35,653 bases of DNA from Candidatus Aminicenantes bacterium JdFR-78. Lineage in GTDB: Bacteria > Acidobacteriota > Aminicenantia > JdFR-78. This document shows positions 1-35,653 of the stretch, in pieces (positions within the stretch are counted from its first letter, which is position 1; each line of letters begins with the position of its first letter). The translations under genes were made by a program, and so were the position numbers. The stretch is taken from the NCBI GenBank assembly GCA_002010665.1, contig MTON01000001.1, positions 1 through 35,653 of the forward strand, written 5' to 3'. The notes under the pieces were generated by a model. It saw only the letters and a list, made by a program, of their open reading frames with translations, had not been told where the DNA came from and ran no database searches.

Positions 1-1
1 A

Positions 2-325
2 GCATATGAGATAGCAGAAGGGAGAGAAATACGAGAGGAGCATATAGAATTTGAGGAAGGACTGGAAGAGAAAATATCAAAAAAAGCGTTTATTTCACCC
101 CTGGAATTATTCAAAGATATGGTAGAGAGAGGAAAAAATTATTGGGAAGCGGTTCATAGACCGTTTTTAGAGCGTGAATTAAATCGAAGAGAAGTGAAAG
201 AAATAATTGATTTAGGATTAAAACGAACAAATGGTTCTTACAAAGGACTTTGTAAATTGTTTAATATTTGTGAGAAAGAGTATAAGAGATTTCTTAATAT
301 ACTAACAATTCATAAACTTAAATGA
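2..325 (+). CDS. C-terminal end of a probable sigma-54-dependent transcriptional activator (5' truncated)
   Basis: The frame is open from the window edge, so the start lies upstream and 107 codons are visible. The last ~60 residues (REVKEIIDLGLKRTNGSYKG, then LCKLFNICEKEYKRFLN) form a helix-turn-helix-like tail of the kind that ends Fis-type sigma-54 enhancer-binding proteins: a 'long helix, G-S-Y-K, short helix, K-Y-K-RFL' layout. The AAA+ domain itself is outside the window, so the assignment is inferred from this tail and from context. Immediately downstream lie three palindromic 20-mers and a perfect sigma-54 promoter, exactly what an activator that controls its neighbour would need. Alternative: another HTH regulator of unknown class. 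Confidence 0.6.
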   Translation, partial: AYEIAEGREIREEHIEFEEGLEEKISKKAFISPLELFKDMVERGKNYWEAVHRPFLERELNRREVKEIIDLGLKRTNGSYKGLCKLFNICEKEYKRFLNILTIHKLK

Positions 326-326
326 A

Positions 327-444
327 TCTACCTATAAGTAGACTTAATCTACCTATGAGTAGACTTACTATCTTATTTAAATTCAGTAAAATAAAGAAAA
401 TTTTAGTTATTTTTAAAAATTTACTCTACCTATAGGTAGACTTT
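327..444. promoter_or_regulatory. Three palindromic 20-mers, probable activator binding sites (UAS)
   Basis: Copies lie at 327-346 (TCTACCTATAAGTAGACTTA), 348-367 (TCTACCTATGAGTAGACTTA) and 425-444 (TCTACCTATAGGTAGACTTT). The core of the third, CTACCTATAGGTAG, is a perfect 14-bp palindrome, and the other two differ from it by one or two bases. The first two are 21 bp apart, two helical turns, so a protein would sit on the same DNA face. All three are about 85-200 bp upstream of the -24 element, the usual range for sigma-54 enhancer sites. That the truncated upstream regulator binds them is inference. Confidence 0.7.
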
Positions 445-526
445 TTATTAACTTTCCAATTTTAAATTTCTAATTTTAAAATGATATTTCTTTATATATC
501 AAGCACTTAGTTTAATCTCCTATAAC

Positions 527-543
527 TTGGCACGAAATTTGCT
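527..543 (+). promoter_or_regulatory. Sigma-54 (-24/-12) promoter
   Basis: TTGGCACGAAATTTGCT matches the consensus YTGGCACGRNNNTTGCW at every fixed position, with GG at 529-530 and GC at 541-542 in the required 12-bp phase. Transcription should begin near 554, giving a leader of about 30 nt before the TTG start at 586. Sigma-54 promoters need an AAA+ activator, and the gene that ends at 325 is the natural candidate. Confidence 0.88.
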
Positions 544-585
544 CCCAAGCTAAGTGGAAAATTTTAGTGAAAGGAGGTATTGAAA

Positions 586-1485
586 TTGAGAAAGAAAAGA
601 ATTTATTTTGCTTTATTTATTATTTTTAGCGCGTTTATTATTACTTCCATATTATCTTTTCAAGATGGAAGTAATAAAACTAAAAAAATTGAAAATATCC
701 CTTTTTTCTTTTCAGAAGGGATTTTTGATGTAATTCCCGTGATAGTATTACATTACAATATCCCATCAGATCCGAAGAGTGGGTTAAAACTTATAGAAGG
801 TTTAGATCCAAAAACTAATTCTCGAATTTTCTCGTTGGAATTTGATATCCTATCTCACAATAAAAATAAAATCAGAACTCAACGTTTCTATTCCCCTTCA
901 GGCATCCTTTTATTGCGTAGTAGACTGAAAGATGGTAAGATAAATTTTCAGTTTGATTTTTTAGGTGATAAAAATATTTCAATCAGAGACACAAAAATTT
1001 CATGGAAGAAAAGTAAATTTGAAATATTTTTAGAAGGTAAAAGAATGGTTAATATTATTCTTCAGTACAATAAAGATGGTCGAGTAGAAATTTCTTCTAA
1101 GTCAAAAGAAAATGGAATCAAACAGTTAATAACTCTTTTTAAAAAAATAAGAGGATCTACTTTCGAAAAGCAACTTAAAGAATTTACATGGGCTCATTCT
1201 TTTATGCCCGAGAATGACTCAACCTATGCGGCTATATTCGCTGGAAGTCTTACGGGAATAGTTTCTATCCCGGATCAGCTTTCAATTAATACTCGAAACC
1301 AATCCGATGATTCTCCATTTTGGGATTACGTAGAATGCTTAGAAGCTTCTTGTTCTGATTGTGGAGGATATTGGGTAATATCACCAATTACAGGATGTGT
1401 ATGGGAATGGGATCCGTTAGGTATATATAGTGCATGTTATGCAATTCAAGCCATAATTTGTGCAAAAGAATTCTTACAATTATAA
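586..1485 (+). CDS. Membrane-anchored precursor with a C-terminal six-cysteine domain (candidate bacteriocin-like peptide precursor)
   Basis: I place the start at TTG 586 (299 aa), because the strong Shine-Dalgarno AAGGAGG at 571-577 is 8 nt away. The in-frame TTG at 580 would leave only 2 nt. Residues ~6-24 form one hydrophobic signal or anchor segment after a RKKR start. The central ~220 residues are polar, contain no cysteine and resemble nothing I can name. All six cysteines lie in the last 50 residues (about 251, 256, 259, 271, 284, 292; spacing C-x4-C-x2-C-x11-C-x12-C-x7-C), in a stretch rich in W, Y, G and I. A long anchored propeptide followed by a hydrophobic Cys-rich tail, next to an ABC transporter, resembles the architecture of halocin C8 precursors. 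That comparison concerns layout only; no sequence homology has been shown. It is the first gene behind the sigma-54 promoter. It could instead be a Cys-rich extracytoplasmic domain protein unrelated to toxins. Confidence 0.6.
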   Translation: MRKKRIYFALFIIFSAFIITSILSFQDGSNKTKKIENIPFFFSEGIFDVIPVIVLHYNIPSDPKSGLKLIEGLDPKTNSRIFSLEFDILSHNKNKIRTQRFYSPSGILLLRSRLKDGKINFQFDFLGDKNISIRDTKISWKKSKFEIFLEGKRMVNIILQYNKDGRVEISSKSKENGIKQLITLFKKIRGSTFEKQLKEFTWAHSFMPENDSTYAAIFAGSLTGIVSIPDQLSINTRNQSDDSPFWDYVECLEASCSDCGGYWVISPITGCVWEWDPLGIYSACYAIQAIICAKEFLQL

Positions 1486-1494
1486 AATGGCTTT

Positions 1495-2409
1495 ATGTCG
1501 AATTTACAACAAAATATAATATCTATAAAGAATTTATTTAAATCATTTGGAAATCTTTTTTCTCGAAAATTAGTATTAAAAAATATTAATTTAGATATAT
1601 TGAAGGGAGAAGTATTCGGTTTAATTGGTCCGAATGGTGCAGGAAAAACAACTCTAATGGGATGCATGTTAGGATTACTTAAGATTGACTCTGGAGAAAT
1701 ACTTATTAATGGCAGATCGCCTTTGAATATAGAAATAAAAAGAAATATTGGATACCTTCCTGAAAGAATAGGTTTTTACAAGACAATGACAGGAAAAGAA
1801 TTCTTAATTTTTCAAGGAAAGCTCTTTGGACTTCCTAACCCTGTTCTCAAGAAAAGGGTTGATGCTCTGTTAAGGGAATTAGAGCTAAAAGATGTTGCTA
1901 ACTGTAAAATAAGAATATACTCAAGGGGCATGCTACAAAGACTCAGTTGGGCTCAGGCACTTATTCATAATCCAGACATTCTCTTTCTGGATGAGCCTGC
2001 AGCAGGAATGGATCCCTCAGGGATCATTCGGGTAAGAAACTTGATACTTCAATTAAAAAAAGAGGGAAAAACTATTTTTTTAAATTCTCATAAACTCTCC
2101 GAAGTAGAAAAAGTTTGTGATCGAATAGCTTTCATCGATAAGGGAGAGATCATTCATATTGAGACTCTAAGAAGAGATCATTTGATCTATAAAATAGAAT
2201 ATTCAGAGACTAAGAAAGAATTTATTACTTTAGATATGCCATTAATTCATGGACTAGAAATATATCAAATTAATAATTCTTTTATAAAAATTAAAGTAGA
2301 AAATGAACGTGCTCTTTTTTCCTTTTTGAAACATTTATTAAATAAGGGTGTGAAAATAACTGAGGTTATTAAAGAGAAAGTTGATATAGAAAAATTTTTC
2401 TTAGACTAA
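1495..2409 (+). CDS. ABC transporter ATP-binding protein (ABC-2/CcmA type)
   Basis: This is the 304-residue ATPase of a two-component ABC-2 exporter. Visible motifs are Walker A GPNGAGKT (residues 45-52), an E in place of the usual Q-loop glutamine (GYLPERIGFY, ~87-95), the signature YSRGMLQR (142-149, the SRGM form common in CcmA/NatA-type ATPases), Walker B DILFLDEP (161-168) and the H-loop histidine 199 in LNSHKLSE. Residues ~225-304 are an accessory C-terminal region. The start is 9 nt after the precursor stop and has no good Shine-Dalgarno, which suggests read-through translation from the precursor. The stop overlaps the next start (TAATG). Its likely job is export of, or immunity to, the upstream gene product. 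Confidence 0.9.
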   Translation: MSNLQQNIISIKNLFKSFGNLFSRKLVLKNINLDILKGEVFGLIGPNGAGKTTLMGCMLGLLKIDSGEILINGRSPLNIEIKRNIGYLPERIGFYKTMTGKEFLIFQGKLFGLPNPVLKKRVDALLRELELKDVANCKIRIYSRGMLQRLSWAQALIHNPDILFLDEPAAGMDPSGIIRVRNLILQLKKEGKTIFLNSHKLSEVEKVCDRIAFIDKGEIIHIETLRRDHLIYKIEYSETKKEFITLDMPLIHGLEIYQINNSFIKIKVENERALFSFLKHLLNKGVKITEVIKEKVDIEKFFLD

Positions 2410-3122
2410 TGAATAAATATATTGTTATTAAAGTATTCACTGAAAAAATAAAAAGCCCCATTTATATTGGTTTTTTTATAGGCGCAGGAGGTTTTATAAT
2501 TGTTCAATTCTTTGAAATTGTTATTTCTCCCAAAAAAATATTTGATTTGGCTTTTCTTCTCACTCTATTCATCACTCCGGGAATATTTGGGAAGGAGATT
2601 TCCTCAGGAACTATCCAATTTCTGTTAACGAAACCTATCAAATGGTCATCTGTTTACTTTTCAAAAGTGTTTGGAGTATGGCTAACTATGTTCTCTTTCC
2701 TGATCTTCACTATTTTTTTATTTGGATTATCTCAATTTCTTTTGTCTGGATTAAAAGCGGAAAACCTCATTATATTTCTTATCGATGGTCTCCTTAAACT
2801 TACTTTATTAATTTCTATGATTAGCTTCTTCTCTACTTTTTTACCTGATTATGGAGACATAGTTGCTTTTATTATCTTTGCCTTATTATTAAGTGGTATT
2901 TATGAAATTTCTCACACATTCTTGAAATCCCCAGTTTGGTTAAAAAATTCTATAGAGTCAATTATTTTATTTCTAATGGGGAAAGAAAAAAGCTTTTCTG
3001 CTTGGCTTCAAGATGGAAATTTCCTGAAAAATTTTGGATTATATTTAGCTCGACTTTTGTTTTTCCTTCTCGGAGGCCTATTTATTTTTAAGAGCCGGGA
3101 TTATGGATACGGACAAAGATAA
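2409..3122 (+). CDS. ABC-2 type permease
   Basis: This 237-residue protein has six predicted membrane segments (roughly residues 18-36, 45-60, 90-112, 120-142, 148-166, 212-228). Between the second and third lies the FGKEISSGTIQFLLTKPIKW motif typical of ABC-2/NatB-like permeases (G-x-E-x-x-x-G-T-x-x-x-L-L-x-x-P). It is translationally coupled to the ATPase, the TAA and ATG overlapping by one base. Its own stop in turn overlaps a further ATG at 3122 that now opens only a broken reading frame, so at least one more operon gene has been lost. Confidence 0.88.
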   Translation: MNKYIVIKVFTEKIKSPIYIGFFIGAGGFIIVQFFEIVISPKKIFDLAFLLTLFITPGIFGKEISSGTIQFLLTKPIKWSSVYFSKVFGVWLTMFSFLIFTIFLFGLSQFLLSGLKAENLIIFLIDGLLKLTLLISMISFFSTFLPDYGDIVAFIIFALLLSGIYEISHTFLKSPVWLKNSIESIILFLMGKEKSFSAWLQDGNFLKNFGLYLARLLFFLLGGLFIFKSRDYGYGQR

Positions 3123-3211
3123 TGAATGATCAAATTAATTTAGATACAACTAATCATATTTGACTAAGTGACATTCTATCTTTATCTCAACTCGAAGAAG
3201 AAAACTTAAAT
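3122..3211 (+). pseudogene. Start of a lost operon gene (two in-frame stops)
   Basis: An ATG overlaps the permease stop and reads MNDQINLDTTNHI, then TGA at 3161, then LSDILSLSQLEEENLN and a second stop. The coupling suggests the former start of a third exporter-operon gene. The fragment is too short to name. Confidence 0.4.
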
Positions 3212-3218
3212 TGAAAAA

Positions 3219-3268
3219 TTCAAAGATAAAACCTGCATTCTAATCTCACATCAAATCTGGAATATTCC
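3219..3268 (+). repeat. Direct repeat, copy 1 (48 of 50 bases identical to 5563-5612)
   Basis: Both copies encode FKDKTCILISH(Q/R)IWNIP. They differ at one C/T and one A/G position and diverge sharply afterwards. Two paralogous exporter genes, or a recombination tract between them, would explain this. Confidence 0.9.
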
Positions 3269-3380
3269 TGGATTGAAAGTTTATTTTATGGATAATGGTA
3301 AGATCATTAATAGAAAAAGTAATGGTAAATTCTGTATTCTTTTTAATAAAGAACATTTCCTACGAGAATGTTCTTTATAA
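3219..3380 (+). pseudogene. C-terminal fragment of an ABC exporter ATPase domain
   Basis: The frame from 3219 reads FKDKTCILISHQIWNIPGLK and continues for 53 residues to a stop at 3378. KTCILISH matches the H-loop region of type I ABC exporters (normally KTxIxISHRL). No Walker A, signature or Walker B precedes it, and a stop lies 12 nt upstream, so only the tail survives. The first 50 nt are nearly identical to 5563-5612. Confidence 0.65.
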
Positions 3381-3739
3381 AGTTATTTATTTTAAGAATG
3401 AAATTGAAAAAATGTTTTTAGTAGAAAAAATATTACAGTTAAAGAATCCAGAAAGGTATATTCAAATAAGCGAAAAATGTGAGACAAATGCATTTATTAT
3501 AAAAAAATTGTTTATTCCCAAAATCTTGTGAAATTCTTTTATTAAAAGAAAAAGCCCTTAGAAATTTAAAAAAAGAAATACATCAAATCAAAAAGAATTT
3601 TTTAGAAAGAGCCGTAAATGAGCTTGAAAGTATTTACTTTTATAATACCTTATGGTGGGAGAGAATCAATAAATTGTTTTGCACCTCAAACAATGATATA
3701 TTAGAATTAACTGAAGAAATAAAAAGGAGGGGAAAATGA
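3355..3739 (+). pseudogene. Frameshifted helical protein remnant preceding the beta-propeller
   Basis: From about 3355 one frame reads SYENVLYKVIYFKNEIEKMF and on to NAFIIKKLFIPKIL, stopping at 3529-3531. The adjacent frame carries on as KSCEILLLKEKALRNLKKEI, then KNFLERAVNELESIYFYNT, to a TGA at 3737-3739. Joined by one frameshift near 3510-3525 these give ~125 charged, helical residues. The stop overlaps the ATG of the beta-propeller gene in an ATGA, a relic of translational coupling. I do not recognise the family. The 78-residue ORF 3295-3531 that this region also offers starts inside the ABC tail and is probably not a gene. Confidence 0.5.
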
Positions 3740-4884
3740 GAAAAGTGGAACGGCTATTTTTAAATATAGTTGTTTTTCTTATGTGTATTGCGATTTTCAA
3801 CAACTTAGTTCATTCCGAAAAAATAAAAATAAAAACCGAAAATGGAGTAACAGTCATTTATAATCCAAAAAATCCAGTACATCTTCCCGGAGTTCCTAAT
3901 AGATTAAGACTAATAAAAGAATTCTCAATAGGAGAGAAAGTAGGTAAAAAAGAGTATATGTTCACGAAAATAATTTTAGATGTAAATGATGAAGGAAATA
4001 TTTATGTCTTAGACTCTAAGGAATGTAATATCAAAATTTTTAATGAGAAAGGAAACTTTCTAAAAATGTTTGGTCAAAAGGGACAGGGACCTGGAGAATT
4101 CAGTAGCCCAAGGTATATCCAAATTACCCCGCATAAAGAAATTATGGTCTATGATTTATATGCTCGCCGTATAAATTTCTTTTCGCTTAATGGAGAATAT
4201 TTAAGAGAGGTTTCTGTTGCAGTATTCCCTCTTTTTCTTGATCCAAAAATTGATAGTGAAAGAAATATAATTGGAGTTGTTATGGAAAGACAGCCAGGAG
4301 TTAAATCAACAACGGTAAGAAAATTGATAAAATTTAGCACAGATTTAAAGCCAATTATCATGATAGATAAAGTAATTTCATCACATCCTGGAGCTATTAA
4401 TCTTTTCCCACCACGAATTTATTTTGATTTAACTAAAGAAAATAATATTATTTATGGAATTTCGGATAATTATGAAATAAAAGTTATTAATCCAAAAGGA
4501 AAATTAATTAAAAAGATAATTAAAAGATGCGATTTAGTAAAAATTGGACAAAAAGATAAAAAAGAAAAAATAAAAGAAATTTTTGGGAAACGCGGAATTA
4601 TCCCAGGAATTAATGTTAAATTTCCAAAGTATTTCCCAGCATTTTGGAGTTTATCTATTGATGAAGAAGGAAGAATATTTATAGGCACCTATGAAAAAGT
4701 AAAAGATAAAAAAGGTTATTACTATTTCGATGTTTTTGATTCAGTGGGAAGGTATATTGCTAAGATCCCTTTAAAAATAAAACCCAAGCAATGGTTTGTG
4801 TGGAAAAATAAAAAATTATATGTTGTTGAAGAAACTGAAGAAGGTTTTCCTATAATCCAATGTTATAAGGTAATTTGGCATTAA
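3736..4884 (+). CDS. Secreted six-bladed beta-propeller protein (NHL-like)
   Basis: This 382-residue protein begins with a signal peptide (hydrophobic residues ~9-25, then HSEK). It continues with repeated units of the form 'DVNDEGNIYVLDS ... IKIFNEKGNFLKMFG' (~79-110), the hallmark GQKGQGPGEF (~110-119) seen in NHL/six-bladed propeller proteins, and later blades such as LSIDEEGRIFIGTY (~309-322). These proteins usually act as periplasmic or surface binding scaffolds; the ligand is not predictable. A strong AAAAGGAGG precedes the ATG, and the start overlaps the stop of the broken gene upstream. Being the only intact gene among exporter remnants, it may still serve the peptide locus or may now be independent. 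A second family member lies at 18904-20103. Confidence 0.85.
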   Translation: MRKVERLFLNIVVFLMCIAIFNNLVHSEKIKIKTENGVTVIYNPKNPVHLPGVPNRLRLIKEFSIGEKVGKKEYMFTKIILDVNDEGNIYVLDSKECNIKIFNEKGNFLKMFGQKGQGPGEFSSPRYIQITPHKEIMVYDLYARRINFFSLNGEYLREVSVAVFPLFLDPKIDSERNIIGVVMERQPGVKSTTVRKLIKFSTDLKPIIMIDKVISSHPGAINLFPPRIYFDLTKENNIIYGISDNYEIKVINPKGKLIKKIIKRCDLVKIGQKDKKEKIKEIFGKRGIIPGINVKFPKYFPAFWSLSIDEEGRIFIGTYEKVKDKKGYYYFDVFDSVGRYIAKIPLKIKPKQWFVWKNKKLYVVEETEEGFPIIQCYKVIWH

Positions 4885-5562
4885 CAATCCATAATTTAAT
4901 TATGAAAATAACATTTCCCCCAAGAAAATATTTGAAACATTTCAAATTTTAAAATATTTTAAGAAATCATTTAAATCTTCAAATCCAAAAGAAAAACCGC
5001 AAAAAATAAAACTTTCATCTCTAAAACAATTATTTCCTTACTTCAGAACTCATTGGAAATAGACACTTGTCGCTTCCATCTTCATGATTCTCCTCTCCCT
5101 CTTAGCACTTCCAACCCCCTACTTAATGAAATACATAATTGACGATGTCCTCATAGCGAAAAACATAAAACTTTTAAATTTAATTATTTTACTTTTAATT
5201 GCAATTCAGCTTTTGAGACTGATATTTTCTTTTCTCACAAACTATCTTTTCAGCGTTTTCAATCAAGAAGTAATTGTTAAAATAAAAAAGATTTATTTCA
5301 CCGACTTCTTTGACTTCCCCTCTCATTCTTTGATAAAACACGGACAGGATACCTGCTATCGAGAATAGGAGAGGTAGAAGGACTTAGCTTTTTCTTCTCA
5401 AATACATTTGTAAGAATTCTAATTGGACTCTTTGAATTTATATTCTGTCTTACGGTTCTTTTTTATTTAAACTGGAAACTAACTTTTATTTCAATCTCCA
5501 TACCTCCACTTTTCAATTTTGATTTAGGAAGGAAAAGAATTCGGAAATTAATTAATAATAAT

Positions 5563-5612
5563 TTCAAAGATAAAACTTGCATTCTAATCTCACATCGAAT
5601 CTGGAATATTCC
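5563..5612 (+). repeat. Direct repeat, copy 2 (48 of 50 bases identical to 3219-3268)
   Basis: This copy lies in the C-terminal remnant of the exporter pseudogene, in the same coding phase as copy 1 (H-loop region). Confidence 0.9.
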
Positions 5613-5673
5613 AAAATTAAAAATTTATTGTAATGAAAAGATTTATAAAGTTGAAAAACGCCATAGCCTAAAT

Positions 5674-5702
5674 TTGACAATTTTTGACCATAAAGTTAAA
5701 AT
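5674..5702 (+). promoter_or_regulatory. Sigma-70 type promoter of the tetR-exporter operon
   Basis: TTGACA (5674-5679), a 17-bp spacer and TAAAAT (5697-5702). Transcription should start near 5709, leaving a leader of only about 11 nt before ATG 5720. The spacer contains an imperfect inverted repeat (TTTTGAC ... GTTAAAA, 5682-5701) related to the perfect operator that follows. Confidence 0.75.
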
Positions 5703-5719
5703 TTGACTATATAGTCAAA
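5702..5719. promoter_or_regulatory. Perfect 18-bp palindrome, probable TetR autoregulatory operator
   Basis: TTTGACTATATAGTCAAA is its own reverse complement. It touches the -10 box on one side and the ATG at 5720 on the other, so a bound repressor would block transcription start. Because the promoter and operator occupy 5674-5719, the TTG at 5684 cannot be the start of this gene. Confidence 0.8.
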
Positions 5720-6298
5720 ATGGGAGTAAAAGAAAGAAAGGAAAGGGAAAGGGAAGCAAGAAAGCAAACAATACTTGAGGCTGCTATTGAGATATTCTCA
5801 AGAAAGGGATATGAAAAAACAAATATGGAAGAGATTGCGGAAAAGGCTGAGCTATCGAAGGGGGTTATTTACTATTATTTTGAATCAAAGGAAAAGCTTT
5901 TCGAAGAACTTGTCCTTTCCGAGGTTTCAAAATATTACAGAAGTGCTTATGAAGCAATAAAAGAAAAAAAGGACTACAAAGAAATTTTCTCTGCCTTACT
6001 TGATTTTCACATTTCTTATTTCTCAAAAAGAAAAGAAATACTCAGTTTAATTTTCCCTTTTGGGAAAAGTTCACCTGTATTTATAAATGGTGAATTGAAA
6101 GAAAAAATAAAAGAGGTAAGAAGCCCGATTGAAGAGCGCATTATGAATCTTTTAGGAGAGAAAGGAATAACAATTTCTGAACTTCTCTGGAGCTATATAA
6201 TTGGGATTTCTGTCAAGATGACTCAGAAGAAAGATATTAAAAAGATAAAAGAAGAGATTGAAATCTTTAAACAAATGCTTGAAGGAGTATTGAAATGA
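5720..6298 (+). CDS. TetR/AcrR family transcriptional repressor
   Basis: This 192-residue protein begins with the strongly charged MGVKERKEREREARKQTILE. The HTH follows at residues ~34-55 (TNMEEIAEKAELSKGVIYYYFESKE, in two parts: T-x-x-x-IA...A-x-x-S-K-G-x-x-YYYF). The variable C-terminal domain (~70-192) would bind the inducer. I chose ATG 5720 over the upstream TTG at 5684 because the latter lies inside the promoter. There is no Shine-Dalgarno and the leader is very short, so near-leaderless initiation is likely. The stop overlaps the exporter start (ATGA). It presumably represses its own operon through the palindrome at 5702-5719; the inducer may be a lipophilic exporter substrate. Confidence 0.9.
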   Translation: MGVKERKEREREARKQTILEAAIEIFSRKGYEKTNMEEIAEKAELSKGVIYYYFESKEKLFEELVLSEVSKYYRSAYEAIKEKKDYKEIFSALLDFHISYFSKRKEILSLIFPFGKSSPVFINGELKEKIKEVRSPIEERIMNLLGEKGITISELLWSYIIGISVKMTQKKDIKKIKEEIEIFKQMLEGVLK

Positions 6299-8649
6299 AA
6301 AAATTTATGAATCTAATCATTGAAAATCCATGGAAAACTCTTCTCGCGCTTTTATTCATTACATTATTTTTCACCTATCAATTGAAAAATCTTAAAATGA
6401 ATCCAGATATTACTGAAGCACTTCCAAAATCAATCCCTGCTAAAAGACTTTATGACAAAATGAAGGAGATTTTTCCATCAAAAGACATGGCAATGGTAAT
6501 TTATGAAGGTAATATTTTTTCTATAAATGGAGCTAAAGAGATAAGTGAATTAACATCAATTCTTGAAGATTTTCCTGAAGCCTATTCTGTGATGAGTCCA
6601 ACAAATATAAAAATAATTGAAGGAGTGGAAGAGGGAATAAATGTGGAAGAGGCATTAAAGGAACTTCCATCCTCTCCCGAGGATATTAAAAAATGGAGAC
6701 AGAGACTAAACGAAAATCCTGCTTTCTTAAAGAACTTAATTTCAGATGATGAGAAATCCGTGGCTATATTGGTTTTTCTCAGAAAATCAGTGGATGAGGA
6801 TAAATTTGCAGAAAAACTATTAAAGACATTGGATGAATTTTCAAAGAATCATAAGGGAAAGGTATTTGCCTCAGGACAGCCTGTTATAAATTATTACATA
6901 AGCAAAGGCATAGCAAGAGATATGGGTGTATTTTTCACCTCTGGAATAATTCTAATTTTTGTTCTTCTTCTCCTGATATTTACAAGCGCAAGAGGAGTGT
7001 TAATCCCATTAACAGTTGTGATAGTCAGTGTTCTATGGACTCTTGGATTCATGGCTTTTATTGGAAAACCAATAACTCATGCTACAGAAATTATTCCAAT
7101 TCTCATTATGGCAATAGGAATTGCTGATAGCATTCATTTGTTAACTCATTATTATCAAAGGGCGCCCTTTCATACTTCTTCAAGAGAGCTTGTGCGAGAG
7201 GTAATGTACGAGCTCCATTCCCCTGTGATAATGACCTCACTTACAACAATGGCTGGCTTTATAGCATTAAATACAAGTAATATGGAATCCCTTGAAGAAC
7301 TGGGTATTTTTTCTGCATTTGGAGTTTTTTGCGCATTAATTCTCTCCCTTACTTTTGTTCCAGCGACTCTATCACTTTTAAAAATAAAAATTGGGAAAAA
7401 ATGGAGAGAAGAAAAAGGTAGATTACGGGGCTTTATGCTTAAATATTCAGATTTTTTAATTAGAAGAAAAAAGTCTGTTGCAATCGGAGTCGCAATCATC
7501 CTGATTGTTTCAATTTTTGCAATCTCAAAATTAAATGTCGAATCAAGTCAGATAAAACAGCTCCCAAAAAATAATCCAGTAAGAAAATCAGCTGAATTTG
7601 TAAATAAGCACTTTGCAGGAACTACAACTTTCTATGTGCTCTTTGAAGGAGATGAGGATGGATACATAAAAAAACCTGCAGTTCTTAAAGTAATGGACGA
7701 ACTTGAAAGATATGCTGAAAAACTTTCTAATGTTGGTTCAGCACAATCTATTGCGGATTTTATTAAGCTAATAAATAAAGCAATTCATAACAATGACCAA
7801 TCATATTACAGGATACCAAAAGAAATTGAAGAAGAGAAAATAGTTTATTTTGAAGGGGGAAAGAAAATAGAAGAAAAATTCCAAGTAAAAGGGGAAAAAC
7901 TAATCGCGCAACTTCTCCAGCTTTATGAACTCTCATCCTCTCCAGAGGATTTTGCCAATTTCGTGGACTTTAATTACAGGAATGCAAGGGTTGCAATTTT
8001 TGTAAAGACAGATGAAGATTCTCAGCTTAGAAAAATTGATAGAGCTCTTTCAGAATTCCTCAAGAAAAATGTCAATGGAGTAAAAGCAGAAATAACAGGA
8101 ATGGCAAAATTAATTCTTATTGTAAGAGAAATGACCATAAAAGGTCAGTTTTTAAGCATAATCGCATCATTATTTTTAATATGGCTTATTACCTCACTCA
8201 TGTTTCGTTCACCAATAATTGGAATATTTAACGCCATGCCATTGTTTTTTGGGATATTTTTAAATTTCGCTACGATGGGAGCTCTTGGAATTCCAATTAA
8301 TATTATGACAATGGTTACTTCAAGTCTTGCAATAGGAATTGGTGTTGATTATGCTATTCATTTCATACACAGATATATTATCGAACTCGGTTCAAATAAC
8401 CATTATGAGAAAAGCATTCCTCAATCAATGAAAACTTCTGGAGTAGCAATAACTTTTAATTCATTTGTGGTTGCATCTGGATTTATAATCCTTGTTCTCT
8501 CGACCTTTAAAGGCGTTAAATTTATGGGATTTCTTTTAGCTCTTACAATGATAACAACAGCTTTTGCAGCATTAACAATCCTTCCAATTTATTTTATAAC
8601 CTTTAAACCGAAATCTCTCAAAAAGGCAGGTCAAAGGAGGAAAGAATGA
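6295..8649 (+). CDS. RND-superfamily MMPL-type transporter (HAE3-like)
   Basis: This 784-residue inner-membrane protein has the RND layout: helix at ~12-30, a large periplasmic loop (~31-205), five or six helices (~208-365), a further helix at ~394-411, a second periplasmic loop (~412-620) and a terminal helix bundle (~625-772). Each bundle carries the MMPL/SSD-type signature, PILIMAIGIADSIHLLTHYY in the first and SSLAIGIGVDYAIHFIHRY in the second, with the conserved acidic residue of RND proton relays. HAE3-type members typically move hydrophobic or lipid-like molecules, such as hopanoids in HpnN. A good Shine-Dalgarno (GAAGGAG, 6281-6287) and 4-nt overlaps with both neighbours show tight coupling to the repressor and the envelope proteins. 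The substrate is unknown. Confidence 0.9.
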   Translation: MKKFMNLIIENPWKTLLALLFITLFFTYQLKNLKMNPDITEALPKSIPAKRLYDKMKEIFPSKDMAMVIYEGNIFSINGAKEISELTSILEDFPEAYSVMSPTNIKIIEGVEEGINVEEALKELPSSPEDIKKWRQRLNENPAFLKNLISDDEKSVAILVFLRKSVDEDKFAEKLLKTLDEFSKNHKGKVFASGQPVINYYISKGIARDMGVFFTSGIILIFVLLLLIFTSARGVLIPLTVVIVSVLWTLGFMAFIGKPITHATEIIPILIMAIGIADSIHLLTHYYQRAPFHTSSRELVREVMYELHSPVIMTSLTTMAGFIALNTSNMESLEELGIFSAFGVFCALILSLTFVPATLSLLKIKIGKKWREEKGRLRGFMLKYSDFLIRRKKSVAIGVAIILIVSIFAISKLNVESSQIKQLPKNNPVRKSAEFVNKHFAGTTTFYVLFEGDEDGYIKKPAVLKVMDELERYAEKLSNVGSAQSIADFIKLINKAIHNNDQSYYRIPKEIEEEKIVYFEGGKKIEEKFQVKGEKLIAQLLQLYELSSSPEDFANFVDFNYRNARVAIFVKTDEDSQLRKIDRALSEFLKKNVNGVKAEITGMAKLILIVREMTIKGQFLSIIASLFLIWLITSLMFRSPIIGIFNAMPLFFGIFLNFATMGALGIPINIMTMVTSSLAIGIGVDYAIHFIHRYIIELGSNNHYEKSIPQSMKTSGVAITFNSFVVASGFIILVLSTFKGVKFMGFLLALTMITTAFAALTILPIYFITFKPKSLKKAGQRRKE

Positions 8650-9416
8650 GAAAAATTATAAATATAATTTTCATATTTCTATTAATAATTCCTCTTTCTG
8701 GAGAAAATTTCACTGGAATTCAAATCATGGAAAAAGTTGTGAAAAAGACAGGCTGGAAAGATATGGAAGGAGAAATAACAATGAAAATCACAGTAAGGGG
8801 AAGAACACGAACAAGAAAAATTAAACTTTTCTCCAGAAAAAGAACAGAAGATGAATCTGACATGGTAATGAAATTTCTATATCCACCGGATGTGGAAGGC
8901 ACAGGATTCCTTCTAATTGAACATGCAAAAGGAGAGGATGAAAGATATTTATATCTTCCTGCTTTGAGAAGAATCAAGAGAATAGCAGCGAGTGGAAAAG
9001 GAGGAGCATTCATGGGTTCTGATTTCAGCTATTATGATATTGGAAAACCGAAGTTAAAAGACTGGAATTATAAAAATTTAGGACTTGTTGATTTCAACGG
9101 ATTGAAATGTTACAAAGTCGAGGCATTGCCCATAAATAAAAAAATCGAAAAGGACACAGGCTATAGTAAAATCATCCACTGGATTGACCCTGAAAAGTGG
9201 AGTATTGTTCATGCTGAGTATTATGACAGAATGGGAAAAATCTGGAAAATTCTTGAAGTGAAGGAAATTAAAAATATTAATGGGGTATGGTTTCAGATGC
9301 ATTTAATAATGAAAAATGTTCAGGGAGAAAGTGTAAGTGAAATGAAATTCGAAAATATTGAGATAAATAAAGGGCTGTCACCAAAATTATTCACTAAGAG
9401 GTATTTAATGCAATGA
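8646..9416 (+). CDS. Outer-membrane lipoprotein-sorting-like (LolA-like) periplasmic protein
   Basis: This 256-residue protein has a signal peptide (MRKIINIIFIFLLIIPLSG, cleavage near GEN). The body matches the LolA-like family that accompanies MMPL/HAE3 exporters: an N-terminal GxxIMEKVVKKTGW segment, a 'MKFLYPPDVEGTGFLL' strand region (~78-93), 'RYLYLPALRRIKRI' (~104-117) and 'GSDFSYYDIG' (~128-137). LolA-fold proteins bind lipid chains in a hydrophobic half-barrel, so this one probably ferries the exporter's substrate across the periplasm. It is preceded by AAAGGAGG and coupled on both sides by ATGA overlaps. Confidence 0.85.
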   Translation: MRKIINIIFIFLLIIPLSGENFTGIQIMEKVVKKTGWKDMEGEITMKITVRGRTRTRKIKLFSRKRTEDESDMVMKFLYPPDVEGTGFLLIEHAKGEDERYLYLPALRRIKRIAASGKGGAFMGSDFSYYDIGKPKLKDWNYKNLGLVDFNGLKCYKVEALPINKKIEKDTGYSKIIHWIDPEKWSIVHAEYYDRMGKIWKILEVKEIKNINGVWFQMHLIMKNVQGESVSEMKFENIEINKGLSPKLFTKRYLMQ

Positions 9417-10597
9417 AAGGATTTAAATTTTTTCGAGTAATAGTCCTATTATTTTTTACCTTCTCATCTATCTTTTCCATGGACTTTAATGGTTATTTAA
9501 AATTCTTTGCGCATCCAAAACTCACCTCTCCATTTGCATTCGACAGATTCGGAGCAAGATTCCAGCTCACCTTTAAAGAGAAAAGAGAAAATATAGGCTT
9601 TTTCGCCTCCTTTAATTTTGATCTTGACGAGAGAAATATTAGCCGATTCTTATATAAAGACCGCTCCTCTGCATTAAAAATTTATCCTGTGGAGGCATAT
9701 CTTACAATCCGATTCCCAAATGTGGATTTTAAACTCGGAAAACAGTTCATCTTCTGGGGAAGAACTGACTGGATAAATCCAACAGACAACATCACCCCAT
9801 GGGATTACACCAATATAACAGCAGAAATCGAGGATTACAGGATTGCAGTAAATTCAGTGAAGATAAACTGGTATTTTGGTATTTCAAATATTGAATTTGT
9901 TTTTGTTCCGTATTTCATACCAAATGAAACAGGGATGAAAATTCCAGGCGCAGAAACTTCTCTTCCCGAACAGAAACCAGAAAACTGGCAGGAAGGCGTG
10001 AGATTTTCTTCGGGCATAGCAGGAATTAATTTTTCGTTCTCATACTGGAGGGGCTTCGACCTCTTTCCAGCAATGGTTCCTGAAAAAGGAATGATGAAAA
10101 TAGAATATCAAAAACAGCAGGTTTTCGGTTTTGATTTTGACTACGCGATTGGGAGATTTGTTTTTAAAGGAGAAGGAGCATATTTCCTCACCGAAGATAG
10201 AGAAGGATATAATCCATTTATAAAAAATCCTCATTTACAATATGTGCTCGGCACAGACTATAATTTAACAGAAAATTTTATTCTGAATTTCCAATTTATT
10301 GAAAATAGAGTTCTTAAGTGGAGAGAAGGTTTTATGAGTCCTGTTGAAGAGAAATTAAAAAATTCCACCTCTCTTCGAATCGCATATAAAAGAGAACCTT
10401 TTTATAGCCTTCAGCTTATTATGGTTTATAATTTCAAAGATGGTGATTATTTTATTCTCCCAATATTTACCTATGAAATACGCGATGGAATAAAACTCTA
10501 TATGGGAGCTTCTATTTTCAGAGGACCTGAGGACAGTGTTTTTGGTAGAAATAAAAAACTATCAAAGGCTTTTATAGAAGTTAAATATTTCTTCTAA
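9413..10597 (+). CDS. Outer-membrane beta-barrel protein (DUF1302-like partner of the exporter)
   Basis: This 394-residue protein has a signal peptide (hydrophobic ~6-22, then MDFNGYLKFF) and a succession of alternating amphipathic strands rich in Y, F and W. FIFWGRTDWINPTDNITPWD (~113-132) resembles the conserved element of DUF1302-type barrels found beside HAE3 transporters. The chain ends KAFIEVKYFF, with the C-terminal phenylalanine recognised by the BAM machinery. The start overlaps the LolA-like stop (ATGA), completing a repressor-pump-carrier-barrel set. The stop overlaps by 4 nt the convergent stop of the minus-strand gene. Confidence 0.75.
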   Translation: MKGFKFFRVIVLLFFTFSSIFSMDFNGYLKFFAHPKLTSPFAFDRFGARFQLTFKEKRENIGFFASFNFDLDERNISRFLYKDRSSALKIYPVEAYLTIRFPNVDFKLGKQFIFWGRTDWINPTDNITPWDYTNITAEIEDYRIAVNSVKINWYFGISNIEFVFVPYFIPNETGMKIPGAETSLPEQKPENWQEGVRFSSGIAGINFSFSYWRGFDLFPAMVPEKGMMKIEYQKQQVFGFDFDYAIGRFVFKGEGAYFLTEDREGYNPFIKNPHLQYVLGTDYNLTENFILNFQFIENRVLKWREGFMSPVEEKLKNSTSLRIAYKREPFYSLQLIMVYNFKDGDYFILPIFTYEIRDGIKLYMGASIFRGPEDSVFGRNKKLSKAFIEVKYFF

Positions 10598-13092
10598 AAT
10601 TCCTTATTTGACAGCACAGGTTCTATCCAGTTTGCATGGTCCCAGTCCTTTCCATCTCCTCCATCTTCAACTTTAAGGCAAAGAGTTTTTACTCCGATAA
10701 TATCAATTTCAATCTTTTTCGGAGAATCTTTTTTCCTTATTAGACCACTATCCCATAGTAGTTTTTTATCTCCATAAACTTTAAACACCACACTCCCCTT
10801 GCCCTTCCATGTATGACTATCTATTCCAACTATAGCAGTAAATTTCTTATACAATCCATTAATTTTATAAATTATTTCAGATGGCGCATGAGTTCCAATT
10901 CCTCTTCTATAAACAGTATTGCCGATTTTAAGAGGAAAACCAGATACAGCTTTATTTATTCTTGGGATTTTCCATCCTGCAGTCATGGAAACAGGTTTAA
11001 TCTCAGATAAATAAACTTTCTCTGGAAGCATATTCTTTAATTTAAATCTGATTTTAGCTGGTTTTTTACTTTTTGTCCCATCAAACCAGACTCCATAGAC
11101 TTCAACTTCATATTCTCTTTCAGGTTCAAGCCCATAAATCTCAAATTGATTGGCTGGGGTATAACCAAGAAGTTCATTGTTAAGATAAACCATGTATCCT
11201 GCAGTTAAAGTATAAAGGGGTGTCCAGTGAACCCTTACCTCATTAAAATTTATGAATTCCACATCGACTCTTCTCGGAGGATTAACAGGATAAGTATAAA
11301 TTTCAGCAGGTTCAAAATAAACTTCCCACCTCACTTCTTCATTTTTTGGTCTTGAAAAACATACCCTTGCCCAGCCCTGATAATTAAAGAACTTTACCCT
11401 TTTTCCATTAACTCTTGCTTCTTTAATTTTATAGTTTTTATCCCTTGGAAAAACAAAACGAATTTCATACGGGTCATTTTTAACAAGAACGCTTCTGCCC
11501 TTATATAACATCTTCTCATTGTCAAAACTTATCTCCTTTAAATCTATCCAGCCCTGAGTTATATGCCTGCTTGTTGAAATGAGTTGAGGTCTATTCTCTG
11601 CTTTTAACAGAGTGAGAACTTTACAGCTCGCAGGAGAAAGAACTAAATATATTCCTTTCTCCCAGCATCCAAGATATTCCTTGTTCCAAAAGTCAAAAAC
11701 ATGAATTAAGCTATTTTCAGGTAATCCGAGATCGCTCCATTTAAGATATATCCCTTCTGCTTTCTCTTCATCAAAATTAAATAACCCAACAACATCATAC
11801 TCCCTTCCAAGATGATTTATTTTTAAATCCCAGATTTTTTTATATTTATCTGAGGGGAATAAATCCAGTGGTCTTATATCTACTGCAGGAAAAACCCTTT
11901 TTAAAATTTCCACCCTTTCTTCAGAAAGATCATAGAGTCTATCACTTGCCATTAAAGCCTGACCAGTTAATCCCTGAAGGGTAGCCCATGCCCTTGCCAT
12001 ATCCAAACTAAGAGGACTGCGAACTAACATTACATCTGGATCACAATACCAGGCAATATTATGCAGAAAGTAATACTTCATTGTTGCATCCACTGCAACT
12101 AGAAAACCGTCCCAGCTTGCTCTTACATCTCCTCCTGTTCTCGAACCATTCATTATCCCAACACCAAGGAGTGGAATTCCCCAGCATCCCAAAAGATAAC
12201 GATTTGACCCTATGGTATTTCTTATTGTTAATAAAGTTCTCCGATAAAGCTCTTCAGGGTCAGCTTTTGGATTTTCCATAAACTCTGTTTTTGTCTTATA
12301 CTCATTTATAACAATTGGCTGTCCATCAATTTTAAAATATTCATAGCCCCATTCCATAGCTAAGGTGGTAAATAACTTCTCTAAATATTTAATTGCTTCT
12401 TTTTTAGAAGGATCCAATAAATATTCTCCTTCCCAGGTGGAAGATGCAGATTTTCCATCTTTGGTTAGCATAAATGCTCCTGATTCCTTTACAACTCTCT
12501 CATTGCTCTGTCCATGAGGAGCAAGCCAGATACCGGGTTTAAGTCCCAAACTCTTTATCACTTTAGCCAGACCATCCATTCCTCTTGGAAATCTTTTATC
12601 TATGGTGGTCCAGTCTCTATTGTCTCCAAGTCCATGCCCTTTTCCCTGCCAGCCATCATCAATCTGACAGTATACAGCTCCATAGTCTTTTAAATTCTCT
12701 GAAAGCCATTTAGCATTTTTTATAACCTCATTTTCATTTATTTCCTGATAGTAATAATACCATGAACACCAGCCTGAGGGAGGAAGAGGAAATTCTGACT
12801 TATCAATTGGTTTAAAATACTTGATTCCAAGAATATTTTTAAAATAATTTTTTATTTCTTTACCATTTTTAAGAACTACTTTGTCCTCTGAAGGATAGAA
12901 TATTCCATCAGCCAGTGGAGTGCTTACTTTTCCAAGAGTCATTATAAATAAATCTTTGTTCTGACCATCTTTTATTCTGCAAGGAACAGGATAGGGCCAT
13001 TCATTTTCGACTTTCCCTGCATACAGGCATATATTTGTAAAAAGCATAAAAAATAGAATAATGATGATTATACTTTTAATATAAATCTTCAT
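10594..13092 (-). CDS. Secreted alpha-galactosidase-like glycoside hydrolase (GH36/27-type) with NPCBM domain
   Basis: This 832-residue protein has a signal peptide (~4-25). A TIM barrel runs from ~100 to 440: GWCSWYYYYQ (~107-116), QIDDGWQ (~143-149), LKPGIWLAPHG (~184-194), the nucleophile candidate D256 in YFKIDGQP, and the acid/base region RTGGDVRASWDG (~318-329), which holds two aspartates. WYCDPDVMLVR (~348-358) is also typical of the clan. A beta-sandwich and a fibronectin-III-like segment (~615-700) follow. Residues ~705-828 form an NPCBM carbohydrate-binding domain (GIGTHAPSEIIY, FTAIVGIDSH, LWDSGLI, LKVEDGGDGKDWDHANW). The family cleaves alpha-galactosides, but the substrate is not certain from sequence. 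It is 12 nt downstream of the M14 peptidase gene in the same direction. Confidence 0.85.
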   Translation of the reverse strand: MKIYIKSIIIIILFFMLFTNICLYAGKVENEWPYPVPCRIKDGQNKDLFIMTLGKVSTPLADGIFYPSEDKVVLKNGKEIKNYFKNILGIKYFKPIDKSEFPLPPSGWCSWYYYYQEINENEVIKNAKWLSENLKDYGAVYCQIDDGWQGKGHGLGDNRDWTTIDKRFPRGMDGLAKVIKSLGLKPGIWLAPHGQSNERVVKESGAFMLTKDGKSASSTWEGEYLLDPSKKEAIKYLEKLFTTLAMEWGYEYFKIDGQPIVINEYKTKTEFMENPKADPEELYRRTLLTIRNTIGSNRYLLGCWGIPLLGVGIMNGSRTGGDVRASWDGFLVAVDATMKYYFLHNIAWYCDPDVMLVRSPLSLDMARAWATLQGLTGQALMASDRLYDLSEERVEILKRVFPAVDIRPLDLFPSDKYKKIWDLKINHLGREYDVVGLFNFDEEKAEGIYLKWSDLGLPENSLIHVFDFWNKEYLGCWEKGIYLVLSPASCKVLTLLKAENRPQLISTSRHITQGWIDLKEISFDNEKMLYKGRSVLVKNDPYEIRFVFPRDKNYKIKEARVNGKRVKFFNYQGWARVCFSRPKNEEVRWEVYFEPAEIYTYPVNPPRRVDVEFINFNEVRVHWTPLYTLTAGYMVYLNNELLGYTPANQFEIYGLEPEREYEVEVYGVWFDGTKSKKPAKIRFKLKNMLPEKVYLSEIKPVSMTAGWKIPRINKAVSGFPLKIGNTVYRRGIGTHAPSEIIYKINGLYKKFTAIVGIDSHTWKGKGSVVFKVYGDKKLLWDSGLIRKKDSPKKIEIDIIGVKTLCLKVEDGGDGKDWDHANWIEPVLSNKEF

Positions 13093-13104
13093 TTTTCCTC
13101 CTGA

Positions 13105-14787
13105 TTATTGGAATTTGGACCAATTTTTATAATCAACGACTGGTAGTTTCTGCTTTTCAATAATTCTGTAGATTGGAAAAATATCGTTTACTTCTGGCAC
13201 TAAATTAAATTTCCAGTAGCGAATTAAACCATATTGGGATTGAGGTTCAAGAAGAATTGGAACCAGATAACCCGCAAATTGAGCAGTTGAAACATAAAAT
13301 GAACCTTTCTTCACAATTACAGACTTGCGTAAAGCCTCAACTTCGATTTTCTGAGGCGGTAAATAGTCATATTTTGCAGGCACAATTTCAGTTATTTTAT
13401 AAACTTCGACTTTAACAGAGCAATCCTTTGTAAAAGTTTTCACATTTAATCCGTGCTTAGTTAAAACATCAGCAATATCCCATTTTTCAGGAGGAATAAT
13501 GTATCCGAGCGGACTAATGATAGTAAGGGTTGGTTCAACAAGTGGAAACCAATTTTCAACAACTTCTGTGACAACTTTAAAAGCAGGAGGGTAAGGATAA
13601 GGTTTTAAATCAGAACGTTTAATAGGTTCTCCAGCTTTCTTATCTTTGCTCAGAATTCCAATAATTCTTTCTTCAGTTCTTTCAAATTTCTTTATTTTTA
13701 AAACTGGCTGATTAGGATTCCTCGCATATCTCATCCTAAGATGAACTTTATTTTCAGAAGAATAGTTCTGGGCTTTTCTTGGCCATTCCTCGCGACAGGT
13801 CCGAACAAGTTGAATTACATCTTTTCCTTTCTCTGACACAACTTTCATTAATTCTACCAGGCCATGATATTGATATAGTGTTCTTTCTTTCAGAGACTTA
13901 AGATCATGTTTTGAGGAAATTTCCTGAATAAAGGATAGAGTATTATAAATTCCAAGCCCATTTCTACAATCATTAATATCAGTAGTGCTGTATCGCTTCA
14001 TCATAGCCCTTCCCTTTAATTCAGAGGGAGAATAAATTACTCCAGCTGAGGAATCAATTCCCATTGGCTGAGTAACGAGGTATTCATGAAAAGTAATGTC
14101 TTTTTTCTTAAGATTCTTTTCAACCTCAGATAATATCCCATTACGAGCAAACTCCCTGAGTTTAGGATGAATATTTATATTTGAAATTACACCAATATTA
14201 ACCATGTAATAGTCATAGCCTCTCTCATGAAGATCCACTGTAACTTCAGGTTTCCACTTTTGAAAAACACGATGAATTGCTTCAACCTCAGGAGATTCGA
14301 GTTTAATATGGTCTCTGTTCAAATCAAGATTCTGTTCGTTTCTCCTCTGATCCTTTAAATTTCCATAAGGATTGCATTGAGGAATAATCAATATATTTAT
14401 CTTTTTTAGATACTTATTTAATTTACCCTGAATTATATCTCTCATCAGCATGAGAACAGCCTCTTTTCCTGACTGTTCATTTCCATGCTGGGAAGCAGTA
14501 ATCAACAAAGTTGGTTTATTTCTGTTCAATCTTTCCGGAGAATTGATTCCTTCCTCAGTCAATATGCATAAATATAAATCGTACTTCGGGTCTGTTAGTG
14601 TCTGCCCAATAATATTAATCTGTAATTGATTGGAAACAGAACTTAGTTTAGTAAGAAAATATGTGATTTCAGGGTATTGACTGTATTTTATATAATTGCA
14701 TTCTTCGCCAGGAGTCTTAATTAATTTTGCCTGAAGAGTAATACATAGAATTAAAATGACAGGAATTGAAACTTTAAATTTTTTCAT
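13105..14787 (-). CDS. Secreted M14-family zinc carboxypeptidase
   Basis: This 560-residue protein has a signal peptide (MKKFKVSIPVILILCITLQA). The M14 metal site is complete: H101 and E104 in ASQHGNEQ, and H187 in VTVDLHERG. R158 in LDLNRDH is the substrate-carboxylate arginine position and E289 in SFIQEISS is the likely catalytic glutamate. Residues ~330-560 form an extra domain with no family that I recognise. The start has a strong AAGGAGG 5-10 nt upstream. It probably trims peptides outside the cytoplasm, consistent with a scavenging lifestyle shared with the neighbouring glycosidase and the D-aminoacylase at 20294. Confidence 0.87.
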   Translation of the reverse strand: MKKFKVSIPVILILCITLQAKLIKTPGEECNYIKYSQYPEITYFLTKLSSVSNQLQINIIGQTLTDPKYDLYLCILTEEGINSPERLNRNKPTLLITASQHGNEQSGKEAVLMLMRDIIQGKLNKYLKKINILIIPQCNPYGNLKDQRRNEQNLDLNRDHIKLESPEVEAIHRVFQKWKPEVTVDLHERGYDYYMVNIGVISNINIHPKLREFARNGILSEVEKNLKKKDITFHEYLVTQPMGIDSSAGVIYSPSELKGRAMMKRYSTTDINDCRNGLGIYNTLSFIQEISSKHDLKSLKERTLYQYHGLVELMKVVSEKGKDVIQLVRTCREEWPRKAQNYSSENKVHLRMRYARNPNQPVLKIKKFERTEERIIGILSKDKKAGEPIKRSDLKPYPYPPAFKVVTEVVENWFPLVEPTLTIISPLGYIIPPEKWDIADVLTKHGLNVKTFTKDCSVKVEVYKITEIVPAKYDYLPPQKIEVEALRKSVIVKKGSFYVSTAQFAGYLVPILLEPQSQYGLIRYWKFNLVPEVNDIFPIYRIIEKQKLPVVDYKNWSKFQ

Positions 14788-14867
14788 TTTTAACCTCCTT
14801 TCTTGGATTCGAAAATTGAAATTCGGAAATCGGAAAACGAAAATTAAAAATTATCATTTTGAAATTT

Positions 14868-15029
14868 TTATTCTTCTAATTCTTCTTCAACTTCTTTTTT
14901 CCATCTTTTATCTTTTCTACTATAACCTCCTTTACCCTTTTTAACCTTATGAATACGACCCGGAGGTGGCATAGGCTTCCTTATCCTTTGCCATGCTGGC
15001 TTCTGTCTTCTATCTATTCTTCTTGGCAT
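14868..15029 (-). CDS. Small, very basic protein of 53 residues
   Basis: The frame starts at ATG 15029, 6 nt after the stop of the phosphodiesterase gene, and reads MPRRIDRRQKPAWQRIRKPM, then PPPGRIHKVKKGKGGYSRKD, then KRWKKEVEEELEE. It has a strongly basic, proline/glycine-rich front and an acidic helical tail. Its position as the last gene of the polA-phosphodiesterase run, with no gap, supports a real gene. The look is that of a nucleic-acid or ribosome-associated small protein, but I know no named family. The region downstream (14788-14867) holds no gene. Confidence 0.6.
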   Translation of the reverse strand: MPRRIDRRQKPAWQRIRKPMPPPGRIHKVKKGKGGYSRKDKRWKKEVEEELEE

Positions 15030-15035
15030 CTTAAT

Positions 15036-15518
15036 CTACAATTCTATGAATTCCCATGACAAACTATCAGGATTTACAATTGCAATTGTGCCATTCCCAG
15101 AAATCCATCCACAGGTCTCTCCAGGATTTATGACAAGAACTCCTTCTTTCTTCTCTGCCTCTGGTTTGTGCAAGTGACCATAAACAATAATATCAAACCT
15201 TTTCTGAGCAACATATTCCTCCAGTTTAGTAGGAGCATGGAGAATAAGAATTTTAAGTTTATCATGTTCAAACACAAAAGGTGGCTCTTGAATATCTCCA
15301 AGAGTAGAAAATGCTTTATTTAGTCCAATTTTTTCTCCGTCACAGTTCCCATAAACTGCTTTAACAGGACAGTTAAGTTTATCAAGTTCCTTTGCAGCAA
15401 ATGGAGCTACGAAATCTCCTGCATGAATTACAAGAGAACATTTTTTCTGATTAAAAATTTCAACAGCCTTTTTAATTTTATCTAAATTATCATGAGAATC
15501 AGACATTATTCCTATCAT
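15036..15518 (-). CDS. YfcE/MJ0936-type metallophosphoesterase
   Basis: This 160-residue cytoplasmic protein has the full calcineurin-like motif set in order: D6 and H8 in MSDSHDN, D34 in HAGDF, GNCDGE (~57-62), a single H in ILHAP, and GHLH (~114-117). Length and motifs match the small YfcE/MJ0936 family, which hydrolyses phosphodiesters in vitro with an uncertain natural substrate. It starts 1 nt after the polA stop and is followed 6 nt later by the 53-residue gene, so the three are one transcript. Confidence 0.9.
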   Translation of the reverse strand: MIGIMSDSHDNLDKIKKAVEIFNQKKCSLVIHAGDFVAPFAAKELDKLNCPVKAVYGNCDGEKIGLNKAFSTLGDIQEPPFVFEHDKLKILILHAPTKLEEYVAQKRFDIIVYGHLHKPEAEKKEGVLVINPGETCGWISGNGTIAIVNPDSLSWEFIEL

Positions 15519-15519
15519 C

Positions 15520-18192
15520 TTATACCTCCGCCCAGTTTACTCCCCATGATAATTTTACCTTTAAAGGCACTTTTAATGGATAAACATTTTCCATTTTATC
15601 TTTAATTATTTTTTCCAGTTCTTCCTTTTCCTCTGGCTTGGCTTCAAAAACAAGCTCATCATGAACCTGAATAATCATTCTTGCATTTAATTTTCTTTTT
15701 TTAATCTCTCTCCATACATCAATCATAGCCTTTTTCATTAAATCAGCAGCTGTGCCCTGTATGGGTGTATTTAAAGCCATCCTTCTACCTGACTCCTGAA
15801 CATTTTTATTCTGGCTTTTTAACTCTGGAATAGGTCTTATTCTTCCGAACAATGTTTTTACATAGCCTTTCTCCCCTGCTTCTTTAACTATTTTATCAAG
15901 ATATTCCTTGACTTTTGGATATTTTTCAAAATATTTTTCTATATATTTTTTGGCCTCCTGGGGAGTAGTATTCAATTCTTTTGAAAGAGAAAAGGCAGAA
16001 GTTCCATAAATTATACTGAAATTTATTATTTTTGCCCTTCTTCTCTGCTCCTCAGGGAATAGAGAAGATTCTTCTCCAAAAACCTCCTTTGCTGTTCTTT
16101 GATGAACATCTTCGTCATTCAGAAATGTTTGAATTAGAGCAGGGTCCTCGGAAAGATGCGCTAATATTCTGAGTTCAATCTGTGAATAATCAGCAGAAAG
16201 AAATAAATATCCTTCCTCTGGTATAAATGCCTTTCTTAATTTTTTTCCCAGTTCTGTCCGAATTGGAATATTCTGGAGATTTGGCTCAGAACTGCTCAAT
16301 CTTCCTGTTGCTGCTACAGTCTGATTGTATGAGGTATGTATTCTTCCTGTTTTAGGATTAATCTGTGATAAAATAGAATCAACATAGGAAGATTTCAACT
16401 TGGCCAATTGCCTGTAATCCAGTAGCATTTTTGGAACAGGATGAACTGATGCAAGTTCAGTAAGTACCTCAATATCTGTTGACTGTGCCTTTGTTTTTTT
16501 CATCTTTTTTACTTTCGGAAGTTTTAATTCTTCAAAAAGAACTTTGCTTACCTGCTGAGGAGAATTAATATTAAATTCGCATGAACTTAATTCAAAAATC
16601 TTCCTTTTTAAATGTTCAAGTTCCTGCTCGAGTTCATAGGACAAATTCAATAAAACACTTGTATCTATTTTCACTCCAGACATCTCCATATCTGCGAGAA
16701 CATTAACCAGAGGAAGTTCTATCTCTCGATAGAGTTTTTCCATCCCTTTTTCCTTCACCTCAGAAAAAAGAACAGAGCTTAATTGAAGAGCAATATCAGC
16801 ATCCTCGCATGAATAAAAGGCAACTTTATCTATCTCAATTCTATCAAGCGTTAGCTGTTTTTTTCCTGTTCCTGCAATTTCTTTGAAAGGTATTTTCCTG
16901 TATTGAAGATAATTTAAGGCCAAATCATCTAAATTATGATTTCTTCGATTCGGATCGAGCAAATAGGAAAGAAGCATTGTATCAAGGTCAATGCCCCGCA
17001 TTTCAATTCCATTGTTTTTAAAAACAATATAATCATATTTTAGATTTTGACCTATTTTCTTTATACCAGGAGAAGCTATGATCTTACCCAAAAGCTCAAG
17101 AGCCCTTTTCCTCTTAATCTGTCTCGGAGCCCCTGGATAATTGTGCCCAAGTGGAAGATAATAGCCTTTATTTGGCTCAAAAGAAAAAGATATGCCGACT
17201 AATTCTGCTCTCACAGGTGATGGATTGTCTGTTTCAGTGTCTATTGAGACAAAACCCCTTTTTTCAATTTCATTTATTAATTTTTTCAATTCATTTTCAT
17301 CAAAAATGATTTTATAGTCCTTTTCAGGTTTTTCTATTTCTTTAAGGTATTCTTCAAGCAGAGAGGTAAATTCTAGTTCTCTAAATAAATTTATAAGACT
17401 TGAATAATCAGGTTTTTTTAATCTGAATTTTTCAGGATTGAATTCAATATCAAGGTCAGTCTTGATTACTGCAAGTTCTCTACTTATTTCAAGTAATTCA
17501 AGGTTTTCTTTTATTTTTTCTTTAAGCTTGTTTTTCTCTATTTTTTCAAGATTTTTTATTAAACTATCAATTGACCCAAATTCCTTAATTAGGGCTTTTG
17601 CAGTCTTCTCTCCTATTCCAGGAATTCCTGGAATATTGTCTGATTGGTCTCCCTGCAATGCCAGTACATCTATTACCTGCTCAGGCTTAATTCCAAAATA
17701 ATCCTCTATTTCCTTTCGATTGAAATATTTTTCTTTAACAGGATTAAATACAATTATTTTATCATTCACTAATTGGAAAAAATCCTTGTCACCAGTTACA
17801 AGAACTGAAATAAAATTTTCCTGAGATGCTTTTTTCGCAAGGGAACCGAGGACATCGTCTGCCTCATAATTCTCCTCCTCAAAAATTGGAATATTTAAAG
17901 CCTTTAAAATTTTTCTGATATATGGAATCTGCATTTGAAGCTCATCAGGCATTGGAGGTCTCTGTGCTTTATATTCTTTAAACAATTTATGTCTTACAGT
18001 CGGACCCTTTACATCAAAGGCAACCACCAAATATTCGGGATTCTCGCTTTTTATTAGTTTTCTGAGCATATTAACAAATCCATAAATTGCATTTGTGGGA
18101 AAGCCTTTTTTGGTGGTTAATCTTGGAAGCGCAAAAAATGCCCTATATATTAGAGAACTACCATCAACCAGGAAAAGCTTTTTTGAAGACAT
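15520..18192 (-). CDS. polA: DNA polymerase I
   Basis: This 890-residue protein has all three PolA modules. The 5'-3' flap nuclease (~1-290) includes ADDVLGSLA, TGDKDFFQL and LQGDQSDNIPGIPGIGEKTA. The 3'-5' exonuclease (~300-480) keeps its metal ligands: D318 and E320 in SIDTETD, D387 in GQNLKYD, and Y460/D464 in YSCEDAD. The polymerase (~490-890) has motif A D668 in SADYSQIELR, motif B K721/F725/Y729 in KIINFSIIYG, and motif C H844-D845-E846 in QVHDELVFE. F725 is the form that discriminates against dideoxynucleotides, as in E. coli. Proofreading should be active, unlike Taq polymerase. It functions in Okazaki-fragment processing and repair. The start has no clear Shine-Dalgarno and lies 3 nt after the preceding gene. 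Confidence 0.97.
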   Translation of the reverse strand: MSSKKLFLVDGSSLIYRAFFALPRLTTKKGFPTNAIYGFVNMLRKLIKSENPEYLVVAFDVKGPTVRHKLFKEYKAQRPPMPDELQMQIPYIRKILKALNIPIFEEENYEADDVLGSLAKKASQENFISVLVTGDKDFFQLVNDKIIVFNPVKEKYFNRKEIEDYFGIKPEQVIDVLALQGDQSDNIPGIPGIGEKTAKALIKEFGSIDSLIKNLEKIEKNKLKEKIKENLELLEISRELAVIKTDLDIEFNPEKFRLKKPDYSSLINLFRELEFTSLLEEYLKEIEKPEKDYKIIFDENELKKLINEIEKRGFVSIDTETDNPSPVRAELVGISFSFEPNKGYYLPLGHNYPGAPRQIKRKRALELLGKIIASPGIKKIGQNLKYDYIVFKNNGIEMRGIDLDTMLLSYLLDPNRRNHNLDDLALNYLQYRKIPFKEIAGTGKKQLTLDRIEIDKVAFYSCEDADIALQLSSVLFSEVKEKGMEKLYREIELPLVNVLADMEMSGVKIDTSVLLNLSYELEQELEHLKRKIFELSSCEFNINSPQQVSKVLFEELKLPKVKKMKKTKAQSTDIEVLTELASVHPVPKMLLDYRQLAKLKSSYVDSILSQINPKTGRIHTSYNQTVAATGRLSSSEPNLQNIPIRTELGKKLRKAFIPEEGYLFLSADYSQIELRILAHLSEDPALIQTFLNDEDVHQRTAKEVFGEESSLFPEEQRRRAKIINFSIIYGTSAFSLSKELNTTPQEAKKYIEKYFEKYPKVKEYLDKIVKEAGEKGYVKTLFGRIRPIPELKSQNKNVQESGRRMALNTPIQGTAADLMKKAMIDVWREIKKRKLNARMIIQVHDELVFEAKPEEKEELEKIIKDKMENVYPLKVPLKVKLSWGVNWAEV

Positions 18193-18195
18193 GCT

Positions 18196-18810
18196 TTAAA
18201 TTTTCTTGAAGAATTTCTTTAATTCTTCTTTTGTAAAACCTTCTTTTGAAGCATTTATAATAATTGCAAATTTCTTCTCCTCAAAATTTGGAAGGAATAA
18301 TCTCATTGAAATTTTTCCTTCATCATCTGTTTTTCCTTTGAATAGATGAAACTTTTTACCCAGCTCTGTTACCAAATTCACATCAATATCTGCATATGGG
18401 ATTGAACTCTGGGATTCACTAATTACTGTTTGCAGGGCAATATTAAAATATGGAGAGGATGTGACAGGATACTCAAATTCAAGGAGTTTAATTTCCAGCT
18501 TTTCAAGAACTTCTGTCTTCTTCTTACTTGTGCGCTCCATATCTTCTTCGAAACTCAAATAATGATCAAATTTTCCTTCCTTAATTTCCTGAATTATACT
18601 CTGGTGCTGTGCTTCCATAATTTTTTGAATTTCTTCTTCATTTCTTACATTTTCAAGAATAGAGGTATAGGGGACTCTTCTTGAGGCAAGAACCTGACCA
18701 GAGGTATAAATTAAAGTCTCAATATAGCCGAATTCAATTCCCTTATCCTGGGTTTGGACATGGAAAATAACCCCTTTATGTTCTACATTGGTGTTAAATC
18801 CGCCTTTCAT
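18196..18810 (-). CDS. Conserved protein of unknown function (204 aa)
   Basis: This soluble protein has two parts. Residues ~1-85 start with HKGVIFHVQTQDKGIEFGYI and ETLIYTSGQVLASRRVPYTS, a beta-rich pattern ('FHVQTxDKG ... ETLIY..G.ILAS+R..Y') that I have met as a conserved unknown in Acidobacteria- and delta-proteobacteria-like genomes, followed by a helix. A charged linker leads to ~105-204, an Ig/prealbumin-like beta region (FEYPVTSSPYFNIALQTVI and FKGKTDDEGKISMRLFLP), the pattern of 'carboxypeptidase regulatory' domains. There is no signal peptide. It is 3 nt upstream of polA in the same direction. I do not assign a function. Confidence 0.65.
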   Translation of the reverse strand: MKGGFNTNVEHKGVIFHVQTQDKGIEFGYIETLIYTSGQVLASRRVPYTSILENVRNEEEIQKIMEAQHQSIIQEIKEGKFDHYLSFEEDMERTSKKKTEVLEKLEIKLLEFEYPVTSSPYFNIALQTVISESQSSIPYADIDVNLVTELGKKFHLFKGKTDDEGKISMRLFLPNFEEKKFAIIINASKEGFTKEELKKFFKKI

Positions 18811-18903
18811 TTTTGAGCTTATTTTAGCTCATTATTCCTCATCGGTCAAATAAAAAAGTTTTTATGCAATTTATTAATATCTTCACTTTTTGTGATGTCA
18901 CTT

Positions 18904-20103
18904 TTAATTGCATCCACTTTTAATTCTGCTCCAATTCTTAATCTTATATCTTACCAATTTAAAGCATTCTTCTTTTCTATCATACTCTGAAGTATATAAA
19001 TATCCATTTTTTATAACCAAAGCATCTTTAGTGGTTCTTAATTCATAAAGAAATTTACCTTTTTCATCAAAGAAATCATATATTATATCTTTATCCTTTA
19101 TTGACCATATTCTATATCGTCTTACAAAAATACAGCCGTCTTCATCGGCCAGAATTTTATCAAAAAATGGCTTATAAGTGGAAAAGAACGTTCTCTTTCG
19201 AATATCTTGCTCGTTTCTTTTATTTCCACGACCATACACTTTTATTAAATTTTTTATAACATGATTCTTTTCTTTTCTGGAAACTCTCCGCCTTGGCTCG
19301 TCTTTCTCAATAATCGCGATAATATTTCCCTTGGAATCTACTTTATAAATTTTATATTCTGCTGAATATCCGAAAACTGCAGAATTTTGTTTTAAGGGAT
19401 AAAGATAAAGTTCGGGTATAACCGCAAAAAAACGAGCTTTTTGTTTAAGTCTCCCCTCTGCCATAATATTTGGAAAAGTAGCTATTGTTTTTAAAATATT
19501 TCCTTCCGAATTTATGAGGTTTACAGCCTCAACTCCACCCTCTGGAGAAAAAATTTTATCATTGGTCAAGAAATTACCTTCTGAAGTAATTGCAAAAGAC
19601 TCACACCTGAAAGGGAAATGATAAAGTTTTACAAATTTGCCCTTACTGTCAAAACGATGAAGTTTACGAGCACTAAAGTCATAAATAAAAATATTTTCAT
19701 CCTCATCCACTAAGAAAAAATGGCTTAGCAATTGAAATTCCCCTGGGCCTTGACCCTTCTTTCCCACAGATTGAATAAACTTCCCATCTTTATTAAATTT
19801 TTGAATTCGGGAATTAGCAGAATCAAGAATATAAATATTTCCTTTTTGGTCTACATATGCGAATACTCTATGAAAAAAAGCCTTATTTTCATCTCTTATA
19901 TCCCCAATAATCAAATTCTTTTCCAGTACCAATTTCAGCTTACCACAAAGAGGTTTCCGAGAATTCTTCACTATTTTGCAACTCTCCTTTATTTCCATTT
20001 CTCCTTTCCAGATAATCTGTTCATATGAATGAACGCTGAAAATCATAATTAAGACAGTAAATAAAATTGGCATATTCCAAAATTTTAAAATTTCTTTATT
20101 CAT
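18904..20103 (-). CDS. Secreted six-bladed beta-propeller protein (NHL-like), second copy
   Basis: This 399-residue protein has an N-terminal hydrophobic segment (~11-26, signal peptide or anchor), then blades such as 'AYVDQKGNIYILDSANSRIQKFNKDGKFIQSVG' (~87-119), the shared hallmark GKKGQGPGEF (~119-128), 'FLVDEDENIFIYDFSARKLHRFDSKGKFV' (~134-162) and 'ILADEDGCIFVRRYRI' (~325-340). It is the same family as 3736-4884. It stands alone: 93 nt precede the next minus gene and 190 nt separate it from the divergent D-aminoacylase. The ligand is unknown. Confidence 0.85.
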   Translation of the reverse strand: MNKEILKFWNMPILFTVLIMIFSVHSYEQIIWKGEMEIKESCKIVKNSRKPLCGKLKLVLEKNLIIGDIRDENKAFFHRVFAYVDQKGNIYILDSANSRIQKFNKDGKFIQSVGKKGQGPGEFQLLSHFFLVDEDENIFIYDFSARKLHRFDSKGKFVKLYHFPFRCESFAITSEGNFLTNDKIFSPEGGVEAVNLINSEGNILKTIATFPNIMAEGRLKQKARFFAVIPELYLYPLKQNSAVFGYSAEYKIYKVDSKGNIIAIIEKDEPRRRVSRKEKNHVIKNLIKVYGRGNKRNEQDIRKRTFFSTYKPFFDKILADEDGCIFVRRYRIWSIKDKDIIYDFFDEKGKFLYELRTTKDALVIKNGYLYTSEYDRKEECFKLVRYKIKNWSRIKSGCN

Positions 20104-20222
20104 TTAACTTTGTTCCCCCTTATTTTCTGAAAATTTTCTTCATATAATAGCAAAATGATTTAAAATTAATCGCTCTTCAATTATAAATTATCCTGATTTA
20201 TCCTTCAATTATTTCATTATGC

Positions 20223-20252
20223 TTGACAGAGGATAAATCTCTGAATTAGCAT
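20223..20252 (+). promoter_or_regulatory. Possible sigma-70 promoter of the D-aminoacylase operon
   Basis: TTGACA at 20223-20228 is followed after 18 bp by TAGCAT (20247-20252). The -10 match is moderate and the spacer one base long. It sits correctly in the divergent intergenic region, about 40 nt before the start and its GGAGGT Shine-Dalgarno (20279-20284). Confidence 0.45.
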
Positions 20253-20293
20253 ATTAAAAGATTAATGAGAGGGATAGAAGGAGGTATTCAAAA

Positions 20294-21916
20294 ATGAAGA
20301 GGGGAGTTATATATTTTTCTTTAATTATCATTCTTTTCTTTTTTATAACCAATTGCGCTCCTCTTAAAAAACCAGAAGTTGTTATTAAAGAAAAGAAATA
20401 TGATTTAGTTATTAAAAATGGAAGAATAATTGATGGAACAGGAAATCCCTGGTTTAAAGCAGATATTGGAATCAAAGGGAAAAGAATTGTAAAAATTGGA
20501 AGGATTTCAGAAAAAGAAGCATTCCGCGTAATAGATGCTAAAGATTTATATGTTACTCCTGGTTTTATTGATATTCATACCCATTGCGATAGAAAAATTT
20601 CAGAACATCCTGAAGTAAAAAATTACATATATCAGGGCGTGACCACTATTATAGGTGGAAATTGCGGTGGTCATCCCTTTCCATTAAGAGAATTATTTGA
20701 AAAATTGGAGAAAAAGGGAATTGCTCTAAATTTTGGATGTCTGGTAGGACATAACACAATAAGACGCAAAGTAATGGGACTAAAAATGAAACAGCCTACC
20801 AAAGAAGAAATGGAAGAAATGAAAAGGCTTGTGGATATGGAAATGAGAGCAGGGGCTCTTGGGCTTTCAACTGGTCTGGCTTATATGCCTGGAGTTTACT
20901 CGAAAACAGATGAGCTAGTTGAATTAGCAAGCGTGGTCGCAAAATATGGAGGCATATATGCTTCACACATCAGAAACCAGGGAAAGAGAATAACAGATGC
21001 CATAGAAGAGGCAATTGAAATAGGAGAAAAGAATGGAATTCCTGTGCAAATTTCTCATATAAAATTAGCGAATGACGCCGTATGGGGAGAAATCTGGAGA
21101 ATAACAAAGCCTGTATTGGAGGCAAGGAAAAGAGGAGTGGAAGTTACTCTTGACCAGTATCCATACACTGCAACAAGCTCTGGTTTTTCAAGTAGTTTTC
21201 CTTCCTGGTGTCTTGAGGGAGGACATGAAGAATTTCTAAAAAGACTCGAGGATCCTGAGAAATATGAAAAAATCAAGCAGGGAATAATTAAAAGAAGGCT
21301 CACTTCAACTAAGGGAATAAATAAGTTAAAAACTATTTATATAGCCAGATGCAAATCAAATCCTGAATTCGAAGGAAAAAATCTTGAAGAAATTTTACTC
21401 ATGTTGGGAAAAGACCCAATAGTGGAAAATGGAGCTGAGTTAATTATTGAAATTCAGAAAAGAGGTGGAGCGCAAGGAGTCTTTTTCCAGATGGATGAAA
21501 AGGATGTTGAAGAAATAATGAAACTCCCCTTTAACATGATAGCCTCAGATGGAGCAGTTCAAGAAATGGGAATTGGAGTTCCTCATCCAAGAAATTATGG
21601 AACCTATCCTCGTGTACTTGGAAGATATGTAAGAGAAAAAAAGATTATTTCTCTGCATGAAGCTATTAGAAAAATGACCTCACTTCCTGCTCAAACCTTA
21701 AGAATCAGAGACAGAGGATTAATTCGAGAAGGAATGTATGCAGATATAACCATTTTTGACTTTAAAAAGATAATGGATAAAGCGACCTTTAAAAAACCAC
21801 ATCAATATGCTGAAGGAATAATTTATGTTATTGTAAATGGACAGCCAATTATTGAAAAAGGAAAATATAATGGAAAATTACCCGGAATGATTATTTATGG
21901 TCCAGGAAAAAAATGA
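20294..21916 (+). CDS. N-acyl-D-amino-acid deacylase / D-aminoacylase family amidohydrolase, lipoprotein
   Basis: This 540-residue protein begins with a lipoprotein signal (hydrophobic ~5-18, lipobox FITN-C at ~21), so it is probably anchored outside the cytoplasm. The amidohydrolase fold is evident: DLVIKNGRIIDGTGNPW (~37-53), GFIDIHTHCD (~91-100) with the HxH metal pair, GGNCGGHPFPL (~117-127) with the Cys typical of D-aminoacylases, ASHIRNQ and QISHIKLA with metal histidines (~218 and ~253), and ASDGAVQ (~417-423) with the catalytic aspartate. The family releases D-amino acids from N-acyl or peptide-linked forms. The start is fixed by GGAGGT 9 nt upstream. The stop overlaps the next start (ATGA), coupling it to three further genes. 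Confidence 0.88.
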   Translation: MKRGVIYFSLIIILFFFITNCAPLKKPEVVIKEKKYDLVIKNGRIIDGTGNPWFKADIGIKGKRIVKIGRISEKEAFRVIDAKDLYVTPGFIDIHTHCDRKISEHPEVKNYIYQGVTTIIGGNCGGHPFPLRELFEKLEKKGIALNFGCLVGHNTIRRKVMGLKMKQPTKEEMEEMKRLVDMEMRAGALGLSTGLAYMPGVYSKTDELVELASVVAKYGGIYASHIRNQGKRITDAIEEAIEIGEKNGIPVQISHIKLANDAVWGEIWRITKPVLEARKRGVEVTLDQYPYTATSSGFSSSFPSWCLEGGHEEFLKRLEDPEKYEKIKQGIIKRRLTSTKGINKLKTIYIARCKSNPEFEGKNLEEILLMLGKDPIVENGAELIIEIQKRGGAQGVFFQMDEKDVEEIMKLPFNMIASDGAVQEMGIGVPHPRNYGTYPRVLGRYVREKKIISLHEAIRKMTSLPAQTLRIRDRGLIREGMYADITIFDFKKIMDKATFKKPHQYAEGIIYVIVNGQPIIEKGKYNGKLPGMIIYGPGKK

Positions 21917-22626
21917 TAAAAATTGGATGTTGCGGTTTTCCTGTAAACCGCCCGACTTATTATAGAAACTTTAACGTGGTTGAGATTCAACAGACTTTTT
22001 ATCAATTACCAAAGATTGAAACTGCTTTAAAATGGAGAGAAGAAGCTCCTTTAGATTTTGAATTTACTATTAAAGCATGGCAATTGATAACCCATCCTTC
22101 AACAAGTCCTACCTATAAAAGATTGAAAATTACTTTACAGAACAAAGAAAATTATGGATTTTTTAAGCCCACAAAAGAAGTATTTTCTGCCTGGAAAGAG
22201 ACTGAAGAAATATGTAGCGCCCTTAAAGCAAGAATTGTTTTATTCCAGTGCCCTGCAAGCTTTAAACCAACTCCAGAGAATAAAGATAATATTAAAAAAT
22301 TTTTCACAACAATTGATAGAAAGGGCTACATCTTTGTATGGGAACCCCGCGGAGAATGGAAAGAGGAAGAAATAGAAAAACTTTGCAAAGAACTGGATTT
22401 AATTCATGGAGTGGATCCCTTAAAAAACAAGCCCTTATATGGGAAATTGAGATATTTCCGACTACATGGTAAAGATGGCTATAAATATAAGTATTCAGAG
22501 GAAGATTTTAAGCAATTAATCAAGTTAATTGAAAAGGACATTGAAACCTACATCATGTTCAATAATGTTTACATGTTCGAAGATGCCAAAAAATTTGAGG
22601 ATTTCCTTAAATCAGTAAGTTTATGA
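21913..22626 (+). CDS. DUF72 (YecE-like) TIM-barrel protein
   Basis: This 237-residue protein shows the DUF72 pattern: IGCCGFPVNR at the N-terminus, VVEIQQTFYQLP (~24-35), DFEFTIKAWQLITHP (~48-62), ILFQCPASFKPT-like QCPASF (~111-120), VWEPRGEW (~137-144) and FRLHGKDGYKYKYSEE (~177-192). The usual IGTSGW start is IGCCGF here. The biochemical role of the family is not established; members have been proposed to act in nucleic-acid or Fe-S repair contexts. It is coupled by 4-nt overlaps to the genes on both sides. Confidence 0.85.
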   Translation: MIKIGCCGFPVNRPTYYRNFNVVEIQQTFYQLPKIETALKWREEAPLDFEFTIKAWQLITHPSTSPTYKRLKITLQNKENYGFFKPTKEVFSAWKETEEICSALKARIVLFQCPASFKPTPENKDNIKKFFTTIDRKGYIFVWEPRGEWKEEEIEKLCKELDLIHGVDPLKNKPLYGKLRYFRLHGKDGYKYKYSEEDFKQLIKLIEKDIETYIMFNNVYMFEDAKKFEDFLKSVSL

Positions 22627-23705
22627 AATCAATTAAAACAGGAGAAATCAATGTAAAGTTAATCTGGTTTGACTCCATTGGAGCAAAATCAAGTTCTTTT
22701 TTAGTTGAAACCCCTGATATTAAAATTTTAGTAGATCCTGGAGCTGCAATCATGCAACCAAGCTATCCCCTTCCTCCTTCTGAGAAATATAGACTCAGGA
22801 ATGAGGCATTAGGAAAAATTGTGGAGAGTTCAAAAAAAGCAGAATTAATTTTCATATCCCATTATCATTATGACCATCATACCCTTCCAGAAGAAACCTG
22901 TGAAATTTATAGAAATAAGCAATTATGGATAAAAAATCCAAATTTATGGATTAATTATTCCCAATGGAAAAGAGCAAGAAAATTTCTGGGACAGTTATAT
23001 TCTTTGTTGGAGGACAAAGAGCTTGAAGACTTATTTCATGAACCAGAAAAAACCGAATTCGAATCACCTGAAAAAAGTATTCCTCTAGCTTTAAGTAAGA
23101 ATTATGAAGATTATCAGAGCAGAAAAAATGAATTGCTGAAAAGAGGAAAAAAATGGTTTAAAAAAATGAGTCGCATCTGGAAGAAAAAACCATGGATAAA
23201 GGAGTTTAATGGAAAAAATGTTGAAGTAAAATTTGCAGATGCACAGATTCTTAATTTTGGTTCCACTCAAGTTAAATTTACCCTTCCCCTTTTCCATGGA
23301 ATTGAATATGATAAACTGGGATGGGTGATTGGATTAGTGGTTGAAAACAAAGGGTCAAAAATACTTTATACTTCAGATTTACAGGGTCCAATAATTGAGG
23401 ATTATGCAGAATGGATAATAAAGGAAAATCCAGATATCCTTATAATAGATGGACCAGCCACCTATTTACTTGGCTATATGCTAAATCAAATCAACTTGGA
23501 TAGAGCAATAAACAATATTTGTTCAATTCTTGAAAAAATAAAACCAGAATTAATTATTTATGACCATCACCTTCCACGGGACTCTCAATTTAGAGAAAGA
23601 GTGTCCAGAGTATACAAGATTGCAGAGGAAAAGAAACAAAATTTGCTCACATTTGCTGAAATGCTTGGAAAAGAGCCTTTAATCTTAACATTAAAAAATG
23701 CATAA
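22623..23705 (+). CDS. MBL-fold metallohydrolase, UPF0282-like (archaeal type)
   Basis: This 360-residue protein resembles the archaeal UPF0282 family (COG2248): 'DSIGAKSSSFLVETPDIKILVDPG' (~17-40), a 'YPLPPSEKYRLRNEAL' segment (~48-63), then the metal motif HYHYDHH at residues 80-86, LFHGIEYD (~223-230), LYTSDLQGP (~248-256), DGPATYL (~275-281) and YDHHLPRD (~314-321). It is longer than the archaeal members I know because of an insert (~95-190). It is probably a metal-dependent hydrolase of unknown substrate. It overlaps both neighbours and pairs with the next gene, another archaeal-type MBL protein. Confidence 0.78.
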   Translation: MKSIKTGEINVKLIWFDSIGAKSSSFLVETPDIKILVDPGAAIMQPSYPLPPSEKYRLRNEALGKIVESSKKAELIFISHYHYDHHTLPEETCEIYRNKQLWIKNPNLWINYSQWKRARKFLGQLYSLLEDKELEDLFHEPEKTEFESPEKSIPLALSKNYEDYQSRKNELLKRGKKWFKKMSRIWKKKPWIKEFNGKNVEVKFADAQILNFGSTQVKFTLPLFHGIEYDKLGWVIGLVVENKGSKILYTSDLQGPIIEDYAEWIIKENPDILIIDGPATYLLGYMLNQINLDRAINNICSILEKIKPELIIYDHHLPRDSQFRERVSRVYKIAEEKKQNLLTFAEMLGKEPLILTLKNA

Positions 23706-24702
23706 CCATATTTTGAAGATTGCAACAATTATTCAAAATGGAGCTGTTCTTATAGGAAAGAATGTAGTATGTGATGCACATGTAAAAAGACCAATAAGAA
23801 TTGTAACACACATACACTGGGACCATTTAATGGGACTGGAGAGAAGTCTTAAAGAATGTGAAAATGTATTAATGACTCCCATATCTTTTGACTTATTAGA
23901 AATTTTAAGAGGAAAGTATTTAAACCAAGAAGGAAAAATAAAAACTTTAGATTATAAAGAAGAATTTTCTTTTAAAGGAGAAAAAATAAAATTCTTTCCA
24001 GCTGGTCATATTTTTGGCTCTGCATTGGTTTTGTTAGAAACTGAGAAAAAAATAAAAATTCTATACACAGGAGATTTTAAGTATCCACCTGCTGAACCTG
24101 TAAAAACTGACATATTAATTACAGAAGCCACATATGGCAATCCTTTAAATGTTCGAAAATTTAAATATGAAGTTGAGAAAGCTCTGATAGACCTGGTTAA
24201 GGAATCCCTCATCAACCAGCCGGTAATGATTTTTGGATTTCACGGAAAGCTTCAAAGAATGCTTACAATTTTTGAAAGAGAAAAACTCTCTGTTCCTATT
24301 TTACTTCCAAATAAAATTTATTATATGGCAAAAGTATGCGAAAAATATAATTTAAAATTAGGAGAATATATATTAGTCGAATCTGAGGAGGGACAGAGAA
24401 TAACGAAAGGAAAGGAGCCCTTTCTTGCACTATTTCATTCAAAATCATACAATAATATCCCTTCTTATGGAATTAAAATAAATCTAACAGGCTGGGAATT
24501 TGAAAAACCCATTAAAAGAGCAGGAGAAAATGAGTGGATAGTGGCTCTTTCAGACCATTCTGATTTTGAACAATTATTAGATTTCATAAAAGAATGTAAA
24601 CCTGAGTTTGTAATTACTGATAATTATCGAGTCGGAGATGCTGAAGCCCTTTCAAAAGAAATCGAAAAAAAACTGAAAATTCCTTCTATGCCTTTACCTT
24701 AA
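23698..24702 (+). CDS. MBL-fold nuclease-like protein, Cft2/YSH1-related (archaeal type)
   Basis: This 334-residue protein carries the beta-lactamase/beta-CASP motif order: THIHWDH (H38, H40, D42, H43), FFPAGHIFGSALVLLE (~100-115), LYTGDFKYPP (~122-131), TEATYGNP (~140-147), a beta-CASP-like middle (MIFGFHGKLQRML, ~178-190) and SDHSDFEQLL (~278-287). These match the COG1236 exonuclease-like proteins best known from archaea, so RNA or DNA is the likely substrate. The start overlaps the upstream MBL gene by 8 nt, the last gene of the coupled run that begins at 20294. Confidence 0.82.
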   Translation: MHNHILKIATIIQNGAVLIGKNVVCDAHVKRPIRIVTHIHWDHLMGLERSLKECENVLMTPISFDLLEILRGKYLNQEGKIKTLDYKEEFSFKGEKIKFFPAGHIFGSALVLLETEKKIKILYTGDFKYPPAEPVKTDILITEATYGNPLNVRKFKYEVEKALIDLVKESLINQPVMIFGFHGKLQRMLTIFEREKLSVPILLPNKIYYMAKVCEKYNLKLGEYILVESEEGQRITKGKEPFLALFHSKSYNNIPSYGIKINLTGWEFEKPIKRAGENEWIVALSDHSDFEQLLDFIKECKPEFVITDNYRVGDAEALSKEIEKKLKIPSMPLP

Positions 24703-24704
24703 AT

Positions 24705-25127
24705 TTATTGCTCTCTTTCCAAAAAATTTTCAATATAAAGAGCAAATTTACCCAGCTCATCAATTTTTTGAAGATTTTCATATACTTTTTTAAAATCAAT
24801 ATAAAGATATTCATGGACTATTATATTCCTGAAAGAAATGATTCTCTTAAATAATTTTCCATATTCTTTTGGTATAACCCCTTTTTCAGCTAATATTTCA
24901 GGAATATCTGCATATTTCTCTGGTGGTTTCCACCCCTTTTCAGAAATTATATGACTTGCAATATCTACACACGCTTCTATTGCAACTTCAAATTCTCTTA
25001 ATACAATATCCTGTATTTCCCAATTTTTTACAAATTCCTCCATAGAAACTTTCTGTTTACTTCTTAGTCTCTTCAAGCTTTCTTCGAGCCTTTCAAGTCT
25101 TTTCCTTATTACCGATTCAGAAACCAA
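24705..25127 (-). CDS. HepT-like HEPN-domain toxin (DUF86)
   Basis: This 140-residue all-helical protein has the HEPN active-site motif R-x4-H-x-Y at R100-N-I-I-V-H105-E-Y107 in SFRNIIVHEYL. In studied HepT/MntA pairs the HEPN protein is an RNase toxin and the tyrosine of this motif is AMPylated by MntA. Here all three key residues are present, so the toxin is probably functional. It overlaps the end of the antitoxin gene by 11 nt, in the usual order (antitoxin first). It converges with the MBL operon 2 nt from its stop. Confidence 0.9.
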   Translation of the reverse strand: MVSESVIRKRLERLEESLKRLRSKQKVSMEEFVKNWEIQDIVLREFEVAIEACVDIASHIISEKGWKPPEKYADIPEILAEKGVIPKEYGKLFKRIISFRNIIVHEYLYIDFKKVYENLQKIDELGKFALYIENFLEREQ

Positions 25128-25560
25128 AGCGCCCCTCCTTTATTCTTTTCTTCATACCTTCCCACATTTTTAAGCGATGATACCCGAAGTCAAGAAATTC
25201 CTTCAATTTTTTTACTAGAAAAGAAATTCTTTTAATTTCATCCTTTGAGAAGAGAAGTTTTCCTGTATTTAACACAGAATATATAAGGAATGGTGTTGCT
25301 TCATTTAATATCACAAGATCTATCTCATCAGTTTTTAAAACCTCACTTATCAAAGTCAAAAGTTCAAGTTTTCTATCCCAAATTTTATTTTGGGGCTCGA
25401 TGTATATGCCTATATCTATATCACTTAAAGGACTAATTTTCCCTTTTCCATAACTACCAAAAATATAGGCGAAAACTATATCCTTTTCTTTTTCGAGCTT
25501 ATTCTTAAGTTCAGACAATAATGGATTGATATCTTGAGTTATTTTTTTTCTTTTTATCAT
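25117..25560 (-). CDS. MntA-like nucleotidyltransferase antitoxin
   Basis: This 147-residue minimal nucleotidyltransferase has the GSx10DxD motif: G35-S36 in YIFGSYGKGKISPLSDIDIG, with D47 and D49, and a third acidic position D78 in TDEIDLVILN. It would transfer AMP to the HepT tyrosine and silence the toxin. The basic start MIKRKKI and the lysine/arginine-rich tail (KMWEGMKKRIKEGR) may contact nucleic acid or HepT. It starts 104 nt from the divergent diguanylate cyclase gene. Confidence 0.9.
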   Translation of the reverse strand: MIKRKKITQDINPLLSELKNKLEKEKDIVFAYIFGSYGKGKISPLSDIDIGIYIEPQNKIWDRKLELLTLISEVLKTDEIDLVILNEATPFLIYSVLNTGKLLFSKDEIKRISFLVKKLKEFLDFGYHRLKMWEGMKKRIKEGRFGF

Positions 25561-25664
25561 TTTAGATATGTTATTTCATTTACTAAAAATTTTCAACTTT
25601 GTTTTAGCGTTGTAATTATAATTTGATATTTTAGTCTTTCTGTTTTATATTTATATGAAGTTAA

Positions 25665-26906
25665 ATGAAAAATAGCGAGAAGGAAGTTCGAGGGCCTCTT
25701 AGTCTTTTTAGTGCCATTAAAGACAGAAATATAATTAATAAAGAACTAAATAGAGGATTTTTACGCCTGAAATTCTCTCCTCCTGTTGAAGAAGCTTTCA
25801 CTAATTATTATTTCCATCATTCCATTACTCTAATGAGAATCTCTTTTATTTTGGGTCTACTTATTTATGCCTCCTTTGGGATCCTTGATATGCTGATTTA
25901 TCCAGAATTTTTAAAAGCCCTGTGGGCAGTTAGATTCGGTATCGGGTGTCCTATTATATGGGCTATTTTTTTCGCCTCCTTTTATGTAAAGAAAGAAATT
26001 CACCTTCAATTAATAACAAGCATAGGTGTATTTACGATAGGAATCACTGTAATAATTATGCTAATAATTATTTCCTCAGATCCTTCTCAAAAATATTATG
26101 TTGGGTTAATGCTTGTGATATTTTATGGATATTTAGCTATAGGTCTGAGATTTCGATATGCTATTCCTGCATGCTGGGGGATAGCTATTGCTTATTTTCT
26201 TCTATCGTTCTTTTTAATCAGACCCGAATTTCACTTTCTTATTAGTAATTCTTTTACATTGTTTTTTGCTAATTTAATTGGAATGATAGGAAACTTTTTA
26301 TTTGAAAAATCCATTCGCAGGAATTTCCTTTTATCCAATCTTATTAGTATAGATAAAGAGGAATTAGAAGCCATAAATCTGGAATTAGAAAAACTCTCTG
26401 TTACTGACGAACTTACCAAACTTGCAAACCGCCGCTATTTTGAAGATTTTTTGGAAAAAGAATGGAGCAGTGCTATGCGTTACAGATATCCTATTTCGCT
26501 CATGATGATAGATATAGATTATTTTAAAAATTACAATGACCATTACGGACATAGAGCAGGAGATGAATGTCTTGTGAGAATTGCTTCTGCAATAAAAGAC
26601 TTTGAGAGACGACATGGTGATCTGGTAGCAAGATATGGAGGAGAAGAGTTCGTTATGATTCTTTCAGGAACTGATGCAGATAATGGAAGGAGAATAGCTG
26701 AAGAAATTAGAAAAAAAATTATGGATTTAAGAATTCCCCATCCTGCTTCTGCAATCAGTGATGTTGTGACAGTTAGTATAGGAGCTGTTACATTAATTCC
26801 TTCAAAAAATATTCAAAAGGAAGATGTTTTAGAAGCAGCGGATAAAGCCCTGTATCAGGCTAAAAGTGAGGGCAGAAATAGAACAGTGTATGTGGAATTG
26901 AATTAG
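25665..26906 (+). CDS. Membrane-bound diguanylate cyclase (GGDEF)
   Basis: This 413-residue protein has a cytoplasmic N-terminus, five or six membrane helices (~55-80, 88-107, 113-136, 145-162, 167-186, 193-213), a short coiled linker (ISIDKEELEAINLELEKLS) and a GGDEF domain from ~246 (TDELTKLANRRYFEDFL). The active-site motif is GGEEF at 325-329 and the product-inhibition I-site RHGD is at 316-319, five residues before it. MIDIDYFKNYND (~281-292) supplies the metal aspartates. It should make cyclic di-GMP under feedback control in response to a membrane signal. I recognise no named sensor domain. Confidence 0.92.
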   Translation: MKNSEKEVRGPLSLFSAIKDRNIINKELNRGFLRLKFSPPVEEAFTNYYFHHSITLMRISFILGLLIYASFGILDMLIYPEFLKALWAVRFGIGCPIIWAIFFASFYVKKEIHLQLITSIGVFTIGITVIIMLIIISSDPSQKYYVGLMLVIFYGYLAIGLRFRYAIPACWGIAIAYFLLSFFLIRPEFHFLISNSFTLFFANLIGMIGNFLFEKSIRRNFLLSNLISIDKEELEAINLELEKLSVTDELTKLANRRYFEDFLEKEWSSAMRYRYPISLMMIDIDYFKNYNDHYGHRAGDECLVRIASAIKDFERRHGDLVARYGGEEFVMILSGTDADNGRRIAEEIRKKIMDLRIPHPASAISDVVTVSIGAVTLIPSKNIQKEDVLEAADKALYQAKSEGRNRTVYVELN

Positions 26907-26909
26907 ATA

Positions 26910-27884
26910 CTAACTTTTATTTTTCTTTTTAAAATTTTGAGATGAAGCTTCCAGATAAATTTCTGCATCTGGAATTATATTTTTTATTTTTTGCTCAATT
27001 TCTAAGTTCAATTTCTTTATCTCTTTTACAGTAAGAGAATCCTCATAATCAATTTCAAGAGTGACAAGAACTTTGTTTGAGCCCAAATGCATAGTTTTTA
27101 ATTTCAAAACTTCTTTTATTCCCTCGGAGGACTTAACAATCTTCAGTATCTTCTTTCTCTTAGAGAGACTAACAGCCTCGCCAATTAGCAGATTTTTTAT
27201 CTCATATGCAAGAAAGGAGGCGAAAATCATCAATAAAATTCCTATTATTAAAGAGGCAATTGCATCTATTATAATTTTTTTCGTAAAATAAGCAAGAGTA
27301 ATAGCAACTCCTGCAATTGATAAACCAGTAAGTGCAAGCAAGTCTTCCACAAATACTGCCAAATTCACAGGGTCTTTAGTGTGCTTTACTCCTTCCCAGA
27401 AATTCTTATACTGCTCCCTTTTCATTTCCTTTTTTATATTTCTAACTGCGATTCTAAATGCATAACTTTCAAAAACAAATGCTGAAAAAATTGCAAAATA
27501 ATTCAGATAAAGATTCTTAATGGGTTCTGGATTTAAAAGCTTATGATATCCTTCCCTTATAGAAAATATACCTGCTATTCCGAATAAAAGGATTGCAACC
27601 ACAAAAGACCAGAAAAATTGTTCTTTTCCATGGCCAAAAGGATGCTGGACATCAGGTGGCTTTTTACTTTTTTTAAGTCCATAGAGTAAAAGGACCTGAT
27701 TTAAAGTGTCAGAGACAGAATGATAGGATTCTGCAAGCATGGCAGATGAACCACTTACAAGCCCTGCAATAAATTTTATAATTGCTATTCCAGTATTTGC
27801 TAATAAAGCTGAAATTACTGCCCTTTTACTGCCCTGACGCATAAGTGAATTTAATATATATATCTTTGTCTTCTCTCTTGTCAA
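26910..27884 (-). CDS. Cation diffusion facilitator (CDF) metal transporter
   Basis: This 324-residue protein has six membrane helices and a C-terminal CDF dimerisation domain (~225-310). Characteristic motifs are SGSSAMLAESYHSVSD (~44-59, metal-site H55 and D59), HPFGHGK (81-87) and FVEDLLALTGLSIAG (~175-189, with E-D in the second metal half-site). HTKDPVNLAVFVEDLLALTG recalls the ZNT9/SLC30A9-like branch rather than FieF. The likely substrate is Zn2+ or another divalent ion leaving the cytoplasm. Its stop is 3 nt from the convergent GGDEF stop. Confidence 0.9.
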   Translation of the reverse strand: MTREKTKIYILNSLMRQGSKRAVISALLANTGIAIIKFIAGLVSGSSAMLAESYHSVSDTLNQVLLLYGLKKSKKPPDVQHPFGHGKEQFFWSFVVAILLFGIAGIFSIREGYHKLLNPEPIKNLYLNYFAIFSAFVFESYAFRIAVRNIKKEMKREQYKNFWEGVKHTKDPVNLAVFVEDLLALTGLSIAGVAITLAYFTKKIIIDAIASLIIGILLMIFASFLAYEIKNLLIGEAVSLSKRKKILKIVKSSEGIKEVLKLKTMHLGSNKVLVTLEIDYEDSLTVKEIKKLNLEIEQKIKNIIPDAEIYLEASSQNFKKKNKS

Positions 27885-27951
27885 ATTTCAAATTTTTCTA
27901 TTTTTGATCGAGTTAAAATTGAAAAGATCCAGATTAGACAATCCTGAGATA

Positions 27952-28665
27952 TTAACTTATACCAATTATAAAATGAAACCATATGTATTCAACAAAAATA
28001 TAAACTATGCTCTTTATTACCCAGAAAATAAAGATGATTAGAAGAGATTTCTTGAAAGTAATTTTGAAAATATAGAAAATACCAAAGGCTAAGACGAGAA
28101 GGGTCCATATGTAGAAGAAATCAAATTGGTTAAGAATTAAAAAAGAAGTAGATGGAAAACTGATTTTTGGGAAAAATATTGCAAGACTTGTGGTTATTAA
28201 GGATGATTTTTTTAGGAATACAATGCACAGTCTGACTATATTTCCTAAAATTAAATGTATGAAATTAGCATGAAGAAATGAAGAAAACAGGCATTTAAAG
28301 TCTCCTTGGTGAGAGAAAAGGCGTGAAATTCCAAAAATCACAGAACTTGAGATTAGAAGTCCAATAATTGTTATTACTGGAACAAAAAGAAAGGAATGAA
28401 AAATTCTGGAAAGCAGAGTCGGATTTTCAGTTCTTTCAATTAATTTCTCAAATTTTTCCACTCCAATTTTCTCCTGAAGTTTAACATTATTCCTTAACAT
28501 ATCTGCAGAATCTTTAGCTTTATAAGGTCCAATTAAAAAAGAATACACTGCAACACCTATAAGCAAGACAATTAAAACTTTTTTCCACTCTGGTCTCTCG
28601 GAAATCTCTTTAAAGGTTTGATTTGGTTTAAAAATTACTTCGTGGAATTTTTGTAAGAGATTCAT
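27952..28665 (-). CDS. YIP1-family membrane protein
   Basis: This 237-residue protein opens with MNLLQKFHEVIFKPNQTFKE, the usual 'F..P..TF..I' lead of bacterial YIP1 proteins. It then has about five membrane helices (~28-45, 90-115, 135-150, 180-205, 210-235). A strong AAGGAGTT precedes the ATG. The bacterial members have no established function. It lies 67 nt upstream of the CDF gene in the same direction, so co-transcription is possible. Confidence 0.75.
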   Translation of the reverse strand: MNLLQKFHEVIFKPNQTFKEISERPEWKKVLIVLLIGVAVYSFLIGPYKAKDSADMLRNNVKLQEKIGVEKFEKLIERTENPTLLSRIFHSFLFVPVITIIGLLISSSVIFGISRLFSHQGDFKCLFSSFLHANFIHLILGNIVRLCIVFLKKSSLITTSLAIFFPKISFPSTSFLILNQFDFFYIWTLLVLAFGIFYIFKITFKKSLLIIFIFWVIKSIVYIFVEYIWFHFIIGIS

Positions 28666-28921
28666 TTTTTAACTCCTTGAATTTTAGGATTTTTACTATT
28701 GTCTTTCTCTAAAAAATTGGATTTTGAATTTTAAAATCTATATATCACCTCCTTCATATAAATGTCCGTAATTTTAAAAATTTTATTGGGTTTTTTTGAA
28801 AATTAGAAGTTTAGAAATTCAAATTATGTTATACTTTACTACTCTTTGTGTCTCTGTGCCTTCTTTATTTTAAAATTTAGACTTTGGATTTACTCCTTAA
28901 TTCTCAGAAAAACGATTAGGT
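28666..28921. other. Gene-free AT-rich stretch with a CACAGAGACACAAAGAG-type element
   Basis: No ORF of interest is found here. Minus-strand CACAGAGACACAAAGAG (within 28843-28864) resembles a phrase I recall from intergenic DNA of many uncultured bacteria. AAGGAGGTGATA (28743-28754, minus) is a near-perfect anti-16S match with no start codon at a useful distance, perhaps a relic. Confidence 0.4.
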
Positions 28922-30142
28922 TTATCTTCCATAAATAATTTCTTTTATGCTTAATCGGATTTCTTTTTTACTACTATATTCCATTAAAGCTTGCCAGCGT
29001 TTTTGTAATTTGCAAAGGTTCTGAAAAGGATCGAACTTGGGCATAGCATCAGTTTTTGCGAGGATAATATTGTTTAACGCCTCTCTACTGCTTTCTCTAT
29101 CGTCATTTGATAAATATTCAAGGGCAAGCATCTCACAAGACCTATATATTTTTTCATCTAAGTCGTGTTTCAGAAAACAGCCCGGATAAGGGTCAAAATC
29201 CTCTGGATAAACCATTTTCATTCTTTTCTCTTTTTTCTGGTTTGCAATTTTCGCACGCTCATACACGAAACGGTAAATATCTTCTCGCAACTGTCTCCAG
29301 GTGGGATGCGCTTTTGGTGGTGGAAGATGCTTAATAGATAGTTGGTTATCTAAAAAGAAATTAAATCCGAACATCTTCGCATTTATCAAAAAGTCTATAT
29401 CTTCTCCTCTGGGAACAAAGGGGTCAAAAGGTACTACAGTAAAAAGACTGTGATGAATAACCATGTTACCACCAAATACAAAAGGAGTCTCTTTCAACCT
29501 CGGTTCAGTCCCAATGATTTTATCAAAGGCTTCGTTCATCTTTTCATATTGATCCCAATATTTCATCCAGGGGCGAAACGGTTTTTTAATATGATAATCA
29601 CCATCTGGTTGGAGATAATATCCAGCTATTGCATTGACAGTTTTACCTCTGATTCTTTTACCTATAAATTCTTTTGCCTTCGACATGAATTTCGGGTCTT
29701 CAAACACTTCATCATCATCAATAAGCACTGCTGCTTCTGAACCCAAAACATGCGGAATAAACATGCATAGATTTCTAACATTAGAATACCCACGTAGTTG
29801 AAGAAGGTCAATATATTCCTCTTTTCCATCGCTGCGCAATAGATTGTGTATCCTTTCGAGATGAGAGTGTCCGAATAGCAACACTTCTATTTTAGTACCG
29901 GAAGATTTTATGATATTGGCAACTTTCTCTTCAACTTGCTTTTCAATATCTTCAGCAGTGGCTACTGCAAGTATTACCAGTTGAAAATCTTTATCCTCTA
30001 ATATGTCCATACTCTGCATTGCCCTAAGTAGTGTACCTTCCTTATCTAAAGGAGTTGGATGATCATATATGGCATCTCCTTCTTTCCAACCAATATCACT
30101 TTCTCTTGCCCAATACGATGGAATTACCATTGTAACTTTCAT
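28922..30142 (-). CDS. GT-A fold glycosyltransferase (GT2-like)
   Basis: This 406-residue protein, without signal peptide, starts MKVTMVIPSYW, the usual GT-A opening. It has the metal-binding D-D-D at 142-144 (AAVLIDDDEVFED), FVFGGNMVIHHSLF (~221-234) as an acceptor-loop segment and PRGEDIDFLI (~244-253), equivalent to the catalytic E-D of GT2 enzymes. The ~70-residue C-terminal part is helical (SCEMLALEYLSNDDRESSRE). It is not in an obvious saccharide cluster, so sugar and acceptor are unknown. The Shine-Dalgarno is AAAAGGAGG. By eye its base composition is richer in G+C than its surroundings, and an attC-like stem follows its upstream edge, so recent acquisition is plausible. Confidence 0.8.
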   Translation of the reverse strand: MKVTMVIPSYWARESDIGWKEGDAIYDHPTPLDKEGTLLRAMQSMDILEDKDFQLVILAVATAEDIEKQVEEKVANIIKSSGTKIEVLLFGHSHLERIHNLLRSDGKEEYIDLLQLRGYSNVRNLCMFIPHVLGSEAAVLIDDDEVFEDPKFMSKAKEFIGKRIRGKTVNAIAGYYLQPDGDYHIKKPFRPWMKYWDQYEKMNEAFDKIIGTEPRLKETPFVFGGNMVIHHSLFTVVPFDPFVPRGEDIDFLINAKMFGFNFFLDNQLSIKHLPPPKAHPTWRQLREDIYRFVYERAKIANQKKEKRMKMVYPEDFDPYPGCFLKHDLDEKIYRSCEMLALEYLSNDDRESSREALNNIILAKTDAMPKFDPFQNLCKLQKRWQALMEYSSKKEIRLSIKEIIYGR

Positions 30143-30181
30143 ATCGTAACTTCCTCCTTTTTTCTTATATAATATGAAATT

Positions 30182-30273
30182 GTGTATAATGTTCGGGGTA
30201 TATTCGAAGTTCCGAGCGAAGCGAGAAATTTGGACAGAGCGTTAGTGAAGCCGGATATACACCTGTTATACGC
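30182..30273. other. Integron attC-like imperfect stem
   Basis: Outer arms GTATAAT (30184-30190) and GTTATAC (30265-30271) pair with one G-T wobble. Inner arms GGGGTATATTCG (30195-30206) and CGGATATACACC (30252-30263) pair with one mismatch and one wobble. The junction is asymmetric (4 nt against 1) and the loop is 45 nt (30207-30251, with CGAGCGAAGCGAG). GTTATAC differs from the attC core GTTRRRY at one base. The layout of paired outer and inner boxes with unequal spacers is that of attC sites, but no integrase is in the window. Confidence 0.45.
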
Positions 30274-30666
30274 CATTTTTTGGTGCATATTACTTCACCT
30301 TATATCTATCTTTTTGATTAAATAAAGTTATGTCCTTATAACCTTTCTTAATTTTTGCACTATGCTTTACACCTTTTGGAATAAAATAAGTGTCTCCCTT
30401 TCTGAAAATGTATTTCTTATTCTCTATGATCAATTCCATTTCGCCATCTAAAATCACACCCCATTGTGCTTCATGTGAATGCTCTGGAATTTCCACATCT
30501 TTCTTAAAACTCATAAAAATGATTTGTTGATTTTCACCCTGGAAAAGATAAGCATTTACTCCGTCAATACCAATATTTACTTTTGGCAGTTTTTTGATTA
30601 TCTCTGGGAAGAAATCCTCTTTTAACATTTTAAATCCTCCTTTTCCTAATCTAAATGGCGTATAAC
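30265..30666. repeat. Inverted 14-mers bounding the cupin gene
   Basis: GTTATACGCCATTT lies on the plus strand at 30265-30278 and, identically, on the minus strand at 30653-30666. The cupin gene fills almost exactly the 374 nt between. The second copy overlaps the end of the 85-codon ORF. Confidence 0.8.
30290..30628 (-). CDS. Small cupin-domain protein
   Basis: This 112-residue protein consists of a single cupin barrel. Motif 1 is DVEIPEHSHEAQWGVILDGE (~45-64) with the HxH pair and a glutamate or glutamine position. Motif 2 is FRKGDTYFIPKGVKHSAKI (~79-97) with its histidine. Such stand-alone cupins bind a metal and act as small enzymes or sensors; nothing here indicates the substrate. A clear GGAGG precedes the start. 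It is enclosed by inverted 14-mers and adjoins the attC-like stem, so it may be a mobile cassette gene. Confidence 0.85.
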   Translation of the reverse strand: MLKEDFFPEIIKKLPKVNIGIDGVNAYLFQGENQQIIFMSFKKDVEIPEHSHEAQWGVILDGEMELIIENKKYIFRKGDTYFIPKGVKHSAKIKKGYKDITLFNQKDRYKVK

Positions 30667-30903
30667 TCGTTCATATAAGAACTGGTTCGCATATTCTTCC
30701 AAAAAGGAAGTATATCCGAACTTTGTATAATACCTTCTTGGTAAACCATTGTCATCTGTCCTGCTTTCAAATAATCCCTCCAAAGGAGTTTTTATATATG
30801 ATAAATTTCTTGTACTTATATGAATGTGAATCTCAGTCATTTTTGGACTTTTGAAACCGATTGACTCCTTCGCATATGAAAAAAATTCCTTGCGCTTTCG
30901 CAC
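30646..30903 (-). CDS. Doubtful 85-residue ORF with an internal hairpin
   Basis: The frame starts with GTG at 30903, lacks a Shine-Dalgarno and encodes MRKRKEFFSYAKESIGFKSP, then TEIHIHISTRNLSYIKTP, ending NQFLYERVIRHLD. I recognise no family. The last codons are supplied by the inverted 14-mer GTTATACGCCATTT and the C-terminal third by the hairpin at 30685-30721. It could be the tail of a broken gene, or a cassette ORF running into its recombination site. Confidence 0.3.
   Translation of the reverse strand: MRKRKEFFSYAKESIGFKSPKMTEIHIHISTRNLSYIKTPLEGLFESRTDDNGLPRRYYTKFGYTSFLEEYANQFLYERVIRHLD
30685..30721. repeat. Strong 16-bp inverted repeat with a 5-nt loop
   Basis: GTTCGCATATTCTTCC (30685-30700), loop AAAAA, GGAAGTATATCCGAAC (30706-30721). 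The arms match at 14 of 16 positions. It shares GGATATAC (on the minus strand) with the attC-like stem at 30182-30273 and sits 19 nt from the second 14-mer. Confidence 0.75.
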
Positions 30904-31001
30904 ATAATATATAAATATAAAATCAAAAAATCAAGCCAGCGAATTTATTACATTTAAATTGATTTATTTTTATAATTTATAATTTGGATTTTGGAATTTG
31001 C

Positions 31002-32108
31002 TTAGTATGTGTTTCCAAGCAAGTGAATGTTGCCTATTTTTACTTTTTTTAGGCCTGCTTTTAAGGCTACTTCTCTGCATTTTTGAGCATGGTTTCTGGA
31101 AGTTGTTGGCAAATCTGGCATGTAAAAATGGGGATAAAAACCCAACAAAGAATAAGGAATTTCTGGATTTAAATCTGCAATAAATTTTGCAATCTGATAC
31201 ACTTCATTTTCATCCACATATCCTGGCACAAGAAGGGTGCTCGCAATTAAAAGAGGAGGATCTTTTCTGTATTTTATCCATTCTGAAGCATAAGCAAAAT
31301 TTTCTAAGGTTCTTCGATTACTCACTCCACAAAGCGCAATATGTAAATTCTCGTTCCAGGCTTTTAAATCGAATTTTACGCATCCTCCTGATTCTAATGA
31401 AAGCTCGAGCATTTTTTTAAGAAGTCTTTGATTCATTGAGCCATTTGTCTCCCAGCAAATTCTCAATATTCTTCCTTTATTCATTTTTAATGCCAGGCGG
31501 GAGGCTTTTATTGCATGTGATAATTGTGGAGTTGGGTCTCCTCCAAAATAGCAAATACATGAAGTACGTGAGTCAACTGCGCTTGCTAATTCATATGCAG
31601 TAATATTCTGTTTACTTTCAATATACTCCCTGAAATGCCAGTTCTGGCAGAATAGGCAGTTAAAACTGCATCCATGATAAAAAACTGCTAAATTTTTATA
31701 TCCATATTCTGGTCCTTCAGAATAGGAAAATTTAGGATAACCAGCTCCAGTTCCTCCTGGACAGACCCAATCACCAACACAATTCGTTGGCAAGGAATCA
31801 TAATACCACGAAAGATTTCCTCTTTCACCTGAAGGAGCCTTAAATTTTCCTCCATCATTTTTCCGCAAACCACAGTATCCTTTCTCACCCTCACCAATTA
31901 TGCATTCATTTATGCAGAAATCACATTTTATTCCATCCTCGCTTTTAGGAGGTTCTGCAGGTAATCCAAATCTTTCATGACTTATGGCATGAATCTTTCT
32001 AATCTGAGGCAGAACTTTTTCAAATTTTTCTTTTATACATTTAGCACATAGATTTAAAAATTTAGAAATCAGAATGGATTCCTGACCGCAATTAATGCAT
32101 TTTGCCAT
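31002..32108 (-). CDS. PflA-like radical SAM enzyme with N-terminal Cys-rich region
   Basis: This 368-residue protein starts with a CxxC...CxxC zinc-ribbon (C4, C7, C21, C24) and then a four-cysteine module C62-x2-C65-x3-C69-x9-C79 (ends GEKGYC). The radical SAM cluster motif is C147-x3-C151-x2-C154 in FYHGCSFNCLFCQNWHF, followed by CYFGGDPTPQ (~196-205) and CWETNG (~229-234). The second cysteine module has exactly the spacing found in the AmrS-like protein at 33621-34637, so the two are divergent paralogues (COG1180 type). Its substrate is unknown. It starts 2 nt after the glycosidase-like gene, whose last codons supply the Shine-Dalgarno (AAGGAG). Confidence 0.82.
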   Translation of the reverse strand: MAKCINCGQESILISKFLNLCAKCIKEKFEKVLPQIRKIHAISHERFGLPAEPPKSEDGIKCDFCINECIIGEGEKGYCGLRKNDGGKFKAPSGERGNLSWYYDSLPTNCVGDWVCPGGTGAGYPKFSYSEGPEYGYKNLAVFYHGCSFNCLFCQNWHFREYIESKQNITAYELASAVDSRTSCICYFGGDPTPQLSHAIKASRLALKMNKGRILRICWETNGSMNQRLLKKMLELSLESGGCVKFDLKAWNENLHIALCGVSNRRTLENFAYASEWIKYRKDPPLLIASTLLVPGYVDENEVYQIAKFIADLNPEIPYSLLGFYPHFYMPDLPTTSRNHAQKCREVALKAGLKKVKIGNIHLLGNTY

Positions 32109-32110
32109 TT

Positions 32111-33616
32111 TTATCTTCTACTTACTCCTTTCTTTTTTCTATGGACTTCCTTATAAAGTTCATTAAGTGTTTGCCACAAATCATTCGGAGGATACATCTC
32201 TAAATTATAATACCACCAGAAACCTCCCAATAAACTGAATGAATATCCCAATGCACTTGCGTACATCTGTTTGCAGAATTTTTTCCTTACAATAGAAACT
32301 GGTTCTGTATTACTATGCCACCACCAGATGTCCTCTCCTTCAACATACCAGTAGTCCATTTCTCCAATCATAATTTTCTTTTCAGGAAAATATTTGTGAA
32401 GCATTTGAAATACTTCATCAAAAGCCATGCCCAGAGGGCTATTCATTACATAAATGGAAAGGGCAATAACATCTATTTTATTAATAAGTTCAGATCTAAG
32501 ATTGTTTTTCACCCACTGAAAAACTGAATGTGGAATATCTTCAGTGCCAAATTGCCAATATAAAGTTAGCACAGTAATGGCATTAGGTCTAACTTTCTTA
32601 ATATAATTTGCAGCATATTCAATTTTCGCAACTACATCTGACCCCAGCCACTCTCCATTAATTTCATTGCCGATTTCCCAGGCTTCAATATCTGGAAAAT
32701 GGTTAACATACTCTCTGACTCTGGATTTAAAATCCTCCAAAGAATATAATCTCATACAGCACGAATCCAGGATTTCTCCCATAATATGAAGGTTTTTCTT
32801 CTGTGCATAGGAGACAATTCCATCATAATATTCAGGTGGAATGAATTCATCAAAGACAATTCTAATCCATCCATCTATGGTTGAATTCTGTACTAAATCA
32901 CTTACTGAATTTAATACATTCTGATAATCATCTATTCTATCAATTGTTACTCCCCACCAGAATTGCTGGGATGGATGTCGCTGAGCATATTGAATTCCAT
33001 ATTCATAAAGCAAAAGTTCATAAGCCCGAGCAATATAATCAAGTGCTATCTGCCCGTATTTCCCCTTTAAAGAGTCTTTGTTGACTTGTTTTGCCAGATT
33101 AATATAATATCTTGCATTTTCATAAAGTTTGTTAAAATTTGAACTGGGTTTATAATCTTCCCTAATTGAAAGAGCATTGTTCAATTTTCTCCAGTAACTC
33201 AATGCTGCTTCATAATTAAAAATGATTGTTTCACTTTTGCTAAATCCTGCTCCTTCTTTGTCGAGAAAAAGGTTAAAATATCCTGTATTTTCTGTCATCC
33301 AGGTTAAACTCAAACCAATTCCAGAACCTTTAAAATCAAAACATGGATTGCCATTATTGTCTTTATATAAAGGCCATCCTTCCACAATGGTATAATCATT
33401 TATATTAAAAAGCATATCATTTTCAGCCCATCCTCTATTGCCATTTGTAACTATATCCATGAATTCCTCATAACTTAGTTTATTACCCTCTCTATCATAT
33501 ACTTTCATGATTATGGTTTTATATGCGTCGGCAGAGCTATTTGACTGATAAAAAATTAAACTAAAAATCAGAATAATAAAGAAAATTATAAGAAATGCTT
33601 TTGTTTTTTTAATCAT
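32111..33616 (-). CDS. Secreted glycoside hydrolase-like protein (clan GH-A style barrel)
   Basis: This 501-residue protein has one N-terminal hydrophobic segment (~7-24, signal or anchor). A helical region (~135-210) precedes a TIM-barrel-like part: WIRIVFDEF (~250-258), LHIMGEILD (~276-284), AWEIGNEINGEW (~312-323) with an N-E pair (E318, acid/base candidate), VLTLYWQFG (~349-357), VIALSIYV and KIMIGEMDYW (~414-423, E419 the nucleophile candidate). The arrangement N-E on strand 4 and E on strand 7 is that of clan GH-A. I cannot give the GH family or substrate. The gene lies between two radical SAM genes with gaps of 2 and 4 nt. Confidence 0.65.
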   Translation of the reverse strand: MIKKTKAFLIIFFIILIFSLIFYQSNSSADAYKTIIMKVYDREGNKLSYEEFMDIVTNGNRGWAENDMLFNINDYTIVEGWPLYKDNNGNPCFDFKGSGIGLSLTWMTENTGYFNLFLDKEGAGFSKSETIIFNYEAALSYWRKLNNALSIREDYKPSSNFNKLYENARYYINLAKQVNKDSLKGKYGQIALDYIARAYELLLYEYGIQYAQRHPSQQFWWGVTIDRIDDYQNVLNSVSDLVQNSTIDGWIRIVFDEFIPPEYYDGIVSYAQKKNLHIMGEILDSCCMRLYSLEDFKSRVREYVNHFPDIEAWEIGNEINGEWLGSDVVAKIEYAANYIKKVRPNAITVLTLYWQFGTEDIPHSVFQWVKNNLRSELINKIDVIALSIYVMNSPLGMAFDEVFQMLHKYFPEKKIMIGEMDYWYVEGEDIWWWHSNTEPVSIVRKKFCKQMYASALGYSFSLLGGFWWYYNLEMYPPNDLWQTLNELYKEVHRKKKGVSRR

Positions 33617-33620
33617 TATT

Positions 33621-34637
33621 TTAAAACTTTCCAGATATCACTGTTTTACAATTAGGGCATTTATTATCAATTAAAATGAATTTTTTTATGTCAAATACAC
33701 TTCTCTGAATAAGAAGCTCCCCACAATTTGGACAGTAAGTATTTTCTCCTGGGTGGTCAGGAACATTTCCAAGATATACATATTGAAGACCTTCGCTGAA
33801 TCCTATTTCTCTTATTTTTTCCAGCTTCTCAACTGAAGTTGGTCTTAAATAAGAAAGGTCAAGATGAGGAAAAAATCGTGTTACATGCCATGGTGTATCC
33901 TTACCCAGTTCTTTTTTAATCCACTTTGCCATTTCCCTCAATTCTTCTTCATTATCATTATATTCGGGTATAACATTTGTTACAATTTCAACATGCATTT
34001 TCCATTTCCGCTTTGCTCTTTTAATCACTTCTAAAATTCCTTTGAAATTCTCAACATTAGCAATTTTCCTATAAGTTTCTTTTGAAAATCCTTTCAAATC
34101 AACGCGAAAGACATCGAGATATGAACCAATTAAGTCAAGTGCTTCCGGTGTAATAAATCCATTTGTTACATAATTTGTATGGAGTTTGTTAATTTTTGCT
34201 AACTTTGCTCCATCCAGAGTATATTCAAACCATAGAGTGGGTTCATTATAAGTCCATGAAATACCAAGACAGTTTCTCTCCTTTGCAATATTTACAAGTT
34301 CAACAGGAGAAATGTACCGAGCACTTTTAAGGTCATCTTTTACATCTGAGTGAGCAATATCCCAGTTCTGACATCCAGGACATCGGAAATTACATCCAAA
34401 ACTCCCGAGGGAAAGCCACAGAGAACCAGGATAAAAATGGAAAAAGGGCTTTTTTTCAGCTGGAGATATCATTATAGAAGAGACCATTCCATATATTTGG
34501 CTAAAAAGTTTTCCCTCACGATTAATTCTTGTTCTACAATATCCTCTTTCTCCTTCTTTAATTGTGCATCTTCTCTGACATATATTACAGCGGACTCTTT
34601 TTTTCTGGAGTTTTTCATAGAGGATTGTTTCTACCAT
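33621..34637 (-). CDS. amrS: AmrS-like radical SAM enzyme (AmmeMemoRadiSam system type)
   Basis: This 338-residue protein shows the AmrS pattern: the N-terminal module C17-x2-C20-x3-C24-x9-C34 (EGERGYC), QIYGMVSSIMISPAEKKPFF (~47-66), FYPGSLWLSLGSFGCNFRCP with C82-x3-C86-x2-C89 and QNWDIA, GISWTYNEPTLW (~124-135), YVTNGFI (~156-162), and HVTRFFPHLDLSYLRPT (~252-268). A C-terminal zinc knuckle follows (CPNC ... CPNC, ~306-333). AmrS enzymes occur with Memo and AMMECR1-domain proteins; neither is visible here, so the partner genes are elsewhere or lost. The start overlaps the next radical SAM gene's end by 7 nt. Confidence 0.85.
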   Translation of the reverse strand: MVETILYEKLQKKRVRCNICQRRCTIKEGERGYCRTRINREGKLFSQIYGMVSSIMISPAEKKPFFHFYPGSLWLSLGSFGCNFRCPGCQNWDIAHSDVKDDLKSARYISPVELVNIAKERNCLGISWTYNEPTLWFEYTLDGAKLAKINKLHTNYVTNGFITPEALDLIGSYLDVFRVDLKGFSKETYRKIANVENFKGILEVIKRAKRKWKMHVEIVTNVIPEYNDNEEELREMAKWIKKELGKDTPWHVTRFFPHLDLSYLRPTSVEKLEKIREIGFSEGLQYVYLGNVPDHPGENTYCPNCGELLIQRSVFDIKKFILIDNKCPNCKTVISGKF

Positions 34638-35386
34638 AATTTAAAATTTGCCTTTTCGAGCCTAATTAGTGAAGTTGGATAAGGATCGCAAATTTCTTCT
34701 TCGAGATAGTCATCGTATCCGATTGCTTTTAATTTCTGAATTAAAAGTTGTCTTTCCTCATAAGACATTAATCTTCTATCCGTCATTGCTGCAACATGAA
34801 ATTTTAATCCTGCTTTTTTCAAATTTTCCACAGCCTTAAAGGGAAGTTCATAGAAATCACCTTTTGCTCCTGTTCTTCTCTCAAATCCTTTAGGAGTTCC
34901 AGCTTTTATGGAAACTCTTATATGAATATTCCTGAATTTTTTCAATTTATTGACATATTCAGGATCATTACCAAAAAGTATCCCGTTTGTTTCCAGAATA
35001 AATAAATAAGGAGTCTTATTAATTAATTCAAGAAGAGAAATTAAATGTTCCTGACAAAGAGTTGGTTCTCCTCCGGAAATTCTCAATTTTAAAACTTTTT
35101 TCTTTCTGGCATTCCGCACTAAAATATTAAAAGCTTCCTCAGATGAGTAAAATCTTCCCAGTTTGAAGGGGAAATCCCTTGACCAGTCAACCCAGCAGAA
35201 AACGCATCTCAAACAGCATCCAACAGCATAACCTGTGGAAATTCCTCCATAAACTCCTGTGCAGTAGAAATCTGTATATTTTCTTGATTTTCCCCTGCAT
35301 ACAATTTCTTCTGTTTGGCAAACTAATTTAATAGGGTCAAAGGGTTTGCTTTGGGGAGTTAGAAAAGAAGGGTAATCTTCCTTCAT
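34631..35386 (-). CDS. Radical SAM protein
   Basis: This 251-residue protein has the cluster motif C57-x3-C61-x2-C64 in YAVGCCLRCVFCWVDWSRD, then LRISGGEPTL (~102-111), FILETNG (~129-135) for SAM binding, IHIRVSIKAG (~154-163) and AAMTDRRLMS (~199-208). VCRGKSRKYTDFYCTGVYGG at ~29-48 recalls archaeal and thermophile radical SAM proteins (COG2108/2100-like) of unknown substrate. It starts 7 nt after the stop of the outer-membrane barrel gene and overlaps the AmrS-like gene, placing three radical SAM genes in one run. Confidence 0.8.
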   Translation of the reverse strand: MKEDYPSFLTPQSKPFDPIKLVCQTEEIVCRGKSRKYTDFYCTGVYGGISTGYAVGCCLRCVFCWVDWSRDFPFKLGRFYSSEEAFNILVRNARKKKVLKLRISGGEPTLCQEHLISLLELINKTPYLFILETNGILFGNDPEYVNKLKKFRNIHIRVSIKAGTPKGFERRTGAKGDFYELPFKAVENLKKAGLKFHVAAMTDRRLMSYEERQLLIQKLKAIGYDDYLEEEICDPYPTSLIRLEKANFKLW

Positions 35387-35393
35387 AAATTAG

Positions 35394-35653
35394 TTAAAAA
35401 ATATAAAAATTTAATCCAACAATAAAAGTAAAATTTTTGAAATCAAATTTTCTCTCCTCAAAATTAATCCCAACTTTATGATATTTTCCTTCTCCCTTTA
35501 TGCCGAGCTTTCCAAAGGAAATCTCCACTCCTGCGCCTATGCTTAATCCCCCTTTCTTCTCTTTATCAATTCCCTCGAGATTTGCAGTATAATAACCATA
35601 GCCTATGGTAGCGTAAGGAAAGATTAGAGGAAAAGGAATTCCAATTTTGAAAT
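35394..35653 (-). CDS. C-terminal part of an outer-membrane beta-barrel protein (truncated by the window)
   Basis: Eighty-six codons are visible, from the window edge to TAA at 35394-35396. Alternating strands such as FKIGIPFPLIFPYATIGYGY, GGLSIGAGVEISFGKLGIKG and NFTFIVGLNFYIF, ending in phenylalanine, are the mark of a small porin-like or OmpA/OprF-type barrel. The start and signal peptide are outside the window. It is the first gene of the radical SAM run on this strand. Confidence 0.7.
   Translation of the reverse strand, partial: FKIGIPFPLIFPYATIGYGYYTANLEGIDKEKKGGLSIGAGVEISFGKLGIKGEGKYHKVGINFEERKFDFKNFTFIVGLNFYIF

Follow-up and report, generated by a model that had tools for sequence, protein, structure and literature searches.

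The window, a stretch of 35,653 nucleotides from Candidatus Aminicenantes bacterium JdFR-78, contains on its minus strand (30181-30903) what is, judging from its sequence, very probably a decayed integron, comprising the stub of an integrase gene, an attI site, a single cupin cassette and an attC, which would have been built by an IntI-like tyrosine recombinase lacking the I2 insertion. Read along the minus strand, the order is the ORF containing the stub, the attI-like site, the cupin gene, the attC and, after about 40 bp, a glycosyltransferase-like gene (Table 1). The first-pass annotation had described an attC-like stem in a region with no visible integrase; this last point was mistaken, as a recombinase stub is located a short way upstream of the cupin cassette.

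Table 1. Features of the putative decayed integron and its flank (positions in the window).
Feature	Positions	Strand	Details
Glycosyltransferase-like gene beside attC	28922-30142	minus	best taken as native flank; no attC found after it
attC of the cupin cassette	30181-30274	minus	R1 77.5 bits, R2 59.8 bits; covariation
attC arms	R'' 30265-30271, L'' 30252-30263, loop, L' 30195-30206, R' 30184-30190		
Cassette gene, stand-alone Cupin_2 protein, 112 aa	30290-30628	minus	PF07883 E 1.4e-11
5' end of the cupin cassette, GTTATACGCCATTT	30653-30666	minus	complementary to its own R'' arm, perfect inverted match to 30265-30278
attI-like site	30657-30735	minus	dyads, then TATATGAACGA/GTTATAC
Tyrosine recombinase C-terminal stub, 39 aa	30760-30876	minus	inside ORF 30646-30903

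The outer arms originally proposed for the stem, GTATAAT (30184-30190) and GTTATAC (30265-30271) on the plus strand, were found as described, together with the nested inner arms (30195-30206 and 30252-30263) and the unequal spacers, and the R' of the window attC reads ATTATAC, with A in place of G as its first base. Folding energy was dropped as proof of the stem: as DNA, the fold is not significant, its energy being unremarkable with respect to shuffled sequences (z = -0.18), and as RNA it gave z = -1.88, with 10 of 200 shuffles equally good. The hairpin is judged real on the basis of homology and not of energy, as the same two-helix element, with strong covariation, recurs across genomes. 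In alignment A2, 88% of the cells are paired, there are 119 double-change cells, and covariation amounts to 0.51 compared to 0.19 in shuffles (0 of 500 as high).

A covariance model (R1) built from five hand-checked attCs, with an R stem of 7 bp, an L stem of 11 bp and spacers of 1-2 and 5 nt, matched 51 sites, which are distributed over 19 of the 100 class genomes searched, nearly all of these sites lying outside the five-sequence training set, and a model rebuilt from 38 of the matches found 55 sites in 21 of 142 genomes. The window attC scored 77.5 bits (E 1.6e-15), being itself one of the five training sequences. The L stem of these attCs shows strong covariation and no bulged base. An exact-pattern search of the genome of origin returned the window copy only; by the model, this genome contains one more attC (G000:C23:31254-31346) and its relatives about 50. 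A home-made attC scanner that did not use a covariance model was rejected as too noisy. As an alternative, the stem might belong to a transcript, serving the glycosyltransferase or the cupin gene as leader or terminator; although its RNA fold is somewhat better than that of shuffles, this seems to us extremely improbable, given that an Rfam search identified no family, that the regions upstream of the glycosyltransferase genes of relatives are devoid of any such element, and that the gene preceding the element varies from genome to genome. The covariance model, the further copies and the lack of conservation as a leader thus support the initial reading of the stem as an integron attC.

The second attC of the genome (L189, L206) lies behind a methyltransferase-like gene, 240 nt from the contig end; a 5' cassette end was looked for and not found. 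In this genome, which is 96.8% complete, a profile search detected no IntI above the cut-off, and no intact I2-less integrase was found at E 1e-55; with two attCs and no intact integron integrase, it carries what is classified as a CALIN or SALIN. Most attC-bearing genomes of the class show no intact integrase of either kind. Most of the genomes are MAGs, so single cases might be contamination.

A circularised cassette carries the TTRRRY from its 5' end opposite R'', and because of this its ends are expected to pair with each other once it is inserted. The cupin gene, which has a Shine-Dalgarno-like AGGAGG upstream, is flanked by such ends: AAATGGCGTATAAC, at the R'' arm, and GTTATACGCCATTT, at the 5' end, form a perfect inverted match of 14 nt, which none of 20,000 shuffles of the flanking sequence equalled and which extends to 24 nt at 83%. 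Among neighbouring sites in relatives, matches of at least 8 nt were present in 13 of 22 adjacent pairs, compared to 3.9% of non-adjacent ones (p = 1.5e-13). For the cupin gene, the matching ends and its own attC thus bear out the proposed cassette insertion. Because the two elements can also be read as inverted arms of 24 nt, we considered that they might be the inverted repeats of a transposon or MITE pair, with the cupin gene between them moved by a transposase. This is very unlikely, since the arms are unequal beyond 14 nt, their outer parts differ (attI versus attC), and the end pairing is private to each cassette, with a different sequence each time, unlike that of a transposon.

In the 22 cassettes compared, the pairing of the ends continues past the R box, and position 11 is mismatched in all but the window cassette (21 of 22), a feature set against a single canonical cassette (class 1 aadA1); in 16 cases the mismatch consists, on the top strand, of an A at the 5' end and a C opposite, which on the bottom strand would give a T-G wobble. 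Extended end pairing was dropped as a hallmark of the family, as the ends of class 1 aadA1 also pair for about 13 nt, two of them mismatched.

Homologues of the cupin protein with 57-87% identity were found in archaeal, Phycisphaerae, Bacteroidales and Desulfobacteraceae MAGs, and the cupin homologue of L034 is likewise followed by an attC. A Marinimicrobia MAG carries a 43% identical, apparently damaged cupin copy followed by an attC (GCGTATAAC...CGTTAGGC), and in the same MAG an integrase 63% identical to that of L048 was found. In an Archaeoglobus MAG (L023), a cupin gene 81% identical to that of the window has behind it (after position 2947) a remnant, GCCTATAACAGGTATATGGAACGTTAGGC, that is attC-like and very short, possibly as a result of cross-domain transfer or contamination.

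On the other side of the attC, the glycosyltransferase-like gene owes its label to the first-pass annotation, Pfam giving no match, and has a G+C content of 0.37 compared to about 0.32. Its presumed foreign origin did not hold, as 31 of 142 genomes of the class carry relatives with 52-75% identity. We also rejected it as a second cassette, because it recurs in the class, no attC was found when sought downstream, and its relatives lack the element. It is best taken as a native gene, since a higher G+C content does not make a cassette. Elsewhere in the window, three radical-SAM-looking genes are located on the same strand within 4.4 kb (31002-35386; Pfam check on 31002-32108).

The stub (YAKESIGFKSPKMTEIHIHISTRNLSYIKTPLEGLFESR, compared to YIQELLGHKSSKTTEIYTHVSNKDLSKIKNPLDSIILER in the intact relative L048) reads TEIHIHIS in place of the TEIYTHVS of intact relatives, the catalytic Tyr being replaced by His, and the catalytic domain upstream is gone. 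In tblastn searches it showed 40-48% identity to the integrases of L048, L046, L068, L069 and L077 (best E 1.6e-8); with 39 aa it is too short to hold the I2 region. The adjoining attI-like site, which the first-pass annotation had overlooked and which was assigned by sequence resemblance and by its position beside the integrase gene, ends in TATATGAACGA/GTTATACGCC, the G of GTTATACGCC (30666) marking the point of insertion. Sites like it are found directly 3' of the intact integrases of L046, L048, L157, L158 and L190-L192; in L047, one such site directly follows a truncated integrase. L051 (5755-5850; G012:C7) contains a further attI-like site, which has two clear dyads and precedes a gene, with no integrase recognised beside it.

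The same arrangement could in principle be an ordinary CALIN or SALIN remnant, with the cassette inserted by a canonical IntI and an unrelated recombinase stub nearby, which we regard as unlikely yet worth weighing. Canonical IntI is encoded in 5 of 100 genomes of the class, and one of these (G094) has attCs of the same type with no I2-less integrase detected. This attC type is thus not exclusive to I2-less integrases, and a canonical IntI might conceivably act in trans on some of the arrays. Nevertheless, the stub best matches I2-less integrases, and it lies directly 5' of an attI-like site whose relatives are placed directly 3' of I2-less integrases or their fragments, with L051 as the exception. 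Moreover, canonical IntI occurs with these attCs in 2 of 5 genomes (p 0.24), whereas the I2-less family or its fragments do so in 6 of 6 (p 2e-5), some of the fragments having been found through att sites, and intact I2-less integrases alone in 2 of 2 (p 0.03).

Our preferred reading of a decayed integron built by an I2-less enzyme depends on the properties of the relatives of the stub. In canonical integrases, I2 docks the extrahelical base of the attC. The relatives (L046, L048, L157, L158, L190-L192, L077, L078, L211 and L213) are tyrosine recombinases; two of them were scanned and contain Phage_int_SAM_4 and Phage_integrase domains along with a weak HARP-like N-terminal domain, and the sequences of the others were inspected directly. 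The alignment revealed that the IntI insertion is absent from all of them, and the patch III/I2 additional domain is lacking in the intact ones: residues 178-238 of VchIntIA (2A3V; 61 residues) face 19 in L077, and TIGR02249 matches in two pieces (227.7/218.5 bits versus a cut-off of 265). The predicted structure of L077 (mediocre as a whole, pTM 0.56, with the catalytic domain mostly confident) has no extra helix at the I2 position and resembles both XerA and VchIntIA, and the closest solved chain by sequence is the XerA-type enzyme 4A8E. In a maximum likelihood tree, canonical IntIs form one group (100/100), and IntI plus I2-less enzymes are set apart from Xer (100/99). The I2-less enzymes fall outside the IntI group, their grouping with one another is weakly supported (80/48), and the root joins long branches; this topology is compatible with a possible pre-I2 ancestry as well as with a sister lineage.

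The lack of I2 alone was rejected as a mark of an integron, as L049, L050 and L159 have no attI behind. In these three, the I2-less recombinase is directly followed by an IS91-type-looking transposase gene, in what appears to be a recurrent pair.

Intact platforms were found elsewhere. In L077 and L213, as in L046, L048, L157, L158 and L190-L192, an attI-like site follows the stop codon of the integrase. L077, a contig of a viral collection, carries a run of five consecutive cassettes, the ends of which pair over 19-20 nt, and L213, a plasmid of the cultured Rufibacter tibetensis (NZ_CP012644), carries the integrase DC20_RS21760 followed by about six same-strand genes split by attCs, with pairing ends. 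The Xer pattern of a dif and no cassettes does not apply to these two, in which cassette arrays lie behind the integrase. One cassette with its attC was present in each of L048, L193, L194 and L211 (Chryseobacterium). Contigs L157, L158 and L191 end at ...AAGTT, ...GAGTTA and ...GAGTT, respectively, no more than one base from the crossover point predicted; such breaks would be expected if the cassette joined there varied from cell to cell. No array was recognised in the Kovacikia plasmid meant as a canonical control.

Truncated I2-less integrases were also found beside resistance genes. In the Acinetobacter plasmids pJAT2044 and p80-1-2-tetX3 (L218, 2193-2383, and L219), one precedes tet(X3), with an attI-like dyad ending in CACTT/GTTATGTG directly before the gene and an attC-like half without a clear R' after it. 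In plasmid p2 of Klebsiella michiganensis YL6-1 (L217, 2250-2361, and L220), another lies directly before blaVEB-3, together with an attI-like site ending in GGGA/GTTAGCGG; an attC was sought between blaVEB-3 and the downstream IS26, and none was found. These cases provide a lead on the mobilisation of both genes.

In the mechanism that we propose, the intact integrase would bind attI and the attC of a circular cassette, the latter acting, by analogy, as a folded single strand, and exchange between the G and the TT would insert the cassette, so that its TTATAC... end would adjoin attI and its R'' arm would precede the next site. We infer that the I2-less enzyme itself would catalyse this recombination because of its position and because no canonical IntI was detected above the cut-off in genomes G005, G020, G034, G039 and G043 or in that of the window. 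In the window the process would have ended, with the integrase destroyed, one cassette left and the R' of the attC now beginning with ATT.

Such a system would share with canonical integrons an attI beside the integrase, cassettes of mostly one gene, the R''-L''-L'-R' arms of attC, the R' GTTRRRY insertion point and the complementary cassette ends. It differs in an integrase without I2, often with a weak HARP-like N-terminal domain, and in an attC L stem of 11 bp without the typical bulged base, unlike canonical attCs, whose conserved extrahelical bases direct the choice of strand (PMC2727003). As in Treponema, whose intI was reported as an integron integrase, the integrase is transcribed toward attI and in the direction of the cassettes (PMC3607928). 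Archaeal integrons also have attI immediately downstream of the integrase gene and cassettes common across domains, but their IntIs are reported with the IntI-specific additional domain (PMC9668308). Xer enzymes likewise lack the insertion and include the closest solved chain, but they act on dif, and it is with IntI that the I2-less enzymes group on the tree.

PMC7790495 describes the I2 helix as a requirement for cassette capture and as the innovation that gave rise to integrons. In the part of PMC8138268 that deals with the 'Integron-like' tyrosine recombinase subgroup, the insertion is regarded as essential to the function of integrons, and no arrays of cassettes are reported next to members that lack it. 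With IntegronFinder 2.0, only one new complete integron was singled out in Bacteroidota (PMC9024848). In the open-access literature we found no paper linking I2-less integrases to cassette arrays. On balance, we lean towards a second form of integron, whose integrase, of a lineage alongside canonical IntI, never had, or does without, I2 and captures attCs that have no extrahelical base in the L stem; by the same reading, this form would be spread among genomes of the class, the Marinimicrobia group, Bacteroidota plasmids and contigs of viral collections, and some of the CALINs already known would be arrays belonging to I2-less platforms. Tools demanding a canonical IntI would list such integrons as CALINs. 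The arrays beside I2-less integrases would represent either working integrons without I2 or a state near the origin of integrons, which the existence of cultured carriers makes accessible to direct testing, and surveys keyed to canonical IntI would be missing a class of platforms, notably in Bacteroidota.
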